Shown here: positions 1 through 63,384 of the stretch, one piece after another
Position numbering within the stretch: the first letter of the stretch is position 1
Layout: every line of letters starts with the position of its first letter
Source: a virus
Direction: 5' to 3' (one strand)
IMG/VR virus record: IMGVR_UViG_3300017987_000091
Location: 1-63,384 of that record
Length of the DNA stretch: 63,384 nucleotides
The notes under the pieces: generated by a model
Told to the model about the DNA's origin: nothing
The model's input: the letters and a program-made list of their open reading frames with translations, nothing else
Databases searched by the model: none
Made by a program: the position numbers and the translations under genes

Positions 1-123
1 GGATCGTCCAGGTCGATCGTGGGGGGGGTGTGGTCGATCCCCTTGCCGTTGCCGTTCGCTGGGCCACGGGGGCCCCGTTCACGGGCACGCGAAAGCCACC
101 TGGACAGGAACTGGTCAGCAGAC
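1..123. repeat. Terminal direct repeat (copy 1) marking a circular contig
   Basis: Bases 1-123 are identical to 63262-63384. The repeat lies inside one continuous reading frame, so joining the ends restores an intact gene. This is the expected signature of a circularly closed assembly or a circularly permuted genome of about 63,261 bp. A 123-base overlap looks like an assembler word length rather than a biological terminal repeat. Confidence 0.9.
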
Positions 124-503
124 CTTCGGCCGCCGGTGCGGTGCTGGTTGTCTTCCATCCAGTTCAGCGCCTTGATCACTTCGGCCCGCACGTCCATGGC
201 GTCAGGCGTCAGCGCAATCTGGCGCCGACACCAGCCCACCGGATCCGCCATGTTGGCCGCGGTCCAGGGGTGGGCAGCCAGCAGCTGGTCCACGGGCAGC
301 TGCAGCAGCTTCGGCCAGTCCACCCCCTTCTGCGTCGCCTGGGAATAGGTCAGGGGCTTCCTGCGCTTCGCCTTGGCCTTTGGCTTCTTTTCCTTCATGG
401 CTGCGACCACCGCGGCCGTGAACGGCCCCACTGCGCTGTTCCAGTCTTCAGCCGCCATGGCGTCGGCGAAGGCCTGCAGGTGTTCCTTTAGCTTGTCGCC
501 CAT
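1..503 (-). CDS. Possible replication accessory protein, N-terminal part (spans the contig junction)
   Basis: Starts at ATG 503 in the ATGA overlap with the stop of the UvrD-like gene's reading frame and stays open to base 1. Across the circular join it ends at 63225, overlapping the ATG of the dnaB-type helicase. The full product is 179 aa. It begins MGDKLKEHLQ, has a Lys/Arg-rich patch near residue 40, and a Trp/Arg-rich stretch near residues 135-145 (FLSRWLSRARERG). That ending and the coupling to dnaB resemble phage replisome organisers or helicase loaders. The role is inferred from position; I recognise no family. Confidence 0.75.
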   Translation of the reverse strand, partial: MGDKLKEHLQAFADAMAAEDWNSAVGPFTAAVVAAMKEKKPKAKAKRRKPLTYSQATQKGVDWPKLLQLPVDQLLAAHPWTAANMADPVGWCRRQIALTPDAMDVRAEVIKALNWMEDNQHRTGGRRSADQFLSRWLSRARERGPRGPANGNGKGIDHTPPTIDLDD

Positions 504-2269
504 CAGACAACCCCTTCCCAGGATCCCAGCCGGATCCCTGCGTCGGTCAGGTAGGGGGAAGGGTCCACCGCCTTCATCTTGCCCCACGGCATCAGCTGTT
601 CAGTGGGGACGGTCAGCAGCAGGCTGTCCCTGGCCCTGGTCACCCCCACGTAAAACACCCGGCGATCTTCGGCCCTGTCGTCGTCGTCGGCCGTCTTGCG
701 GTTCGTGGGGTAGATCCCGTCGTTGACGCCCACCAGGACGACGGCCGGCCATTCCAGTCCCTTCGCCCCGTGGACGGTGGACAGGGTGACGGCTTCGGCT
801 TCGTCGTCGCTGGCCTTGCGTTCCTGCACGCTGCGATCCGTCCACCATTCAATCCAGTCGGCCAGGGTGCGCACGTCTTCGGGGATCGCGTCGATCGCTT
901 CCTGGACAGCGCCATCAGGGGGACCACGGAAAACTGCAGCCATGGCCCCGGCAATGTCGATCACGTCGTCGCCTTCCATGTGGTGGGCCCGAAGCCCCTG
1001 GAAGTCTGACCAGGTGCCAGTCGGATCCTGTTCGGCCAGCACGTCCACGACGTGGCGCCGGCTGCTGGCGACTTCGATCCGCACGTCCCTGAAGTCACCG
1101 CACCGTGGGTTCCCGCCGTTGCCCCAGGCGTCCAGCCACCGGGCCAGGTTGATATCGCTGTGGTTGTGGTACAGCAGCAGGGCACGGGCCAGGGCACGGC
1201 CTTCGGTGGTTTCCCAGGGATCTTCTTCGGCGCCCAGGTACCGCACCGGGATCCCGGCGTCCTGCAGCAAGTCGCGGATCGGCACCAGGGCCTTCCACTG
1301 TCGCGCCAGGACGGCGACGGCCTGCGGTCCTTCGTGCAGGTCCACCAGGAATTCCACGGCCTTCGCCACCGCCGTGGGTTCGTCGTCCACCAGGTAGGCC
1401 GGCACGGGCCCCGGCATCACCTGTTCACGGTGGGCGCGCATCGGTTCAAAGGGGTGGGCCATGATGCCGTTGGCAGCGTCCACGATCGAAGGCTTCGATC
1501 TGTAGTTGTCCACCAGCTGGACCACCTGGAAGTCGGCGTCAGCCGCAGCTTCCAGGATGATCCCCACGTCGGCGCCCCTGAAGCGGTAGATCGATTGCCT
1601 GGGATCCCCGACCACGAAGAAGCTGATCGGCGTCAGGTGCTGGAAGATGGCCGCCTGGGCGAAGTTCGTGTCCTGGTATTCGTCCACCAGTATGTGCTGA
1701 TATCGCTGCTGCATGTCGTCGCGCACCTGGTCGTTGTCCTGCAGAAGCCCCAGCGCCAGGCCTTCCAGCTGATCGAAGTCCAGGGCGTTGGCTTGGGCCA
1801 GCCTGGCTTCGTATTCCTGCACCACCTGTTCCCGCCGGCGCAGCGTGCTGATCCTGCAGGTGTGGGGGTTGTCCACCGCCTTCAGATCCTGGGCGCACAC
1901 CCGCAGCAGATCGTCGCTGTCGCGCTGGTCGTAGATCGTGAAGGTGCTGGTGCGGTTCACGGCTTCGGGGTAGGCCCGCAGCAGCCTGGCACACCAGCTG
2001 TGTACCGTCCTGATTTCGGGCAAGTACCGCACGCTGGTGGCCTTCGCCACCCGTTCCCGCATTTCGGCGGCCGCGGCACGGGTGAAGGTGACGCACAGCA
2101 TGCGGGCAGCACTGACGCCACGTTCCAGCAACCTGGCCACCCGCGCCGTCAGCACCATGGTTTTGCCGGTGCCGGCGCCGGCGATGGTCAGGATCCTGGG
2201 GTGGTCGCTCATGATGGCCTGCAGCTGCCGTTCGTTGGCCTGCAGCTTCTGTTCGTTGTCCTGCTTCAT
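503..2269 (-). CDS. UvrD/PcrA-type superfamily 1 DNA helicase
   Basis: The 588-aa protein carries the SF1A helicase set in order: a Q motif (NERQLQAI), Walker A (AGAGTGKT), Walker B (DEYQDT), motif III (GDPRQSIYRFRG), motif V (TVHGAKGLEW) and motif VI (FYVGVTRA). The family is a 3'-5' ATP-driven helicase that unwinds DNA in repair, recombination or replication. ATG 2269 was chosen because it sits in an ATGA overlap with the upstream stop and follows a G-rich ribosome site; a longer frame upstream is only overlap. It is shorter than bacterial UvrD (about 720 aa), mainly in the 2B region. It is co-transcribed with the SbcC-like ATPase. Confidence 0.93.
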   Translation of the reverse strand: MKQDNEQKLQANERQLQAIMSDHPRILTIAGAGTGKTMVLTARVARLLERGVSAARMLCVTFTRAAAAEMRERVAKATSVRYLPEIRTVHSWCARLLRAYPEAVNRTSTFTIYDQRDSDDLLRVCAQDLKAVDNPHTCRISTLRRREQVVQEYEARLAQANALDFDQLEGLALGLLQDNDQVRDDMQQRYQHILVDEYQDTNFAQAAIFQHLTPISFFVVGDPRQSIYRFRGADVGIILEAAADADFQVVQLVDNYRSKPSIVDAANGIMAHPFEPMRAHREQVMPGPVPAYLVDDEPTAVAKAVEFLVDLHEGPQAVAVLARQWKALVPIRDLLQDAGIPVRYLGAEEDPWETTEGRALARALLLYHNHSDINLARWLDAWGNGGNPRCGDFRDVRIEVASSRRHVVDVLAEQDPTGTWSDFQGLRAHHMEGDDVIDIAGAMAAVFRGPPDGAVQEAIDAIPEDVRTLADWIEWWTDRSVQERKASDDEAEAVTLSTVHGAKGLEWPAVVLVGVNDGIYPTNRKTADDDDRAEDRRVFYVGVTRARDSLLLTVPTEQLMPWGKMKAVDPSPYLTDAGIRLGSWEGVV

Positions 2270-4284
2270 GGCTGCCCCCCCATCTGGTGCCAGTGCACCC
2301 CTTCGGGTGGTTGCCAGCCGTCGTCCACGCTGGCCAGCCAGCAGTCGTCCAGCAGGCCGTCGTTGCACATGGCCACCAGGGCCAGCACCAGGCCGTCCCT
2401 GCGCGGGGGAAGATCGGGGTGGTTGCTGGTCCTGTCCTTCGACAGCACTTCAAGGCCGTCGATCGCCAGGTGGCGCCAGCCGTCCAGCTTCGACAGGACC
2501 ACGGCCGCCACGATGGTGCTGATCACCACGGCGTGGCTTTCGCTGGCCGTTTCCAGGGGCACCTTCCCTTCTTCGATCGTGGGACGGCTGTACCCCAGGG
2601 ACAGTCCACCGTCAGCATCGAACCAGATCGTGGACCCTGTGATCGGCTTCAGGTAGTGGTTCACCTGGCCCACCAGGGGGCCGAAGGCGTCAGCAAGGAT
2701 CCGGCCCAGCAGGCCCTTGGGCCCCAGATCCCGCAGCAGATCCCTGATTTCGTCGCGCTTGTCCACCGCGTCGTCCAGTTCCTTCTGATGCTTCAGGCGT
2801 TCCGCCACGGCGGCCGCGTTGTCGGTCAGGGTGTCGGCGTTCAGGATGGCCTGGGCCTTTTCGGTGCGCAGTCCTTCCAGCTGCGCGGCGATCCCTTCGT
2901 CGGCCAGGTTGTCGGGAAGGGCCAGCAGTTCGCCCCGCTTCGTGTCCAGTTCGCTCACCAGGCGTTCCACTTCGGCCAGCTTGGCTTCGGCGTCGGCCAG
3001 GGCCTGGGCGTGCTGCTTCGGCAGTTCGTCCAGCTTGGCTTCGGCCCTGGTGGCCTTCGCCTGGACTTCCCGCGCCACCTTCGCCGGGTGCTGCATCAGC
3101 CGGTGGGACGCTTCTTCCTTCGTCTTCGCGGCCTTCACTTCGTCCTGGGCTTTCACCAGGTCGGCCTGCAGGGTGTCGGCCCAGGCGTTCATCTGGTCCA
3201 GCAGCGCCGGATCCTTCAAGGCGTCGCAGGCCTTGTCTGGGATCAGGGGGCACTGGCCACCACCATGCTGCACCCGTTCGATCCGCTGCTGGTGTTCATC
3301 GATCTGGGCCTGGATGGTGTCCACGGCCGCTTCGGCCGCGGTGGTGCGGTCATGCGCCAGGGTGTTGTTCCCCCTGGCTTCCAGCTTCTTGTCGGTGGCT
3401 TCCTTCAGTTCCTTGTCCAGTTCGGCCACGTCGGCCTTCAGCTGCTTCAGTTCGGCCGCCTGGTCCTTCTTCATCGCTTCCAGGTCCACGTCCTGGCCCT
3501 GCTGGATCAGCTGTTCAAGATCGGCGATCCGCGCCTTGATAGCGTCGCGGCCTTGGGCTGCCCCTTCGGCCTGTCCCTGCTGCTGCGCAAGCTGTTCGAT
3601 CTGCTTGTCCAGTTCGTCGCCCTTCGCGCGCCAGCTGGCCACGGTCCCCGGCGGCAGATCCACGGCGGCCGCTTCCTTTTCGTCGTGGGCCACCACCTTG
3701 TGCAGCCTGTTGGCGTCGCGGTTCACCGCCTTGTCTTCGGCCTTCAGGGTGTCCAGGTAGGCCACCAGCCGTTCCCTGGTAATTTCAACATCAGGGGGCA
3801 CGATCTCCGATCCCATGATGTGGTTGATCCTGGCCACGTAGGGGGCCACCTGCTGGCGAAAGTCGCGTCCCTGGCTGTCCAGGATGTTGGCTTCCAGCCA
3901 TTCCAGCCGTGCCGCCGGCGTCATGCCCAGCAGCTGCTGAAACGACCACCCGAAGGCTTCCCCCACCAGGTTGTCCACCAGCGGCTGCACGTTGCGCGGG
4001 GTGCCCCGTTCACCGTTCAGCGCCAGGGTGTGCTTCCCCCGCTTCACCTGGCGGTCCACCAGGGTGCCGTCGTCGTACTTCAGCACCACCTGGAAACGGT
4101 CAGGGGACTGCCCCAGCAGCACGAACTTGCTGACCGGCGCCGGCGTCACCGCCAGCCTGGGAAGGGACAGCAGGCTGGTTTTGCCTGCTTCGTTCGGGCC
4201 GGTGATCACCACCACGGGGCATTCAGGTGCCAGGTGGTAGTTGCGGCCGAAGATCTGGGACGCTTCCACGTTGGCGATCTTCAT
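2266..4284 (-). CDS. SbcC/Rad50-like SMC-family ATPase
   Basis: The 672-aa protein opens with an ATP-binding head: Walker A GPNEAGKTSL lies near residues 28-37. A long charged heptad-rich coiled coil follows (about residues 180-500). It is interrupted in the middle by a Cys pair (CPLIPDKAC), where Rad50 proteins carry a zinc hook with a shorter CxxC. A C-terminal segment completes the ATPase head. Family members act with an SbcD/Mre11-type nuclease on DNA ends; no such nuclease is recognised here. ATG 4284 is set by the ATGA overlap with the upstream gene. The weak hook and absent partner leave the exact role open. Confidence 0.8.
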   Translation of the reverse strand: MKIANVEASQIFGRNYHLAPECPVVVITGPNEAGKTSLLSLPRLAVTPAPVSKFVLLGQSPDRFQVVLKYDDGTLVDRQVKRGKHTLALNGERGTPRNVQPLVDNLVGEAFGWSFQQLLGMTPAARLEWLEANILDSQGRDFRQQVAPYVARINHIMGSEIVPPDVEITRERLVAYLDTLKAEDKAVNRDANRLHKVVAHDEKEAAAVDLPPGTVASWRAKGDELDKQIEQLAQQQGQAEGAAQGRDAIKARIADLEQLIQQGQDVDLEAMKKDQAAELKQLKADVAELDKELKEATDKKLEARGNNTLAHDRTTAAEAAVDTIQAQIDEHQQRIERVQHGGGQCPLIPDKACDALKDPALLDQMNAWADTLQADLVKAQDEVKAAKTKEEASHRLMQHPAKVAREVQAKATRAEAKLDELPKQHAQALADAEAKLAEVERLVSELDTKRGELLALPDNLADEGIAAQLEGLRTEKAQAILNADTLTDNAAAVAERLKHQKELDDAVDKRDEIRDLLRDLGPKGLLGRILADAFGPLVGQVNHYLKPITGSTIWFDADGGLSLGYSRPTIEEGKVPLETASESHAVVISTIVAAVVLSKLDGWRHLAIDGLEVLSKDRTSNHPDLPPRRDGLVLALVAMCNDGLLDDCWLASVDDGWQPPEGVHWHQMGGQP

Positions 4285-5597
4285 TCCGCACCCCCTTCCA
4301 CCAGGTCGTCCAGGCCCTGTTCCTGCAGATCCTTTTTGATGGTCCACAGTTCTTCCGTGGTGTTGTTCCTGGGGTCGTAGTCCAGGGCGTTGGCCTGGTC
4401 AGCGTTCACGTGCTGCAGCGCCGTGTCGATCCACGCGATCAGGGCGTTGCGTTCCGCCTGGTCGTCGTCCAGTTCGGCGTCTTCGGGCACCGGGCGGCCC
4501 TGCAGATCTTCGGGATCCTGGTCGGCCAGCGGGGCGTCGTGCACGGTGGGATCGTATTCTTCGGCCGCTTCGATCACTTCAAAGCCTTCATCCTTCAATG
4601 GAATCCCGCGTGCGATCTTTTCGCTGATCTGCTGCATCTTGTGCAGCGCACGGGCATCACCGGCCCAGCCGATCACGTCCACGTCGGCCACGCCGTAGGC
4701 GTCTTCCCCTTCCCCCGCCGGCGTCACCACCACCGACTTGAACTGACCGATCGCCGGGTGCTGCAGCAGGGCGTTCCTGCGGGCCACGGTGATCGCCTTC
4801 TTCGGGGCGTTCTGCAGCAGCTGGATAAAGTCGCCGTAGGCGTTCCTGATTTCGGCGTGGCGAAGGTCCACCAGGTACCCCACCCCACCATACAGTTCCA
4901 CGAACTTGCGGCCGGCCTGGATGCCGCCGGCCACTTCGTCCTTGCTGACCAGCTTGCAGTGTTCGAACACCTCGCTGGATTCCATGGGCCGCTTGCCGTC
5001 CTTCTTGCCGCGGTGGCCGCAGCTGGCGATCGTGTGCAGCATGTGCAGGAAGTCCTTGCGGGGGTCGTAGTCCAGTGTGTACTGCACGATCACGGGGTTG
5101 CCGGTGGCCGGGGTGGGGCCCACCACGTCCACGGCGATCACGATCCGTTCGATCCCGCCGTCTTCGGTCCTGGCAATGTAGGGGTTGGTGCGGGGCTTGC
5201 CGTCCACCACGACGCTGGGGGGCTGCCCGATGGCGCAGCCGGCCACGCTGTTGATCTTCTGGATCCCCTGCATGGTCAGGCTGCTGACCGTCTTGCCCAT
5301 TTCCCACAGGTGAAACAGATCCTTGCTTTCTTCGGACAGGTGGATCTTGGCCTTCACCGCCAGCAGATCGCCGGCGGGGGTGTGCCGCACGAAGGCTTCC
5401 CCCCGTCCCAGGATCGCGGTGTTTTCCTTGCGCACCGCGATGGCCATGGACGCGATCACGTCCAGGGCCTGGTCGGTGTCGCCCTTTGCGATGGCCAGGG
5501 CCCGTTCCACCAGGCCCTTGCGGTCACCGGCGAACAGGGCCCGTTCCAGGCTGGTGTCGCCGGGGCTGCGCTTTACAGGTAAGTTCGTGTTTGCCAT
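4281..5597 (-). CDS. Possible ssDNA-annealing recombination protein
   Basis: 438 aa, starting at ATG 5597 with GGAG eight bases upstream. The central part has a compact alpha/beta region ending in TVARRNALLQHPAIG. The C-terminal third is acidic and closes with a helical segment (about residues 375-430). Its position directly upstream of an SbcC-like ATPase and a UvrD-like helicase fits the annealing protein of a phage recombination cluster (RecT-like). No signature motif is certain, so the function is inferred from size, acidic tail and neighbours. Confidence 0.45.
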   Translation of the reverse strand: MANTNLPVKRSPGDTSLERALFAGDRKGLVERALAIAKGDTDQALDVIASMAIAVRKENTAILGRGEAFVRHTPAGDLLAVKAKIHLSEESKDLFHLWEMGKTVSSLTMQGIQKINSVAGCAIGQPPSVVVDGKPRTNPYIARTEDGGIERIVIAVDVVGPTPATGNPVIVQYTLDYDPRKDFLHMLHTIASCGHRGKKDGKRPMESSEVFEHCKLVSKDEVAGGIQAGRKFVELYGGVGYLVDLRHAEIRNAYGDFIQLLQNAPKKAITVARRNALLQHPAIGQFKSVVVTPAGEGEDAYGVADVDVIGWAGDARALHKMQQISEKIARGIPLKDEGFEVIEAAEEYDPTVHDAPLADQDPEDLQGRPVPEDAELDDDQAERNALIAWIDTALQHVNADQANALDYDPRNNTTEELWTIKKDLQEQGLDDLVEGGAE

Positions 5598-5650
5598 GAT
5601 TGTCACTCCAGTGCTGGGCCGTCACCTGGCCCAGTAAGGTCTATTGAAAG

Positions 5651-5684
5651 GCGCCCCCCCGCACCACGCGGGGGGGGCGTCGCT
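5651..5684 (-). terminator. GC-rich hairpin, candidate terminator
   Basis: An 11-bp stem (5652-5662 with 5668-5679) of C and G runs encloses a loop of about five bases. It lies just after the stop of the Cro-like gene. The T-run beside it (CTTTTTATT) is on the plus strand; on the minus strand only CTTTC follows. It could end transcription from either side, and it marks the break before the recombination gene set. Confidence 0.55.
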
Positions 5685-5686
5685 TT

Positions 5687-5965
5687 TTATTCCTCAAAAT
5701 ATTCCGCTTCCTTGAAGTTCAAAAACTGGGCGATGGCGTGCACCACCGCGATGTCCAGGGATTCGGCGCCAAGCAGCCGGGAAGCAGCCATGGGGGTGAT
5801 CTGCAGGTGCTGCGCCAGGTCGGTCAGGGTGACCCCTTCCCGTTCCATCTGCTTGTACACCCGCAGCTTGAAGTCCTTGATCGTCCCCATGGCCACGGTT
5901 CTGGTCACGTACACCAGCGGGGGGCCCGCTGTCGGCTTCCTTCCCGTGCGCTTCCCGGTGCCCAT
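5687..5965 (-). CDS. Cro/C1-type helix-turn-helix regulator
   Basis: The 92-aa protein has a basic N-terminus and a helix-turn-helix around residues 45-75 (VTLTDLAQHLQITPMAASRLLG), the pattern of small phage transcription regulators of the lambda-repressor-like fold. ATG 5965 has an AGGGG ribosome site nine bases upstream. It is the last gene of the block that starts at the divergent promoter near 12.1 kb and is followed by a strong hairpin. The palindrome at 8662-8673 is a possible target; that link is inference. Confidence 0.8.
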   Translation of the reverse strand: MGTGKRTGRKPTAGPPLVYVTRTVAMGTIKDFKLRVYKQMEREGVTLTDLAQHLQITPMAASRLLGAESLDIAVVHAIAQFLNFKEAEYFEE

Positions 5966-5983
5966 CGCTTCACCCCTTTCCAG

Positions 5984-7147
5984 TTAGAAGGCCATCTGCA
6001 GCAGCTTGCCGGCGGCCTTGTCCTTCTTCACCCTGTTGTCGGTGTGGTCCACCTGCTGGGACTGTTCCGTCAGGCCGTTGACCATCCCCCACAGGGTGGT
6101 CGGTGCGCCGTACTGATCTTCGCTGCGTTCGGCGATCTGGTAGGCGCCCACCAGTTCCTTCTGCGTCACGTCCACCCGGCGCTTCCTGGCCATGCCCAGC
6201 AGCTGTTCCACCACTTCGTCCTTCGTCCCCCCCAGGGTGTACCGCTGGGCGGCCTGGATCTTGGCCTGCATGTCGCTGGCGCTGCTGTCGGCGTACCGCT
6301 TCAGTTCCACCTGGATCTGCTGGAAGGCCCGTTCGTCGGCGTCGCCCACGTGGCGGATCCGCATTTCGTGGACGCCGTGCGCCCCCCAAACAATGTGGTT
6401 CTGGCACACCGTCTTGAACAGGAACGCCATGATCCCGAAGCTGCTGGCGCCCACTTCGCTGTTCCAGCAGAAGAAGCCCCGGAACAGGCCGCCGTCGCTG
6501 CCGTCTTCGATCCGGCTGTCGCTGATCATGAACACGAACATGTCATGGTCAGAAGCGTAGATCCCCGAAGGCCCGATCAGCTGGCCAGGTCGCACCTGGG
6601 ATCCCTGCATGCAGTCGTCCACCGTGGCGATCCTGGCGTCCTTGGTGCCGTTGGGAACCGGCGACGCCGGCGGCACGCGCCAGCCGTGCAGGTTCATCAG
6701 GCGCTGCCCCACTTCGTAGTTCCAGATCCTGGTGTACTTGCTGGACGTGATGGCCCGCAGCAGGGGGCCGCTGCCGTTCCCGCTGTGAAACAGCAGGCTG
6801 GGCCAGTCGTCGGGGTTGGCGTCATGCTGCGGCCGGTGCTTCAGGCCCCAGTTCAGGTTCTGGGCCGCCAAGGTCGGCGACAGCTTGCGCAGGTACGACG
6901 CCGGCGCCTGGGCCCTGCTGCACAGCTGGCCCATGGACCAGTGCGTAAGGCGCGCGGGCATGCCCAGCCGGCCCAGCAGCTGCAGTTCGTCGCCCACGGG
7001 TTCCACCCGCAGATCGCTGAAGCGGATCCGGGATTCCCTGGCCTGTTCACGGTAGGCCGTGCAGGCCCGTGTCATGTCCTGCAGTGTCCAGAACCGCTCG
7101 TCAGGCGGCCGCGTCGCCCACTGGTTGCTTGCCTTGAATAGTTCCAT
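5984..7147 (-). CDS. DUF932-family phage protein
   Basis: 387 aa with the DUF932 layout: an N-terminal segment with conserved aromatic residues (WATRPPDERF, FSDLRVE), a central NHIVWG-type motif near residue 240, and a C-terminal helical region. The family is common in phages and plasmids and its molecular role is unknown. The start is fixed by a strong ribosome site (AAGGAAGG) before ATG 7147. A stable hairpin (7163-7197) lies in the leader just upstream of that site. Confidence 0.85.
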   Translation of the reverse strand: MELFKASNQWATRPPDERFWTLQDMTRACTAYREQARESRIRFSDLRVEPVGDELQLLGRLGMPARLTHWSMGQLCSRAQAPASYLRKLSPTLAAQNLNWGLKHRPQHDANPDDWPSLLFHSGNGSGPLLRAITSSKYTRIWNYEVGQRLMNLHGWRVPPASPVPNGTKDARIATVDDCMQGSQVRPGQLIGPSGIYASDHDMFVFMISDSRIEDGSDGGLFRGFFCWNSEVGASSFGIMAFLFKTVCQNHIVWGAHGVHEMRIRHVGDADERAFQQIQVELKRYADSSASDMQAKIQAAQRYTLGGTKDEVVEQLLGMARKRRVDVTQKELVGAYQIAERSEDQYGAPTTLWGMVNGLTEQSQQVDHTDNRVKKDKAAGKLLQMAF

Positions 7148-7162
7148 GGTTCGTTCCTTCCT

Positions 7163-7197
7163 TGATCAACCGTGGGAAACGGGCCCAACGGTGATCA
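7163..7197 (-). promoter_or_regulatory. Leader hairpin (copy 1) before the DUF932 gene
   Basis: An imperfect inverted repeat whose outer arms are TGATCA and whose inner arms are ACCGTTGGG and CCCACGGT. It sits between the 111-aa gene and the DUF932 ribosome site. The inner 24 bases recur almost unchanged at 8572-8596 in front of another gene. It may be an RNA processing, stability or translational control element. Confidence 0.5.
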
Positions 7198-7232
7198 GCT
7201 GGTGCCAGGTTCACCCTGGCGCGGTTGCGGTG

Positions 7233-7568
7233 TTAGTACCCCATCATGTCGTTGTAGCCGTCGATCCCGAATTCCATGCCGGCCTGCATGGCCATTTCAC
7301 GCTTCCATTCCCGATCGTCGTCGTTGGTGGTGGTGGGCCGGTGTTCGGGGTTGAGCCGGATCCGGTGCACGTCAGGGCCTTCCAGCATCACGTACATGGT
7401 GTCAGGATCTGGGATCTGGTGGGGGCCCACCCTGACGGGTGCGGCGTAGGCTGCTTCGGCTTCGTCCCTGCTTTCGTATTCGTCGCCGTACCAGCAGTCA
7501 TCGTTCCCGGCTTCGGGGTGCGATCCCCAGTAGGTGACGCTGTAGGGGGGTTCTGTGGTGGTTGCCAT
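7233..7568 (-). CDS. Hypothetical small acidic protein
   Basis: 111 aa, rich in Asp, Glu and aromatic residues (YWGSHPEAG, DDCWYGDEYES); no family recognised. ATG 7568 is preceded by AAGGGA at good spacing. The frame stays open upstream to 7676, where it would overlap the previous stop and add 36 residues including a hydrophobic stretch (FQLVVLALVLG), so a longer membrane-anchored form starting at 7676 cannot be excluded. Confidence 0.6.
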   Translation of the reverse strand: MATTTEPPYSVTYWGSHPEAGNDDCWYGDEYESRDEAEAAYAAPVRVGPHQIPDPDTMYVMLEGPDVHRIRLNPEHRPTTTNDDDREWKREMAMQAGMEFGIDGYNDMMGY

Positions 7569-7675
7569 GGTGCTGTCCCTTCGTGGCCGTCCAGGTAGTG
7601 GTCCAGAACCAGCAAGCCGTCCCAGCACCAGGGCCAGGACGACAAGCTGGAAGGTGATGGTGCGCTGGGGGGCCA

Positions 7676-8551
7676 TCAGTGGGCCAGCCCCAGTGCCTTG
7701 GCGGCCGCGTCCATGCGGGCCTTGCTGGTGATGCCGTCAGCCCCAGGCTTCCCCCACATGATCCGGTTCTTGCCGCGGCCCTGGAATTCCAGATCCCACC
7801 TGGCTGCGTCGCTGTGCGGCCGCGCCTTGTCGCCGGTGGCACCCTTGCGGAAATCCGACAGGCTGCAGCTGACCGTCGTGGCGGTGATGGGCCGGGGCAG
7901 CAGCTTCGCGCTGGCGTCGATCACGTCCTGCACGGTGGCCCCTTCGGGGGTGCGGATCATGGCGCCCAGCAAGTCCCTGGCGTTGAACCGCTGGCGCTTG
8001 GCCTTCGGCTTCGTGGGGGTGGTGCCCGTGTCGCCCTTGGTGCCCGTGTCGCCCTTGGTATGGGGTGGCGTCGTGCTTCTGTGGCGCCAACGCTGGATCA
8101 TGTTGAAGCGGTGCCGGTTTTCGGGGGTGTCGTTACGCAGAAGATCGGCCGGGATATCCCCGAAGTGGCGGCCCCCGGCGGTCACCACGCTGAAGGTGTA
8201 CCGGCTGCCCTTGCGAAGTATGTTGTTCACCCGGCCGCTGCCCCTGGCCATCTGGACACCACTGGGCACATGCTTTTCATGCAGCACGATCACGTCCTGG
8301 TACAGAAGGAAAGGCGGGATCTGGTCGGTCATCTTCCCGCGATCGTTGGCCCAGCACAGCAGCATGGTGCCCAGTTCGCTGATGCCGGCCTTGGTGTACC
8401 CCTTGGACTTCTTCTTGAAGTCGGGATCCAGGGTGCGAACCTGGCGCACTTTCCGGCGCAGGATGCGCACCGAAAGCTGACTGTAGGACGACAGCGAAGG
8501 AAGCTGCGCATTGATCTGGGCGATCAGTTCGTTGATCTGACTGGTTGTCAT
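7676..8551 (-). CDS. Hypothetical protein with collagen-like repeat and possible winged-helix end
   Basis: 291 aa. The N-terminal 150 residues are helical and basic. A short KGDTGTKGDTGT segment follows, encoded by two exact 18-bp repeats (8022-8057). The last third has a helix-turn-helix-like stretch around residues 190-240 (TVQDVIDASAKLLPRPI) and basic residues, suggesting nucleic-acid binding. ATG 8551 has a GGGAG site. It lies directly downstream of a candidate promoter/operator (8649-8675) and a conserved leader hairpin. Function unknown. Confidence 0.7.
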   Translation of the reverse strand: MTTSQINELIAQINAQLPSLSSYSQLSVRILRRKVRQVRTLDPDFKKKSKGYTKAGISELGTMLLCWANDRGKMTDQIPPFLLYQDVIVLHEKHVPSGVQMARGSGRVNNILRKGSRYTFSVVTAGGRHFGDIPADLLRNDTPENRHRFNMIQRWRHRSTTPPHTKGDTGTKGDTGTTPTKPKAKRQRFNARDLLGAMIRTPEGATVQDVIDASAKLLPRPITATTVSCSLSDFRKGATGDKARPHSDAARWDLEFQGRGKNRIMWGKPGADGITSKARMDAAAKALGLAH

Positions 8552-8571
8552 GGCTTCGTTCTCCCTTGCCT

Positions 8572-8596
8572 ACCGTGGGTTTCCGGGCCCAACGGT
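8572..8596 (-). promoter_or_regulatory. Leader hairpin (copy 2)
   Basis: A 25-base inverted repeat with arms ACCGTTGGG and CCCACGGT, matching the inner part of the hairpin at 7163-7197. It lies just 5' of the ribosome site of the 291-aa gene. The arms are kept while the loop differs, which suggests a conserved RNA structure. Confidence 0.5.
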
Positions 8597-8648
8597 GGCC
8601 GTTGGTGGGGCATGCGCCCCGGTTGGCGATCCTAAAGATCACCCGCAC

Positions 8649-8675
8649 GTTATACCATCCAGCGTTATAACGCAA
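8649..8675 (-). promoter_or_regulatory. Candidate minus-strand promoter with palindromic operator
   Basis: On the minus strand TGGTATAAC (extended -10; hexamer at 8649-8654) follows TTGCGT (8670-8675) at 15 bases, a short spacing. The perfect palindrome GCGTTATAACGC (8662-8673) lies between and over the -35. The gap from 8552 to 8710 has no gene. This would drive the 291-aa gene and those after it, and the palindrome looks like a repressor site. Confidence 0.55.
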
Positions 8676-8710
8676 CAGGTCGGGGGCGTTTTCTGGGGGG
8701 AAGGGTGCGG

Positions 8711-9445
8711 CTACTGGTCGCCGGCGTCGTGGCCCTGGTGGTCCAGCAGCGCCATCAGGGGATCGCCACCGTCCCCCACCAGGTTCGTCCAGGCATCGAA
8801 CCGGCGCCAGAACACCTCGGCAGCTTCGGCCGTCACCTTCACGGATCGGCCGGCCATCTTCAGGATCGTCATCTTCGGGCCGGGGCCCCGGCTGCGCTGG
8901 TGCTTTTCCGGTGGTGGTTGTTCCTTGGTTTCGTTGATCAGGGGATCGACGCCCAGCGCGTTCATGTCGAAGTCCAGGGACGCCACCAGGTCGTCCAGCT
9001 GCTGCTGATCCCAGGGGAACGTCGTGGCCAGATCTTCGGTGGTGAAGGTCGGCGTTAGGTCGTCGCGCAGCAGTTCGGCCACCTTGATCGCGTCGCTGTC
9101 GAAGCGGTTTTCGTTGAGCTCCATTGCACGGCGGATCGCTTCGGCCCTGCTGATCTTCCCGGCATTGATCACCAGCACCTGGTCCCAGCCCAGATCCCGC
9201 AGGCTGTCCACCCTGTGGTTGCCGTCGAAGACTTCCAGCCGGGGGCCGTCGTCGGTGTCCACTTCCCGCACGTTCAGAACCTGCAGCTGGCCGGATCGGC
9301 GCAGGCTGCCGGTCAGCTTCCTGGCCTTCACGGCGTCGTCGGTTTTGTAGTTCCAGGGGGCCTTCACCAGCTGGCTGACGGGCACCACCTGCAGGGTGCC
9401 TTTGATGTCCAGATCCTTCAGGCCGTTGATCTTTTCTTGTTTCAT
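8711..9445 (-). CDS. ParB/sulfiredoxin-fold protein
   Basis: 244 aa. The N-terminal half has the ParB/Srx nucleotide-binding fold: PVSQLVKAPWNY, then VFDGNHRVDSLRDLG (the G-H-R signature) and ELNENR. The C-terminal part is unrelated to partition ParB and basic. ATG 9445 was chosen over GTG 9466, which would overlap the upstream stop. It directly follows dpdA. Phage members can be CTPases, nucleases or DNA-binding adaptors; a link to DNA modification is inferred only from adjacency. Confidence 0.8.
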   Translation of the reverse strand: MKQEKINGLKDLDIKGTLQVVPVSQLVKAPWNYKTDDAVKARKLTGSLRRSGQLQVLNVREVDTDDGPRLEVFDGNHRVDSLRDLGWDQVLVINAGKISRAEAIRRAMELNENRFDSDAIKVAELLRDDLTPTFTTEDLATTFPWDQQQLDDLVASLDFDMNALGVDPLINETKEQPPPEKHQRSRGPGPKMTILKMAGRSVKVTAEAAEVFWRRFDAWTNLVGDGGDPLMALLDHQGHDAGDQ

Positions 9446-9449
9446 TGTT

Positions 9450-10331
9450 TCACCATTCCACCCCACGGGCAGCCCATAGATCCGTCAGGTATTTTTCATA
9501 TTTCAGGATCTGCTTGAAGGTGTACACACGGCGGGCAATGTATCCCCGCATCCTGGTCCCCGGCACCCTTCTGGCGATCTTGTCGGCCAGCCAGGGCATG
9601 CCTTCGGCGATGGCAGCCTGGATCTGGGAAATGCGCGACATGGTGATCAGCCTGACCGGGGGCCCCGGTTCGAACCGCATGGCGTGCCCCCAGGCCGGCC
9701 CCAGCACGGGGAAGGACCAGTCTGCTGAATGGTAGGGGTAGGCCATCAGGCGCGACGGCACAAAGCTGCCGAAGCAGTGCACCTTCACCTGGGGCCAGTC
9801 GCGCAGCACTTCCCAGGCCTTCCCTTCCCACCGCAGCGTTGCTTCAGCTGCTGGCTGAATGGCCATTCCCCCCAGTGCGATCCGTTGGTGCCCAGCGTTC
9901 AGCTGTCGCTTCAGGACGGCCATGGGCGCCCCGACGTGGGCCACCGGCAGCGGGTGCAGTCCTTCGGCTTCCATGGCCTTCTGATTTCGTGCCGTGGCCA
10001 CGTGGTTCCCGATCACGTCCAGGACGGCGTACACCGCGATCCTGGACTTGAACCCGTGAAGGAACCGGCAGTAGCTGGCCAGGTTGATCGTGGCCCCGGT
10101 GGTCGCTGCGGTGAAGGCCCCCGAATCCATGAACAGTTCACCCCGCGGCCGCGGCAGCAGTTCGCTGCTGTATTCCCCAGGGATGCCGGCCCAGAAGCTG
10201 AAGTCCCCGCAGTGCGGGCCGCCGGCGACGCAGTAGGGGAAGGACCGCAGGATCCTGGTGGCGCCCAGGTCGTTGTACAAGTCGCCTTCTATGGCGCAGT
10301 TCAGGCTTCTGCCGGCCAGGTACAGCTTCAC
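9450..10331 (-). CDS. dpdA: DpdA-like DNA 7-deazaguanine transglycosylase
   Basis: 293 aa with a TGT/archaeosine-transglycosylase-like barrel. MDSGAF (Asp69) matches the DSGGF substrate-pocket motif of tRNA-guanine transglycosylases. YAVLD (Asp105), IALGG (153-155), VHCFG and SADW (Asp204, a candidate nucleophile) follow in the family order. Phage DpdA enzymes exchange guanine in DNA for a 7-deazaguanine made by the Que/FolE enzymes, which protects against restriction. It starts at GTG 10331, overlapping the folE stop, and closes the queD-queE-folE-dpdA set. The assignment rests on motifs plus pathway context. Confidence 0.87.
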   Translation of the reverse strand: MKLYLAGRSLNCAIEGDLYNDLGATRILRSFPYCVAGGPHCGDFSFWAGIPGEYSSELLPRPRGELFMDSGAFTAATTGATINLASYCRFLHGFKSRIAVYAVLDVIGNHVATARNQKAMEAEGLHPLPVAHVGAPMAVLKRQLNAGHQRIALGGMAIQPAAEATLRWEGKAWEVLRDWPQVKVHCFGSFVPSRLMAYPYHSADWSFPVLGPAWGHAMRFEPGPPVRLITMSRISQIQAAIAEGMPWLADKIARRVPGTRMRGYIARRVYTFKQILKYEKYLTDLWAARGVEW

Positions 10332-10963
10332 CTGGTGACACCCCCGGCCAGCTGCAGGAATTCGGCCCTGGCTTCTGGCACGTCGCGCAGTGCGCCCAGC
10401 ATGGCGCTGGTGGTCATGGTCACCCCGGCCTTCTTGATCCCCCTGCATTCAATGCAATCGTGGGTTGCCGTCAGGATCACCCCGACGCCCAGCGGTTCCA
10501 GGTGGTTCTGCATCGCGTCGGCCACCTGCTTCGTGATCCGTTCCTGGATCTGCAGCCGCTTGCTGAAGCAGTCCACCAGCCGGGGGATCTTCGACAGGCC
10601 GACGCAGCGGCCGCCGGCGGGAATGTACCCCACGGCAGCGACGCCGGCGAACGGCATCAGGTGGTGTTCACATGTGCTGCTGAAGGGGATGTTGGCGACG
10701 ACGATCAGCTGGTCGTAGCCTTCGGTTTCGCCGAAGGTGCTGGACAGGATCTGCGCGGGATCTTCCCAGTAGCCGGCCGTCCTTTCGTTCCAGGCGCCGG
10801 CGACGCGATCAGGGGTACCCCGCAGGCCTTCCCGGTTCGGATCTTCCCCGGTAGCTTCCAGCAGCAGCCTGGCGGCCCTTGTCATCTTCGTGAACCTGGC
10901 ATGCCCTTCGGCGATGCCCAGGCCGGCGGTGGGGTAGTACGGCACGTTTCGATCTTCGCCCAT
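10328..10963 (-). CDS. folE: GTP cyclohydrolase I
   Basis: 211 aa, the usual family size. It carries the zinc-binding and substrate motifs SSTCEHHLMPF (about residue 105) and HDCIECRGI (about residue 175), plus GLSKIPRLV. It converts GTP to dihydroneopterin triphosphate, the first step of the 7-deazaguanine (and folate) pathway. ATG 10963 overlaps the queE stop by one base. Its place between queE and dpdA shows that it serves deazaguanine synthesis. Confidence 0.96.
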   Translation of the reverse strand: MGEDRNVPYYPTAGLGIAEGHARFTKMTRAARLLLEATGEDPNREGLRGTPDRVAGAWNERTAGYWEDPAQILSSTFGETEGYDQLIVVANIPFSSTCEHHLMPFAGVAAVGYIPAGGRCVGLSKIPRLVDCFSKRLQIQERITKQVADAMQNHLEPLGVGVILTATHDCIECRGIKKAGVTMTTSAMLGALRDVPEARAEFLQLAGGVTR

Positions 10964-11619
10964 CACTTCCACCCCAGCAGCTTCTGCAGCTGCACCGACA
11001 GCGACCAGCCGGGGTTCCTTTCCAGCCAGTCCTGCAGTTCCCGCAGCATTTCCTTGCTGCAGATCGCGGCACCGCTGCACAGCATAGGCTGGATCGACAG
11101 GTCGCCCACGTCGGCAGCCCACGGCCCCAGCACGTCGGTGGGATCGCCACCCCAGGGCGTCGGCCACAGCACCTTGATTTCGTTGATCGGCAGCTTCGGC
11201 GCTTCCAGCACCTTCGGCGACCAGGTGATCCAGCGCCTGAAGTCTTCGTTGAGCTCCACCAGCAGCCTGTCGTCCTTCGGCGCCACGTGGCCGTTGGTTT
11301 CAATCTGAACCAGGGCCAGTTTGTCCCAGCGGTCCAGGGCGTCCAGCAGTTCGGCGTCCACCTGCAGCATCGGTTCCCCGCTGGTCAGGACCAGGTGGCG
11401 CACCTGGCGATCGTTCAGGTGGGCTTCGTAGTCGATCCGCTCCACCAGGGCGTCGTTGTCCAGCACAAGGTGCGCGTCTTCGTGCTGTGGGGTGTCGCAG
11501 AAGCTGCAGTCCTGATCGCACCCGCTGAACCGAACGAACACCGCCGGCGTGCCGGCGAACGTCCCTTCCCCCTGCAGGCTGGTGAAGACTTCGTGCACGT
11601 CGTACATGGGCCCCGTCAT
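10963..11619 (-). CDS. queE: 7-carboxy-7-deazaguanine synthase (radical SAM)
   Basis: 218 aa. The N-terminus has the QueE signature SLQGEG followed by FSGCDQDCSFCDT, whose three Cys bind the radical-SAM 4Fe-4S cluster. TSGEPMLQ and IETNG follow as in the family. It turns 6-carboxy-tetrahydropterin into 7-carboxy-7-deazaguanine. ATG 11619 overlaps the queD stop (ATGA). Confidence 0.94.
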   Translation of the reverse strand: MTGPMYDVHEVFTSLQGEGTFAGTPAVFVRFSGCDQDCSFCDTPQHEDAHLVLDNDALVERIDYEAHLNDRQVRHLVLTSGEPMLQVDAELLDALDRWDKLALVQIETNGHVAPKDDRLLVELNEDFRRWITWSPKVLEAPKLPINEIKVLWPTPWGGDPTDVLGPWAADVGDLSIQPMLCSGAAICSKEMLRELQDWLERNPGWSLSVQLQKLLGWK

Positions 11620-11966
11620 GGCTGCCACCTGACCACCGATCCGGCGCTTTCTTCCACTTCCACCATGGTCACCCGGTTCCCGGTTCCTTCCAGCCAGGCG
11701 CCCACCGTTTCGACTGCCACGAATTCGGCCAGCCGTTCGGCCGTGGGCTTCTTCAGGATCTTGTTCAGGTCGGTGTGGTCCAGGCCCATCAGCTCCCCCT
11801 TGATCGCGGTGAAGTCCACCAGCATGTCCTTCACCAGCTGGCTGCCCTGGACTTCCACCGTGATGCGCCAGCGGTGCCCGTGGGGGTGTCGGCATGGTCC
11901 AGGGTGATCAGGTAGGTGGTGGGCCGCTTCAATCTCCACCGTCTTGCGAATCGTCCAGGTCGGCAT
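11616..11966 (-). CDS. queD: 6-carboxy-5,6,7,8-tetrahydropterin synthase
   Basis: 116 aa. It has the QueD/PTPS zinc histidines and catalytic Cys (AAHHLPDH, CRHPHGH), the LDHTDLN motif and a C-terminal Glu (EVEESAGS). It converts dihydroneopterin triphosphate into 6-carboxy-tetrahydropterin. It is the first gene after the divergent promoter at 12.1 kb, with GGTGA before ATG 11966. Confidence 0.94.
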   Translation of the reverse strand: MPTWTIRKTVEIEAAHHLPDHPGPCRHPHGHRWRITVEVQGSQLVKDMLVDFTAIKGELMGLDHTDLNKILKKPTAERLAEFVAVETVGAWLEGTGNRVTMVEVEESAGSVVRWQP

Positions 11967-12103
11967 CGTTCACCAAAAGGCGGCCCCGAACCGGCCCCCG
12001 GTGGCCGGCTGGGGCCTGGAAGCGGGGGGTGCGAAGTAGGACGCGAACCCCCGCTGTCCTGCTTGAAAAGTGGATCGGTGTGGACCGGGGCACCGTTCCG
12101 CTC

Positions 12104-12132
12104 ATTGTAGGGCAAGCCTTGCCAGGTGGGAA
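12104..12132 (-). promoter_or_regulatory. Promoter for the deazaguanine operon
   Basis: On the minus strand TTCCCA (12127-12132) and TACAAT (12104-12109) are 17 bases apart, a good sigma70-type match. The palindrome GTGGATCCAC (12133-12142) abuts the -35. Transcription would start about 130 bases before queD. Confidence 0.6.
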
Positions 12133-12148
12133 GTGGATCCACCATAAT
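12119..12148 (+). promoter_or_regulatory. Divergent plus-strand promoter with palindrome
   Basis: TTGCCA (12119-12124) and CATAAT (12143-12148) are 18 bases apart, five of six matches each. The palindrome GTGGATCCAC (12133-12142) touches the -10, so one bound protein could affect both this promoter and the overlapping minus-strand one. The only downstream gene is the HNH endonuclease. Confidence 0.55.
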
Positions 12149-12151
12149 GAA

Positions 12152-12189
12152 TCCGGCCCCAGCGATCCAGGTGGACCGAAGGGGCCGGA
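12152..12189. other. Perfect 9-bp inverted repeat at the plus-strand start point
   Basis: TCCGGCCCC (12152-12160) pairs with GGGGCCGGA (12181-12189) across a 20-base loop. It lies just after the plus -10, so it would form the 5' end of that transcript, or act as a second protein-binding dyad. Confidence 0.4.
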
Positions 12190-12557
12190 AACAGCTGTCA
12201 AACTGTTGGCCTCAATCTAGCCTACCTGGGCCGATCCGGTCAACTTTCCTAGCTGTTTCAATGACATATGCCCACCAGTTACAGGGCCTTGCGTTTGGGC
12301 TGTGCTGGCTGGTGGGGTCGCTGTTCCAAGCGATGCGCCATGTGGGCGAAGCTGCTGCAGCCCGGTTCGCCGGGAAGGCCTGCAGCCCTGGTTTGCGCCA
12401 GGTCCACAGCTGGGGAACGCACGAACAAGGCGTGCGGCCTGCAGGCACCTATTCAAGTACACCATTGCCCGGTGGGACTTGGGAGTCAGGAACAGGGACT
12501 GGTTGCCCTATTCGTGGCCTTGGCCCGGAAAGAATAGACAGGGTAAAGGAACTTGGT
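12190..12557. other. Leader region without a recognisable gene
   Basis: About 370 bases between the divergent promoter and the HNH start. Open frames exist on both strands, but none has a convincing ribosome site, composition or motif. GAG occurs here, unlike in the phage genes. No tRNA or clear RNA fold was seen. Confidence 0.4.
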
Positions 12558-12992
12558 GTGCCCATGGGTTGGAAGGTTGACAAGCGCCTGCTGATGTGGC
12601 GTGAACTGGTGGGGAAACGGGATCGCTGGACGTGCGCGATCTGCGGCCGGAAACGTGGCGAAATCACGATCTGCGTTCATCATGTATGGCCGGCCTACAG
12701 GTACCCCGAACTGCGGTACAGGAAAGGGAACGGGATCTGCATGTGCAGGGGGTGCCACGAAGCCTTCCACCGCCAGTTCGGCGCATCCAAGGCCACCCCC
12801 CGACACCTGGAACGGTTCGCCATCGAACAGGGTGCCAGCACCGCGTTCCTTCTGCGGATCCCGTTGCCGGCCAAGCGCCGGCGAAAACCATGCAAAAAAC
12901 CCCAGAAGCCGAAGCTGACACCAGAACAGCGGTGGTTGCTTGCTGAACAGAAACGAAACGATCGGGAAGCGAAAAAACGCTGGGATATCTGA
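12558..12992 (+). CDS. HNH endonuclease
   Basis: 144 aa. An HNH zinc module is visible: CAICGRKRGE, then CVHHVWP, then GICMCRGCHEAFH, giving two Cys pairs around the catalytic His. The C-terminus is Lys/Arg-rich. GTG 12558 is preferred because AAAGGA lies seven bases upstream; ATG 12564 is the alternative. It is one of only three plus-strand genes and has its own promoter, which fits a mobile free-standing endonuclease. Its coding part lacks GAG/CTC like the rest of the phage, so it is adapted. Confidence 0.82.
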   Translation: MPMGWKVDKRLLMWRELVGKRDRWTCAICGRKRGEITICVHHVWPAYRYPELRYRKGNGICMCRGCHEAFHRQFGASKATPRHLERFAIEQGASTAFLLRIPLPAKRRRKPCKKPQKPKLTPEQRWLLAEQKRNDREAKKRWDI

Positions 12993-12995
12993 TCT

Positions 12996-13484
12996 TCAGG
13001 GGGAAAGGTCAGCAGGGTCCAGGGCGTCGTCGGCTTCTGCCGGGATCGTCAGTTCGTCGGTGGGCTGGGGTGCTGGCTGCGTTCCGCCTGGCGTCAGGGT
13101 TCCCCACTTGGTGACCACCTGCACCCCCGACAACCCAAGGATCGCGGCCGTCAGCACGAAGATCATGACGATAATCCAGGGGGGGTTCTTCTGGCCCTTG
13201 CTGATCAGACCGCAGATCTTCTTCAGATCCCTGGTGGCTTCCTGCTGTTCATCGATCAGCTTCTGAAGTAGGCGTTGGGTTTCTGCTTCGGCCTTTTCGT
13301 GTTCCTTGCGGTTCTGGTTCAGCCGTTCGCTGATCAGCGTCAGGGCGTTGGCCATTTCCCGATCGGTTTCGTCGCGCAGCCGTTCCCGTTCCAGCAGGGC
13401 CCGCAGCATGTCGTGGAAAGCGTCGGCGCGTTCTTCGGTCGGTTCACCACCATGGCCCGCTGTCGGGGTCGTTGATCCAGGCAT
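12996..13484 (-). CDS. Coiled-coil membrane protein of the lysis region
   Basis: 162 aa. A charged heptad-rich coiled coil spans residues 20-95. One membrane segment follows at about 100-120 (PPWIIVMIFVLTAAILGLSG), then a Pro/Asp-rich tail. It lies next to the endolysin cluster, so a holin, spanin or anchoring role is possible but not shown. The start at 13484 overlaps the previous gene; no strong ribosome site is visible. Confidence 0.65.
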   Translation of the reverse strand: MPGSTTPTAGHGGEPTEERADAFHDMLRALLERERLRDETDREMANALTLISERLNQNRKEHEKAEAETQRLLQKLIDEQQEATRDLKKICGLISKGQKNPPWIIVMIFVLTAAILGLSGVQVVTKWGTLTPGGTQPAPQPTDELTIPAEADDALDPADLSP

Positions 13485-13635
13485 CTGCCGCTTTTTCTTC
13501 TTTCTCGCCGTCCAGGCTAAGTTCTTGTTCCATTCTTCCGCGTAGCTTCTGCAGAAAGTCCAGCCGGCCCCGGCGTTTACCGTTGCGCCTTTCTATTTCC
13601 TTCGTCGCACGTCGCACGTGGTCGCGCTTCGTCAC
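13444..13635 (-). CDS. Small basic hypothetical protein
   Basis: 63 aa, strongly basic and helical at the N-terminus (KEIERRNGKRRGR), acidic with Trp at the C-terminus. It starts at GTG 13635 with GGGGG five bases upstream and overlaps the next gene by 41 bases. No family recognised. Confidence 0.55.
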   Translation of the reverse strand: MTKRDHVRRATKEIERRNGKRRGRLDFLQKLRGRMEQELSLDGEKEEKAADAWINDPDSGPWW

Positions 13636-13651
13636 GGCTACCCCCTACCAC

Positions 13652-14026
13652 TCATTTTCCACCAATTCGCCGGCGAATTCCACCGATCAGGCTGTCCACG
13701 AACCCCTTGGCCAGTGGCTTCGCCACGTGTTCCCCCAGCCAGGCCGCGCCTTCCCGTGCGACAGCGGCAGCACGGGCACGACGACCAGGCCCAAGGACAT
13801 GGCGCCGGATCCCCCGCACGCTGCGCCTGGCTTCCTGGATCGTGATGCCCAGGTGAAGTTCAGGCTGCCCTGACTTGCAGAAGGGATCCGGGGCCCCGCG
13901 CATCCAGAAGCCACGGGGCTGCGGCCGCCAGTACACGTCCACGTTGTACCAGTCCCCACCAAGTCCGCGCAGCTTCCTGCGCAGCTGGTGGGCCTGGGAC
14001 TTCAGCAGCGGGGGGGCGTCAGGCAT
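13652..14026 (-). CDS. Basic hypothetical protein of the lysis region
   Basis: 124 aa. The middle has aromatic residues (WYNVDVYWRPQPRGFWM) and the second half is Arg-rich with an amphipathic end (LAKGFVDSLIGGIRRR). ATG 14026 overlaps the upstream stop by one base, showing translational coupling. No family recognised. Confidence 0.6.
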   Translation of the reverse strand: MPDAPPLLKSQAHQLRRKLRGLGGDWYNVDVYWRPQPRGFWMRGAPDPFCKSGQPELHLGITIQEARRSVRGIRRHVLGPGRRARAAAVAREGAAWLGEHVAKPLAKGFVDSLIGGIRRRIGGK

Positions 14027-14670
14027 CAGCACCCCGACAGCTTCACCGTGAACAGCGGGGTGGTGAAGGGTTCCCCTGGTGCTTCCACGATCTTCAGGAT
14101 TTCCTTCACCTGTTCGCTGCCGGGGGAAATGGTGGCCGCCAGGACGGTCAGGATCTTGCAAGCCAGTTCGTTGCCGGCCATCTTCGCCACCACCTTGCCG
14201 ATATCGCAGCCCATGCCGGCGCGTTCCAGCCACGGCATGATCTTGGCTTCGTATTCCTTCAGCTTCGCGTCCACCTTGTCGGGGGTGTCAGGCACGCCAG
14301 GAAGCCCCAGGCACGGGGTGGGGTCGATCGTGATGCCGCCGGCCTGGAAGTCTTCCACGCCGTCCACGATGGCCTGCTTGATCGGGGTGCCCAGCTTCAT
14401 GGTGTAGTCGTGGATCGCCACGTACACGGTGCCTTCAGCGCACTGATCGAAGGTGGCGGGGTTCGTCAGCAGCTTGTCGCCCTGGTCCTTGAAGGACTGC
14501 GCGATATCAGCCACCAGCTGGTCGGTGTCTTCGGAACTGATCGCCGGCGTGCTGGTGCTGCTGCTGGTGCCGGCGCTGTCGTCGTCGTCGGCCGGGGCCT
14601 TGCAGCCCTTGTTCCCCAGGGACATGGTGGCGACCACCGCCACCAAGGTGATCAAAAAGATCCGTCGCAT
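14026..14670 (-). CDS. Exported hypothetical protein
   Basis: 214 aa with a clear signal peptide (MRRIFLITLVAVVATMSLG) followed by a Cys near residue 23 and an Asp/Ser/Thr-rich linker. The mature part is helical with four further Cys. The sequence before the Cys (GNKGC) is a poor lipobox, so a secreted periplasmic protein is as likely as a lipoprotein. ATG 14670 has AGGA six bases upstream. It follows the endolysin, so a spanin-like lysis role is possible. Confidence 0.65.
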   Translation of the reverse strand: MRRIFLITLVAVVATMSLGNKGCKAPADDDDSAGTSSSTSTPAISSEDTDQLVADIAQSFKDQGDKLLTNPATFDQCAEGTVYVAIHDYTMKLGTPIKQAIVDGVEDFQAGGITIDPTPCLGLPGVPDTPDKVDAKLKEYEAKIMPWLERAGMGCDIGKVVAKMAGNELACKILTVLAATISPGSEQVKEILKIVEAPGEPFTTPLFTVKLSGC

Positions 14671-14697
14671 GGTGTATCCTTTCGCTGGCGACGGGAA

Positions 14698-14747
14698 GCC
14701 GGGGCTGACTGCATCAGCTGGGGGGAGACAGCCATTTCAGCCCCGGC
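14698..14747 (-). other. Long perfect-stem hairpin between lysis genes
   Basis: GCCGGGGCTGA (14698-14708) pairs perfectly with TCAGCCCCGGC (14737-14747) across a 28-base loop. No T-run follows on the minus strand, so an attenuator or RNA stabiliser is as likely as a terminator. Confidence 0.45.
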
Positions 14748-14773
14748 CCCCGTCATAAAAACGACCCTTCCCC

Positions 14774-15557
14774 CTATTGCATGAATTCCAGGGCAGCCGC
14801 TTCAGTGCGGGGGCCCCAGATCCCATCTGGCACCAGTCCAGCAGTGCGCTGGAAATCGATCAGGGCCTGCTTGCTGCGGTGGCCCCAGATCCCATCTATC
14901 TGGCCCCTGTAGTGGCCAGCATCTGCAAGGAACCGCTGGCGCCCCTTGGTGGTATTCAGATCCACCCCAGGCACGGCAGCGGCCGGCTGGTTGGCCCGAA
15001 GGGCACGGATCAGGGTTTCCAGCGTCGTGCCGGGGCACGCCGGCTTTCCAAGATCGAAGTGGCCCATGATGGCCGGCCCGGTGCGCCACGTGGTCCACAC
15101 GTCCCTGCAGGCGTCCCACAGGTTCAGGACGGTGCGCAGCTGGGCCAGCGTCGGTTCGCCTTCGTGGGGGTAGGTGGGGGACTTAAAGAAGCCCATGATC
15201 AGAACGCCAAGGTAGTCGGCGTTTTCATCGCCCGGCCGCCGGCGCCAGCCCTGCGACCAGGTGGCCACGTCCAGGTCGTGCAGCTGGTGGATCACGCCGT
15301 CGCCGGTGATCGCCCTGGGATAGCAGATACCGGGGCAGCCGGTGGAGCTAATGTGGTTCGGCCCCACGTGGTACCTGGCGATCCCGAAGATCCCTTCACG
15401 GTCCACCTGGTGGCTGGCCGCATGGTGCAGCACCAGGCCCTTCAATGCCGGGATCCCGGTGGGCGAATTCCTTGGCGCTGTGCTTCGGCAGCAGGCCACG
15501 AAGATCCTGCACCTGCACACCACGTCCTTGCAGCGCCTGGTTCAGCTGTGCGTCCAT
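14774..15557 (-). CDS. Endolysin: N-acetylmuramoyl-L-alanine amidase with peptidoglycan-binding domain, frameshifted
   Basis: The main frame (14774-15523) has an Amidase_2 domain with zinc ligands (LVLHHAASH; GHFDLGKPACPG) and a C-terminal peptidoglycan-binding repeat with two IDGIWG/PDGIWG turns. The amidase cleaves the sugar-peptide bond of the cell wall. Translation should start at ATG 15557, which has AGGGGGA upstream and encodes an endolysin-like start (MDAQLNQALQGRGVQVQDL), but that frame stops at 15396. A +1 shift near 15440-15450 joins the frames to about 261 aa. The GTG 15523 start would give an unlikely Cys-rich leader. Confidence 0.85.
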
Positions 15558-15574
15558 TGGTTCCCCCTGTGGTC

Positions 15575-15943
15575 CTACCTGGTCACGTCGCCCAGGATGT
15601 TGAACACACCGCGCACCACTGTCTTTTCCTTGCTGCTGATGGTGATCTGCACGTCGTACCTATAATCGTTGTAGTCCAGATCTTCGGTGTCGGCGGGCAC
15701 GAACTTCGCTTTGAACTTCCCCAGCGTCGGGGCATGGATTTCGATTTCACCGGGGCCCACGTCGCTGTCCTTGCTGATCAGGGCCGTGGTGTCGTCGTAC
15801 CGCTTGCGCACCTGCATGCGCACCCTGGCGCCGGTCAGGTTCACCGCCACGCCGGCGCTGTCGGTGACGGTGCCCAGCCATGTTTTGTTATCACCGCGCA
15901 CCACGTTGATATCCTGCGTCGGTGGGGATGTTGCCACAGTCAT
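15575..15943 (-). CDS. Probable virion protein with Ig-like or BppU-type fold
   Basis: 122 aa. It begins with a beta-rich pattern (INVVRGDNKTWLGTVTD, then VNLTGARVRMQVRK) similar to small baseplate proteins of the BppU N-terminal type. It lies after the tail-fibre genes and has GGAGG in the end of the previous gene as its ribosome site. The role is inferred. Confidence 0.55.
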   Translation of the reverse strand: MTVATSPPTQDINVVRGDNKTWLGTVTDSAGVAVNLTGARVRMQVRKRYDDTTALISKDSDVGPGEIEIHAPTLGKFKAKFVPADTEDLDYNDYRYDVQITISSKEKTVVRGVFNILGDVTR

Positions 15944-15946
15944 CGG

Positions 15947-16111
15947 TCAAACCTCCTCATTGCATTCCAGGACGCAGTACAGCGGTTCTTCTTCGTCCAG
16001 GGTGCAGCCCAGGGGTTCTTCGTACACCACGATCGTGGCGTCTTCCACGTCCAGGATCTGGAAGTCGTGGTTGTCGGCCGGAACGGGGAAGATCCGCTGG
16101 TGGTTGGACAT
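15947..16111 (-). CDS. Small acidic hypothetical protein
   Basis: 54 aa (starts MSNHQRIFPVPADNHDF, ends CNEEV). It has an excellent ribosome site (GGAAGGG) before ATG 16111, and its stop lies four bases before the next start. It is strongly acidic at the end with three Cys. Codon choice (GAA for Glu except just before the stop) fits the phage. Function unknown. Confidence 0.65.
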   Translation of the reverse strand: MSNHQRIFPVPADNHDFQILDVEDATIVVYEEPLGCTLDEEEPLYCVLECNEEV

Positions 16112-16126
16112 TGTGCCCTTCCTTTT

Positions 16127-16804
16127 CTACGACAGCTGGGCCGTCATCTTCGGGGTGGTGATCGTGCCGTTCGGCCCGGTGATGCTGGCCTTGTACCAGA
16201 TCGCACGGCCGGCAGTGTAGCCGGGGTTCACCTTCGTGGCCCTGAACACCCCTTCGGCGTCGGCGGCCGCGTCGGCCATCGTGAACAGCACGTTGTCGTC
16301 GGCGTCGTAGGCCGACAGCGCGAAGCTGGAAACACCGCTGGCCACAACCACGCCGTTCCTTTCCAGGTAGGCGTTGGTGTACACGGTGTCGGTGCTGCGA
16401 TCGTAGGCGAAGGCCACCCGCACCCGTTCGTCGTCCACCGATCCACCAACCTTGATTTCGTCCTCACGGATCGGGTTCAGGATCGTGGTGCCGGGGGACT
16501 GGCGCGTGCTGTACCTGTACACGTCACCACCGGCCGCCGGGTTCGTGATCGCGCTGGTGTCAAAGTCCCAGTAGTAGATCCCTTCTTTCGCCGTTTCGGT
16601 GCCGTCCAGTTCGCCCAGGGCTTCTTCCTTGGTGGTGTGCCCCGCGGCCTTGAAGGTGGCGTCATTGAAGTCATAGAACTGGCCGTCCGATTCCCGCCAC
16701 AGGGACAGCAGCCAGTCGGTCACCCCGGTCAGCGGGGTGCGGCCGTCCAGCGCGAAGGCACGGGCCCAGATCCGTTCCGTGTCACCTGTTTGAATTCTGA
16801 TCAT
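16127..16804 (-). CDS. Probable tail-fibre-associated virion protein
   Basis: 225 aa, beta-rich and acidic, with no membrane segment. It begins MIRIQTGDTERIWARAF, the style of Ig-like baseplate/tail domains, and lies between the glycine-rich adhesin and a small acidic protein. No family is certain. Confidence 0.55.
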   Translation of the reverse strand: MIRIQTGDTERIWARAFALDGRTPLTGVTDWLLSLWRESDGQFYDFNDATFKAAGHTTKEEALGELDGTETAKEGIYYWDFDTSAITNPAAGGDVYRYSTRQSPGTTILNPIREDEIKVGGSVDDERVRVAFAYDRSTDTVYTNAYLERNGVVVASGVSSFALSAYDADDNVLFTMADAAADAEGVFRATKVNPGYTAGRAIWYKASITGPNGTITTPKMTAQLS

Positions 16805-16813
16805 TGTCTTCCC

Positions 16814-18007
16814 CTACGCATAGAAGTTGGCCCGCTTCCTGGTTTTGTAGTCCCCACCGGCTTGGTAGTACAGCCGTGGGTTGTGGACCACCCTGGCGGT
16901 GGTGCTTGGATCTGCTGTCGTACCTGCTGCGCCAGCATTTCCCGAAACGCCGTTATTTCCATCACCACCACCACCAGCACCCCCTGAACCACCGACACCA
17001 CCGGCGCCGGCAGATTGCGTCCCTACTGCTGTGGTTGAAGGCGCGTTATACCAGTTCGATCCGGGGTGCGCCGTTTTCGCTTTGTACCGGCCGCCGCCGC
17101 CGGATCCTGCACCGCTGCCACCGTCGCCCCCGTCCCCGCCGGCGCCGTCGCCCCCGTCCCCGCCATTGCCACCGTTCCCCCCTTTTCCACCCCTTGCATA
17201 GATCCCCGTCCCACTATTGCAGTACAGCTTCACGGCTTCCAGGAAAACGCAACCACCTGAACCACCGCCGGCGCCTTTTCCAGCACCACCGCCACCGCCA
17301 CCGCCGTGCAGTACGTTGCCGTTTGCCCCGTTTCCAGCGTCCCCACCGTCACCACCGTCACCACCGTCAGCCTTCAGATCTACACCGTCAACGATCCCAT
17401 ACCGTTTCCCGATGATCGCGATCATCGCACCGCCAAGGCCACCCTTCCCACCGCTCAGGCCGTGCTGACCGGCCACGATAGCCGTGGCACCACCACCACC
17501 GGCGCCAGCAGCACCGCCACCACCGAAGCCCTGGGATCGATCGTCGCCACTTTGCGTTCCGCTGGTGGTGCCGTGTGATCCGGCGCCGTCGCCACCGCTG
17601 CCCCCGTCGCCACCAGTAGAAAAAGATCCGACACCACCGCTCCCCCCGCGGCCTATTTCGCCAGCTTTCCCACCACCAAGGCCACCATACGATCCGCCAC
17701 CGCTTCCTTGTCCCCCACCAGTGCCAGATGCTGCCGCGCCGTCGCCACCGTCGCCACCGTCGCCGCTTGGAGTTGTTCCACCCGTGCCGCCGGATCCTGA
17801 TGAACCACTGGCCCCACCGCGTGCGTTTCCGTCAATATCTGACTTTATTTCATAGTCAACACATTGGACTTCCAGTGGATCCAGCTTCGTGGTGGTAACT
17901 GTCGCGCCTGAAGCTACCGTGAAGATCCCGACGTTGGTGTGGGTTCCACCGATTTCCGTCACCCCGCTGACGGTCCAGTCACGGCCTTCGTGGTCGGTGG
18001 TGCTCAA
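16814..18007 (-). CDS. Glycine-rich adhesin-like tail protein
   Basis: 397 aa. About 60 ordinary residues begin the protein. Some 270 residues very rich in Gly with Asp, Ser and Ala follow (runs such as GGDGGDGG and GGGGGGGAGKG). A 60-residue C-terminal part (YQAGGDYKTRKRANFYA) ends it. Gly-rich segments of this kind form polyglycine-II sandwiches in T-even gp38-type adhesins at fibre tips. It lies directly after a fibre gene, so a receptor-binding tip protein is the best inference. The repeat-rich DNA may vary by slippage. Confidence 0.65.
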   Translation of the reverse strand: MSTTDHEGRDWTVSGVTEIGGTHTNVGIFTVASGATVTTTKLDPLEVQCVDYEIKSDIDGNARGGASGSSGSGGTGGTTPSGDGGDGGDGAAASGTGGGQGSGGGSYGGLGGGKAGEIGRGGSGGVGSFSTGGDGGSGGDGAGSHGTTSGTQSGDDRSQGFGGGGAAGAGGGGATAIVAGQHGLSGGKGGLGGAMIAIIGKRYGIVDGVDLKADGGDGGDGGDAGNGANGNVLHGGGGGGGAGKGAGGGSGGCVFLEAVKLYCNSGTGIYARGGKGGNGGNGGDGGDGAGGDGGDGGSGAGSGGGGRYKAKTAHPGSNWYNAPSTTAVGTQSAGAGGVGGSGGAGGGGDGNNGVSGNAGAAGTTADPSTTARVVHNPRLYYQAGGDYKTRKRANFYA

Positions 18008-19483
18008 CTACACCTCCCGAACGGCCCACATGTCGAAGTATTGGTAGGCCACGGTGGTGCTGCCCCCCACCTGCTTGATTTCGACCTTGCCCACCCTGAA
18101 GGTGTCGGCGCTTTCCCCTGACACGTCGATCGTGCCCGTCTTGATCGTTTCGCTGGCGTCGGTGATCCCGGTCAGTTCCCAGTAGGCTGCGCCCACCGAC
18201 ACCTTGATCGACATGCTGCCGGTGCCGGAAACACGTTTACAGCCGACCTTCACCCGCATGTCGTCAGGCTTGAAGTCACCAGAATCCAACACGATCCTGG
18301 TGTCGGCCGTTTTGTCGTAGCTGGAATCTGTGGTGCTGAAATAGTGATCATCGTTCCACACCAGCGCCAGGCCGTCCTGACCACCACCCCCGCCCACGTT
18401 CTGCTTCTGCACCTTCTTCAGTTCGCCGGTGGCGTTGTCTTCCAGCAGCAGCCAGTCGTTGTCTGCTGGGCTGCTTTCTTCCGTCAGCCTGGACAGGATG
18501 CCGGTGCGGCCGGTGTGGATCGCTTCGTTCAGCGTGCCGGCCGAAGCGGTGATCGTGCCGGCGACGTTCGGGCAGTCCACCGCCACGTCGGTGCCGGCGC
18601 TGGTGTAGATCGCTGTGCCGCTGCTTCCTTCGATTTCAGCGGCCCGCATGTACAGTTCAGCGCCTGAAGCGTCAGCCCTGACGCACGTGCCGGTGGAACC
18701 GCAGGCCACGTCCCCGTCCACCGTCAGCCAGATCTGGGACGTTGACCGGGCCGAATAGATACCGTACCCCCCGTTGCACTTCACACGGCCGACGCGGCCG
18801 GTGATCAGGCCGTAGGTGTCTGAACCACCGATCGCCGTCCCACTGTCCACTGAAACATATTCGACATTTATACTCAGCTGGCCGGTGGTGGCGCACGTCA
18901 GGCCGTGGGCGCCTGTCGATCCGATCACCTGCTGGCCCTGCACGTAGGCGCGACCACCGCCTGACTTGTGAATGCAGGTTCCCGTGGACCGTTCCACGTT
19001 GTTGAACCTGAAGGTGCTGTCCCCTTCGACGGTCACCGCACCGCTGAACATATTGTTGGGGCATTCCCACCTCGTCCAGCTGGCCACGGTGAACCCTTCG
19101 GTGTGCGTCGCACCGTCCAGGCTGATCACCGCCACCCGGTTCCCCGTCGCCGGCGACAGCCCCGCGGCCTTCGTCTGGGCCGTGTCAGGGGACGCCACGG
19201 CCGTCCCTGGGCTCAACCCGTCGTTGGTGTTGTCGCCGTGTTCGGCCAGGAACACCGCCTGCGACCATGGGAAGCCTGCTTCGTTGTAGTAGTACCAGTC
19301 GCCGTTCAGGTAAATCCGTGGCTTGTGCGCCGCGGTGTTTACATACCACTGGCCTTCTATCGGGGTTCCAAGGCCGTCTCCGGTGCTGTCCCAGTGCCTT
19401 GCCTGGATTTCCGCTAGGGCCCCGGCGTCGTTGGTATAACGGCCCTGGTAGGCGTCAGGACCGAAGGGATTATCCCAAGCCAT
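18008..19483 (-). CDS. Tail fibre/spike with shared N-terminal attachment domain
   Basis: 491 aa. Residues 1-65 (YQGRYTNDAGALAEIQARHW, GDGLGTPIEGQWYVNT) closely match the N-terminus of the next fibre, a shared virion-attachment module. The middle (about 90-320) has short repeating beta turns of a right-handed beta-helix, and the C-terminus is a compact beta domain. It probably binds or degrades a surface receptor. Its stop abuts the start of the adhesin. Confidence 0.75.
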   Translation of the reverse strand: MAWDNPFGPDAYQGRYTNDAGALAEIQARHWDSTGDGLGTPIEGQWYVNTAAHKPRIYLNGDWYYYNEAGFPWSQAVFLAEHGDNTNDGLSPGTAVASPDTAQTKAAGLSPATGNRVAVISLDGATHTEGFTVASWTRWECPNNMFSGAVTVEGDSTFRFNNVERSTGTCIHKSGGGRAYVQGQQVIGSTGAHGLTCATTGQLSINVEYVSVDSGTAIGGSDTYGLITGRVGRVKCNGGYGIYSARSTSQIWLTVDGDVACGSTGTCVRADASGAELYMRAAEIEGSSGTAIYTSAGTDVAVDCPNVAGTITASAGTLNEAIHTGRTGILSRLTEESSPADNDWLLLEDNATGELKKVQKQNVGGGGGQDGLALVWNDDHYFSTTDSSYDKTADTRIVLDSGDFKPDDMRVKVGCKRVSGTGSMSIKVSVGAAYWELTGITDASETIKTGTIDVSGESADTFRVGKVEIKQVGGSTTVAYQYFDMWAVREV

Positions 19484-19498
19484 AGGGCTGCCCCTTCG

Positions 19499-20677
19499 CT
19501 AGTAGGTTCGCCAGTCGGTGTTCAGCGTGCCGTGTGCGAAATAGGTGATCTTGTTCGTGGTGTCGAAGCACCTTGCACCCTGCTGGTTCGGCGTTACCAC
19601 ACCGTTGGGGTTGCCGGCGTTTTCCTGGTAGCCGCGTGGCTTCTGATCGTTTAGGAACACCAGCGCCGTGTTCACGTCGGTGGCGCCGTTCAGGTCGGTC
19701 AACGCTGCGCCGGTATCACCGCACCCGATCAGGCTGGCACCTTCGGTGCCGCTGGCGGTGTCGCCCAGTTCGGTTTCGGTGAAATACCGGCCGTCATGGT
19801 GGTGGATCGTGCAGTCCCCGGAGTCGGTCAGATCCGTGTGCTGCGTCAGCGTCAGGTGATAATACTGCGCCGGCGAAGCCTGACCACCCTGAAGCCCCAG
19901 CGTGCTATTGTGGCTGATGGACTTCGCGAATTCCTTGAAGATCAGGGCGTCGGTGTTGACGACGGCCGATCCTTCGTCGTTGCTGCACCTGAAGGACAGT
20001 TCCCCGTAATTGGTGCCCTGGTCGATCGTCATGACCCTGCTGTGCGCGCTGTCGTTGTTGGACATTTCCGCCACGCGCGTCAGGATCCAGGGGTTCGATC
20101 CGTCGCCCACCTGCGTCAGCGTATAGACGCCATTGTCCACGTGGCCGGTGTCGTCGGTGTGGGCCACCAAATACCTGGCATCCAGCAGCGGCCCAACGCC
20201 GTCCTGACTTGGAAAGGCGCCGTTGCCGCTGGCCGTCATAACGTCCACCACCCTGGCATAAGCTGGAAGGCCGGTGCGATCCGCCAGGGCCCGCACGTCG
20301 TCAAGCCAAAAAAGCCCCTGCGTTGCGGCCGCAATGGCGTCTTCCATTTGCTTCACGGTGCAGCTGTCCTGCGATCCAGCGGCACCGTTCACCAGGCCGG
20401 TCAGCTTGAAGCTGCCCACGGCCCAGTTTGCCGTCAGCGGGGTGGTGCCGTCCGTCTTCACGTAGGGACCATTGATCGCGATGGTTTGCCAGGCGCTGCC
20501 GTCGTAGTACCGCGGAACGTTGTCGGTGGTGTTTGCGTACCACTGGCCTTCAATCGGATTTCCCAGGCCATCGCCGGAACTGTCCCACTTGCGGGCCCTG
20601 ATTTCAGCCCAGGCCGCGGCATCGTTGGCGAATTCCCCTTGGTAGTTGTCAGGGCCGTACTGCGTTGCATATGCCAT
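19499..20677 (-). CDS. Tail fibre protein, paralogous N-terminus
   Basis: 392 aa. The N-terminal 65 residues (YQGEFANDAAAWAEIRARKW, GDGLGNPIEGQWYANT) are homologous to the 491-aa fibre. The central part has collar-like repeats (DGTTPLTANWAVGSFKLTGL is typical of phage fibres). The last 35 residues (GNPNGVVTPNQQGARCFDT) match the end of the following gene. Confidence 0.75.
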   Translation of the reverse strand: MAYATQYGPDNYQGEFANDAAAWAEIRARKWDSSGDGLGNPIEGQWYANTTDNVPRYYDGSAWQTIAINGPYVKTDGTTPLTANWAVGSFKLTGLVNGAAGSQDSCTVKQMEDAIAAATQGLFWLDDVRALADRTGLPAYARVVDVMTASGNGAFPSQDGVGPLLDARYLVAHTDDTGHVDNGVYTLTQVGDGSNPWILTRVAEMSNNDSAHSRVMTIDQGTNYGELSFRCSNDEGSAVVNTDALIFKEFAKSISHNSTLGLQGGQASPAQYYHLTLTQHTDLTDSGDCTIHHHDGRYFTETELGDTASGTEGASLIGCGDTGAALTDLNGATDVNTALVFLNDQKPRGYQENAGNPNGVVTPNQQGARCFDTTNKITYFAHGTLNTDWRTY

Positions 20678-20694
20678 TTTTCAAGCTCCTAAAT

Positions 20695-21405
20695 TCAGAA
20701 GGTGGTCCACACCTGCGATCCGTCTGCTGTGCAGCGGTATTCGATCCCGTTGTCGGTGTCGGTGTACCGCTGGCCCCTGAAGCCAGTGCGCACGCCGTTG
20801 GGGTTCCCCGCCCCGCTGATCCTGGGGATCTGCCCGAATTCGTTGCGGTCAGCGTTCAACAGGGCCGCATAGTCGGCATCGTTGCCCAGGATCAAGATCG
20901 GGAAGTTCACCACGTAGGTGCCAGCCGGCAGCTGGTGGTTGGTGTACCCCGTGGGGTTGCCCAGCGGGTGGTACACAAAGGAAACCTGCAGGTTATAGCC
21001 GCCGGGGTTGTCGTTGATATCGTCCCCGTCGCTGCTGCCGTTGGCGGCCTGCAGCAACCCGAACACCACTTCACCGTTCGGGCCACCGCACAGTTCCCCG
21101 TTGTCGTCCTTCCTGATCTGCAGGTGGTTGATCAGGATCCCGCGTTCCTTCGCTTCAGCGGTTCCCATGGACGGCGATCCCGCCGTGAAGATGGATTCCA
21201 CCGCGCACACCACCCCCCGGTGCGTCGTGCTGGCCGAACCACCGATCGCCAGCTTGGCGGCCGCGCCAGGCGGCAGCATGGTGGACACCAGCTGCGTCAC
21301 GTAGGACGCACCAGCCAGGACGATCTTGGCCGTCCCTGGGATTGCCCCACACTGCTGGCCGATCGGGCCCAGCGGTGGAATGGGGGCTGGTAGCAGTTCG
21401 GCCAT
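20695..21405 (-). CDS. Tail fibre-associated protein
   Basis: 236 aa. The C-terminal 35 residues (GNPNGVRTGFRGQRYTDT) repeat the C-terminal module of the 392-aa fibre, so the two share a fold or chaperone-binding end. The rest is beta-rich with Gly and Pro. It is likely a fibre component; no precise family is seen. Confidence 0.6.
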   Translation of the reverse strand: MAELLPAPIPPLGPIGQQCGAIPGTAKIVLAGASYVTQLVSTMLPPGAAAKLAIGGSASTTHRGVVCAVESIFTAGSPSMGTAEAKERGILINHLQIRKDDNGELCGGPNGEVVFGLLQAANGSSDGDDINDNPGGYNLQVSFVYHPLGNPTGYTNHQLPAGTYVVNFPILILGNDADYAALLNADRNEFGQIPRISGAGNPNGVRTGFRGQRYTDTDNGIEYRCTADGSQVWTTF

Positions 21406-21408
21406 GGT

Positions 21409-21813
21409 CTATTCCTTCAGGTTGTCGTTGATCTGTTCCAGCCGTTCCTTCAGGGCAGCGATGGCGCTTTTCCGCGTCTTGCCGCCGTGTTCAGCCTGGA
21501 TCAGCGCCTGGACGTGGCCGGGATCGTTGATCTCCACCAGGGCCTTCTTCAAGGCCGCCACGCTTTGATCCAGCAGCCCCAGGTCGTATTCCACAGGCGC
21601 CGGCGCCTTGGTGTGCCCCATGGGTTCCTTGTCCACAAGCTGCCCTTCAGGCGTCAGGTACACCAGCCGGTGTTCGGCCTGGGCTTGCCTGAATTCGGCG
21701 TACAGCTGATCTTCCACGTCTTCCCGAAGGAACCGGGTGATATCCACCCCGATCGGGGCTTCGTGCCCAAACACCACCTGGCGCGTGTTGCGGTCCAAAA
21801 ATAGGGTGATCAT
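21409..21813 (-). CDS. Hypothetical tail-region protein
   Basis: 134 aa. A short beta start (MITLFLDRNTRQVVFGH) is followed by charged helices. It lies between two receptor-binding genes and may be a fibre assembly protein. ATG 21813 is chosen for AGGAG at ideal spacing; an in-frame start at 21837 is weaker. Confidence 0.6.
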   Translation of the reverse strand: MITLFLDRNTRQVVFGHEAPIGVDITRFLREDVEDQLYAEFRQAQAEHRLVYLTPEGQLVDKEPMGHTKAPAPVEYDLGLLDQSVAALKKALVEINDPGHVQALIQAEHGGKTRKSAIAALKERLEQINDNLKE

Positions 21814-21823
21814 GGTTTCGCTC

Positions 21824-22636
21824 CTATGCTGTTTCACGTAGTCCGAAAAGGGTCATATAAAGGGTTTCAATGTCCAACGACCAGCGCCTGCTGCTGCTGC
21901 TGTCGCAGTTCATATCGATCACGATCGATCCATTTCCTGGGACGGTATAGTGCGACCAGATCCGCGTTGGGCTGCCGGCATATTCGTGGCGTTCCGTCAC
22001 GTCGGCCGCTGCCACAGCGTTGTCGCACAGCAACATCCCCCGCGGTTCCATGTCACCCCACAGGGTGAAGGTTTTATCCGGCCAGTTGTTATGGGTGGAT
22101 TTCGTGTATTGATCAAATACTCCATTCAGGTCGTACCAAAAACCGGCTTCCTTGGTGCTGTCGTTGCGCCTGTATTTTATCCCCCATACGTCGGGATAGT
22201 TATTAAGCAGTATCCTGAACCCGGCTTCACCTGCGCCACTTATAAAGGCGTTGGTGATTTTCGACACCATCATGGTGCGGGTGGATATCAGGCACGGGTG
22301 GTGAAGGGGATAATCCTTGTAAATACTAATGCCATTGTAGCTTCCACTACCTGGTCCAGTTATTTCACCTTCAAACTTTCCGCCGTTGAACCGCGCCACG
22401 TGCACCGTGGGGCTGCCGCTTGTGTTGTACCCCCACCCGTTTGGGCTGGGCGATCCTTCAGTCAGGAAGTCCCAGTTCTGATCGAAGTCTTCATGGATAG
22501 GAACCAGCCCCGCACCGAAGCGTTCCCGCGCCAGTCCTTCCAGTATTTGCTGCACGTTGAACCTGCTGGGATCCAGCCCTGGCACAGCGTTACACCGAAC
22601 TGAAGAAGCACGCCCTGTTCGTTGTCCAATTCCCAT
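21824..22636 (-). CDS. Lectin-like tail protein
   Basis: 270 aa. From residue 45 onward the pattern of aromatic beta strands (FDQNWDFLTEGSPSPNGWGY, YKDYPLHHPCLIS, KTFTLWGDM) suggests a concanavalin-like jelly-roll sugar-binding domain. The part at 22,080-22,360 is visibly richer in A and T and contains CTC, unlike neighbours, suggesting recent acquisition. Receptor recognition is likely but inferred. Confidence 0.6.
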   Translation of the reverse strand: MGIGQRTGRASSVRCNAVPGLDPSRFNVQQILEGLARERFGAGLVPIHEDFDQNWDFLTEGSPSPNGWGYNTSGSPTVHVARFNGGKFEGEITGPGSGSYNGISIYKDYPLHHPCLISTRTMMVSKITNAFISGAGEAGFRILLNNYPDVWGIKYRRNDSTKEAGFWYDLNGVFDQYTKSTHNNWPDKTFTLWGDMEPRGMLLCDNAVAAADVTERHEYAGSPTRIWSHYTVPGNGSIVIDMNCDSSSSRRWSLDIETLYMTLFGLRETA

Positions 22637-22638
22637 TG

Positions 22639-23373
22639 TTAACTCCCTGACGTTTCTTCCTGCACCGCTGGCGCAACATTGACCAGCGGGGCATAGGTGA
22701 TCGTTGAACCGTCGCTGGTACCGTCCACGCTGGCCAATTCCACATAAAGGCGATCCAGGCCGGCGGTCTCGAAGCGTTCCATGAATCCCCGATAGTCCAG
22801 CACGAATTCCTGATCCAGCACCATGCGCCAGTTCGGTGGTTTATTGGCGGTGACGGTGGCCCTGTACGTACCGAACAGCCGCATGGTGGCTTGATCGGGA
22901 TCTGCCACCACCGCCAGGTCGGCGGTGCCCGTCGTCGCTTCGCTGATGTAATAGTGTGTTTCCGTGTCGCCGGTGATCGTCACCTGGTTGTATGTGGCGC
23001 TTCCACCGATCTTCACGGCGGTGGCCGTTACCACCCCACCGGCCCCAGTGTTCACCGCGTCGCGGATCCCTTCGATCACGTCTTCTTCGTCAACGGCCCC
23101 GCCGGCGCCGGCGTCATAGGCGCACACCACCCCGTTGATATAGATCGTGTAAGTGGCCGTAAGGTCCAGCGTGGCGATGGTAACCAAGGCGGTGCGCCGG
23201 TGTATTTCCGTGCGCATCTGAACGTCCACCAACGTCTTCGGGCAGTTTTCCAGATCCACCCCGTCGTCGGCCGTGTCAGGCGCCCCGGTGAACGTGGCCT
23301 GGTTAGTCCACTTGGGATCGCGGCCCACCATCAGGGTGGCCAGCAGGTTCGCCAATTCGTACATGGTCGCCAT
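22639..23373 (-). CDS. Hypothetical structural tail protein
   Basis: 244 aa. A helical start (MYELANLLATLMVG) precedes beta-rich domains with Ala/Thr/Gly. Neighbours on both sides are fibre genes. No family recognised. Confidence 0.55.
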   Translation of the reverse strand: MATMYELANLLATLMVGRDPKWTNQATFTGAPDTADDGVDLENCPKTLVDVQMRTEIHRRTALVTIATLDLTATYTIYINGVVCAYDAGAGGAVDEEDVIEGIRDAVNTGAGGVVTATAVKIGGSATYNQVTITGDTETHYYISEATTGTADLAVVADPDQATMRLFGTYRATVTANKPPNWRMVLDQEFVLDYRGFMERFETAGLDRLYVELASVDGTSDGSTITYAPLVNVAPAVQEETSGS

Positions 23374-23376
23374 GGT

Positions 23377-24699
23377 CTATTCCTCCGGTATCGCCAGCTG
23401 ACGATAGGGCAAGAACTGTTCAGTTGAAGCATGCCGGCGCCACAGCTTCGGACGTTGCCCCCCATACAAGGAAACGATGTCCTGATCGGGCGTGTTTTTT
23501 ATTGCACAGAAAACGCGCGCCCCGTCAGAAGCTGCAGCAAAGATGTCGTAGTTGGTTGAACCGTCCCTGTTGTACCAGTTCCAAACTTCCACCAGGTCGG
23601 CCTTGGTGAACGCCCGAACGGTTCCCACCGTTGCCGAACTGGTGACGGCATACACAAACCGATCATCACAGGAAACCCACGACACGGCGGTGGTGGATCG
23701 CGCCACTGAAATTTCCCCCTGAATACAGCCGCGAACTTCCAGTTCGTTGGTGGTGGCGGGGTACCCCACAAACAGCCGGCTGCCATCTGTGGCCAGCTGG
23801 CCCGTCTGATCACATTCAGTGGACTGGACCCGATCCCATGACAAATAGGCGGTGTCTATTCCGTTGCCGCCTTCGTTGGCGAAGTCCTTGCCGTTTTCTG
23901 CATTGATCCCCCTGATGGTGGCGCCACTTCCCCCCACCCTGGCGTCCCCGGCAAGGAACAGCTGGGCGCCGTTGGTTGCGCAACAGTACAGCACTTCGGT
24001 GGCGGTGCCATGGGCATAGGACCACACCGGCGTCGGTGTGCCGGTGTCGCTCAACGTGATGGCCCTGGCCCACATGTTGCCGGTGCCCTTGGCCCCAACG
24101 AAGTAGGCGTTGACGCCATCCAGGCAAACGTCGTGAACGGCGGCCCCGTGGTCGTACAGCCACCGCTGCGTCCCGTCCATGTCCCAGCATTCCACGTAGT
24201 CGCCATAGCAGGCCACCACGTAGGTGCCATCGGTCACGGCCCGCTTGATCGCGCCGGTGTTCGTTTTCGTGTAGTTCGCCACCAGGGTGACCATGTTGCG
24301 TTCATAGGCAAGCAAGTTCCCAGGTGATGGCACCCCACCGAAGGCAACCAGCACCCCTTTGCCCCACACGTCCACCGAAACCGGATCAACTGACCAGGAC
24401 TTGTCCCATTCGCCGTACACCTTGCCGGGGTACATTACCGCGCTGTATTCGTCCAGGATGAACGTTTCCCCCGCCGCTGTACCGTCGATCGCGTCTTCCA
24501 GGTCGGTGTACTTCGTCACCCCGGCCTTGAAGTGGGCCAGCCAGTCGTATAAGTTTTTCCAGATCCAGTTCGTCCAGGCGTTGGGCGGGATCATGCCCCC
24601 CAGCCAGCCACTGTCTTCCACCTGCGTCGTGGGCTGTTCCACGTCGCTGGGATCGGCGCTGTTCGCCCAGTCCAGGATCGTCGTCGGTGGTGTCGTCAT
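23377..24699 (-). CDS. Tail fibre with beta-propeller-like body
   Basis: 440 aa. The first 60 residues (DWANSADPSDVEQP, GWLGGMIPPNAWTNWIW) are a common fibre-anchoring motif. The remainder has at least five repeats of the type VACYGDYVECWDMDGTQRWLY, typical of PQQ/WD-like propeller blades. ATG 24699 overlaps the upstream stop and has GAGG five bases before it. It may bind a surface polysaccharide. Confidence 0.7.
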   Translation of the reverse strand: MTTPPTTILDWANSADPSDVEQPTTQVEDSGWLGGMIPPNAWTNWIWKNLYDWLAHFKAGVTKYTDLEDAIDGTAAGETFILDEYSAVMYPGKVYGEWDKSWSVDPVSVDVWGKGVLVAFGGVPSPGNLLAYERNMVTLVANYTKTNTGAIKRAVTDGTYVVACYGDYVECWDMDGTQRWLYDHGAAVHDVCLDGVNAYFVGAKGTGNMWARAITLSDTGTPTPVWSYAHGTATEVLYCCATNGAQLFLAGDARVGGSGATIRGINAENGKDFANEGGNGIDTAYLSWDRVQSTECDQTGQLATDGSRLFVGYPATTNELEVRGCIQGEISVARSTTAVSWVSCDDRFVYAVTSSATVGTVRAFTKADLVEVWNWYNRDGSTNYDIFAAASDGARVFCAIKNTPDQDIVSLYGGQRPKLWRRHASTEQFLPYRQLAIPEE

Positions 24700-25283
24700 A
24701 TCAACCTCGCCCATGTGCCGACGCTGTAGCCGAAGGCGCCGGGGGTTTCTGCGAACCCGAAGAAGCCTTCAAGGGCTTCCACCAGCACCATCTTCACGCC
24801 CTGCGGTTTGATGTTTTCGGCGAACCTGCGCACCCTGTCGCGCAGGGGGTCGCCCATGAATTCCTTGCGGATCACCATGCAGTAAAAGCCGGCCGGGAAC
24901 ATGTCCACGGTGCGCACTTCCACCGCTTCGGTGATGATCTCCAATATGTGGATAAAGGCGTCTTCTGGCGCTTCGTCGCCGGGGAACCTGTTGGCCAGCA
25001 GCCGCGCCTGAATGAAGGGCCTGTATTCGTCGTCGGTCAGCCCACCACGCGGTTCCCCCACCAGGATCCCCCACTGATCCAGCAGGGCCCCAACAGCGGC
25101 CGAAGGGGACCGTGAAACGATCATGCTGAAGGTGTCTTCTTCCTGCACCTGGCACGCTTCGGCGATGGCTTCCACCAGCGCGACGATCCGCGGCCTGTTC
25201 TGGAACTGGCGCAGCAAATCCCGCACGGCGTCCTTCTTGTGGTCGGGGTTCATCACGAACTGAGTCTGGGACTGGCTGGCCAC
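24696..25283 (-). CDS. DUF2612-like baseplate protein
   Basis: 195 aa. ALLDQWGILVGEPRGGLTDD followed by YRPFIQARLLAN is the recognisable DUF2612 signature, a family found next to baseplate J proteins that links baseplate and fibres. It is followed by the propeller-type fibre with an ATGA overlap. Confidence 0.8.
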   Translation of the reverse strand: MASQSQTQFVMNPDHKKDAVRDLLRQFQNRPRIVALVEAIAEACQVQEEDTFSMIVSRSPSAAVGALLDQWGILVGEPRGGLTDDEYRPFIQARLLANRFPGDEAPEDAFIHILEIITEAVEVRTVDMFPAGFYCMVIRKEFMGDPLRDRVRRFAENIKPQGVKMVLVEALEGFFGFAETPGAFGYSVGTWARLI

Positions 25284-25293
25284 TGCGTTCCCC

Positions 25294-26472
25294 CTACAAG
25301 TGCACCGTGGTGCTGGTCAGGTTCAGGATTTCGTTGAAGTCAGGTTCGGCGCTGGTCACCGCGCCGGCGCCGATGTTGAAGGTCACCGTGGCCCGCTTCA
25401 GCCCCGCGACGCTGGCGATCTGCCCCTGCAGGTCAAGATCCTGGATCGATTCCCCCACCGTCAGCAGCGCAAACAGGGCTTCGTTTGCTTCTTCGATCGG
25501 GGTGTCCACGTCGGTCAGCACGTACCCCGGTTCCAGCTCCACCGTCACGTCGGTGGTGCAGCCCAGCTGCGACGCCCAGCTGAAGCTAATGGACTTGGAA
25601 AGGCCGTCGCGCTTGGTTACCGTGCGCGTCACGTCGGCCCCGTTGGCCTTGATCCCCTGCGGCAGCTGCATGTAAATCGTTTCGGCCACTTCGTCCTTTT
25701 GCGCGTCGGTCAGGCTGTTGGGCCAAATGATCGACGTGCTGCTGTTCGGGGGTACCGTCACCCCACCGATCACCTGCTGCGTCGGTTCGTCGTTGTCGAT
25801 CACCAGCGCGGCCGCCACGTAGTCCAGGGCCGACAGGTTGGCCAGCAGGCTGTTGCTGTTTCCGCTGCCGTAGATCGATCCCCCTTCAGACTGGCGCAGC
25901 TTGTATTCGTCGTCGGTTTCCCTGTCCTGGCCGTCAGTGCTTTCGGCTGCGTTCGTCACACTGTCCCAGCCGCTGACCGGGGTGACGATCTTGTCAATGT
26001 CGCCGATGTCAGCATGGATCGATCCGGCTTCTTCGGCCTGCACCTGCACGTCCACCGTGCCACCACCCCCGATCGTGGCGTCGGTCAACGTCTTCCACCT
26101 GGCGCGGCCGTCGTCGCCCCCACCTTCCACCACGTTGCTGGACGGGATCACCGTGCCGGCTGTCCCCGACAGGGTGACCGTGGCCAGGCTGTAGGTGGCT
26201 TCGTTGCGGAAAACACCGATCAGCCCACCGATATCGTCCAGCTGGGCCCCGGTGGCGCCGTTCCGGTTGAAGGCGTCGTAAACGGCCTGCAGGCCTTCAC
26301 TAAGCTCCCCCAGCCGGATCGAAGCGTTGGCGGTGATATTCCCCAGGAAAGTATCATCTGACCAGTCATTCACCAGGCCGGTGGCTGCGTCGTAGTAGTC
26401 GCGCATGATCTGGCGAAAGTCGGCGGCCCTGCGGGCCAGGAACCCCGTGCTGGAAAGGCCGTAGGTGGTCAT
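25294..26472 (-). CDS. Baseplate J-like protein (Mu gp47 type)
   Basis: 392 aa. The N-terminus (STGFLARRAADFRQIMRDYY), GATGAQLDDIGGLIGVFR and later ESTDGQDRETDDEYKLR are hallmark stretches of the baseplate J/gp47 family. It forms the wedge ring of a contractile baseplate. It overlaps the gp25-like gene by four bases. Confidence 0.9.
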   Translation of the reverse strand: MTTYGLSSTGFLARRAADFRQIMRDYYDAATGLVNDWSDDTFLGNITANASIRLGELSEGLQAVYDAFNRNGATGAQLDDIGGLIGVFRNEATYSLATVTLSGTAGTVIPSSNVVEGGGDDGRARWKTLTDATIGGGGTVDVQVQAEEAGSIHADIGDIDKIVTPVSGWDSVTNAAESTDGQDRETDDEYKLRQSEGGSIYGSGNSNSLLANLSALDYVAAALVIDNDEPTQQVIGGVTVPPNSSTSIIWPNSLTDAQKDEVAETIYMQLPQGIKANGADVTRTVTKRDGLSKSISFSWASQLGCTTDVTVELEPGYVLTDVDTPIEEANEALFALLTVGESIQDLDLQGQIASVAGLKRATVTFNIGAGAVTSAEPDFNEILNLTSTTVHL

Positions 26473-26900
26473 GATCCGATCCTTCCTGAACCCTGCGTCA
26501 CGATCCCGATGGTCACCGCGGGGTTCCTATTGCCAGGACCATCCCCGATCGGTGACACGGCCACCGACAGTTCCCCCTGTTCGGTGGAAACCGTGGCCGT
26601 GAAGCTGACCGTGCGGGTGGCCTGGTCCCAGGTCGCTGTTCCCCCGCTGACGATCCGATCCACTTCGGGGGCCGTTTCGATTTCCCGGCGAAGGTCGGCG
26701 CCGATATCGTCCAGGGGCACCGGCTTCGTGGTGGTCCATTCCATGTAGTTCAGGCCCTTGGTTTCGTCCAGGATCCATTCCCCCAGGAACCGGCGTAGCC
26801 GGATCATCAGCCGCTGCCGGATCACTTCGATCCCGGTGCCTTGCGCCGGCTTCGTCGGCAGATCCCAGGTGACGGGATCCAGTAGCACGTCGATCGCCAT
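26469..26900 (-). CDS. Baseplate wedge protein, gp25-like
   Basis: 143 aa. VIRQRLMIRLRRFLGEWILD followed by NYMEW and LRREIETAPEV fits the GPW/gp25 family, the lysozyme-fold wedge component that starts sheath assembly. It overlaps the baseplate J gene. Confidence 0.82.
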   Translation of the reverse strand: MAIDVLLDPVTWDLPTKPAQGTGIEVIRQRLMIRLRRFLGEWILDETKGLNYMEWTTTKPVPLDDIGADLRREIETAPEVDRIVSGGTATWDQATRTVSFTATVSTEQGELSVAVSPIGDGPGNRNPAVTIGIVTQGSGRIGS

Positions 26901-27038
26901 TCAACACCCCCAGCCAACCAGCGGCCGCCTGACGGCCGTGGACGTGCTGCGGCTACCACCACAGGGGTGACGCCAGGAACGCCCAGGACGCGCCAGGCTG
27001 GCCCTGCTGCTGTTGAAATTTCGCGCCTGGTCGCCCAT
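26901..27038 (-). CDS. Possible 45-aa coupled ORF
   Basis: The frame starts at ATG 27038 in a TGATG overlap with the stop of the spike gene and ends directly before the gp25-like ATG. The peptide is Ser/Arg-rich (RNFNSSRASLARPGRSW). Spacing favours translation; composition is odd and no family is seen. Confidence 0.35.
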   Translation of the reverse strand: MGDQARNFNSSRASLARPGRSWRHPCGGSRSTSTAVRRPLVGWGC

Positions 27039-27715
27039 CACTTCGCCTTCACCTTCGTGGCGCTGGTATCTGACGGCCAGCCACCAGCGATCAAGGTCGT
27101 CAACAGCGCCTTCAACGCGGCCCCCCCGTCGTTGGCCACTGGCGTCCATGCCGTGAACTGTGCCGCCAGCTGCGTCCAGTTCTGATCGTTCACTGACGAC
27201 AGGGCCACGAAGTCGGTGGCCGTGCTGTCGCCCAGCAGCACCGGGTTCCCGCGAAGCACCGGCGAACCGCTGCTGAACGCTTCGCTGGCCAGCTTGTCAG
27301 GCTTCGCCCTGGTGCCGGGGTAGAACCAGGCGTCGGTCAGGTCGTGCCGCCGTGGATCCTGCGGTTCGTTGCTGTCCTTCCCGGTGGTGAACCATTCGTC
27401 AATGCTGCGTTCACAGAACACCAGCATGCCGTGATCCCCACTTGCCAGCGGCATCGTCAGGGAACCGCTGCCCCCCACCATCCAGGCCACCGGCACGTTG
27501 GCGATGGCCGGCGGATCGTGGAAGACGAAGGCTTCTTCATCTTCGTCCCAGTGTTTGAAACGGATCGCCGGCCTGGCCGTCACCGTCTGCAGCGCACTGT
27601 CGTAGCTTTCCACCACCGCCGGGATCGCAGTGTGGACCATGGCCAGGGCAGCACGGATCGCTTCCTTCACCACGTCGGCGAAGCTGGGGATCGCTGACTG
27701 GTCCTTGTCGGTCAT
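27038..27715 (-). CDS. Baseplate spike/assembly protein (Mu gp45/Gp138-like)
   Basis: 225 aa. An OB-fold start (IPAVVESYDSALQTVTARPA) is followed by VPVAWMVGGSGSLTMPLASGD and GMLVFCERSIDEWF, the pattern of gp45/gp138-type spike proteins. It forms the membrane-piercing tip below the hub. It overlaps the hub gene by four bases. Confidence 0.82.
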   Translation of the reverse strand: MTDKDQSAIPSFADVVKEAIRAALAMVHTAIPAVVESYDSALQTVTARPAIRFKHWDEDEEAFVFHDPPAIANVPVAWMVGGSGSLTMPLASGDHGMLVFCERSIDEWFTTGKDSNEPQDPRRHDLTDAWFYPGTRAKPDKLASEAFSSGSPVLRGNPVLLGDSTATDFVALSSVNDQNWTQLAAQFTAWTPVANDGGAALKALLTTLIAGGWPSDTSATKVKAK

Positions 27716-28536
27716 GCCGCTGCACCCCGTAGCTTTCCGCTGGCGATCACATAGAAGGGATTGTCAAAACCAGAATCCCCCTGGAACTGCACGTCCTTGG
27801 CGGTGTAGGCGCCGGCTTCGTAGTCACCTTCCACCACGTAGTTGCGCCCCGGCCTGATGTTCGGCGCGATCAGGCCGGTGACTTCCACCAGGTCGTCGTC
27901 CTTGCGCTTCGGCCGGCCGATCAGGTTCCCGGTCACGGGGCTGAATACCACCACGTTGGGTTCCCCGGTGTCGCCGTCCTTCGGCACGATCTGCAGCGTG
28001 CCATCACTGATCCACCAGCCGGCTTCGTTCATCAGCGCGATCCGATCCAGCAGTACGTGCGCCGGCCCGCTGTAGGCGAAGCCCTTGGAAAGTCGCTGAT
28101 CGTCGTCCACCTGGATGGTGCCAGGCACCAGGCCAAGCTGCGCCTGGGCTTCGGCCAGGATCTGGGCCACGCTGGTTTCGGTGCTGAAGCTGATGTTGAC
28201 GTGCGCGGCCTGGTATTCCCGGCCGCCGTCCTGGGCTTCGATCGTCAGGATCCGATCCACGGTGTCCTTGGCTTCGTCCACGCCCTTCTTCACGGGGTTG
28301 CCCCTGAAGATCAGCTGGGGCACTTCGTGGCCGGCGAACAGCTGGACGATCGCCCCCTTTTCCTGGGCCAGCGATGCCGTGTCTTCTGGGGGGTTGTACA
28401 CCGTGATCTTGGCCTTGTTCGGCGTTCCTGTCGGGGTGTGCTTCACGTCGAAGACGGTGCGCAGGTTGGACCAGGACTGGCCGGCTTCGCCGACCTTGCC
28501 GATCTGGACCGTCACCTGGCGCTGCCACAGCGTCAT
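27712..28536 (-). CDS. Baseplate hub protein (gp44/gp27-like)
   Basis: 274 aa. A beta-rich protein with NKAKITVYNPPEDTASL and later GFAYSGPAHVLLDRIALMN, typical of phage hub/late-control-D-type proteins. ATG 28536 overlaps the upstream stop; a longer frame extending to 28785 runs over the previous gene and is rejected. Confidence 0.72.
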   Translation of the reverse strand: MTLWQRQVTVQIGKVGEAGQSWSNLRTVFDVKHTPTGTPNKAKITVYNPPEDTASLAQEKGAIVQLFAGHEVPQLIFRGNPVKKGVDEAKDTVDRILTIEAQDGGREYQAAHVNISFSTETSVAQILAEAQAQLGLVPGTIQVDDDQRLSKGFAYSGPAHVLLDRIALMNEAGWWISDGTLQIVPKDGDTGEPNVVVFSPVTGNLIGRPKRKDDDLVEVTGLIAPNIRPGRNYVVEGDYEAGAYTAKDVQFQGDSGFDNPFYVIASGKLRGAAA

Positions 28537-28886
28537 GCTGACACCCTCAGCGGGAATTCGGGGGTTTCCGCTGCCGGCAGTTCGTCTTCTTCGTAGTACA
28601 CCAGCCGCACCGAATCCCCGAAGTCTTCCCGCCGGTAGGGATCCTTTCCGCTGGCGATGATCATGCCTTCGGGCCCCGTGGGCAGCGACAGGTCCAACAG
28701 CGGCCCGTAGCCAGGGGAAACCCTGCGCCCCAGCGCCACGGCGACGCCGGCGGCCGTGTACACGTCCAGGTACCAGGCGCGGCACCGTTCCCGCCAGGTC
28801 AGCGTGATCCTGAACTTGCCGTCCCCCAGTGGGACCGTTTGCCAGTCGTGGGGCTTCACCGGGAACGCTTTGATCGCTTGGCCCAT
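28533..28886 (-). CDS. Baseplate plug-like protein
   Basis: 117 aa. RITLTWRERCRAWYLDVY, ALGRRVSPGYGPLLDL and FGDSVRLVYYEEDE fit the small baseplate plug family that sits between the Dit-like and hub genes in many myoviruses. Confidence 0.7.
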   Translation of the reverse strand: MGQAIKAFPVKPHDWQTVPLGDGKFRITLTWRERCRAWYLDVYTAAGVAVALGRRVSPGYGPLLDLSLPTGPEGMIIASGKDPYRREDFGDSVRLVYYEEDELPAAETPEFPLRVSA

Positions 28887-29431
28887 TATTTGCGCCCCCC
28901 CGTCAGGTTGAACAGCTTGCTGGTCAGGTTGCTGTCGGTTTCGCTGTCGGTGGTTTCGGTGGCCTGTTCCCCGCTGTCGCTGCTGTTGTCGCTACCACCT
29001 TCCACCCTGGCCAGCGGTGCCAGGATCACGGTGCCGATGGACGCGATCTGCACCTGCTGGAATTCCAGATCGTACACGTGGCGATCCACCAGGTCGTCGG
29101 TGAACGGGGCCCGCAGCAGGACGCAGTTCGTAAACGTCCCCCGCTTCGTGGTCGTCACCGTCAGCCGGTGCCCCAGGCAATCCCGCAGGAATTCCACCGC
29201 CTTCTGCATGCGCTGGGGGCTGATTTCGCCGGGGGTGTTCAGGTAGGGGCTGCGGCCCAGCAGGGCCCGAACGAAGATCATCTGGTTGCCCACCTGGACG
29301 TGATCGCTGACTTCGTTGCCATCGGCGATCGGGTGCTGCGTCGGCGCGGCCGGCTGATCAAACCGTTCATCCAGCACCGTGTCGAAGATCAGCTGCTGGC
29401 CGGTTTCCGTGTCCAGGATGGTGAACGGCAT
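28886..29431 (-). CDS. Dit-like baseplate protein
   Basis: 181 aa. The first 130 residues (FDTVLDERFDQPAAPTQHPI, NEVSDHVQVGN) match the Dit-like tail protein pattern. A Ser/Asp/Thr-rich tail follows. It connects tape measure and hub. Confidence 0.75.
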   Translation of the reverse strand: MPFTILDTETGQQLIFDTVLDERFDQPAAPTQHPIADGNEVSDHVQVGNQMIFVRALLGRSPYLNTPGEISPQRMQKAVEFLRDCLGHRLTVTTTKRGTFTNCVLLRAPFTDDLVDRHVYDLEFQQVQIASIGTVILAPLARVEGGSDNSSDSGEQATETTDSETDSNLTSKLFNLTGGRK

Positions 29432-29434
29432 CTG

Positions 29435-31135
29435 CTACCCTTCCCCCCCGCCCAGCGTGGCCATGGCGTCGCGCTTTTCGCGTTCCTGGGCGTTGCGCAC
29501 CAGGGATTCGGCCCCCTGCTGATCGATCCCGGTGTTGTGGAAGTGGTAGGTGCCGCCAACGTAGGACATGCCCCCCATGGGGCCGCCGGCGGCAGCTGGT
29601 GCCGGCCCTATGTTGACGCCCATCTGTTCAGGGAAGAACACGGGGGCCAGGAAGTCGAAGGCCTTGGAAAGCCAGGGCACCGCGTCCATGCCTTCCCTGA
29701 ATTCCCTGAAGAATTTTTTGATCGCTTTCCCGATCCTGGTCCACTGCGTCTTGAAGTTCGCCAGTCCCAGCATGATCGCGTCGATCGTCCAGGCTATGGC
29801 TTCCAAGGTCCACAGCAGGCCCTGTTCAGCCAGATAGTTCATTTCTTTGAAGCCGGCGCCCCAGTTATCCCTGAACCGTTCGAAGTGGAAGATCGCTTCG
29901 TCCACCCCTTCGGCCCAGCCTATTTGTTTGAAGGTTTCCCCGATCTGTTCGGTGGTGCGGGCCAGGGCCCCCAGGGCCCCGTCAGCTTCCCGGTTTTTTT
30001 CAATGAACCGGCCCATGGCCGATTCCCCACCCTTCAGGTACACGTACAGATCTTCGAAGATCAGATAGATCCCGCCCAGCACCAGGCCTATGCCCAGGAT
30101 CCCCTTCAAGAAGGCCGCAACCCACAGCAGGGAAACACCCCTGGCGGCCGCGAAGGTCACCACCAGGGCCCGCATGGCCTTGATCGTCTTCCACAGGTTG
30201 TAGATCACCTGCGCCATCTTCGCGCCGGCCAGGAACACCAGCAGCTTGAACACGCGGTCCATGGCCTTGCCCCAGCCACCTGTTGCCTGCACCACGCTGT
30301 CAATGGTGCGCGCTGTAGCGATCAGCCTGCGCAGGTTTTTGTCCACCCGCTTCAGCCACACGTCCAGCCGTTCCTGCACGATTTCCCGGTTGATCTTCCA
30401 CCATTCCCTGAAGCGTCGGATCGCGTCGATCAGCACCGGCATCAGGGCCACCCCCACGGTGTTGCGCACCCCGATCATGACGGCCTTCAGCGTCAGCAGT
30501 TCGTTCCTGAATTCGGCCGTGGTTTCCAGGGCTTCCCTATCCATCACGATGCCTGTGGCCCTGGCTTCTTCCCGCAGCCGTTCCATTTCTTCGCTGCCGT
30601 GCTTCAGCATCGTGACCATCTGCACCCCTTCGCTATCGAATAGCTTGAAGGCGATTCGCAGCAGCTGGCCTTCGTCCTTCACGTTCTTCATGGCGTCGGC
30701 CACCTGGTTCAGCAGGTCGTCGGCTTCGCGAAGCTTTCCGCTGCTGTCGGTCAGCTGGATCCCCAGTTCGGCCAGTGTGTCCTTGGCTTCCCCCGTGCCG
30801 GCGCTGGCTTCTGCAGCGCGACGCAGGAACCGCTGAAGGCCCATTGTCAGGGTGCGCTGTTCGATCCCCACCATGGCGCCGGCGTAGCGGTATTCTTGCA
30901 GGGCGTCGGTGGCAATGTTCAGCTTGTCGGCGGCCTGCAGGATTTCAAAACCATATTCCCCGGTTTTATAAACCAGGTACCCCATGGCCCCGCTGACGGC
31001 GGTGATACCAAGGACCAGCTGGCCGGCCGACTTCTTCAGGGCTTCGAAGTTCCGATCAAACCGCGCCAGCGCCTTGTCGTCGGCGTCCACGCCCAGCTTG
31101 ACAAGCAGTTCCCTGATGGTGGTGGGCGCAGGCAT
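29435..31135 (-). CDS. Tape measure protein
   Basis: 566 aa, mostly helical. An N-terminal coiled coil precedes hydrophobic segments near residues 38-55 and around residues 280-380, usual for tape measure proteins. Its position after the frameshifted chaperone and before baseplate genes is diagnostic. If length sets the tail, a rule of thumb of about 1.5 angstrom per residue gives a short tail near 85 nm. Confidence 0.88.
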   Translation of the reverse strand: MPAPTTIRELLVKLGVDADDKALARFDRNFEALKKSAGQLVLGITAVSGAMGYLVYKTGEYGFEILQAADKLNIATDALQEYRYAGAMVGIEQRTLTMGLQRFLRRAAEASAGTGEAKDTLAELGIQLTDSSGKLREADDLLNQVADAMKNVKDEGQLLRIAFKLFDSEGVQMVTMLKHGSEEMERLREEARATGIVMDREALETTAEFRNELLTLKAVMIGVRNTVGVALMPVLIDAIRRFREWWKINREIVQERLDVWLKRVDKNLRRLIATARTIDSVVQATGGWGKAMDRVFKLLVFLAGAKMAQVIYNLWKTIKAMRALVVTFAAARGVSLLWVAAFLKGILGIGLVLGGIYLIFEDLYVYLKGGESAMGRFIEKNREADGALGALARTTEQIGETFKQIGWAEGVDEAIFHFERFRDNWGAGFKEMNYLAEQGLLWTLEAIAWTIDAIMLGLANFKTQWTRIGKAIKKFFREFREGMDAVPWLSKAFDFLAPVFFPEQMGVNIGPAPAAAGGPMGGMSYVGGTYHFHNTGIDQQGAESLVRNAQEREKRDAMATLGGGEG

Positions 31136-31138
31136 CAG

Positions 31139-31474
31139 CTACCCCTTCCAGTGCTTTCGCATGCGGGGGCCCCTGCTGCTGCCCTTCGGGCGTGGCCGCG
31201 GTGGCGTGTTGCCTGGGATGTTGTCAGACGGTCCCAGTTCGTTCAAAAGGTCCAGGACATGCTGCGCTTCCACCAGGTCGGCGAAGGTCCACCTGTGGCG
31301 AATTTCCCAAAGGCCATCTGGGATCGCTTGGCTGATCACTACCCTCCACTCCCACAGGTTTACCCCTTCAAGGACTGCCGTTCTGATCGCCGTTTCCTGG
31401 CGCTGGCGTTCGATGCTTCGGCCTTCAGCATCTGCATCCCCAGATCCAGCCCCTTGGATATACCTGAAAGCGGA
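31139..31474 (-). CDS. Tail assembly chaperone, frameshift extension (T part)
   Basis: This frame has no good start of its own and overlaps the end of the upstream gene in the -1 frame. A -1 slip at the T7 run (31474-31480) would make a fusion of 164 shared residues plus 111 from this frame (275 aa). The arrangement directly before the tape measure is the conserved G/GT layout of tailed phages. The extension contains VNLWEWRVVISQAIPDG and a basic end. Confidence 0.8.
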   Translation of the reverse strand, partial: SAFRYIQGAGSGDADAEGRSIERQRQETAIRTAVLEGVNLWEWRVVISQAIPDGLWEIRHRWTFADLVEAQHVLDLLNELGPSDNIPGNTPPRPRPKGSSRGPRMRKHWKG

Positions 31475-31965
31475 AAAAAACCGTTCAGATCTATCCCCTT
31501 CCATACCGCCTTCACCAGCTCCCAATAGTTGCCGGTGTAGGCCGCATTGAATTCCAGTTCCACGGCCAGCTTCTTGCCGTCGCGCGTCGTGCGCTTCAGC
31601 AGATCGGTGGTCAGTTCGGCCATGGCCAGGTCCAGGATCGCGTTCTTCAGATCGCGGCCCACCCGGCCCACGTCGATCTTCCCCTGCACCTTCTGCAGCG
31701 TCGGCGCCAGGCCGCCGTCCATGTCCAGGTCGGCGAATATGTCCTTGGTGTTGAAGGCCGCGTCAGCCAGGCCAGCCAGGGGTTCAGCAGCAGCAGCGTA
31801 CAGCTTCCACATGATCCGCTGTCCTTCTGCTGCTGGATGCAGCACCATGCTGTATTCGTGCGGGTTTCCGTCCTTGTCGGTCAGCTGGAACCGTTCCAGG
31901 TTCGGGATCTTGTCCAGGGCCTGGTCATGTTCCGGCATGGCATCGGTTCCCATGTTCTCCCCCAT
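31360..31965 (-). CDS. Tail assembly chaperone (G part)
   Basis: 201 aa, helical and soluble, starting at ATG 31965 with GGGAGG six bases upstream. It acts in tail assembly by coating the tape measure protein, and is normally made in excess over the frameshift product. The slippery run near codon 164 controls that ratio. Confidence 0.82.
   Translation of the reverse strand: MGENMGTDAMPEHDQALDKIPNLERFQLTDKDGNPHEYSMVLHPAAEGQRIMWKLYAAAAEPLAGLADAAFNTKDIFADLDMDGGLAPTLQKVQGKIDVGRVGRDLKNAILDLAMAELTTDLLKRTTRDGKKLAVELEFNAAYTGNYWELVKAVWKGIDLNGFFPLSGISKGLDLGMQMLKAEASNASARKRRSERQSLKG
31474..31480 (-). promoter_or_regulatory. Slippery site for programmed -1 frameshift
   Basis: On the minus strand the run reads GGT TTT TTT CCG in the G frame, a T TTT TTT heptamer. 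A -1 slip gives TTT TTT TCC and enters the extension frame, where the downstream sequence stays open to 31139. Confidence 0.8.
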
Positions 31966-31991
31966 GGGGTACCTCCCTGCGTTGGGGTTCG

Positions 31992-32039
31992 GCTGGGATG
32001 CAGTCCCAGCAAGTTGTCAACGCTGCCACCACGGCAGCG
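31992..32039 (-). terminator. Two tandem hairpins after the tail tube gene
   Basis: GCTGGGA/TCCCAGC (31992-32010) and CGCTGCC/GGCAGCG (32021-32039) are perfect 7-bp stems in the gap after the tube gene. No strong T-run follows, so partial termination or mRNA stabilisation of the abundant tube/sheath message is likely. Confidence 0.45.
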
Positions 32040-32040
32040 A

Positions 32041-32499
32041 CTAAACCACGTTCAGCAACCCGTAGGTGCGTTTCGGCTTGTTCAGCTTCAGCCTGAAGAC
32101 ACGTTCCCCGGCGGTGCGCCCCTTCGTCTGGGGGGGCCGCGCCATGAAGGTGGTGTACAGGGAAAGGCAGCTGTCGCCGGTGCTGCTGCATTTCATGGCG
32201 AACGGCAGCGGTGTGATCGGCGTGCCGGCCGCCACGGCCAGCAGCTGGGCTTCCAGCAGCAAGATCAGATCCCGGTAGGCCTTGGAGGTTTCCATCAGGC
32301 TGATATTGCAGTACACGTCGTGGTTGTTCACCCGGCTGCTGACGCTTTCGCCGTCGCTGCCAACCTGATCTTCAAACAGGTCGCCACCTTCTTCGTATTC
32401 GATCCCGCCGTCTTCGCTGTAGCCGCTGACGACAACGGGGCCCACCGACACGAAGCACGTGGCCAGGTTGTAGGTTTTATTGACTTCGGGGCTTGTCAT
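32041..32499 (-). CDS. Tail tube protein (DUF3277-like)
   Basis: 152 aa. SYDPATCFVSV-type starts are typical of the family; here it reads YNLATCFVSVGPVVVSGYSE. Its place directly after the sheath and before the assembly chaperone identifies the tube. It polymerises as hexameric rings inside the sheath. Confidence 0.82.
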   Translation of the reverse strand: MTSPEVNKTYNLATCFVSVGPVVVSGYSEDGGIEYEEGGDLFEDQVGSDGESVSSRVNNHDVYCNISLMETSKAYRDLILLLEAQLLAVAAGTPITPLPFAMKCSSTGDSCLSLYTTFMARPPQTKGRTAGERVFRLKLNKPKRTYGLLNVV

Positions 32500-32516
32500 C
32501 GGTCAGTACCTCCCTG

Positions 32517-33599
32517 TTAGGCCGCTTCGGGCAGTGCGGTGGTGCCCAGGTACACGTTCACCTGGAAGACACGTGCGTTGGTGGTCAGCTGTCCTTCAAC
32601 CGTGAACCGCAGCCGCTTGGCCGCGATATCGGTGGCGTCGGGGGTGATCGGCGTCACCCGTGTCTGGTCCTTCACGAAGTGGTTGGCCGCTTCCCCCTGG
32701 GACAGCAGGCCGCTGATGATCCCCGCGGTTTCGTTGCTGCCGCTGGGATCCACGTTGATCTTTTCGTGCTTCGCGGCCTTTTCCGCCACCCTGGCGATCA
32801 GCCGTTCCCGCAGCCGCGTCTTGAACCAGTCGGCCGTCACAATGTGATCGATCGGCCTGGCCGCGCAGTTCCAGCCACCGGAAACCCAGCTGTTTGACGT
32901 GCCGAATTCGCACAGCACGTTCACTTCGTTGCCTTCGGCGAAGGCCAGCTGGCCGGCGGTCAGGGCCGTGGTGTAGGCCGCCACTTCGTTGACGTTGCCT
33001 TCAAAGGCCCCAGACAAGTAGTCAGGATCGACGTTCAGCCGGTCCACCATCCAGCACAGCGCCATATTCTCGGCCGCGATGTCGTGGTAGGCGACGCAGC
33101 TGCGTTCCCTGTTTTCCAGGGCCGTCAGCGTCGCGGGGTAGTCCACGGTCAGCCAGTCGGCATCTGCTGACTGCAGGCCGCTGATGTAGAAGTCATAGCC
33201 TTCCAGGGCTGCGCTGACTTCCAGGATTTCGGTGGCCGTGCGCTTGTCCAGCGCCACGCCGTAGAATTCGGCACCGGCCGCGATGCAGGCCGCCAGGCCG
33301 TCGTCGTAGCCTTCGGCGCCCCCGGTGTCCACCCGGCCCACCAGGATTTCCTGCGGGATCGGCCGCTGGGCAAAACCATCGGTGAGCGCCTGGGCGACTT
33401 CGGCGGTGATATAGCCGGCCGTTTCGTCGTCGTCCACGTCGGTGGTGCTGTTGTAGGTTCTGAAGCGGTCACCGTTCAGGGCGTTGCCCGTCCCCTGCGC
33501 TTCGTCCACCAGGTACAGCACTGTGCTGAAGGTCGCACCCTGGCCCACGACTGGGGCAAGGTACACGTTGATCACGATGTTGCTTTCGCCGTATGCCAT
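32517..33599 (-). CDS. Tail sheath protein (DUF3383-like)
   Basis: 360 aa. The N-terminal NIVINVYLAPVVGQGATFST and the central domain with LNGDRFRTYNS and AAYTTALTAGQLAFAEGN fit the DUF3383 sheath family. This is direct evidence for a contractile tail. It precedes the tube gene as in other myoviruses. Confidence 0.86.
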   Translation of the reverse strand: MAYGESNIVINVYLAPVVGQGATFSTVLYLVDEAQGTGNALNGDRFRTYNSTTDVDDDETAGYITAEVAQALTDGFAQRPIPQEILVGRVDTGGAEGYDDGLAACIAAGAEFYGVALDKRTATEILEVSAALEGYDFYISGLQSADADWLTVDYPATLTALENRERSCVAYHDIAAENMALCWMVDRLNVDPDYLSGAFEGNVNEVAAYTTALTAGQLAFAEGNEVNVLCEFGTSNSWVSGGWNCAARPIDHIVTADWFKTRLRERLIARVAEKAAKHEKINVDPSGSNETAGIISGLLSQGEAANHFVKDQTRVTPITPDATDIAAKRLRFTVEGQLTTNARVFQVNVYLGTTALPEAA

Positions 33600-33612
33600 G
33601 GCTCACTCCCTG

Positions 33613-34182
33613 TTAGACATTAAAGTCCCACGTTCCGGTCAGGTCGCTGGGGGTGCTGGCGAAGTCAAACTGCACCTGCACCAGTTCCATCGCGGTGGCC
33701 GCCTGCTGTGCGGTCAGCACCGCGTAAAAGATTTCGAATTCCTGCAAGTACCGCGGCATGATCCTGGTGGAGCTCGGCCCATGCAGCAGGCTGGACAAGT
33801 CCTGCAGCCCACCGAAGGGTTCCAACCACACCAGGCCCGTTTCCATCAGGGCGATCGTCGCTGGAAGACGCAGCTGCGACTTCATGCGGGTGATCCATTC
33901 AGCGGCCGCACTGCCCCAGGCGTTCATTGACAAGGTGCCCCGGCGCTGGCCCCGCTGCCGCAGTTTGCTTTCGTCGGTCGGTGGGGTGCCCACCACCTGG
34001 TTGATCACTTCGTCGTGGCCCACAACCACGTCGGCCAGCGGCACCCTGACGGAAATGCAAGGGGGGGACGGCCTCGGGGCCTTCTGATCTTCGGCGTACA
34101 CCTGGGCGGCCGTCAGGCCGGCGTTGGTGCCCATCAGCACGTTGCGCGCGACGGTGTAGATCAGGGTGCGGATTTCGTCCAT
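33613..34182 (-). CDS. Neck/tail terminator protein (LIC_12616-like)
   Basis: 189 aa. The start MDEIRTLIYTVARNV followed by PPCISVRVPLADVVVGHDEV fits the phage neck terminator family. ATG 34182 overlaps the upstream stop by one base. It caps the tail before head joining. Confidence 0.72.
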   Translation of the reverse strand: MDEIRTLIYTVARNVLMGTNAGLTAAQVYAEDQKAPRPSPPCISVRVPLADVVVGHDEVINQVVGTPPTDESKLRQRGQRRGTLSMNAWGSAAAEWITRMKSQLRLPATIALMETGLVWLEPFGGLQDLSSLLHGPSSTRIMPRYLQEFEIFYAVLTAQQAATAMELVQVQFDFASTPSDLTGTWDFNV

Positions 34183-34541
34183 CACGCCACCACTTCGTCC
34201 AGGCGCACCAGCTTGTATTTGCCGTGCGGGATCAGCTTTCGCTGCCCTTGCCACTGGCGCACTTCGTACCAGATCCCGTCCACTTCCACGTTGTCGGGAA
34301 CCACCTGCGGGGTGGCCCGTTCGTCCAGGGTGCGGATCGCGGCCTTCGTGTACAGCTTCTTCACGTCGGTGTGCCGTTCGCCTTCGGGCAAGGTCAGCAT
34401 TTCCCGATCGTTCAGGGGCTGGACGCTGCCGAAGAAGTAGGCGTCAGCCGGCAGCTGGTCGCCGGTGTACAGGCCGTCAGCGTCCCAGCTCCCGACGCTG
34501 AAGCGACGCCGGCGCAGCCGTTCCTGTCCCAGCACCGTCAT
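34182..34541 (-). CDS. Probable head-tail joining protein
   Basis: 119 aa, beta-rich and basic (GIWYEVRQWQGQRKLIPH). It is encoded between the HK97-gp10-like and terminator genes, the slot of head closure or neck proteins. The function is inferred from order. Confidence 0.6.
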   Translation of the reverse strand: MTVLGQERLRRRRFSVGSWDADGLYTGDQLPADAYFFGSVQPLNDREMLTLPEGERHTDVKKLYTKAAIRTLDERATPQVVPDNVEVDGIWYEVRQWQGQRKLIPHGKYKLVRLDEVVA

Positions 34542-35056
34542 GACGCCACCCCCTTGCTGCTGGGCTTGAATTCGTAGTGGATCGATTCGATCAGGGGCCC
34601 CTTGTCCACCAGGGGGTTGCTGCTGCCCTTGCGCTCTATCGTCGCCGGCGCGTTGGGGGGTTCCCGCAGCGTCCTGATCTTCCGTCGCACGTCAGCGGCC
34701 GCACGTTCCCCCACCTTGCTGAACCCGAAGCGGATCGTGTGCTTCCCCATGATTTCGTCGTCGATCGCCTTCAGCAGCAGCTTGAAGTACCTTTCCCGCC
34801 GTTCGTCCACTGTGCTGCGAAGGAAGGACCGTTCAGGAACCCGGATCGTGATCGCCCCGCTGCGGCCGTGCACGATGCCGGTGCCGAATTCGTTATAGGT
34901 GCCGTATTCGGCCACGGTGGCCTTGGAACCGTCAGGCTTCTTCGATCCCTTTTCGCGGGTGATCCCGACCAGGATATAGGGATCCTTCGACAGCTGGGCC
35001 ATGGCCTTCATCAGCTGCTTGTATCCCTTGTCCTTGTCCAGCACCCTGTTCGTCAT
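34538..35056 (-). CDS. HK97 gp10-like neck protein
   Basis: 172 aa. AEYGTYNEFGTG and VPERSFLRSTVDE are the signature stretches of gp10-like/virion morphogenesis proteins, which join head and tail. It overlaps the next gene by four bases. Confidence 0.75.
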   Translation of the reverse strand: MTNRVLDKDKGYKQLMKAMAQLSKDPYILVGITREKGSKKPDGSKATVAEYGTYNEFGTGIVHGRSGAITIRVPERSFLRSTVDERRERYFKLLLKAIDDEIMGKHTIRFGFSKVGERAAADVRRKIRTLREPPNAPATIERKGSSNPLVDKGPLIESIHYEFKPSSKGVAS

Positions 35057-35066
35057 GGTCCCTTTC

Positions 35067-35474
35067 CTACGTGATCGGGATCGTTATGTGCTGGGCCGAT
35101 CGGCTGGACCGTCCCTTGCGCAGCTGCAGGTACCTGCGGCCGTACACCGTTTCCATCAGTTCGCCATCGGCCACCGACGCCAGCGAACGGCCGCCGGCGC
35201 CGTACCCTTCGGCCAGGTCGCCGGCCTTGCGATTGATCACCGGGCCGGCCTTCCCGGTTTCACCGGCGATCAGTTCGTCAGCCAGCCCCACCCCCATCTG
35301 CTTCATAACGTGCGCGGCGTAGTAGCACATGGCCTGCACGTACACCGAAGATCCCCAGCCGTTGGGGTCGTGCGCCTGGGCGGCCGCGGTCAGCTGGATG
35401 GTGACCACCGGATCTTCCACGTGCTCAAATTCGGGGCACAGCGCGCGGAACGTTTCCAGGCTGGTCGCTGTCAC
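35067..35474 (-). CDS. Head-tail connector (DUF4054-like)
   Basis: 135 aa. FRALCPEFEHVEDPVVTIQL and MCYYAAHVMKQM fit DUF4054, the gp6-type adaptor below the portal. A Gly/Ser-rich loop lies near residue 90. Confidence 0.78.
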   Translation of the reverse strand: MTATSLETFRALCPEFEHVEDPVVTIQLTAAAQAHDPNGWGSSVYVQAMCYYAAHVMKQMGVGLADELIAGETGKAGPVINRKAGDLAEGYGAGGRSLASVADGELMETVYGRRYLQLRKGRSSRSAQHITIPIT

Positions 35475-35477
35475 CTG

Positions 35478-35795
35478 CTACCCCCGCTGGACCGTGATCA
35501 CGTTCAGGTCGTTGACCAGGCCCTGCACCCGCAGATCCTGTTCAAAGTGCCACCACTTCTCGGCGTCCACGTCCACCACCGGGGGACGCACGCCGGGGTT
35601 GTCGTTGCCCCTGTCGTCGTCCGATCCCAGGATGATCCGAAGCACGCTGGGCTTTCCGTCATCCAGGATCACGGGGTCGCCAGCCTTGATCCCCTTGTCG
35701 GGATCCGCCTTGCGGTGCAGTTCCGTACATTCCAGTGTGATTTCGCCGCGGTCGCGGCTGGTCAGCCTTACCTTCCCACGTGGTACTTCTGACAT
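35478..35795 (-). CDS. Hypothetical head-region protein
   Basis: 105 aa, beta-rich with Asp/Gly (GSDDDRGNDNPGV). It lies between major capsid and connector genes and is probably a minor head component. No family recognised. Confidence 0.6.
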   Translation of the reverse strand: MSEVPRGKVRLTSRDRGEITLECTELHRKADPDKGIKAGDPVILDDGKPSVLRIILGSDDDRGNDNPGVRPPVVDVDAEKWWHFEQDLRVQGLVNDLNVITVQRG

Positions 35796-35960
35796 GTCGC
35801 TGTCCTTTCCTTCCCCCGACAGCTACCGGGGTTTGATGGCCAGCCGGGTGATGCTGCACCGGCCAGCCTGGTGTTGGCCCTTGCGGGCCGTGGGTTGCGG
35901 GGGACTGGGGCCACCATGACGCCACCCCCGCGGTATCGTCCAACCCGTGTGGTGGGGGAA

Positions 35961-35988
35961 CCGCCGGCGGTCACGTCGCTGCCGGCGG
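35961..35988 (-). terminator. Hairpin after the major capsid gene
   Basis: CCGCCGGC (35961-35968) pairs with GCCGGCGG (35981-35988). On the minus strand it is followed by TTCCCCC. It lies in the 232-base gap after the capsid gene, where partial terminators are common. I see no gene in the rest of the gap. Confidence 0.45.
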
Positions 35989-36027
35989 CCCCCCCGCCTT
36001 CACGGGGAAGGGTTCAGACCGCTACCC

Positions 36028-37122
36028 CTACAGCGGGGGCGGGGTGATGATCCCCAGCAGGTTATTCCCGGCCTGGCGCATCTTCACGCCACCGATCGAC
36101 ATGTAGCAGTACGTGACCTTTTCGAAGCCCATCGCCTGCTGCGGCAGCATGGTGAAGCCCTGGGGCACGATGATCGTGCAGCCCAGCCGGTCCTTGCGGT
36201 AGAAGAACATGTAGTCGGTGCCGCCGGGGCCGGTGCCCTGGAATTCGTGCACTTCTTCCATGTCCTGGATCATCTTCTGGTTCTCCACGAAGGCCTTGCC
36301 GATCGTGGTGTCGGTCCCGGTGGACCGCATGCGGCTGAACAGGTAGTTGCGCAGCCGGGGGCTGGTGGCGCAGGCGTTGGGCCGCATGACGTTCTTCGTC
36401 ACGTTGGCCGGGTGGTTCGCCATGCTGTTCAGTTCGCCCAGGATGGTGTCGGCCGCGGTGGCGTCCACGAAGGAACTGGCCACCGTCTTCTTGCCCAGCC
36501 AGGGGTAGTCCAGCACCCCGAACACTTTGGCCGGCTTGTAGCCGTACATCAGGATCTGGTTGGCCCGTTCCATGATCACGTCGCGACACGTGCGCATGTC
36601 TTCGGCGGCCTGGGCGAAGCCGGCGAAGTTCGCCGACTGTTCTTCGAAGATGGTGGTGCTGAAACCGGCCACGATGTGGATCACCGGGGTGGTTTCCTCG
36701 GCCTGGCTGTTGCCGACCATGGGCACCTTCACGCCGGCGCGGTACACCGACGCTTCACCCTGCTGGTAAAGCCGCCGCTGCGTCACCGTCTTCGCGCCAG
36801 GGGGCACGCTGGTGTCCATCGGGAACAGCTCAAACGCGTTCTGCGCGGGGTATTGCTCCCGCAGAACTTCGTTCATCACGTGTTCCAGATCCCTGGCCAT
36901 GAACAGGCCCTGCGACGTGCTGAAGCTGTCCAGGCGCCCATCGGCGCGCATCTGCTGCAGCTGGCTGTCGAAGTGCCTGGCGTTGGCCTGCTGGCGGAAT
37001 TCGTGGGGCTTCACGCGGGCCTGGCTTGCGCCAGCTTGGAAACCGTCATGGGCCGCCAGAAAGCGGTCGCCCAGCTGGTGGGCTTCGCCGGTGTGGGCAT
37101 CGATCACGATCGAAGTTGTCAC
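36028..37122 (-). CDS. Major capsid protein (DUF2184-like, HK97 fold)
   Basis: 364 aa. The central and C-terminal parts (VIHIVAGFSTTIFEEQSANF, ANQILMYGYK, GCTIIVPQGFTMLPQQAMG) fit the DUF2184 capsid family. Order protease-scaffold-decoration-capsid supports it. It forms the icosahedral shell. Confidence 0.85.
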   Translation of the reverse strand: MTTSIVIDAHTGEAHQLGDRFLAAHDGFQAGASQARVKPHEFRQQANARHFDSQLQQMRADGRLDSFSTSQGLFMARDLEHVMNEVLREQYPAQNAFELFPMDTSVPPGAKTVTQRRLYQQGEASVYRAGVKVPMVGNSQAEETTPVIHIVAGFSTTIFEEQSANFAGFAQAAEDMRTCRDVIMERANQILMYGYKPAKVFGVLDYPWLGKKTVASSFVDATAADTILGELNSMANHPANVTKNVMRPNACATSPRLRNYLFSRMRSTGTDTTIGKAFVENQKMIQDMEEVHEFQGTGPGGTDYMFFYRKDRLGCTIIVPQGFTMLPQQAMGFEKVTYCYMSIGGVKMRQAGNNLLGIITPPPL

Positions 37123-37140
37123 GGTATTGCTCCTTTCGGC

Positions 37141-38301
37141 CTAAGCCACGTTCAGCCGGATCACGGCCAGGTTGTCGCCATCAGCCGCACGGCCATCCCG
37201 TTCCCACACGGCCATGCTGGCGGGCAGCGAAAGCCGGGTGGAGCTGTTGGTGTTGTAGAACATGCCCGTGTTCGTGGTTCCCAGCTCCACATACACGGTC
37301 TGTTTGTGGGTGATGGTCTGCTCGCTGTGCACCCACACTTCCCCCTTCTTCACCACCTTCATGGGGACGTTGGCCGCGTAGGCCGGATCGTCGGTGGCGA
37401 TGGTCAGATCTTCATCGTTGGACGACCACTTGCTGATCCCCGCAAAGGCCTTCAGCAGCGACGTGCTGGGGCTGGGGCCGGTGGTGTAGGCCACGGTGAA
37501 GGTGGGGACGCTGGCGCCCTGGTCGCCGACCAGCACGTAGGCGTCAAATTCCAGGCCGGCCACTTCGGCCGTCAGGGTGACTTCGGTGCCGCTGGAACCA
37601 TCGGCGATCACGCTGTTGTTGGGCAGCTGGGTATTCAGCCCGGCCGCCAGTTCGGCGCACAGGTCGGCCAGGTCGGTGTCGCTGACAGCCGCGAAGCTGG
37701 CGATCACCAGGCCGGTGTGCTTGTTGATCACCGTGATGGCCACTTCTGCGCTGGCCACGTAGGTGGGGGTGATGGTCATCACCTGGGGGGTGAACAGTGC
37801 GCTGGCGGCCTTGGCCCCCAGTTCGTCATCTTCACCCGCCTGGTACCCCAGGGACATGATCGCCAGGCCGAACCCCACACTGGACGCCGTGGCGTTGGCG
37901 GTGGTGTTCGTCAACGTGCACTTGCTGTCCACGTTGGTGATGGTCCACCCGATCCCCGGATAGATCGCGGTGATCGTGATGTTGTCCACGCCGTCGCTGA
38001 CGCAGGTGGCATAGCCGCGCGCCAGGGGGGTGGTGATGAACGCGGCCGCCAGGCCGTCGCAGATTTCCGCCTTGGTGGCGGTGGCGTCGGCCTGGTACTG
38101 GACCAGTTCACCGTTGATCAGGAAGGTGTACAGGTGATCGTTGGTGGCGGTGTCCACCTTGATGTCGTCCACCTGGGCAACCACCCCGCTGTTGTTCTGC
38201 AGGGTGATTTCCTGCACCGATCCTTCGTATCGTTCCGCCAGCTTCCCGATGAGACCCTGGGGACGCCGGCTTCTGACCGAATTCTGATCGATTGCTGTCA
38301 T
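37141..38301 (-). CDS. Capsid decoration/structural cement protein
   Basis: 386 aa. The N-terminal basic stretch precedes repeated beta domains rich in Thr, Ala and Val. The last 100 residues (VWVHSEQTITHKQTVYVELG, NTGMFYNTNSS) resemble structural cement proteins. It is placed directly before the major capsid gene, as such genes usually are. Confidence 0.68.
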   Translation of the reverse strand: MTAIDQNSVRSRRPQGLIGKLAERYEGSVQEITLQNNSGVVAQVDDIKVDTATNDHLYTFLINGELVQYQADATATKAEICDGLAAAFITTPLARGYATCVSDGVDNITITAIYPGIGWTITNVDSKCTLTNTTANATASSVGFGLAIMSLGYQAGEDDELGAKAASALFTPQVMTITPTYVASAEVAITVINKHTGLVIASFAAVSDTDLADLCAELAAGLNTQLPNNSVIADGSSGTEVTLTAEVAGLEFDAYVLVGDQGASVPTFTVAYTTGPSPSTSLLKAFAGISKWSSNDEDLTIATDDPAYAANVPMKVVKKGEVWVHSEQTITHKQTVYVELGTTNTGMFYNTNSSTRLSLPASMAVWERDGRAADGDNLAVIRLNVA

Positions 38302-38364
38302 CGTTTCAGTCTCCTAGTTCGTGGTTGATCCTTGCGCCTGCAGCTGTGCCGCCGGCGTCAGCTG

Positions 38365-39024
38365 CTAGTTCATGCGCGCCTTGTGCTGCGCGTCGATCCG
38401 ATTCCGCCACAGCAGATCGGGGTCGTTGTCCTTGTCGCTGTCCTGGCGCTGCTGCTGGTCCTGCGGTGCGGCCTGCAGGCTGGACTGGAAGCCCTGGCTG
38501 ATGCCGTCGTAGCGGTCACCACCGGCCGGCCGTCCGTCCTGGCGCGGGGCGCCCTGGTCCGGGGCCTGGGACTTCATCACCGCGAAGGCGGCCTTGAAGA
38601 ACCCGGCGTCGGCGTTTTCGGGCACGTCCTTGCTGTCCAGCTTCTTGCGCACCACCTGTTCCCGGATCTGGTCGTTGTCCAGCTTGTCCAGGTCGTCGGC
38701 CTTCAGGCCGCTGTCGGTGGCAACCTTCACCAGTTCGGTGCGGTCCTTGAACCAGTCCAGCCGATCGGCCTTGGCCTGGGCCTGGGCGTCGTCGCTTTCG
38801 CTGTCGGCCTTGGCCTGCTTCAGCTGTTCCAGTTCTTCCTTGGTGCCGGTCAGTTCGTCTTCCTTGGCCTTCAGGTCGGCCTGCGCCTTGGCCAGATCGT
38901 CTTCGGCCTTCTTGTATGCGCTGGTCATGTCGTCCACCAGGCGCATCAGGCCGGATCGGGCGTCGGCCGAATCCAGACGGGCCGCGGCATCCCGCAAGGC
39001 CGCCAGCATCTGCTTGAAGTTCAT
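38365..39024 (-). CDS. Nested scaffolding protein
   Basis: An internal ATG at 39024 (MNFKQMLAALRDAAARL) has a perfect GGAGG seven bases upstream, so the last 219 residues of the protease are also made alone. This part is almost wholly coiled coil, then Gln/Asp-rich. Independent expression of the scaffold from inside the protease gene is known from lambda C/Nu3 and relatives. Confidence 0.8.
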   Translation of the reverse strand: MNFKQMLAALRDAAARLDSADARSGLMRLVDDMTSAYKKAEDDLAKAQADLKAKEDELTGTKEELEQLKQAKADSESDDAQAQAKADRLDWFKDRTELVKVATDSGLKADDLDKLDNDQIREQVVRKKLDSKDVPENADAGFFKAAFAVMKSQAPDQGAPRQDGRPAGGDRYDGISQGFQSSLQAAPQDQQQRQDSDKDNDPDLLWRNRIDAQHKARMN

Positions 39025-40278
39025 AGCGAAACCTCCAAAAAGGGAAAAAGGTTGCGGGCCTGATCCGACCCTTGTGGTTGAAATCGCACTGTCGGCGCGC
39101 AGCCTGATGTCCTTGCCGCCGCGTGCCGCTTCGGTCAGCGCGAGGTGGTTGTACCTTCGATCCCGCTGGATCGCGTCGTAGTCCCCGAATTCGGGGTGAT
39201 GGCCGGGGGTGCGGTCCAGGCGGCAGCGGTAGCCGGGGGACAGTTCCACGATCCGCTTGGCGCGCACTTCGTTCACGGCATCCCGGCGCCTGATGCAGCC
39301 CTTGATCCGCACGTAGCCGCCTTCGGTCACCAGTTCAATGTCCCCGTCCACGTCCCCCACCTGCAGATCCTTCACGTTGTCAGGGTCCACGAACACGCCA
39401 CCGGGGGGGTGTTCCAGGGTGATGGGCTTGCGGCCGATGGTGGCCACGCTGGCGTCCTTGTGCAGTTCTTCGGGTGGCACCAGCTCCCTGGTGATCCCGC
39501 CGTTCGCGTCGCGGTATTCCAGGATCCCCGGCTTCGCGATGTCCCCCACGAACAACATGAAGCCTTCGTCAGTCATGCGGGGCTGCAGCATCGTGCCACG
39601 GTCGATCCGGTATACCCAGTCCCCGGCGTTGTCGCCGTCGCCGGCGGTGTCTTCCCGGTTGGCGTCCAGGTGTTTGCGCAGGTGGGACTGAAGCCGATCC
39701 CGCTGTGGGTTCGGCACAGGGTCACCACTGCGGCCCCCGCCTGATGCCGACAGGGCAGCGCGCACGCCGGCCAGGTTCACCACCATGCGGTTGGCGTCGT
39801 CCACGTCGTGGTGAATGTACTTGTAGGAATCCAGGTTTGTGGGGTCGCCGTCCACCAGGCCGAAGAATGGACGGTAGGCTGCACGGTGGCCGGCGTCGGT
39901 CAGGTCCAGTTCGCCACCGCCGGCGGCCTTCTTCCTGGCCCTGCTGGTGGCCTGGTCGGCGTCCCAGCTGCGATCGTCGGGAAGGGCCGGGGTGGCCTTG
40001 TAGGGCACCACCACCAGGTCGTCGGCGTCCTGGTTGTCGTCGGCTTCTTCAAACTGGATCGGCTTCAGGCCCTGGTCGGCCAGCCATGCCTTGGCGCCGG
40101 CGACGGTCCACACGTCCTTCGCAAACCGCACCGCCTGGCGTTCCTTCGCGCCCCCCGTCTTCAGCTCCCCCACCAGGATGGTGACGCCCTTGGGCATGCC
40201 CCTGGACAGCGTGGTGAACCCTTCCCTGAACAGGGCCGGATCCTTCAGTCGTGCGCTGTGGAAATTGGGGAAAGGCAA
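38365..40278 (-). CDS. Prohead protease (DUF2213/XkdF-like) fused to scaffold
   Basis: 637 aa. Residues 1-85 (PFPNFHSARLKDP, FAKDVWTVAGAKAWL) form a module common before phage proteases. About 215-415 is DUF2213 with TLEHP and ELSPGYRC, the likely His and Ser catalytic sites. The last 219 residues are a coiled-coil scaffold. The frame starts at TTG 40278; no ATG fits, and homologous-type starts (MPFPN) support it. The protease matures the capsid and removes the scaffold. Confidence 0.8.
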   Translation of the reverse strand: MPFPNFHSARLKDPALFREGFTTLSRGMPKGVTILVGELKTGGAKERQAVRFAKDVWTVAGAKAWLADQGLKPIQFEEADDNQDADDLVVVPYKATPALPDDRSWDADQATSRARKKAAGGGELDLTDAGHRAAYRPFFGLVDGDPTNLDSYKYIHHDVDDANRMVVNLAGVRAALSASGGGRSGDPVPNPQRDRLQSHLRKHLDANREDTAGDGDNAGDWVYRIDRGTMLQPRMTDEGFMLFVGDIAKPGILEYRDANGGITRELVPPEELHKDASVATIGRKPITLEHPPGGVFVDPDNVKDLQVGDVDGDIELVTEGGYVRIKGCIRRRDAVNEVRAKRIVELSPGYRCRLDRTPGHHPEFGDYDAIQRDRRYNHLALTEAARGGKDIRLRADSAISTTRVGSGPQPFSLFGGFAMNFKQMLAALRDAAARLDSADARSGLMRLVDDMTSAYKKAEDDLAKAQADLKAKEDELTGTKEELEQLKQAKADSESDDAQAQAKADRLDWFKDRTELVKVATDSGLKADDLDKLDNDQIREQVVRKKLDSKDVPENADAGFFKAAFAVMKSQAPDQGAPRQDGRPAGGDRYDGISQGFQSSLQAAPQDQQQRQDSDKDNDPDLLWRNRIDAQHKARMN

Positions 40279-40346
40279 TGGGCCCCCGTGTGGTCGCGTG
40301 TTTTTCTAGGGTGGGACCAGGTGGGCCGGATCCGTCAACGATCGAC

Positions 40347-40404
40347 GTGGATCCACTTGGAAAAACCGCTCATTCGCCTGTACAATCTGCGCAGCCTTGT
40401 ACAA
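40347..40404 (+). promoter_or_regulatory. Autonomous promoter with TGTACA operators
   Basis: TTGGAA (40357-40362) and TACAAT (40381-40386) are 18 bases apart. The palindrome GTGGATCCAC (40347-40356) abuts the -35, as at 12.1 kb. TGTACA occurs at 40379-40384 (over the -10) and again at 40399-40404, 20 bases later. TGTACA is the core of YefM-type operators, and the gene that follows encodes a Phd/YefM-like protein. Confidence 0.65.
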
Positions 40405-40432
40405 CCCAGCACCAACAGGAAGGGATCCAGCC

Positions 40433-40903
40433 GTGCCCAGGACACAAGTGAACGTCAGCGAATTTCGGCAGCACTATGCCGACTACATGAACCAGGTGGA
40501 ACACAAGGGGAAGCCCCTGGCCATCATGCGGAACAAGACGCCGGCGGTGCTGATGATCCCCGCCCACGTGATGCAGAAGAAGCCTGCGGTGGCCATGGCC
40601 CTGGTGGCCGAACTGCTGGAACCCTTCGCCCAGGACCGGGAAGCCTTCCAGTGGATTGCCAAGCGCCTGCTGGCCGAAGCCAGCGAAACCCCCGACGCTG
40701 ACGCCTACATTGTCCAGCTGGAAGGGCTGTCCTTCAAGGGGGACAACCTGCACGCGGTGGCGGAAATGATCAACCAGTCAGCCCACAACCACCGGGCCCG
40801 CATGACCAGCGACGGCACCAGGATGGTGGTGATGAACCGGGCCGGCCATATCGTGCAGACGGTGCCGAAGAAGAAGGGCGCCGGCGGCAGCGCCAGCAAG
40901 TAG
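40433..40903 (+). CDS. Phd/YefM-like regulator without a toxin partner
   Basis: 156 aa. Residues 1-50 (NVSEFRQHYADYMNQVEHKG, PLAIMRNKTPAVLMIPAHV) match the DNA-binding fold of Phd/YefM antitoxins. The remaining 100 residues replace the usual toxin-binding tail with helices and a beta end of unknown type. GTG 40433 has AGGAAGGGA seven bases upstream. It lies alone on the plus strand within the head genes, with its own promoter, so it is a moron-like insert. It probably represses itself; wider control or an antidote role is inference. Confidence 0.78.
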   Translation: MPRTQVNVSEFRQHYADYMNQVEHKGKPLAIMRNKTPAVLMIPAHVMQKKPAVAMALVAELLEPFAQDREAFQWIAKRLLAEASETPDADAYIVQLEGLSFKGDNLHAVAEMINQSAHNHRARMTSDGTRMVVMNRAGHIVQTVPKKKGAGGSASK

Positions 40904-40905
40904 GA

Positions 40906-41178
40906 TCAGGCCAGCTTCGCTTCCCCGGTTTCTGGATCGATCTTGATCCCGCGGCCTTCAGGGTATCCTTGGGCGCGCTTCGTGCCTTCCTTCAGCCAGC
41001 CTTCAGGGGTGAAGAAGTAGCCGGCCCGTTTCACGGCCATCAGCGCCAGGTCGTGCCTGTCCTTGGCATCGAAGTCGGGATCAGCGTCAGCTACCAGCTG
41101 GGCCAGCTCCCTTTCGTAGATCCGGCGTGCTGCCTTGGGCAGTTCAGCCAGGGGGTCGCCATGACCGTCAGAATTCAT
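40906..41178 (-). CDS. Small hypothetical protein, possibly ChaB-like
   Basis: 90 aa. LAELPKAARRIYERELAQLV followed by ALMAVKRAGYFFTPEGW resembles the ChaB fold in pattern. It overlaps the end of the MuF-peptidase gene by 11 bases, so it is translated with it. It could be a partner of that protein's C-terminal domain; this is a guess from position. Confidence 0.55.
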   Translation of the reverse strand: MNSDGHGDPLAELPKAARRIYERELAQLVADADPDFDAKDRHDLALMAVKRAGYFFTPEGWLKEGTKRAQGYPEGRGIKIDPETGEAKLA

Positions 41179-43789
41179 CGGGATCACCGAATCGCTTTTT
41201 GAAGTAGGCCGCTTCGCGGGGGTACATTTCTTCATAGGTATCAGGCGACATGTTCCAGATGCTGAAGTTCTCAGCGAAGTCTTCCCCTTCATTATACCGC
41301 GAATAGTCGGTGATCCACCCCTGATCAAGCAATTCCTTTTCCTTCACCTTGTCAATAAACAGGCCGCGGGTTCCTTCAGATTCTTCCAGATCCATGCGGT
41401 TCAGCAGGCGCTTGTAAGACTTCTTATAGCGGGGGTTCTGCATCCCTTCTATGGCCTTGGCTGTTATGTCCAGTTCGAACTTCGCCTGGTGCAGTTCGTC
41501 AGGCGTCAGCTTCACCCCGGCAGCCTTGGCAGCCCGCTGCACTTCCTTCACCTGTCGATCATCACCCCAGGGCAGCCGTTCGAACTTCAGGCGCTTGCCC
41601 GTCAGCCGTTCCACGTTGTCGGCCGCGGCTTTCCTGGCCCGTTCGTTGAATTCCTTGAAGTCAACCCATGGCCGCAAATTGGCCCAGTCTGGATCGCTGG
41701 TCCAATACTTCCCGCTGATCTTCCTTTCATAGTCCACATGGTGGCCCACTTCGTGCCTGATATACCGCTGGGCGTTCCACCGCACTGTCCTGTCCTTCGA
41801 TTGCAGTTCCTTGAACCTGTCGCTGCCGATCACGATCGTTCTGTTGTCGTGGGAATAGCTGGCCATGACACGTTGATCCGCATGGCGACCCTTCACGAAC
41901 CGCACAGTGGAAAGATCCTGGGCAAAGGTGTCGCCCATGCCCCGCACCACGTCCCTGACTTGCTTCTGTTCCTTGTCCTGCAGTTGATAGGTGCGTTGAT
42001 ATCCCTGGTACCTTGCGCCCTTCACGGGTTCGAACCGCTGGGGTTCCTGCATCACCCGTTCCACCGGCGCCAGTTCTTCCAGATCGAAATCTGAAACCGG
42101 GGGCGTGGCCACGTCTTCGGGTTCCACGATCTTCATGGGCTTCTTCGGCGGCGTCGGCGGTGGTGGCTTCGCGCTGGGCTTCCTTGGCTTCGGCACCTTC
42201 GTCGGTGGGGCCTTTGGCTTCGTCGGGGCCTTCTTTTTCGGTTTCGGCTTCGGTGCTGGCTTCGGCTTCGCCTTCGGCTTGCTGGGGGCCTTCTTCGGCT
42301 TCTTCGGCACGGGGCCCGCTTCGGTCGCCGGCGACGGCACCCGGTACGGCTTGCGCGGTTCCACGCCCTTGATCACCTTCTTGAAGGGCACTTCGGTGCT
42401 GAAGTCGTAGTCCTTCCCGCGGTGCTTCATCTGGCCGGTGATCACCAGGCTGTTCTTGCCTTCCTGGTGCGTCATGGTCACCGCGTTGCCCTTCTGCGGG
42501 CCCACCCGGCCCTGCAGTTCCCACCGTTCGGGGAAGTCCTTGGCCGTCTGACCAGGGATCAGGGTGTCGTTTTCCTTGGCTTCCTTCAGCTGTTCGCTGG
42601 GGGACTGGTGGGCCTTCACGGTGTAGCTGTTGTTCCCCAGCCTGACCAGCTGCCCCGGCCGCATGCGGGGGACGGGCAGCGGGATCGGATCCGGCTTCGG
42701 CTGGCCCATGATCACCGCTTCGGTGGCCTGGTACCGTTCGGCTTCCTTTATGAGCTCCACCACGTCTTCGTCGTCCCAGACGGGGGCAGCGGTGCACCTG
42801 CACTGATAGTCCTGGCCAGGGTGCAGGCTGCGCCCACCCACGTCGGGGGGCTTGTCCCAGTCGAAGATCTTGCCGTCAACGGCCCGGTGGGATTCCCGCA
42901 CCCGTTCGTCCCCCACGGTCATCCATTGGTACCTGTGGGCGTCCAGGGCCACCTGACGTTCCCCCCGCACCTGACCGTTGAACTTCCCCACCTGGTCCCT
43001 GGCGATCAGCCTGGCGCGGGATTCGGCCACGTTGTAGCGGCCTTCGATTTCCTTGGCCAGATCTTCCACGTTGCGGCCCAGGCGCAGGGCTTCTTCCAGG
43101 TGTTCGGCCACCTGGTCGTGATACTGCTGATCGATGCTGCTGATCAGGCTGACGTTCTCCCGAATGAACTGGCGCGCGGCGTCGGTGTCCTTCCCCGGCT
43201 TGAAGATGCTGATCTGGGCCACCCGCTGCACGTCGCGGTCCAGATCCTGGTTGGCGTTCTTGTCGATCCCCCTGGCCACAGCCCCGATCTTCCCCTTGCT
43301 GGGGGGGTTGCCCTTGCTGAAGGCCCGCTTGCTGCGCTCCACCACCCGCAGCACTTCGTGGGTATCGCCTTCCACGCTGTCCAGGTGGCGCACTTCGTCC
43401 AGCAGCTGCCCCAGGCCCATGGCCATGATTTCGTCCACTGTGAAGGCGTCGGCCCGCTTGGCCCGTTCGTTGATCCCCGGCCCCAGCTTCTTCAGCACCG
43501 GCTTCAGCTGTTCCATCAGAAACAGGTGGGCAGCCCTGGCACGGGCCACCAGCTGCTTGGTGTAGTCCTGTTCCACCTTGGCGGGGTAGGTGGGGGGGCT
43601 GTGCTTCCTGTTCTTGTACAGGGCCCTGGCCCGCTTCTGGGCGGCCTTGACAGCACGGCCGAACAGCTGGGCCTTCTGCTTGGCCCTGGCTTCGTCTTCG
43701 GCGTCGTTGGGGTCGTATACGAAGGCGGTGCCGTTCGGCCCCCACTGGAACGCCGGCTGCCCCCCCAGCTTGATCCGGCGCACGGCCAT
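41168..43789 (-). CDS. MuF-type head protein fused to a zinc metallopeptidase domain
   Basis: 873 aa. Residues 1-390 form a minor head protein of the SPP1 gp7/Mu F type, with RESHRAVDGKIF and HPGQDYQCRC as the typical end. A Lys/Pro-rich linker follows (about 510-600). The C-terminal domain has HEVGHH (His679, Glu680, His683) and EDFAENF (Glu840), a gluzincin-like zinc site. MuF proteins with variable C-terminal enzyme domains are known as phage polymorphic toxins or ejected effectors. ATG 43789 overlaps the previous stop. Confidence 0.82.
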   Translation of the reverse strand: MAVRRIKLGGQPAFQWGPNGTAFVYDPNDAEDEARAKQKAQLFGRAVKAAQKRARALYKNRKHSPPTYPAKVEQDYTKQLVARARAAHLFLMEQLKPVLKKLGPGINERAKRADAFTVDEIMAMGLGQLLDEVRHLDSVEGDTHEVLRVVERSKRAFSKGNPPSKGKIGAVARGIDKNANQDLDRDVQRVAQISIFKPGKDTDAARQFIRENVSLISSIDQQYHDQVAEHLEEALRLGRNVEDLAKEIEGRYNVAESRARLIARDQVGKFNGQVRGERQVALDAHRYQWMTVGDERVRESHRAVDGKIFDWDKPPDVGGRSLHPGQDYQCRCTAAPVWDDEDVVELIKEAERYQATEAVIMGQPKPDPIPLPVPRMRPGQLVRLGNNSYTVKAHQSPSEQLKEAKENDTLIPGQTAKDFPERWELQGRVGPQKGNAVTMTHQEGKNSLVITGQMKHRGKDYDFSTEVPFKKVIKGVEPRKPYRVPSPATEAGPVPKKPKKAPSKPKAKPKPAPKPKPKKKAPTKPKAPPTKVPKPRKPSAKPPPPTPPKKPMKIVEPEDVATPPVSDFDLEELAPVERVMQEPQRFEPVKGARYQGYQRTYQLQDKEQKQVRDVVRGMGDTFAQDLSTVRFVKGRHADQRVMASYSHDNRTIVIGSDRFKELQSKDRTVRWNAQRYIRHEVGHHVDYERKISGKYWTSDPDWANLRPWVDFKEFNERARKAAADNVERLTGKRLKFERLPWGDDRQVKEVQRAAKAAGVKLTPDELHQAKFELDITAKAIEGMQNPRYKKSYKRLLNRMDLEESEGTRGLFIDKVKEKELLDQGWITDYSRYNEGEDFAENFSIWNMSPDTYEEMYPREAAYFKKRFGDPDEF

Positions 43790-44106
43790 CAGTTCGCCCC
43801 GGCGTCTTCCAGTTCCAGATCCTGGTGCTGCTGCAGTACGTGATCGATGTGGGACACGATCGCGGGATAGACGCAGTTTGGCAAGTGCCCGAAGCTGACC
43901 ACCATGCGGCACCAGGGGCACAGGAAGCCGTCGTTGACGCGGATCGCTTCGGCGGTGACCAGGGCGTCCTTGGCAAATTCCAGGGCTTCCCTGCTGGCCG
44001 TCAGGGTGTCGTGCTGCTTCTGGATCCTGTCGCCCATGCCTTCCACCACTGTCCTGGCTGCGGGAAGGTCCAGAAAGCTGATCCCTATGGCGGCCGCGTC
44101 GGTCAC
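43789..44106 (-). CDS. Small zinc-finger-like protein near portal
   Basis: 105 aa. CPWCRMVVSFGHLPNC suggests a CxxC...HxxxC zinc site. It starts at GTG 44106 in a TAGTG overlap with the upstream stop. Encoded between portal and MuF genes; role unknown. Confidence 0.6.
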   Translation of the reverse strand: MTDAAAIGISFLDLPAARTVVEGMGDRIQKQHDTLTASREALEFAKDALVTAEAIRVNDGFLCPWCRMVVSFGHLPNCVYPAIVSHIDHVLQQHQDLELEDAGAN

Positions 44107-44465
44107 TACTTCCCGGCGTCCTTGTCCTTCGGTTCGGCCTTCGGCTTGCTGTCCAGCTTCACGTCGCCCAGGTCGGCCTTCTGCCGCGCGGTCAGGGCCT
44201 TGTAGCACTGCTGTGCGTTCAGCAGGGCAGCCTTGAAGGCGGGGTTGGCCTTGGGCCCCAGCTTGCCCACTTCGGTGATCTTGAAGTCGCCCTGGTCCTT
44301 CTGCTGCTTGCTGGTCAGCTTCTTGAACTTCGCGTGCGCCAGCGCCAGGGCGTCCCAGAACCGGGCCAGCTTGTGGGCCGGCATGTTCCGGGCCTTGTAC
44401 TTGGCGGCCCTGGCTTTTTCCTTGGCTTCGCTTCCCATCTGGATCGTCAGGTTACCGGGGGGCAT
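44106..44465 (-). CDS. Lys-rich helical hypothetical protein
   Basis: 119 aa, Lys/Ala-rich and helical with a charged tail (DSKPKAEPKDKDAG). It lies between portal and MuF genes. No family recognised; a head-internal protein is possible. Confidence 0.55.
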   Translation of the reverse strand: MPPGNLTIQMGSEAKEKARAAKYKARNMPAHKLARFWDALALAHAKFKKLTSKQQKDQGDFKITEVGKLGPKANPAFKAALLNAQQCYKALTARQKADLGDVKLDSKPKAEPKDKDAGK

Positions 44466-44468
44466 CGT

Positions 44469-46034
44469 TCATTCCTCCAAGGGTTCGGGTTCGTTGGTGT
44501 CGTCGTCGTCAGCTTCAGCCGCCTGTTCGGCCTTCAGGGCCGCACGGGCAGCCTGCAGGGCTTCTTCGTCCAGGTCGCCCACCGTCACCACCGGCTTGAT
44601 TTCGCTGCTGTAGCCGGCCGCGGTGAACATGGATTCGGCGACGTGCTGGGCGTTCAGCACCCCGGCCATGACCAGCTTGGCCACGAATTCGGCGTGAAGG
44701 TTCCTGATTTCGGCCAGTTCCTTTTCGCTGGGCTGGTCCAGTGGGTTGTAGATCACTTCCCAGGATTCGGGCACCAGGCCATTGGTGGGGCCTTCCTTGG
44801 CGCAGAACATGACGGTGCCAAGGATTTCCATGGGTTCGTCGTAGTTGTCGCCCTGTTCTTCGCTGATCCCTTCGGTCCAGGCGCTGCGGCCGGCCTGGTC
44901 GTCGGTGGACAGGCCGCCGGGGGAATTCCCCGTCAGGCGCACCAGCGGCACGTCGGCCGACATGGCCATGCCTTCCAAGGCCCCCCCGCGCAGTTCCTTG
45001 TAGCCGGTGGTGTTCGCCGGGATGGACTGGAAGTCTTCCCCCCCGCCTATGATGTTGATCCCCAGCAGGGACTTGGACTTGGCCATTTCCTGGATCCGCA
45101 TTTCGAACAGTTCCCGCTGGTCGCTGACTTCCAGATCTTCCAGGCCTTCGATCTTCAGCACGTCGCTGCGCAAGTCCTGGGCCAAGATCGCCCCGGCCTG
45201 GTCCACGCTGATGGTGTCCCTGATGTTGTCCCACCAGGCTTGCAGCATGCTGTCGTCCCAGCCCCCGTTCCCCATGTACGTCTTCACGTCGGTTTCGGCC
45301 CCACCGAAGTACAGCATGCGGCTGGCGTGGACCACTTCGCTGATGGACGTGTTCATGGGGGTGACGTTGTAGGTGGCCGCCGTCCTGAACCGCCTGTTGC
45401 GCACGTTGGCTTCGTAGGTATTGACGCTGGCTTCTTCCTTCGTCAGCACGATCAGGTTGCACAGCCTGGTAACCTTCTTGAAGTCCAAGGGTTCCTTCAG
45501 GGGGGGATCGCCTTCTTCGTCCACCACCATCCAGATCAGGGCCCCACCGTCCTTGCGCGCCATGGTGTGCGCCTTCTTGAAATGCTTGAACACCCCCAGG
45601 GCCTTCATGTCGTCCTTCAGGGGTTCGCTTTCTTCGACTTCGCTGCTTCCTTCCACTTCTTCGGTCACCACCACCTTCCAGCCCTTGCGGGTGGCGTGCT
45701 TCGGCACCATCTGGATCAGGCGCCTGGCGTAGCCGCAGAACCGCCAAAGTACGTCTATTTCGGATTCTGTCAGGGCTGCCCTGCTGGTGTTGGGCCTGGC
45801 TGACTGGCCCTTGTCGTAGGTGGTCCCTAGGCCGGTGATCGCGTTCTTGATACTGTCCACCCGCTGCAGCACCTGGTCGTACAGCTGCAGCTTGTTCAGC
45901 TCCAGATCCTGGGCCACCCCATGGGCCGCGGTGGCCATCCCCTGCGCGGCGTCCATGGCCGCGTCCACCCGCGTGGCCACGGCGGTGTCCACCCGCTGCA
46001 CCACTGCACCAGCAACACGATCGATCAGTCCCAT
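44469..46034 (-). CDS. Portal protein (DUF1073-like)
   Basis: 521 aa. It has the portal pattern: an N-terminal helical region, RRLIQMVPKHATRKGWKV, and a crown with EGMAMSADVPLVRLTGNSPG, typical of DUF1073. It forms the dodecameric DNA channel. ATG 46034 has GAGGAG eight bases upstream. It follows the large terminase directly. Confidence 0.88.
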   Translation of the reverse strand: MGLIDRVAGAVVQRVDTAVATRVDAAMDAAQGMATAAHGVAQDLELNKLQLYDQVLQRVDSIKNAITGLGTTYDKGQSARPNTSRAALTESEIDVLWRFCGYARRLIQMVPKHATRKGWKVVVTEEVEGSSEVEESEPLKDDMKALGVFKHFKKAHTMARKDGGALIWMVVDEEGDPPLKEPLDFKKVTRLCNLIVLTKEEASVNTYEANVRNRRFRTAATYNVTPMNTSISEVVHASRMLYFGGAETDVKTYMGNGGWDDSMLQAWWDNIRDTISVDQAGAILAQDLRSDVLKIEGLEDLEVSDQRELFEMRIQEMAKSKSLLGINIIGGGEDFQSIPANTTGYKELRGGALEGMAMSADVPLVRLTGNSPGGLSTDDQAGRSAWTEGISEEQGDNYDEPMEILGTVMFCAKEGPTNGLVPESWEVIYNPLDQPSEKELAEIRNLHAEFVAKLVMAGVLNAQHVAESMFTAAGYSSEIKPVVTVGDLDEEALQAARAALKAEQAAEADDDDTNEPEPLEE

Positions 46035-46064
46035 GGTGGTTCTCCTCGGTGGGAAGTGTCTCAC

Positions 46065-47615
46065 TTACAAGTCGCGCAGTCCAGCACCCCGCTTCTTCGC
46101 GCGTTCCAGCGCGTTCATGTTCTTCTCTTCGTCGCGGTGGGCGAACAGCTGGGCCATGGTGTCGGCCCTGTCGTTGGGCTTCGCAGGGAACCGGCACACT
46201 TCCCGGCGCCAGTCTTCGATCCACGGTGCGAACTGGGGAAGGGGTAGGAACACTTCCCCGGCTGCGCACGGCGGCACGCCGTTCAGCTGGTTGAAGGTCA
46301 CCTTGTCCTTCACCCCGCGGGGGTACAGCTTCACGCCCTTGATCTTCCCCTTGCAGTCGTTGTAAAGGGCGTGCCCGTTGGCCTTGTCTTCGATCAGCTT
46401 CAGCTTCACCTGTGGCCACTTCTTGGCCATCGTCTTGAAGGCGAACTTTCCTTCATCGTAGGGGCACTGTTCACGCCATTCGTCCAGCAGGAACCGATAA
46501 GCCCCCCGCCAGCCCCACACCTGGATTACCCAGTAGCTGTTCCCCTTGCCCCCCACCAGGTTCGGATCGCAGCTGATGTCCCACATGTCGCACTTCAGGC
46601 GCCAGGGTTCGCCCTGGTAGAACTGTTTGAACCAGTCCATGCGGTACACCGCGAATTCCCCAAGCTGGGGCAGCTGTCTGAACTGCGCGTCTTCCTGGCT
46701 GCCCAGCTTGGCCTTCGTCTTTTCCACCTTGTCAGGCTTGATCAGGTCGGGGCACAGCAGTTCCCCGGCGGTGGTCCTGGGATCGTCGGGGGACTTGTGG
46801 GGGTGGTCGGGGTCGTACTCCATTGGAAGGCACAGGTGCACCACGTCTTCTTCGGCCAGGCGGTGGGCGAACAGGTCATTGGGGTGCACCCGCTGACCGA
46901 TCAGGATCCGGCCGGCCTTGCGTTCCCCGATATCGTCCACGCGGGTGGAAAGCACCTGGTCGTCGGTGTCGCACACGGCCTTCATGCGATCTTCGATCTG
47001 GTCGGGGGTGCCCAGTGCTGCGTCCTTCACGTCGTGGGGATCGTCCACGCTTTGCCGGTGGGCATGGGCCCCGGTCACCCCGCTGCCGATGGTCAGGGAC
47101 TGGCGCTGCCCCGTGGCCGTGTTGGCGTACAGCTGGATTTCGTTCTGGTCGCTGGCTAGTTCCCAGACGGGGGGGCCGCCGTTGGCCGCCACCTGTTCCT
47201 TCACGGCCTTGTACCACCCCGACGTGATGATCGATCGGGCCTTGATCGCGTCGCGCTTCACCAGGCTGTGGTCGTGGGACAGGCACTGCAGCCGAAACCA
47301 GGGCATGTCCAGCCATTCCCAGGCCGGGTGAAGCACGCTGCAGGACAGGGACTTGCAGCAGCCGGGTGGGATGTTGATCACCAGGTTGGTGATTTCCCCC
47401 CGCGTCACCCGCTGCATGTACTCAAAGATCAGGTCAATGTGCCAGGTGGACACGTAGGGGGTGGCCGGTTCCACGATGGGCCACGCGCCCCGCGCGAAGT
47501 CGTGCAGGTTCATGCTGGCGCTGGTGTGCAGCTTGGCAAGTTCGATCTGGGCGTCCAGGGCCTGGATGTACCGCTGCAGTTCGTCCACCGGGGGCAGCTG
47601 CAGGGGTTCGTTCAC
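46065..47615 (-). CDS. terL: Terminase large subunit
   Basis: 516 aa. The ATPase has a Walker A-like NIPPGCCKSLS (about residue 80). The nuclease half has WDISCDPN (first catalytic Asp region) and ends near DRADTMAQ (last acidic site). It pumps DNA into the prohead and cuts the concatemer. It starts at GTG 47615 with AGGA eight bases upstream. Confidence 0.93.
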   Translation of the reverse strand: MNEPLQLPPVDELQRYIQALDAQIELAKLHTSASMNLHDFARGAWPIVEPATPYVSTWHIDLIFEYMQRVTRGEITNLVINIPPGCCKSLSCSVLHPAWEWLDMPWFRLQCLSHDHSLVKRDAIKARSIITSGWYKAVKEQVAANGGPPVWELASDQNEIQLYANTATGQRQSLTIGSGVTGAHAHRQSVDDPHDVKDAALGTPDQIEDRMKAVCDTDDQVLSTRVDDIGERKAGRILIGQRVHPNDLFAHRLAEEDVVHLCLPMEYDPDHPHKSPDDPRTTAGELLCPDLIKPDKVEKTKAKLGSQEDAQFRQLPQLGEFAVYRMDWFKQFYQGEPWRLKCDMWDISCDPNLVGGKGNSYWVIQVWGWRGAYRFLLDEWREQCPYDEGKFAFKTMAKKWPQVKLKLIEDKANGHALYNDCKGKIKGVKLYPRGVKDKVTFNQLNGVPPCAAGEVFLPLPQFAPWIEDWRREVCRFPAKPNDRADTMAQLFAHRDEEKNMNALERAKKRGAGLRDL

Positions 47616-47625
47616 CGTCGCCGTC

Positions 47626-48810
47626 CTATTCGTTCACGGGCTCGGTGTCGTCGTCGCCCTGGTCGTCGCCGGCGACCACCACCCGGCCTTCCCCGTTGGC
47701 TTCCAGCAGCAGCCCTTCGTCCTGCATCCTGCGCAGTTCCAGGGCTTCCATGGCTTCTTCACGCTTGCGCTGCAGGGCTTCCAGGGACAGGCCACCGAAG
47801 TCGAAGGTGTGGACCGTCTGCACCGGCTGATCGCCACCCTGGACCACGTGGTGCACCTTGTCGCTGTAGTCCTGGCTGAAGCGGGATTCCATGAACCGCA
47901 GGGCCAGCTTCCCGTCGCCCAGCTTCGTGATCTGCCGGATCGGTTCCCCGGTTTCGGGATCCACCACGGGGGCCCCGGTGCGGTCCACCCCAGCCACCTG
48001 GTGGGGCCTGGTGTTTTCCAGCACGGCCTTCAGGTACAGCCTGGCGCAGAAGGCTTCTGCTTCCTGGAAGGCCAGCAGGAAGTCCAGGTAGGCCTGTTCG
48101 TGGGGCGTCACCCGTTCCCCCGGCGTCGTTTCGTCCAGGTACCGCTGACGCTGCTGGGCCTTGCGTCCCTTGTCCAGCCAGTTCGTCAGGCCCTGACGGG
48201 TGATCCGTGCACCCTGTGCAGCCAGGCGGTGCGTACACCCCAGGCGGATCGCTTCCAGCACGGCTTCCTTCCTGGCGTCGGTGAACTTCCAGGCGGGGTG
48301 TTGTGGATCCCCACCGTTGCCCCCCCTGGGGTTGTCGGGGGTGTCAGGCGGCAGCGTCACCGGGGGTTCAGTCGGCTGGGGTGCAGGGGGTGGGGTGCAG
48401 CTGGCGCGGGTGCGTGTGCCTGCTAGGCCAGCCACGACGCCAGGCCTACCGCCTGACTGGTGTGCCGAAGTTGTACCTTTCCCCCGACCATTGCCCCGGC
48501 CGTTTCCCTTGCTGGAAGGGCTGGTGCCCTTGCCATTGCCCCGACCATTGCCACCCCCTGGATCCTTACTAGATCCCAAGGTAGGGGATCCCAAAGAAAC
48601 AGGAGAAGAAGGGGAAAGGGATCTGGATCTTGATCTAGAACTTGATCCTGATCCGTTGCTTGTGGATCCGCCGTTGGATCCGTTGGACTTGGTGCGTCGT
48701 GCCCATGACTTGATCGTGTTTGGGGACAGGTCGAAACGCCGGGCCGCTGTGCGGTATCCCACACCGTGTTCCTGCATCCAGGCCAGCACTGTTTCTTTGT
48801 CGTTTCGCAT
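47626..48810 (-). CDS. terS: Terminase small subunit with HTH and GATC-rich linker
   Basis: 394 aa, long for the family. Residues 1-40 are an HTH (GVGYRTAARRFDLSPNTIKSW). A Ser/Arg/Gly-rich linker (about 45-170) follows, then the terminase small subunit core (RLAAQGARITRQGLTNWLDK) and an acidic tail. It recognises the packaging site and loads TerL. The linker DNA holds an unusual array of GATC sites. ATG 48810 is preferred; GTG 48840 would add ten residues. It lies directly before terL. Confidence 0.82.
   Translation of the reverse strand: MRNDKETVLAWMQEHGVGYRTAARRFDLSPNTIKSWARRTKSNGSNGGSTSNGSGSSSRSRSRSLSPSSPVSLGSPTLGSSKDPGGGNGRGNGKGTSPSSKGNGRGNGRGKGTTSAHQSGGRPGVVAGLAGTRTRASCTPPPAPQPTEPPVTLPPDTPDNPRGGNGGDPQHPAWKFTDARKEAVLEAIRLGCTHRLAAQGARITRQGLTNWLDKGRKAQQRQRYLDETTPGERVTPHEQAYLDFLLAFQEAEAFCARLYLKAVLENTRPHQVAGVDRTGAPVVDPETGEPIRQITKLGDGKLALRFMESRFSQDYSDKVHHVVQGGDQPVQTVHTFDFGGLSLEALQRKREEAMEALELRRMQDEGLLLEANGEGRVVVAGDDQGDDDTEPVNE
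48561..48715. repeat. Cluster of eleven GATC sites inside terS
   Basis: GATC starts at 48561, 48572, 48587, 48620, 48626, 48632, 48644, 48650, 48665, 48677 and 48712. Several are spaced 6 or 12 bases apart. The coding effect is an Arg/Ser-rich linker, so the DNA pattern may be the selected feature. Confidence 0.7.
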
Positions 48811-48908
48811 GCTGTGGTAGTGGGGTGCGCTGGGGTGCACCTTGTGGGGAGGATACCAGGGTGGGGTGCGCTTGAGAAGTGGGATCCCGGCTGGTGGGGT
48901 GCACCAGG

Positions 48909-48986
48909 TGGTGACCCTAACGGGATTTGAACCCGTGTTGCCGGGATGAAAACCCGGTGTCCTGGACCTGGCTGGACGATAGGGTC
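48909..48986 (-). tRNA. tRNA-Glu (anticodon UUC)
   Basis: A full cloverleaf on the minus strand: acceptor GACCCTA/TAGGGTC, D stem GTCC/GGAC, anticodon stem CCGGG/CCCGG with loop TTTTCAT (anticodon TTC), and T stem ACGGG/CCCGT with TTCAAAT. The encoded CCA follows discriminator A. It reads GAA (and GAG by wobble). Phage genes here use GAA almost only, so it matches the demand. Confidence 0.95.
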
Positions 48987-49110
48987 AGCAGCTGGTGGCG
49001 ATGGTAGCACAGGGGTGGGGTGCAGTGTGCCGGCCCCTGGGCTGCATGGACTGAGGGGGGAGGGGGGGCGCCCATGCAGTGGTTCCAGGCGCCGGCGGTG
49101 TCATGGTACC

Positions 49111-49500
49111 ATGGCCGGCATGGGGAAGCAGTACAGCCAGCAGGAAGTCCACGAAGCCCTGACGGTGCTGGGCCTGGTGGACGAAATCCAGCGCACCCGG
49201 CGGATCACCACCGACCAGGCGCACCAGGCTTTCAAGCAGCTGGCGAAGACGCTGCACCCAGACGTGGGGGGCACCGAAGAAGGGTTCAGGCGCCTGAACT
49301 GGGCCTGTGGGGTGGTTCGTGACTTGCGGGGCGTGAAGCTGGCACCGATGCCGGCGCCGGTGGTTCAGCAGGTGCGGGTGGTGCACGTGCACCAGCAGGG
49401 CTTCAGCATGTGGTCAGATCCCTTTGACACCACCGCCACGAACAGCGCCACAGGTTCCACCTTTAACTGCAGGTGCTGGCCCTTCCCAGACACCGTTTGA
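49111..49500 (+). CDS. J-domain protein
   Basis: 129 aa. Residues 25-75 carry a J domain (AFKQLAKTLHPDVGG, then FRRLNWA), with the HPD motif that stimulates Hsp70/DnaK ATPase. The C-terminus is Val/Gln-rich and ends with Cys residues. It may recruit host DnaK to phage processes such as replication or head assembly. Starts at 49111 or 49120; neither has a clear ribosome site, and the palindrome TGGTACCA covers the first ATG. It runs against its neighbours and converges with the next gene. Confidence 0.75.
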   Translation: MAGMGKQYSQQEVHEALTVLGLVDEIQRTRRITTDQAHQAFKQLAKTLHPDVGGTEEGFRRLNWACGVVRDLRGVKLAPMPAPVVQQVRVVHVHQQGFSMWSDPFDTTATNSATGSTFNCRCWPFPDTV

Positions 49501-49713
49501 TCGCTGCTGCCGGCGGATCGCTTCGCGCAGTTCCTTGTACAGCTGGGCCAGCTTCTTGTCGCTGTGGCGGCCGGTCATGATCTGCCGGCTGATCTGGGCT
49601 GGGGATCGGTCCATGGTGTTGGCCGTGGTGGGGGTGGTGCCTGGTCGTTGACCGTGCTGCAGCGGCTTCCAGCCCCCTGCGCGGTATGGGCCGCCGGTGG
49701 CCCACGGTGCCAC
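49414..49713 (-). CDS. Small basic hypothetical protein, convergent with the J-domain gene
   Basis: 99 aa with a central basic helix (HSDKKLAQLYKELREAIRRQ). The start is uncertain: GTG 49713 or ATG 49614. It overlaps the end of the J-domain gene by 87 bases on the opposite strand. A TGGTACCA palindrome lies upstream, as at the J-domain gene. Confidence 0.5.
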   Translation of the reverse strand: MAPWATGGPYRAGGWKPLQHGQRPGTTPTTANTMDRSPAQISRQIMTGRHSDKKLAQLYKELREAIRRQQRSNGVWEGPAPAVKGGTCGAVRGGGVKGI

Positions 49714-49795
49714 CTGTTACGTGTGGGCCATGGTACCACATGGGGAACCACCTGGTGGGGTGGCAGTTACCAGCAGTTAAGTGCCCCAGGTGGGG

Positions 49796-50011
49796 CTTCG
49801 CCGATATTTTTGCCGAAAAAATCAGCGAAGGGGTGGTGGCCTATTCCTGACGACTGCGACGGGAACTAGTCCACTGGCCCATACTGCGACGGCAGCGACG
49901 ATACCAGGACAGGCTGCCTGTCCAGCTACTTCCTGAAGGTTTACGGGCAGTTAGCAACGACAGCGACGACTGCGACGGGTGCGACGGCAAGCTGGACAAC
50001 GACTGCGACGG
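49796..50011. repeat. Iteron-like ACTGCGACGG repeats beside an AT-rich hairpin
   Basis: Four exact copies of ACTGCGACGG begin at 49853, 49883, 49969 and 50002, with extra GCGAC half-copies between. At 49796-49830 CTTCGC and GCGAAG bracket an AT-rich inverted repeat (ATATTTTT/AAAAAAT). The 300-base stretch 49714-50013 has no gene. The layout resembles an origin of replication or a partition/packaging site. Confidence 0.55.
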
Positions 50012-50013
50012 GC

Positions 50014-50265
50014 CTACTTCTGCAGCACCTTCAGCACTTCGTCGGCGAACTGGTCCAGGTAGGGCCCCAGGTAGTCCCGATCGCAGGACGCTTCAAACAC
50101 GTTCAGGGTGAAGTAGGTTTCCCGTTCCCCGTCCGAAACGGTGATCCTGTAGTCGTAGGCTTCGCAGGACACGGCGACCACGTAGCCGGTGGACAGTGCG
50201 CTGGCCATGCGGTCAGCAATGAACCGGCGAAAGGCCACGATCCTGGGCTGGTCGTGCAGCTTCAT
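50014..50265 (-). CDS. Hypothetical early protein
   Basis: 83 aa, mixed alpha/beta (YDYRITVSDGERETYFTLNV). It is the last gene of the early block before the repeat region and overlaps the RHH gene by four bases. No family recognised. Confidence 0.6.
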   Translation of the reverse strand: MKLHDQPRIVAFRRFIADRMASALSTGYVVAVSCEAYDYRITVSDGERETYFTLNVFEASCDRDYLGPYLDQFADEVLKVLQK

Positions 50266-50480
50266 ACGATGATCAGCCGCTGTTCGTCGCCATCTGGTTC
50301 CTTGAACACCAGCTGCCCACCATCGATCACGTGGAAGGTGGCAAGGTCCAGTAGCTTCAATGCGCGCCTGAACACTTCGGCACGGCTGCCGGCGCCCAGG
50401 CGTCCCTGCAGGTCGTCCATCAGTTCCCGGTAGGCTGGATCGACTTCAAACTGCAGCCGGATCGGTGGTTGGCTTCCCAT
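50262..50480 (-). CDS. Ribbon-helix-helix-like DNA-binding protein
   Basis: 72 aa. A short strand (IRLQFEV) and two helices (YRELMDDLQGRLG, SRAEVFRRALKLLDL) match the RHH fold of Arc/CopG-type repressors. ATG 50480 follows GGGGGTGA. Its position next to the iterons makes it a candidate binder of those repeats. Confidence 0.68.
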   Translation of the reverse strand: MGSQPPIRLQFEVDPAYRELMDDLQGRLGAGSRAEVFRRALKLLDLATFHVIDGGQLVFKEPDGDEQRLIIV

Positions 50481-50481
50481 G

Positions 50482-51009
50482 CTATTCACCCCCACAGGGC
50501 CCCGGCACGTGGACCAGGCCGCAGGTGTCGCAGATCGCGGCCGCGCCGGTGTAGTCCTTGCCTGGAATGCCGTAGCGTCCAGGCTTCACCATGGCCACGC
50601 GGTCCTTCTTGCGGCTGCGTTCCTGTGCCAGCACGGCCGACACGGTGCCACTGGTCACCTGGCGGTTCTTGCAGGACTTCTTCACCAGGGGGACCAGTTC
50701 CTGGACGGTCAGCAGTCGGCCTTCAGCTTCCAGCACCTTGGCAATGTGGTCGATCAGTGGTGGGCCGTCCGTCTGGATCTTGCGCTTCTTGCCCTTGTCG
50801 GCCCTGGGGGCCTTCTTCGCCGGCCGTTGGCCTGGTGGGATCGTGACCTTCGGCGGGGTGGTGGTGGTGCCCTTCTGTTCCCAGGTGGGCTTCAGTGGCA
50901 TCGTGGGCCGGGGCTTCGGCTTGCTGGCGGTGGTCGCCGGCGGCCGCGTCGGTGGGGGTTCGTCGTCAGGGTCCAGCAGGTCGTCCACGTCCACCATGGG
51001 GGTGGGCAT
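50482..51009 (-). CDS. Winged-helix and zinc-ribbon-type protein
   Basis: 175 aa. A Pro/Lys-rich disordered N-terminus (1-80) precedes a winged-helix-like domain (LIDHIAKVLEAEGRLLTVQE and SGTVSAVLAQERSR, ending in GRYGIPG) and a small CxxC...C end. It could bind DNA. Its 5' end overlaps the DUF3310 gene by 118 bases, which is unusual here. Confidence 0.65.
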   Translation of the reverse strand: MPTPMVDVDDLLDPDDEPPPTRPPATTASKPKPRPTMPLKPTWEQKGTTTTPPKVTIPPGQRPAKKAPRADKGKKRKIQTDGPPLIDHIAKVLEAEGRLLTVQELVPLVKKSCKNRQVTSGTVSAVLAQERSRKKDRVAMVKPGRYGIPGKDYTGAAAICDTCGLVHVPGPCGGE

Positions 51010-51395
51010 CGGGGGCCCTGTGCGCTGCTGGTCATGGCCGTCGTCGTCGTCGTCGCAGTCGTCGCCGGCGGCGCGTCGTCATCGTCGCCCAGGTCGTCGC
51101 CGGCGCTGAAGTCGGCGCGGTCCCCGCCGTTGTCGCCGGGGTCGCTGGCCACCTGCAGGTTCACCTGGAACCGTAGCCGGCCAGCCTGGACTTCCTGCTG
51201 CTGGATCCACCTGTCCAGGTACCATCTGGCCTTCTTCGCGTCTTCCAGCGGATCACCCTTGCGGCCGATCCTGGCCAGGTACTTGATCACATTGCCAAGG
51301 TGGAACCCCAGATCCCAGGCTTCGATCACGTTGATCGCTTCGTAGGTTCCCGGCCTGTAGTGGTCGGGGTGGTTCACTTGTTCCTTGGTTGTCAC
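50892..51395 (-). CDS. DUF3310 protein with out-of-frame tail
   Basis: 167 aa. Residues 5-70 (VNHPDHYRPGTYEAINVIEA, NVIKYLARIGRKGD) match DUF3310, a common phage nucleotide-metabolism-associated family. After an acidic run the last 55 residues look like an out-of-frame reading of the next gene. A one-base slip in the GAC repeat near 51040-51070 would fuse it to the winged-helix protein. Confidence 0.75.
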   Translation of the reverse strand: MTTKEQVNHPDHYRPGTYEAINVIEAWDLGFHLGNVIKYLARIGRKGDPLEDAKKARWYLDRWIQQQEVQAGRLRFQVNLQVASDPGDNGGDRADFSAGDDLGDDDDAPPATTATTTTTAMTSSAQGPRCPPPWWTWTTCWTLTTNPHRRGRRRPPPASRSPGPRCH

Positions 51396-51652
51396 CCTTC
51401 CAGCTCCCCCCCGGCCACGCGCTTGGCCAGCTTCGCCTTGGCCCAGACAATGGCGTCCCCCTTGTCCTTCGGGGGCACGAACATGTTGGTGGCTTCGACG
51501 GTGGCAAGTTCACACTGGCCGACTTCTTCCTGGTAGGTGGCGATCACGTCGTCCTTGCTGGGGCCCTGGACGATCCCGCCGTCGTGGGCGACCAGGATCC
51601 AGGTGTGTTCTTCGGGGGTGCCGATCTTCAGCAGGTGGATCAGCTTTCGCAT
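51392..51652 (-). CDS. Hypothetical small early protein
   Basis: 86 aa, alpha/beta (TWILVAHDGGIVQGPSKDDV). A related pattern (TPARREWWLLGNDGTMMVGK) is seen in the 78-aa protein at 60864-61100, so they may be distant paralogues. ATG 51652 has GAGGAA upstream and overlaps the previous gene by 13 bases. Confidence 0.62.
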   Translation of the reverse strand: MRKLIHLLKIGTPEEHTWILVAHDGGIVQGPSKDDVIATYQEEVGQCELATVEATNMFVPPKDKGDAIVWAKAKLAKRVAGGELEG

Positions 51653-53556
51653 GGTGGTTCCTCGCTTTCTTCGGCGTCGTCGCCGTTGGTTGGTGTGCAG
51701 TCCTTGTTTGGACAGCATGGTGGTTTCACGGTGCAGAAGTCCAGGAAGTAGGGGCAGCTGACGCAGCCGCGCATGGGGGGAACCGTCAGGCCGATGATTT
51801 CCAGGGCTTCGGCCAGCCGGTCCACCGACTTGCGGCCGAAGTTCTCGACCTTCAGCAGTTCCCGGCGCCCATAGTCCAGCAGCTGGCCCACCGTTTCGAT
51901 CTTCTGGTTTATGAACATGTTTTCGATCCTGGTGGCGATCCCGTCGTCCCCGATTTCCAGCTGGGCCACGGGGATCTTCATGCGCCGATCCCGCGTCATG
52001 TCGTAGCCTGCAAACCGTGGGGGCGTTTCCTGCTTGTCCAGTCGCCCTTCCAGTTCGTTCATGCGTTCAGTCAGGTGCAGGTGCTGCTTGCCGTCGTGGC
52101 GTTCCAGGTTGCGCAGCCTGGCGCTGTACCTGTCAACGTCTTCCAGGGCGCGTTCCAGCTTGTTCAGCCTGGTGTTGGTGCGCTTCTTGTAGCCTTCCAG
52201 CTGCTGTTCGGCTTTCTGCAGGTGCGCTTCCTGCACCATGCGCAGATCATGGAACTGGGCTGCTTCTGCTTGCTGGGCTTGCAGCTGCCGCACCTGTTTT
52301 TCCAGGTCGTCCACCGCCTGGAAGATGGCACGATCCCGGCCGATGTCCCCGATCCGGTCAAACAGGGAAGGCCCCCCGTCTTCCTGGACATGGTAGCCGC
52401 ACAGCTGGCACCGTTCCCCATGGACAGGCACGCCAGGGCCCCCACAGTAGGGGCAGCGGCCGGCCGCGTCCTTCTTCATATTCGGGGGCACCCCGGCCCA
52501 GCTGTGGACCTGGGCGTGGATCGTCGTGCTGGCTTCCACGTCGGCGTCGTCGCCGATTTCGTGGACTTTCCAGTCAGGTGGTTCACCTTGATATCCACAG
52601 TCAGGGCATGGGATCAGCGGTCCAGGGCAGCCGAAGATCGGCCCGGTGCCCCCGCACTTGGAACATGTGGCCTTCGGCTTGTCGCCGTCGTCGTTGGCTT
52701 CCAGCTTCTGCAGCCGCTGTTCCATGGAATGAACCAAGGCGCGCAGCTGGATCAGCTGCTGGTCCAGGGTACGCTTCTGCAGCTTGATAAAGTACCTTCT
52801 GGCGCCGTCGCCTTCACAGCGGTCACAGGTGACTTCCCCACCTTGGAAACCGATCCGGCCCGAACCGTTGCACATTTCGCACAGGGGATCGCTGGTGGCC
52901 GTGTCGTCGCCGGCGTCCTTCGCTTCCAGCTGGGCTTCCAGCGTGTCGGCGATACTGTCAAGCCGTGGGGACGGGATGCTGATGCCGCAGGCAACCAAGG
53001 CGCGCAGTTCCTGCACGACGCCCTGGACAACGGCGATCAGGTCGCCGTACCTGTCGCCCAGCCTGTCGGCGTGTTCCTGGTGGCGCCTGGCTGTGCCACG
53101 CCATTGATCCCGTTCCACCCGCAGCTGACCTGCTTCGTGTTCCCAGTTGTCGCGCTGCCGGCGCAGGTGGCCGGCTTCGGCCTTCAGCTGATCACGTGCT
53201 TCACCCTTGCAGGCGTGCAGCCCTACTTCCCCGCAGGCTGCGCACCGTCCCAGCTGTTCATTCCCTTCCCCTTCTATGGGGGTGAACAGCTTGTCGAGCG
53301 GTGCGGGCCCTTCTGGGGTGTTGTCGGGGTTCCAGCCAGGCTTCAGGCGCCCACCGGCCGGCATTAGCTGTTCAGCCATGAACTGCTTGGCCAGCTGGTC
53401 CAGGTCCAGGGGGCCCAGGAAGTCGCCGTCTTCCAGGCTGAAGTCGTAGGCTTCAGACAACCAGCCGATCCCGCCGTCCCCCCCGACAACGATCACGGTC
53501 CACGATCCTGGCTTGCCGGCCAGGTAGTAGCCTGGTTTCGTTGGTGTTTCAGCCAT
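51640..53556 (-). CDS. Multi-zinc-finger coiled-coil protein with an RNA polymerase alpha-CTD-like domain
   Basis: 638 aa. Order: N-terminal domain, CAACG...C zinc site (about 105), coiled coil (120-200), DnaJ-type fingers CEMCNGSG...CDRCEGDG (about 227-255), CSKCGGTG...CPDCG (about 305) and CPYCGGPG...CQLCG (about 370). A second coiled coil (about 400-520) follows. Residues 535-590 resemble the RNA polymerase alpha CTD (RIENMF, ELLKVENFGRKSV) and keep the equivalents of DNA-binding residues R265, N268, G296, K298 and S299. A Cys cluster ends it. Likely DNA- or transcription-associated; the exact role is unknown. Confidence 0.72.
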   Translation of the reverse strand: MAETPTKPGYYLAGKPGSWTVIVVGGDGGIGWLSEAYDFSLEDGDFLGPLDLDQLAKQFMAEQLMPAGGRLKPGWNPDNTPEGPAPLDKLFTPIEGEGNEQLGRCAACGEVGLHACKGEARDQLKAEAGHLRRQRDNWEHEAGQLRVERDQWRGTARRHQEHADRLGDRYGDLIAVVQGVVQELRALVACGISIPSPRLDSIADTLEAQLEAKDAGDDTATSDPLCEMCNGSGRIGFQGGEVTCDRCEGDGARRYFIKLQKRTLDQQLIQLRALVHSMEQRLQKLEANDDGDKPKATCSKCGGTGPIFGCPGPLIPCPDCGYQGEPPDWKVHEIGDDADVEASTTIHAQVHSWAGVPPNMKKDAAGRCPYCGGPGVPVHGERCQLCGYHVQEDGGPSLFDRIGDIGRDRAIFQAVDDLEKQVRQLQAQQAEAAQFHDLRMVQEAHLQKAEQQLEGYKKRTNTRLNKLERALEDVDRYSARLRNLERHDGKQHLHLTERMNELEGRLDKQETPPRFAGYDMTRDRRMKIPVAQLEIGDDGIATRIENMFINQKIETVGQLLDYGRRELLKVENFGRKSVDRLAEALEIIGLTVPPMRGCVSCPYFLDFCTVKPPCCPNKDCTPTNGDDAEESEEPPCES

Positions 53557-53755
53557 TGGACACCCCCTTGATCCTGGCGTTGGGGTACAGCTCCTGTATT
53601 TCTTCCACGGTATGGCCGGCCCTTCGCATCTGCTTCGCGTTCCATGTTCCGTCGCAGCAGTCTTCCCAGCTTACTGACTTGTGACAGCACCGGCACACAC
53701 CATCAGGGCACAGTTCAGCCGTTTCCTTGTCGCAGATATTGCAGCGTTCAGCCAT
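53549..53755 (-). CDS. Small Cys-rich zinc protein
   Basis: 68 aa. CNICDKE...CPDGVCRCCHKS...CC gives two likely zinc sites. The end (AKQMRRAGHTVEEIQELYP) looks like a short HTH-type helix pair. ATG 53755 overlaps the previous gene by eight bases. Unknown function. Confidence 0.62.
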   Translation of the reverse strand: MAERCNICDKETAELCPDGVCRCCHKSVSWEDCCDGTWNAKQMRRAGHTVEEIQELYPNARIKGVSNG

Positions 53756-54272
53756 TGCCGTCCCCCTTCCCGTCCACCACCACCCCCTTGGGCCGCAGTT
53801 CAGGCACCAGGCGGTCCTTGCCCAGCCGTTCCCACAGGTGCAGCACCCCGTCGAAGGGGGTGACTTCTGACGCCGGCGGGAACACCTGCACCACGACGCT
53901 GCTGCGCCTGAACATGGCTTCCCGCACCAGTTCCATGTCGTGGTGCGTCGGCATGCCGTAGGGCCGATCGGGGTTGGACAGGCTGACATGGAACCACGGG
54001 GGCCCGTCGTCGGGGCGTTCCACGCTGGCCATGATCCTGTTGTCGCGGATCATGAAGTAGGCCCCCGCGAAGTTCGGCATGAACAGGGGGCCCTTCAGTT
54101 CGGGGTTCACGATCGTGGGCATGGCCCGCTTGATCTGGTGGTACTGTTCGATCTGGGCGTCGCTGGTGGGGACGGGGCTGCGCCCATCGGCCGCGGCCTG
54201 GGCCGCCTTTTCGGCTTCGGCGTCGTCCATGGCCTTCGCCACGTCGCTTTTCAGTTCGGTGTTGTCTTGCAT
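53748..54272 (-). CDS. Conserved-type hypothetical phage protein
   Basis: 174 aa. The second half (WFHVSLSNPDRPYGMPTHHD, VVQVFPPASEV, LHLWERLG) has a phage-protein pattern often seen near nucleotide and modification genes, with no known role. The first 60 residues are an acidic Ala-rich helix. Confidence 0.62.
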   Translation of the reverse strand: MQDNTELKSDVAKAMDDAEAEKAAQAAADGRSPVPTSDAQIEQYHQIKRAMPTIVNPELKGPLFMPNFAGAYFMIRDNRIMASVERPDDGPPWFHVSLSNPDRPYGMPTHHDMELVREAMFRRSSVVVQVFPPASEVTPFDGVLHLWERLGKDRLVPELRPKGVVVDGKGDGNG

Positions 54273-54277
54273 CGGGT

Positions 54278-54658
54278 TCACTCCGTTGGTGTTCCCTGCG
54301 CCAGTCTGAACAGCACAGGGGTGTGGTTTGTGTGTTCCACCAGGCCTTCGGCCACCAGCTGCCACAGGGCACGATCTGGGGGCTTCCTGAAGGCCACGTC
54401 AGCGGTGTAGTCCATCAGCTGCACCATGGCAGCGTTGAAGGTGCAGGGGCCGTGCTGGGCCAGGTGGTCCAGCAGGAAGCACCGCCAGGCTTCGACGCTG
54501 TGCCGCGCCATGTCCTTGCGCCAGGCGGTTGCGCTTTTCTTGCGGGCACCCCGTGGGGTTCGGCGTGGATCGTCGGGGTGGCGCACCAGGTGGACGTATT
54601 CGTGAAGCCCCTGGCGTTCCAGGGGCCCCGTGTGCCAGGTGGTCGCCGGCGCCGTCAT
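54278..54658 (-). CDS. Hypothetical protein, possible winged helix
   Basis: 126 aa, basic at the start, then FLLDHLAQHGPCTFNAAMVQ and WQLVAEGLVEHTN, a pattern like a winged-helix domain. It overlaps the end of the interrupted small gene. Confidence 0.55.
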   Translation of the reverse strand: MTAPATTWHTGPLERQGLHEYVHLVRHPDDPRRTPRGARKKSATAWRKDMARHSVEAWRCFLLDHLAQHGPCTFNAAMVQLMDYTADVAFRKPPDRALWQLVAEGLVEHTNHTPVLFRLAQGTPTE

Positions 54659-55326
54659 GGCTTCACCTGGTCAACCTGGAAGGCGATCACCTTCACGGTG
54701 GGGTTGTCTTCCCAGCGGTACCCCCGGCGGCCGTTGATCTGGTGGGTTATTTGGTTCGGCAGATTGTGGAAACAGTGGACTGGGACAAGCCTAGAACACG
54801 CGCAGCATGCCGACGACTGCACAAGCCGTTGGAAACAGCCCAACGAAGATGATCCCGTTGAGCGTCGGTCAGCTTTGCTGCATGGTGTTTTTCCCCTTCG
54901 CAGCTTCTGCCATGCGCTTTTCGATCCAGCCAGTTTTCTTGCTGCGTTCCCCACCGCAGATTTTCCGGCCTGTTGTTCGATCGGTCGCCGTCTAAATGCC
55001 TTGTTTGTAGCGTGCTCGGTTCTGGCATCCCATGAAAAGCCATGCAGACCAAACGGTGCACGTTCTTGGTGATCTTCTTTCCTTCGTGGCAAAGCGACAC
55101 CGATTGATATCCATTTTTTGCCTTGAATCCGACAAGTGGATACCAGTCTACATAGTGTTTGTGCCCAAAACCTGCGTACTTGGTTCGTGAATAGATCTGC
55201 CCATCGTTCCCGGCCATGTAATCGTCGTTGGGAGCTATTGGAATAGGCTTCAGGATTACACCATTTGATAGTTCCATAGGCCCTATGGTTATCCCGTTCC
55301 CGAACCCCTGTCAAGCGCCAGGTCAT
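54655..55326 (-). pseudogene. Small gene interrupted by an HNH insertion
   Basis: The start (ATG 55326, MTWRLT) overlaps the upstream stop. The end (YRWEDNPTVKVIAFQVDQV) runs into the next ATG with the usual overlap. Between them lies a lower-GC segment coding in another frame for an HNH endonuclease. The long open frame across it is probably accidental. The original gene would have been around 35-45 codons. Confidence 0.5.
54747..55277 (-). CDS. HNH homing endonuclease (NUMOD/HNH_3 type)
   Basis: 176 aa. RHLDGDRSNNRPENLRWG is the HNH_3 motif (His, Asn, Asn). The N-terminus (YMAGNDGQIYSRTKY) is the usual NUMOD4-like lead, and the C-terminus has a DNA-binding HTH (RRHAARVLGLSQSTVSTI). Its DNA is visibly less GC-rich than neighbours and contains GAG/CTC, so it is a recent arrival. 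Confidence 0.88.
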   Translation of the reverse strand: MELSNGVILKPIPIAPNDDYMAGNDGQIYSRTKYAGFGHKHYVDWYPLVGFKAKNGYQSVSLCHEGKKITKNVHRLVCMAFHGMPEPSTLQTRHLDGDRSNNRPENLRWGTQQENWLDRKAHGRSCEGEKHHAAKLTDAQRDHLRWAVSNGLCSRRHAARVLGLSQSTVSTICRTK

Positions 55327-55595
55327 CGGCGATCCAGCATTTCGTCCACGTCGGCCTTCGTCGTGGCTTCGTTGGTGGGCCGCGCCAGGCGCCCCGACTT
55401 GTAGGTGGCCACGTCCACCGGCTTCGCCAGCCGATCGAAGGCTTCCACTGGTTCCATCACCCTGAAAAACTCGTCTCCCAAAGTGCTCAACGTGGTGTTG
55501 TACGGCTTTCCTTGTCGGCTTTTCGCGTAGGTGATCACCTTATCAAAGTCGATCCTGCTTTTTGTTCCGTCGTCATTAGTAACGATGATCCACAT
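55323..55595 (-). CDS. Hypothetical protein beside the HNH insertion
   Basis: 90 aa, starting at ATG 55595 after GGAAGG. It has a beta start (MWIIVTNDDGTKSRIDF) and a charged tail. Bases 55440-55595 are AT-richer and contain several CTC triplets, like the adjacent homing endonuclease, which may mark a co-transferred tract. Confidence 0.6.
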   Translation of the reverse strand: MWIIVTNDDGTKSRIDFDKVITYAKSRQGKPYNTTLSTLGDEFFRVMEPVEAFDRLAKPVDVATYKSGRLARPTNEATTKADVDEMLDRR

Positions 55596-55783
55596 GGTTC
55601 CTTCCCTTCCCGTGGTTGTTAAAGCCCACCAGGTGGCACCGTGCAGCCATTTTGGTAGCGGCGCGGCGTACACGGTGCCCCTGGTCCTGCGGGCCGCAGG
55701 CTGCGGTCCTGGCTTGCCCTACTGCCCAACACACCCTTCAGCTGTTGGTTGTTAAAAAACGCCAGGCCGCTGGGGTTCCTTGT
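55596..55783 (-). promoter_or_regulatory. Intergenic control region with repeats and a weak terminator
   Basis: No gene seen. TGGTTGTTAAA occurs at 55613-55623 and 55746-55756. On the minus strand CCAG-CGGC-CTGG followed by CGTTTTTT (about 55751-55772) looks like a short terminator for the 253-aa gene. The second repeat overlaps the T-run. Confidence 0.4.
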
Positions 55784-56545
55784 CTATCCTTCCCGGCGCA
55801 CCACCCGCAGGGTGGCGCCCCTGTGCTTCTTGATCACCTGCTGCACGTCAGCGGCCGGCACAGGGCTGTCCATGGGCCAGCGGTGCAGCACGGTAGTGGG
55901 CGCGACGAACGGCGGGGGGGTGCCGTTGTCGAAGCCTTGCCGCGCGAAGTAGGACCGCACCTTCTTCGGGGGTGCTGCGTCCACCTTCTTGCAGGCTTCC
56001 AGGGCGTCGCGCATGCGGCCCCAGGTTTCCCGATCCGGGGCCTTCACCAGTTCCAGGATGGTGTTGGCCGTCACCACCGGCAGTTCGGTTTGTGCTGGTG
56101 GCGCCTTGGGCACCGCTGGCGCCTTGGGCACCGCTGGCGCCTTGTCGTCGGCGTCCTGTGGTACCAACGGCGAAGCCAGCCAGGCGTCTATGATTTCTCC
56201 GATCAGCTTATAGCCGGCTTGCCGGTTGAAGCAGCGCCTGAACACGGTGTTGATATCGGCGGCCTTCGGCCTGTCCTTCCCGGCTTCCACCGCCTGGTTG
56301 ATCAGGTAGTACCCCAGGCCCCGCATTAGGGGGGTGGGGTCCAGGAAGTCTTCGTGCTTCCGCGGCAGCGACCACCTGGCCCTGAAGCCTTCCAGCACGT
56401 CAGCAACGATCTGCGGTGCGTCAGCTGGTTCCAGGAACAGCCGGCGCACGGCGTCGTCCACCAGCTTGCTGCTGTCCAGCAGGTATTCGGGGTAAGCCAT
56501 CAGGCGGTTCCCCACGAACTTTTCCAGTTTTTCCTTGGTGACCAT
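55784..56545 (-). CDS. Hypothetical early protein with KAPAVP repeats
   Basis: 253 aa, helical N-terminal half (LMRGLGYYLINQAVEAG), then a Pro/Ala linker KAPAVPKAPAVPKAPP coded by 18-bp repeats (56101-56136), then a C-terminal domain with RSYFARQGF. No family recognised. Ends an early sub-block. Confidence 0.65.
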   Translation of the reverse strand: MVTKEKLEKFVGNRLMAYPEYLLDSSKLVDDAVRRLFLEPADAPQIVADVLEGFRARWSLPRKHEDFLDPTPLMRGLGYYLINQAVEAGKDRPKAADINTVFRRCFNRQAGYKLIGEIIDAWLASPLVPQDADDKAPAVPKAPAVPKAPPAQTELPVVTANTILELVKAPDRETWGRMRDALEACKKVDAAPPKKVRSYFARQGFDNGTPPPFVAPTTVLHRWPMDSPVPAADVQQVIKKHRGATLRVVRREG

Positions 56546-56838
56546 CAGAACCCCCTTCGTGTGCGCTTCATGATCCGGCGGATCCGGCCGTACTGGTGCG
56601 GGTGCTGCCCCGCGGGGTACTTGTTCGCCAGGTACTGGGCCCGCTTCTTGCCGGCCTTCTTGCGGGCCAGCGCCTGTTCCTTGCGCTTGGCGGCCTTGTT
56701 CGGGCCGTCGTGGCGCACCAGGTACTTCCCCTGTGGCTTTCCGGCTTTACTGATGCGCCGGCGCCACAGCGACACAAGGGCCCCCAGCAGGCCATGCGCT
56801 TCTTCCTGGCTGACTGGTTGATCGTTACCCTTCCCCAT
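56545..56838 (-). CDS. Very basic small protein
   Basis: 97 aa with long Lys/Arg-rich helices (NKAAKRKEQALARKKAGKKR). It could bind nucleic acid non-specifically. It overlaps the next start by one base. No family recognised. Confidence 0.6.
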   Translation of the reverse strand: MGKGNDQPVSQEEAHGLLGALVSLWRRRISKAGKPQGKYLVRHDGPNKAAKRKEQALARKKAGKKRAQYLANKYPAGQHPHQYGRIRRIMKRTRRGF

Positions 56839-56851
56839 GGTTCCTTCCCTT

Positions 56852-57127
56852 CTACCACCGGATCACGGCGGTGTTGATCTGTTTCTTGTTCCCGTCGCCG
56901 GCGTCCACCAGGCGCTTCCCGATCTCCACCGTGTGCTTCGGGATCACGGCCACGATATCCCGCACAGTCTGGGGATCGGTCGGCCTGACTAGCATCAGTT
57001 CGATCTGGCGGTCCTTGCGGGCCCTGGCTTCGTCCAGCATGGTGTGCACCAGCTGGACCAGGCTGGCGTCCCAGATCCGTTCCATGGGCCCCGGCTTCGC
57101 CCTGCTGAAGCGTGGCAGCTTATCCAT
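56852..57127 (-). CDS. Hypothetical early protein
   Basis: 91 aa, alpha/beta (RQIELMLVRPTDPQTVRDIV). ATG 57127 lies within the end of the previous gene (8-base overlap). The longer frame to 57208 is rejected as overlap. Unknown. Confidence 0.6.
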   Translation of the reverse strand: MDKLPRFSRAKPGPMERIWDASLVQLVHTMLDEARARKDRQIELMLVRPTDPQTVRDIVAVIPKHTVEIGKRLVDAGDGNKKQINTAVIRW

Positions 57128-57611
57128 GGCCCTGTCCCTTCTGGCCGATCTGCAGGCCCTTGGCGCTGAACAGGGGGGACGTGGCCAGCAAACGCGCCAG
57201 GGACGCAACCTTCTGCCACCTGGGCCACTGGCTGGACGCCATGGGCTTCTTCAGCTTCTTCAGCTTCTTGTCCATGTCGATCATGACGTGGATCATGTTG
57301 CGGATCATGGCGAACAGTTCAGGCGTCAGGGTGGCGTCGGCCGACGTGAACGGCACCAGGAACCACCCCATGCTGACAATGTAGATCACGGCCGTGGGTT
57401 CCCCCGGCTTCTGCAGTTCCCCCACCACGATGGTGTCCTGGTGCTGGGGATGCAGTGGTAGGGCTGCCATCTTCGCCACGGGTTCCAGCATGCGGGGGTT
57501 GTAGTCGGCCCCCAGGAACAGTTCGTAGGGACCGACCAGCACCCGTTCGGCTGGACTGTCCCCCCATTGGTGCAGCGCATGAACATCAATTTCCTTCATT
57601 CTTTCGGCCAT
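57120..57611 (-). CDS. Hypothetical early protein
   Basis: 163 aa. A beta-rich first half (YELFLGADYNPRMLEPVAKM, AVIYIVSMGWFLVPF) and a helical Lys-rich second half. It overlaps both neighbours. No family recognised. Confidence 0.6.
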   Translation of the reverse strand: MAERMKEIDVHALHQWGDSPAERVLVGPYELFLGADYNPRMLEPVAKMAALPLHPQHQDTIVVGELQKPGEPTAVIYIVSMGWFLVPFTSADATLTPELFAMIRNMIHVMIDMDKKLKKLKKPMASSQWPRWQKVASLARLLATSPLFSAKGLQIGQKGQGHG

Positions 57612-57856
57612 ATGCTTTCCCCTTTCAACCAGGGGTTGTCTTCCCTGGCGCGGTTCACCTTGCGGGCCACGTCTTCCAGGTGGTCCTTCAGGTCGTTGCT
57701 GTGGTGCAGGATCCCCAGTTCGATCCCTTCATTGATCGCTTCCAGGTATCTGCGGTGCCACTTGCCCAGCTGCACGAACTGCGACAGCGGGCCCTGTTTC
57801 TGCGTCAGCTTCATGGCGATCCCTGCGGGCATGTCCTTGTCCTTTCGCTTCGTCAT
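57596..57856 (-). CDS. Hypothetical early protein
   Basis: 86 aa, helical and basic at the start (MTKRKDKDMPAGIAMKL). ATG 57856 overlaps the methyltransferase stop (ATGA). Unknown. Confidence 0.6.
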   Translation of the reverse strand: MTKRKDKDMPAGIAMKLTQKQGPLSQFVQLGKWHRRYLEAINEGIELGILHHSNDLKDHLEDVARKVNRAREDNPWLKGESIWPKE

Positions 57857-58521
57857 TGGTTGTTCAGGCGCACGATCGACGCGCGCACTTCTTCCCCTGC
57901 GGTGCTGGGGCATTCCAGGCCGCAGCAGTCCCAGCCAGGCCGATCGCGCCTGGCGAATAGCTCGAGGTATGGCCCCGGCAGCATGCGTTCCAGCTTGTCC
58001 TGCAGGGCTTCAGGCTTCACGCTGTGCTTCGTCGCCGGCGCGAACACCAGATCCCGTTCGGACTTGGTGCGCAGGTGCTGGTATATCGATCCCCGTGTGC
58101 CCACCAGCAGCAGTTCCTTGCAGGAACGGGCCAGCCGGCCCATGCCGAAGGCCATGCCGTCAGGCATCCAAAGATCGGGAAACCGCGCGGTTCCTGGGGT
58201 GTCGGCCACCTTGTCGGCCATCTGCCCCAGCCAGTCCCCCAGGCCCTTCGGTTTCCGCGTTTTTGCCCAGATCCACACCTGCTTGAAGTCGAAGCCCCAG
58301 CCGGCCAGGACGTGCAGGCCATCGGGGATCAGCGTCGCAGGGCACCACAGGGCTATCAGGGCGTCGTCCTGGGCCAAGGTGCCAACCTGCAGGGCAGCCA
58401 GTTCGGCGGTGGTCAGGGTGGCGTACTGAGCGGCCGCGCCACGCTTCACGCTGGTGGGGCTGTGGGCCAGCAAGTCGCCGAAGGCCCACGGCGGATCAGC
58501 TACGATCACGCGGTACTTCAT
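57853..58521 (-). CDS. MT-A70-family adenine methyltransferase
   Basis: 222 aa. VIVADPPWAFGD has the catalytic DPPW motif near residue 10, and later GTRGSIYQHLRTKSERDLVF and KPEALQDKLERMLPG complete the family pattern. It transfers methyl from SAM to adenine N6, most likely in DNA. The target site is unknown; GATC is worth testing because it is abundant here. ATG 58521 overlaps the upstream stop. Confidence 0.88.
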   Translation of the reverse strand: MKYRVIVADPPWAFGDLLAHSPTSVKRGAAAQYATLTTAELAALQVGTLAQDDALIALWCPATLIPDGLHVLAGWGFDFKQVWIWAKTRKPKGLGDWLGQMADKVADTPGTARFPDLWMPDGMAFGMGRLARSCKELLLVGTRGSIYQHLRTKSERDLVFAPATKHSVKPEALQDKLERMLPGPYLELFARRDRPGWDCCGLECPSTAGEEVRASIVRLNNQ

Positions 58522-59213
58522 GACACCCCCCCCGGCCACTGTCGTGGACCGTCCAGGCCGGTGTTGGCCTTCACGAAGATCGGGCGTTCCAGGCGTTCCG
58601 CCACCTTCACCATCTTGTTCACCAGCTGCTGGTCAGGCTTCGGCGCCCCGGCCCCCGTCTGGGAACCGACGATCAGCCAGTCCAGGCCGGTCAGGTATTC
58701 ACGATCCACGGGCCCCCGGATCGGTTCCAGGGATACGAACCGCACCCCAGTCCCCGGCACCGACCACAGGACGCTGATGCGCCAGGCTTCGTCCATGGTG
58801 GTGACCGAAACCCCCAGCCAAACGTTGTCTGGGATCCGGCCGCCGGCGTCGTGCCAGTCCTGGATCTTGCTGGGGTTCTTCGTCAGTACAGCGAAGACGT
58901 GCTGGGGGCACTGTTCCGCCACGCTGAACACGTCGTTGATCCAGGTGAAGGGAACCCAGTGGCCGAACATGTCCCCCATGGAAACCGTGAACACGAACCC
59001 CGGCTGCTTCACCGTCGTGGGTTCCAGGATCCTGGTGGGGTGGAAGGTCGGTTCAAAGCCGGCTTCGTACCCCGGCACCCCCATGCCCTGCAGGCGCTTC
59101 GCGAAGGGCCTGGCGTAGCAGTAGCCGCACCCGTGCCGGCACCCTGTGATCGGGTTCCAGGTGTACCCCGTGCGGCCGGGGGCGTGCGTCCATTCGATCT
59201 TTGTGCGGTTCAC
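58518..59213 (-). CDS. DUF5131 (phage Gp37/Gp68-like) protein
   Basis: 231 aa. TKIEWTHAPGRTGYTWNPIT followed by GCRHGCGYCYA is the family signature, with a radical-SAM-like Cys triplet. The family is frequent in phages next to methyltransferases and has no settled role. It starts at GTG 59213 with AGGGGG at good spacing. Confidence 0.88.
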   Translation of the reverse strand: MNRTKIEWTHAPGRTGYTWNPITGCRHGCGYCYARPFAKRLQGMGVPGYEAGFEPTFHPTRILEPTTVKQPGFVFTVSMGDMFGHWVPFTWINDVFSVAEQCPQHVFAVLTKNPSKIQDWHDAGGRIPDNVWLGVSVTTMDEAWRISVLWSVPGTGVRFVSLEPIRGPVDREYLTGLDWLIVGSQTGAGAPKPDQQLVNKMVKVAERLERPIFVKANTGLDGPRQWPGGVS

Positions 59214-59488
59214 CCTTCACCCCCTTCCTTCCAGCCTGGTGGTGCCCAGGGGGCGCCTGGGCCGGCAACCAGGGCAGCTTCGTCAGTGGGCCATGGATCT
59301 GTAATCACGTCGTTGCCTTGGGCTGATGGGACGATCGGGTGCTTTCCCAACAGCCCCACGATCATGACTTCCATGCCGTTGGGCATCGCCCATACCTGGC
59401 CCACCGCCGGCGGGGGTGGATCCTTGCGCTGCTGCCGTTCGTATCCCCACTTTTCGTTCCACCCGTATCGTTCCCAGATCGTCGTCAC
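59210..59488 (-). CDS. Hypothetical early protein
   Basis: 92 aa. Aromatic N-terminus (IWERYGWNEKWGYERQ), then a small beta domain (VGQVWAMPNGMEVMIVG). GTG 59488 overlaps the previous stop. Unknown. Confidence 0.6.
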   Translation of the reverse strand: MTTIWERYGWNEKWGYERQQRKDPPPPAVGQVWAMPNGMEVMIVGLLGKHPIVPSAQGNDVITDPWPTDEAALVAGPGAPWAPPGWKEGGEG

Positions 59489-59820
59489 GGTGCCCCCCCT
59501 TCGGCCTTGTGCAGCAGCATCCAGCGCCAGGACTTCGGGCCGTTGCCGATCAGAACCCACACGGTGCCGTTCTTCGTGTCCACCAGCAGGGGCCAGTCCC
59601 AGCCGGTGCGCACCTGGTAGCGGCCGCCGGGGTCGCTGTAGTCGGCCAGGTCGTCGGGGCCGGTCAGGTCCAGCTGGATCGGTTCAGCGGCAGCCAGGCC
59701 CCGTTCCAGGGCCTTGGCGCGCATCGTACCCCCCAGCACCTGGACGCCCACCATGACGGCCGCCAGCATCAGCAGCACAATGGCGAAACCCCGCAGATCA
59801 CTCACTTCCTTTTTGTCCAT
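59485..59820 (-). CDS. Single-pass membrane protein
   Basis: 111 aa. One membrane helix at about 12-32 (FAIVLLMLAAVMVGVQVLGG) and a soluble C-terminal beta domain (YQVRTGWDWPLLVDTKNGTV). ATG 59820 with AGGTG upstream was chosen over GTG 59829. Unknown role; an early inner-membrane protein. Confidence 0.62.
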   Translation of the reverse strand: MDKKEVSDLRGFAIVLLMLAAVMVGVQVLGGTMRAKALERGLAAAEPIQLDLTGPDDLADYSDPGGRYQVRTGWDWPLLVDTKNGTVWVLIGNGPKSWRWMLLHKAEGGAP

Positions 59821-60100
59821 CTTCTTCACCTTTCGCGCCTATGAAGGCGGCATATTCGTCGGGGTGGCACAGGTGGCACGGGCCCACCGTGAACCCCCCT
59901 TTGGGCAGTGGGACCACGGCGTGGTCGGGGTTGCCGTCGCACACGGTGCACGGGCCTTCCATGGCTTCCCGCACGTCCAGCCACTGATCCCGGTGTTCCT
60001 TGAAGTACCGCACCAGCTGGTCCACGGTGGGGGTGTCCCCACCGCGGCCCCCGTGCAGCGGTATCACTTCGGACATGTTGCGCTTCACCTTTCGCTTCAT
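59798..60100 (-). CDS. Small zinc-binding hypothetical protein
   Basis: 100 aa, basic start (MKRKVKRNM), then CTVCDGN and CHLCHPDEYAAF, a two-knuckle zinc site. ATG 60100 overlaps the previous stop. Unknown. Confidence 0.6.
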   Translation of the reverse strand: MKRKVKRNMSEVIPLHGGRGGDTPTVDQLVRYFKEHRDQWLDVREAMEGPCTVCDGNPDHAVVPLPKGGFTVGPCHLCHPDEYAAFIGAKGEEDGQKGSE

Positions 60101-60864
60101 CTGGCCACCGGGGGGATCCCCAGCAGGTTGGTTTTGTGCAGGCTGCTGACCGTCAGGAACACTTCGCGTTCTGCGTCGATCTGCAGCTGTTCCATGCGCA
60201 GGTTGCCACCGCGCAGCATGGCTTCCACGCCGGCGGTGACGCCGGCCGCGAAGGCATCGATCAGATCTTCGGTGGTGGTGGGGTAGGTGTCGAAGCGGTA
60301 CCGATCGAACTGCCCCACCGCTGGCCACCTGTCCAGGATCCGGCCGTGTGCCTTGGGCTTCGCCAGGTTCCCGTGATGGCAGCACAGCTTCCTGATCTGG
60401 CCCACGGCGTAGGCCCTGAAGGGGATCCCCGTGTTGTACAGGATGAACCGCACCAGGTCGCCGCTGCCCCCCATGTCGTGGGCGTGCGACATGCTGGGGG
60501 CTGCGTCTTCCAGCTTGCCGTCCTTCCCCTTGCGCTTCGGCCGTCGCTGCCCGAAGTGGTACCCTTCGACGCCCACCAGCGGCACGCTGACGCCGTGATC
60601 CGCCAGGTGGCGACGGATCCGGCGCAGCATGTCGCGCAGGGCTTCCAGTCGGCGCATGCGCAGCACTTCAGGGTCCAGGCCCTTCTTCAGTGGCTGAAGG
60701 TACACCCCCCGGCCCTGGGCCTTTTTGGCGACCCTTGCCTGGCCGGTGATGAACCAGTGGTCAACGGGTTCGGCCGTGGGCACCGGATCGTCCACCGCGG
60801 TGTTGAAGTGCACCAGAACAGCAGCTGAATGCGTCGGCGCGATGTCCAGCCCCAGGGTGAACAT
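60097..60864 (-). CDS. RuvC-like Holliday-junction nuclease
   Basis: 255 aa. An RNase H-type fold: first acidic site in LGLDIAPTHSAAV, second in VGVEGYHFG, and last in DLIDAFAAG, with GIPFRAYAVGQIRKL between, as in phage RuvC-like resolvases. It likely resolves branched DNA before packaging or acts in recombination. Confidence 0.75.
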   Translation of the reverse strand: MFTLGLDIAPTHSAAVLVHFNTAVDDPVPTAEPVDHWFITGQARVAKKAQGRGVYLQPLKKGLDPEVLRMRRLEALRDMLRRIRRHLADHGVSVPLVGVEGYHFGQRRPKRKGKDGKLEDAAPSMSHAHDMGGSGDLVRFILYNTGIPFRAYAVGQIRKLCCHHGNLAKPKAHGRILDRWPAVGQFDRYRFDTYPTTTEDLIDAFAAGVTAGVEAMLRGGNLRMEQLQIDAEREVFLTVSSLHKTNLLGIPPVAR

Positions 60865-61100
60865 CAGCGCAACCCGTAGGCCTGGCGCTTCCTGTTCTGC
60901 GTCAGGGCTGCGTCGGCCGCCTTCTGGATCCCTTCTTGTTCTTCCACCTTCGGGGACGTGTTGCCGGTGTCGTCGGCGTACTTGGCAAGCAGATCAGCCT
61001 TGCTTTTCTTGCCCACCATCATGGTGCCGTCGTTGCCCAGCAACCACCATTCACGCCGTGCTGGGGTGGCCTGCACCCGCTGAATGAATACCTTTGCCAT
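60864..61100 (-). CDS. Hypothetical early protein
   Basis: 78 aa. First half alpha/beta (EWWLLGNDGTMMVGKKSKAD) similar in layout to the 86-aa protein at 51392-51652. Unknown. Confidence 0.58.
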   Translation of the reverse strand: MAKVFIQRVQATPARREWWLLGNDGTMMVGKKSKADLLAKYADDTGNTSPKVEEQEGIQKAADAALTQNRKRQAYGLR

Positions 61101-61110
61101 GGTGCACCCC

Positions 61111-61626
61111 CTATTCCAGTCCGTCGTCGTCAGTGTTCAACAGTTCGCCCTGCGCCCCGCTGTCGTCGGCCTGGGCCGGATCGGTGTCCCCGCCGGCCTG
61201 GTCGTCGTCGTCGTCGTCCTGGGACGACTGGGCCCCGTTGTCGGCCAGGTTCAGCTGCTGCTGGCGTTCGGCGTCGGTCATGATCCGGCGGTGCGCCGTG
61301 ATCGGTTCCCCGGTGTCCAGCCGGTAGGGCATAACGGTGCCGGTGTTGAAGTCGCCGATCAGCTGGCACTTCACCGGCCGGTATTCCTCCCCCGACTTGG
61401 CCGCGTCCAGGGCCTTGTCGGCGTTGGCCTTCAGGTCGGCCTTCTGCTTGTCGTGGTCGGCCTTCTGCGTCTTGAAGGCGGTGTCCAGGTTCTTGATCAG
61501 CCCTTGGGCCTGGTCCCACTTGGCCAGGCGTTCCAGCCGTTCGTCGGCGTCCAGCTTGACAGCCAGGTCCAGTTCGGTGTCGCCCAGGGCCTGTTCGTGT
61601 TCCTGCAGATCTTCCATGTTCGTCAT
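61111..61626 (-). CDS. Helical acidic early protein
   Basis: 171 aa. A charged coiled coil (about 10-75) is followed by a short beta region (YRPVKCQLIGDFNTGTVMPY) and a strongly acidic tail (SSQDDDDDDQAGG). The tail resembles acidic ends of ssDNA-binding or DNA-mimic proteins, but there is no recognisable OB-fold. ATG 61626 has AAGGA upstream. Confidence 0.62.
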   Translation of the reverse strand: MTNMEDLQEHEQALGDTELDLAVKLDADERLERLAKWDQAQGLIKNLDTAFKTQKADHDKQKADLKANADKALDAAKSGEEYRPVKCQLIGDFNTGTVMPYRLDTGEPITAHRRIMTDAERQQQLNLADNGAQSSQDDDDDDQAGGDTDPAQADDSGAQGELLNTDDDGLE

Positions 61627-61630
61627 GTTC

Positions 61631-61936
61631 CTAGTTCCTTTCCGTGTTGGTTTCGCCGAGCAACCACGCCCGGATCTTCGTCCATGCTTCGGATCTGGCG
61701 CGTGCCAGGTCCACGATATCGTCCACGCCGGCGCCGGCTTCCAGCGCCTGGTCGATCGCGTTGTAGGCCTGCAGCAGCGCCGTTTCCATCTGCGCCCAGG
61801 TGCAGGGTTCAAAGTGGGGTAGCTGTGCCGCCACGGCTTCCAGCTTCGTCCAGGCTGTATTCTTCAGGCCCACAGCCCCGTGAAGGTGCGCCTGGTGGTA
61901 GGCCGCGATCGTGGCGTCGATCTGCTGTGCTTTCAT
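61631..61936 (-). CDS. Hypothetical early protein downstream of dnaB
   Basis: 101 aa, wholly helical with several Trp. It overlaps the helicase stop by one base, so a replication-related role is possible. No family recognised. Confidence 0.58.
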   Translation of the reverse strand: MKAQQIDATIAAYHQAHLHGAVGLKNTAWTKLEAVAAQLPHFEPCTWAQMETALLQAYNAIDQALEAGAGVDDIVDLARARSEAWTKIRAWLLGETNTERN

Positions 61937-63228
61937 TATTCCGGCCCTTCTGCTGTGGTGAAGTTCCCGAAGGCCAGGTGCTGGCGCAGGAACGCATACC
62001 TGAACCCCATGTCAGCACGGCCGTCCCTGTTCTTGCGCACGGTGAACTTCCCCCAGTCGGTGTCCATGGTTTCCCTGGCCATCATCACCACCAGGTCGGC
62101 GTCGTTTTCCAGGTCGCCGGCCATGCGCAGGTGAGCCAGCGTCGGTTCCAGTACCCCCTGCGCCTGTCGGTTCAGGTGTGCCATCAGGATGGTGGCCACG
62201 TTGCATTCCACCGCGATCCTGCTGAATTCGTAGCTGGCCCGGTGGATCGTTTCCCGCTGCTGGTTTTCCCCGCGCACGCTGCGGTCCTTAACCTTGCCCA
62301 CCAGGTCCAGGAAGATGCCCTGCACCCCGTGTGTGTGTGTGATCGCCCTGGCCTTGCTGACCAGCCGGGGCAAGCTGGTGACGCGATCTTCCACGTAGAT
62401 CGGCAGCTTCGCGATGTCCCTGGACCAGATACACACTTCATCAGGATCGGCTTCCCGGCTGCGCAGATCGTCGGCCTTGATCGCCAGGCCGTCGTACCAC
62501 CGGCCCTGCAGCCAGGACAGCATGACGATCAGCCGCTGGTGGATCTGTTCCCAGGGGGATTCAAGGCTGAAATACGCCACGGGGATCCCGGCCAGCGCCA
62601 GCGTCAGCCCCAGGAACAGCCCCAGCGCAGTCTTGCCCATGCTGGGCCTGGCGCCGATCACCGTCTGGGCACCAAGGGGGATCCCCCCGATCCATTCTTC
62701 CCACCGCTGCAGCGGCACAGGTAGGAACTGGGGGCTTTTCCTGGTGTACTTTTCCCGCCACCGCTTGGCCCGCTGCTGCTGGTCGATCATGTCGGTGGTG
62801 GTCGGTTCCATGGAACGCTGCACAGCGCGCTGGGCGTCGGTCCATTCGTCGGGGTCGTCGCCGTCCATGCCCAGCAGTTCGCTGCAGGCCACCTTCACCC
62901 GTCGCTGGGCGGCCTTGCGCTGCACGATTTCCGAATAGTGCCGCGCCGAAATGGACGTGGCAGCAGCGCCGGCGACTTCGGCCAGGTACTGCAGGCCGCC
63001 GGCTTCGTCGATCTGCTTTTCGCCGATGGAGTCCAGCAGCAGTTCCAGTTCCACCGGCTTGCCGTTGGCCACCAGCCGGTTCATGGCCTTGAAGATCACC
63101 CGGTGCGCCGGCCTGTAGAAGTCTTCGGCTTCCAGGCCCAGGATGCGCACCAGGGTGGGATCGATGAAGAAGGCCCCCAGCACGCTGCGTTCAGCGTCCA
63201 GGGAATAGGGCAGCTTCAGTTCAGTCAT
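61936..63228 (-). CDS. Replicative DNA helicase, DnaB-like
   Basis: 430 aa. The N-terminal domain (YSLDAERSVLGAFF) is followed by the RecA-type ATPase: Walker A ARPSMGKTAL (about residue 195), YFSLESPWEQIHQRL, Walker B IFLDLVGKV and MAHLNRQA, AGDLENDADLVVMM. It unwinds the fork and is the clearest replication gene here. No phage polymerase or primase accompanies it. ATG 63228 overlaps the stop of the junction gene. Confidence 0.95.
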   Translation of the reverse strand: MTELKLPYSLDAERSVLGAFFIDPTLVRILGLEAEDFYRPAHRVIFKAMNRLVANGKPVELELLLDSIGEKQIDEAGGLQYLAEVAGAAATSISARHYSEIVQRKAAQRRVKVACSELLGMDGDDPDEWTDAQRAVQRSMEPTTTDMIDQQQRAKRWREKYTRKSPQFLPVPLQRWEEWIGGIPLGAQTVIGARPSMGKTALGLFLGLTLALAGIPVAYFSLESPWEQIHQRLIVMLSWLQGRWYDGLAIKADDLRSREADPDEVCIWSRDIAKLPIYVEDRVTSLPRLVSKARAITHTHGVQGIFLDLVGKVKDRSVRGENQQRETIHRASYEFSRIAVECNVATILMAHLNRQAQGVLEPTLAHLRMAGDLENDADLVVMMARETMDTDWGKFTVRKNRDGRADMGFRYAFLRQHLAFGNFTTAEGPE

Positions 63229-63384
63229 CTGCCACCGCCTTCCAGCTTCGCAGCCGCGTCAGGATCGTCCAGGTCGATCGTGGGGGGGGTGTGGTCGATC
63301 CCCTTGCCGTTGCCGTTCGCTGGGCCACGGGGGCCCCGTTCACGGGCACGCGAAAGCCACCTGGACAGGAACTGGTCAGCAGAC
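63225..63384 (-). CDS. Possible replication accessory protein, C-terminal part (junction gene)
   Basis: Continuation of the gene starting at 503. Bases 63262-63384 repeat 1-123, and the last 12 unique codons plus stop lie at 63225-63261. The end (DPDAAAKLEGGGR) overlaps the dnaB ATG in an ATGA. Confidence 0.75.
   Translation of the reverse strand, partial: SADQFLSRWLSRARERGPRGPANGNGKGIDHTPPTIDLDDPDAAAKLEGGGR
63262..63384. repeat. Terminal direct repeat (copy 2)
   Basis: Exact copy of bases 1-123; see the first copy. Removing one copy closes the circle. Confidence 0.9.

Follow-up and report, generated by a model that had tools for sequence, protein, structure and literature searches.

This locus raises the question of what a phage would do with a protein that couples the C-terminal domain of the RNA polymerase alpha subunit (alpha-CTD) to cysteine clusters and coiled coils. 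The window analysed here is the whole of IMG/VR virus record IMGVR_UViG_3300017987_000091 (63,384 bases). A first-pass annotation, made from the sequence, had described such a protein at 51640-53556. The open reading frame lies there, on the minus strand, and encodes 638 aa. Its codon usage agrees with the rest of the phage, and the gene is located between genes for a DnaB-like helicase and a RuvC-like resolvase and genes for terminase and portal. The phage origin that had been claimed for the protein is supported.

The gene is closely packed with its neighbours (Table 1). Its ATG overlaps the stop codon of an upstream gene for a 67-aa protein in ATGGCTGA, and this start/stop overlap occurs twice running (53530-53780, minus strand), for the 67-aa gene and then for the 638-aa gene. 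The 67-aa protein is without a Pfam match, and a family match (Pfam included) was not found for the 86-aa protein downstream. The overlapping genes look like a translationally coupled run. Shortly downstream, at 50482-51009 (minus strand), is a gene for a 175-aa protein with a C-terminal Cys knuckle; a HARE-HTH identity was considered for this protein and rejected (14.1 bits, below cut-off; no PDB match).

Table 1. Coordinates of the 638-aa gene, its parts and its neighbours (residue numbers refer to the 638-aa protein).
Feature	Position	Strand	Evidence or remark
638-aa protein with Cys clusters, coiled coils and a C-terminal alpha-CTD	51640..53556	-	ORF, codon usage, overlaps at both ends
67-aa Cys-rich protein, upstream	53549..53752	-	stop overlaps start of 638-aa gene in ATGGCTGA
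DUF7694 protein, next gene upstream of 67-aa gene	53748..54365	-	PF24746, 39.9 bits; ends in ATGGCTGA
86-aa protein, downstream	51392..51652	-	overlaps end of 638-aa gene
Cys cluster 1, residues 105-116, CAACGEVGLHAC	53209..53244	-	
Coiled coil 1, residues 115-189	52990..53214	-	modelled helix 109-189, maximum pLDDT 87; heptad bias p 0.0015
Cys cluster 2, residues 226-247, two CxxCxGxG	52816..52881	-	best stretch of sub-threshold PF00684 match
Short helix with a weak heptad pattern, residues 255-290	52687..52794	-	model; p 0.03
Cys cluster 3, residues 298-320, CSKCGGTG...CPDC	52597..52665	-	
Cys cluster 4, residues 368-386, CPYCGGPG...CQLC	52399..52455	-	
Coiled coil 2, residues 409-508	52033..52332	-	modelled helix, maximum pLDDT 82; heptad bias p 0.0015
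alpha-CTD, residues 528-592, with R543, N546, N572, G574, K576, S577	51781..51975	-	PF03118, PDB matches, model and Foldseek, residue map
Cys cluster 5, residues 598-620, C-terminal of alpha-CTD	51697..51765	-	

Profile search places an alpha-CTD near the C-terminus. Specifically, the match to Pfam family PF03118 spans residues 539-585 and scores 35 bits (E 1.2e-8), above the gathering cut-off of 23.8; in the genome search it scores 39.5 bits. A PDB sequence search returned RpoA chains only, the best of them cyanobacterial (2.4e-5). HHH_5 reaches 12.5 bits, under its cut-off, and the domain matches RpoA rather than other helix-hairpin-helix (HhH) families. We modelled residues 512-600 with AlphaFold (AF2) from a 10-sequence alignment; its four helices follow one another as in an alpha-CTD, with core pLDDT of about 76-81. 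The best 50 Foldseek matches in the PDB are all RNA polymerase alpha chains or complexes; many alpha-CTDs match with probability 1.00, among them the alpha-CTD-DNA structures 1lb2, 3n97 and 9zum. The TM-score over the target is 0.90 for 9dvt_A and 0.87 for 1lb2_E, which superposes at 1.4 Å. Among the matches listed, one row alone passes E 0.001, which is to be expected of a domain this short. The two-HhH alpha-CTD fold expected at residues 535-590 is thus present in the model, and by sequence and predicted structure residues 528-592 are a genuine RNA polymerase alpha-CTD.

The DNA-contacting face of the domain is intact. E. coli R265, N268, N294, G296, K298 and S299 correspond to R543, N546, N572, G574, K576 and S577, and all six are identical; five of these had already been aligned by eye, and N294 can be added. 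Of the protein-contact faces, the 261 determinant faces sigma-70 and the 287 determinant faces CAP in E. coli. D259 of the former is kept and E261 is replaced by G, while in the latter E286 and V287 are both replaced by R.

The same pattern is seen across 18 phage alpha-CTD proteins, in which DNA-contact positions are kept far oftener (R265 in 17/17, G296 in 18/18, S299 in 16/18) than sigma- or CAP-facing ones (E261 in 3/16, V287 in 1/18), with the proviso that the patterns used to collect the set included some of the scored residues. For R265, N268, N294 and G296, conservation is therefore in part a product of the selection, whereas K298 and S299 did not belong to the patterns used in the protein scans. 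N294 and G296 are, in addition, structural residues that shape the fold. The pattern of conserved residues speaks for DNA binding rather than for mimicry of the protein-contact faces of alpha, and the 638-aa protein likely binds DNA through its alpha-CTD.

The rest of the protein is built from Cys clusters and helices. CxxCxGxG occurs in four exact copies (at residues 226, 244, 298 and 368) and CxxC in eight copies, which fall into five clusters; none of 20,000 shuffles contained as many of either motif. Judging from these motifs, the clusters probably bind zinc. Their earlier description as DnaJ-like zinc fingers holds for the motif and no further. CxxCxGxG is common to the 638-aa protein and the DnaJ central zinc domain (PF00684), but the profile scores 17.8 bits where its cut-off is 32.7. 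Moreover, the CxxC pairs lie scattered among the coils, whereas the domain in DnaJ is a compact unit of four repeats. A J domain with HPD was not found in the Pfam scan, nor was a PDB relative of the Cys region. Both coiled coils that had been claimed are recovered as long helices (residues 109-189 and 409-508), each with a heptad bias of p about 0.0015. The single-sequence model of the full-length protein is poor (mean pLDDT 50) and usable for helices only. From the sequence and this model, the coiled coils may mediate oligomerisation.

Our preferred reading, held tentatively and with slightly less than even confidence, is that the 638-aa protein is a phage-encoded, DNA-binding transcription regulator with the alpha-CTD as its DNA head. 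The head would grip upstream DNA via the residues that RNA polymerase uses on UP elements. The coiled coils would form an oligomer in which several heads act together, and the Cys clusters would serve as zinc knuckles, keeping the chain together and touching host RNA polymerase or another partner. Such an assembly would most likely compete with, or replace, host alpha-CTDs at promoters and thereby shift transcription to phage genes. We counted two further observations for the regulator reading, namely that several phage alpha-CTD proteins carry the transcription-factor DNA-binding domains HTH_17 and sigma-70 region 4, and that the gene lies between the DnaB/RuvC-like and terminase/portal genes. 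Against it we counted that many proteins outside transcription also bind DNA by an HhH fold, and that in the region of the 638-aa gene no excess of UP-like or sigma-70 promoters was found above shuffles; no promoter or UP-element signal in the phage points to a particular target. The T4 proteins Alt and ModA ADP-ribosylate alpha R265 (PMC2988021), a precedent for phage action on the alpha-CTD-DNA contact.

In a rather unlikely alternative, the alpha-CTD is a generic HhH DNA clamp and the coiled-coil oligomer bridges or coats phage DNA, as a DNA organiser or an accessory of replication or packaging, and leaves transcription untouched. The long coiled coils would suit this role, as would the nearby DnaB-like helicase, RuvC-like resolvase and terminase genes. 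A weak similarity to SMC/Rad50 points the same way, but it is confined to the coils, where such matches are generic; moreover, the Pfam scan found neither an ATPase nor an SMC domain in the protein, and the head matches RpoA, not other HhH families. It is improbable that the protein is instead an alpha mimic or decoy that titrates out host factors binding the alpha-CTD, be they activators, sigma or anti-alpha factors. The modelled fold, a true alpha-CTD, is what a decoy would need, but the surfaces for sigma-70 and CAP are altered and the DNA face is kept; this is not decisive, as the surfaces compared are those of E. coli and may not be those of the phage host.

A role centred on the Cys clusters seems more doubtful still: they would bind RNA or unfolded protein in an RNA-binding or translation-linked protein, with the alpha-CTD as a minor appendage. 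The CxxCxGxG motifs and weak matches to the DnaJ centre and Anti-TRAP suggest it; both matches are under their curated cut-offs, and the missing J domain and PDB relative argue against it. A role as an alternative alpha subunit, incorporated into the host RNA polymerase, is largely ruled out and very improbable. RpoA models do match, but at their C-terminal part only (TIGR02027, PRK05182) and far below cut-offs. The TIGR02027 match covers only positions 228-294 of 298 (33.5 bits versus a cut-off of 227.8), and the protein is without the N-terminal dimerisation and assembly domain. We therefore prefer the regulator reading over a DNA organiser, an alpha decoy and an RNA or chaperone role. From the first-pass annotation, the fold, the DNA-contact residues, the Cys motifs, the coils and the phage origin stand, while DnaJ-likeness beyond the motif does not. 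A bolder proposal, that the protein is a transcription factor whose oligomeric array of alpha-CTD heads, carried on a scaffold of zinc knuckles and coiled coils, rewires host RNA polymerase, and that it belongs to a widespread, unstudied class of phage proteins with a borrowed alpha-CTD as their DNA-binding module, is speculative and on balance unlikely.

The genes of the window include those for terminase, portal, head protease, major head protein, tape measure and baseplate; this structural set identifies a contractile-tailed phage, an unclassified myophage. The identity of its large terminase is at most about 36% over most of its length in the IMG/VR search and 32% against annotated phages, and no DNA-level match was found to the stretches of the window that were tested. 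By these terminase and DNA searches the phage is isolated. The alpha-CTD is absent from all 80 IMG/VR loci related by terminase, many of which are incomplete.

Several other genes of the window deserve mention. A queuine tRNA-ribosyltransferase-like protein (phrog_887) and a QueE-like radical SAM protein (phrog_2076) are encoded at 9450-11895 (minus strand), possibly as a 7-deazaguanine DNA-modification set, and are adjoined by a ParB-like protein (8711-9466). An MT-A70 methyltransferase (PF05063, 87 bits) lies beside a DUF5131 protein (PF07505, 165 bits) at 57853-59213 (minus strand). A tRNA-Glu (ttc) is located upstream of the small terminase gene (48909-48986, minus strand), and an HNH endonuclease gene (phrog_59), probably of homing type, is at 54747-55277 (minus strand).

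The first-pass annotation knew of no described phage family with such an architecture. For the exact architecture this stands: no full-length relative was found in annotated phages, IMG/VR or GTDB genomes, where the IMG/VR and genome scans used exact short peptides and may miss distant relatives. A DNA pattern for KVENFGRK gave six matches in genomes, none of them an alpha-CTD, and a GC-rich alpha-CTD DNA pattern gave no match in IMG/VR. Five Cys clusters, two coils and an alpha-CTD thus appear to be a combination unique as far as searched. However, phage proteins with an alpha-CTD are recurrent and already annotated, as in proteins of uncultured Caudovirales, Rhodococcus phage Finch and Mycobacterium phage Mithril that carry the UniProt name 'RNA polymerase, alpha subunit, C-terminal'. 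The architecture is therefore new so far, while the alpha-CTD in phage proteins is known, though little studied; in the literature that we searched, no paper on phage-encoded alpha-CTD proteins was found. Most of these proteins match no PHROG by their alpha-CTD, so the class seems under-catalogued.

Judging from sequence, the alpha-CTD in phage proteins is a recurring mobile module with varied partners. The 638-aa protein matches neither HTH_17 nor sigma-70 region 4 in the Pfam scan; both accompany the alpha-CTD in three phage and metagenome proteins (L002, L005, L007), which look like transcription factors. A sigma-like HTH without HTH_17 is found in L010 and L012, a pyrophosphatase-like domain in L003, coiled-coil-like sequence (by eye) in L014 and L115, and a Cys ribbon in L108/L109, with two CxxC motifs preceding the alpha-CTD of L108. 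This recurrence raises the general question of whether the alpha-CTD is a portable DNA-binding module of phages. T4 modifies the DNA contact R265 of the host alpha-CTD by ADP-ribosylation (PMC2988021). Phage proteins that bring an alpha-CTD of their own, its DNA face intact and its protein-contact faces changed, suggest a second way of controlling the promoter DNA upstream.

Compared with these phage proteins, the 638-aa protein resembles L002, L005, L007, L010 and L012 in being multidomain with the alpha-CTD at or near the C-terminus; those five differ in having a sigma-like HTH (and HTH_17 in the first three) and no Cys clusters. L014, L115 and L108/L109 are about 125-205 aa with one module each, and their likeness is established for the alpha-CTD only. 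The UniProt-named proteins share the predicted alpha-CTD fold and are mostly 100-240 aa. Compared with RpoA, of which the closest solved is that of Synechococcus (8syi / 9dvt), the domain has the same fold and about 38% identity over 61 columns. All six tested DNA-contact residues are common to it and E. coli RpoA, whereas sigma- and CAP-contact residues are changed, and in place of the alpha N-terminal domain the 638-aa protein carries Cys clusters and coiled coils.
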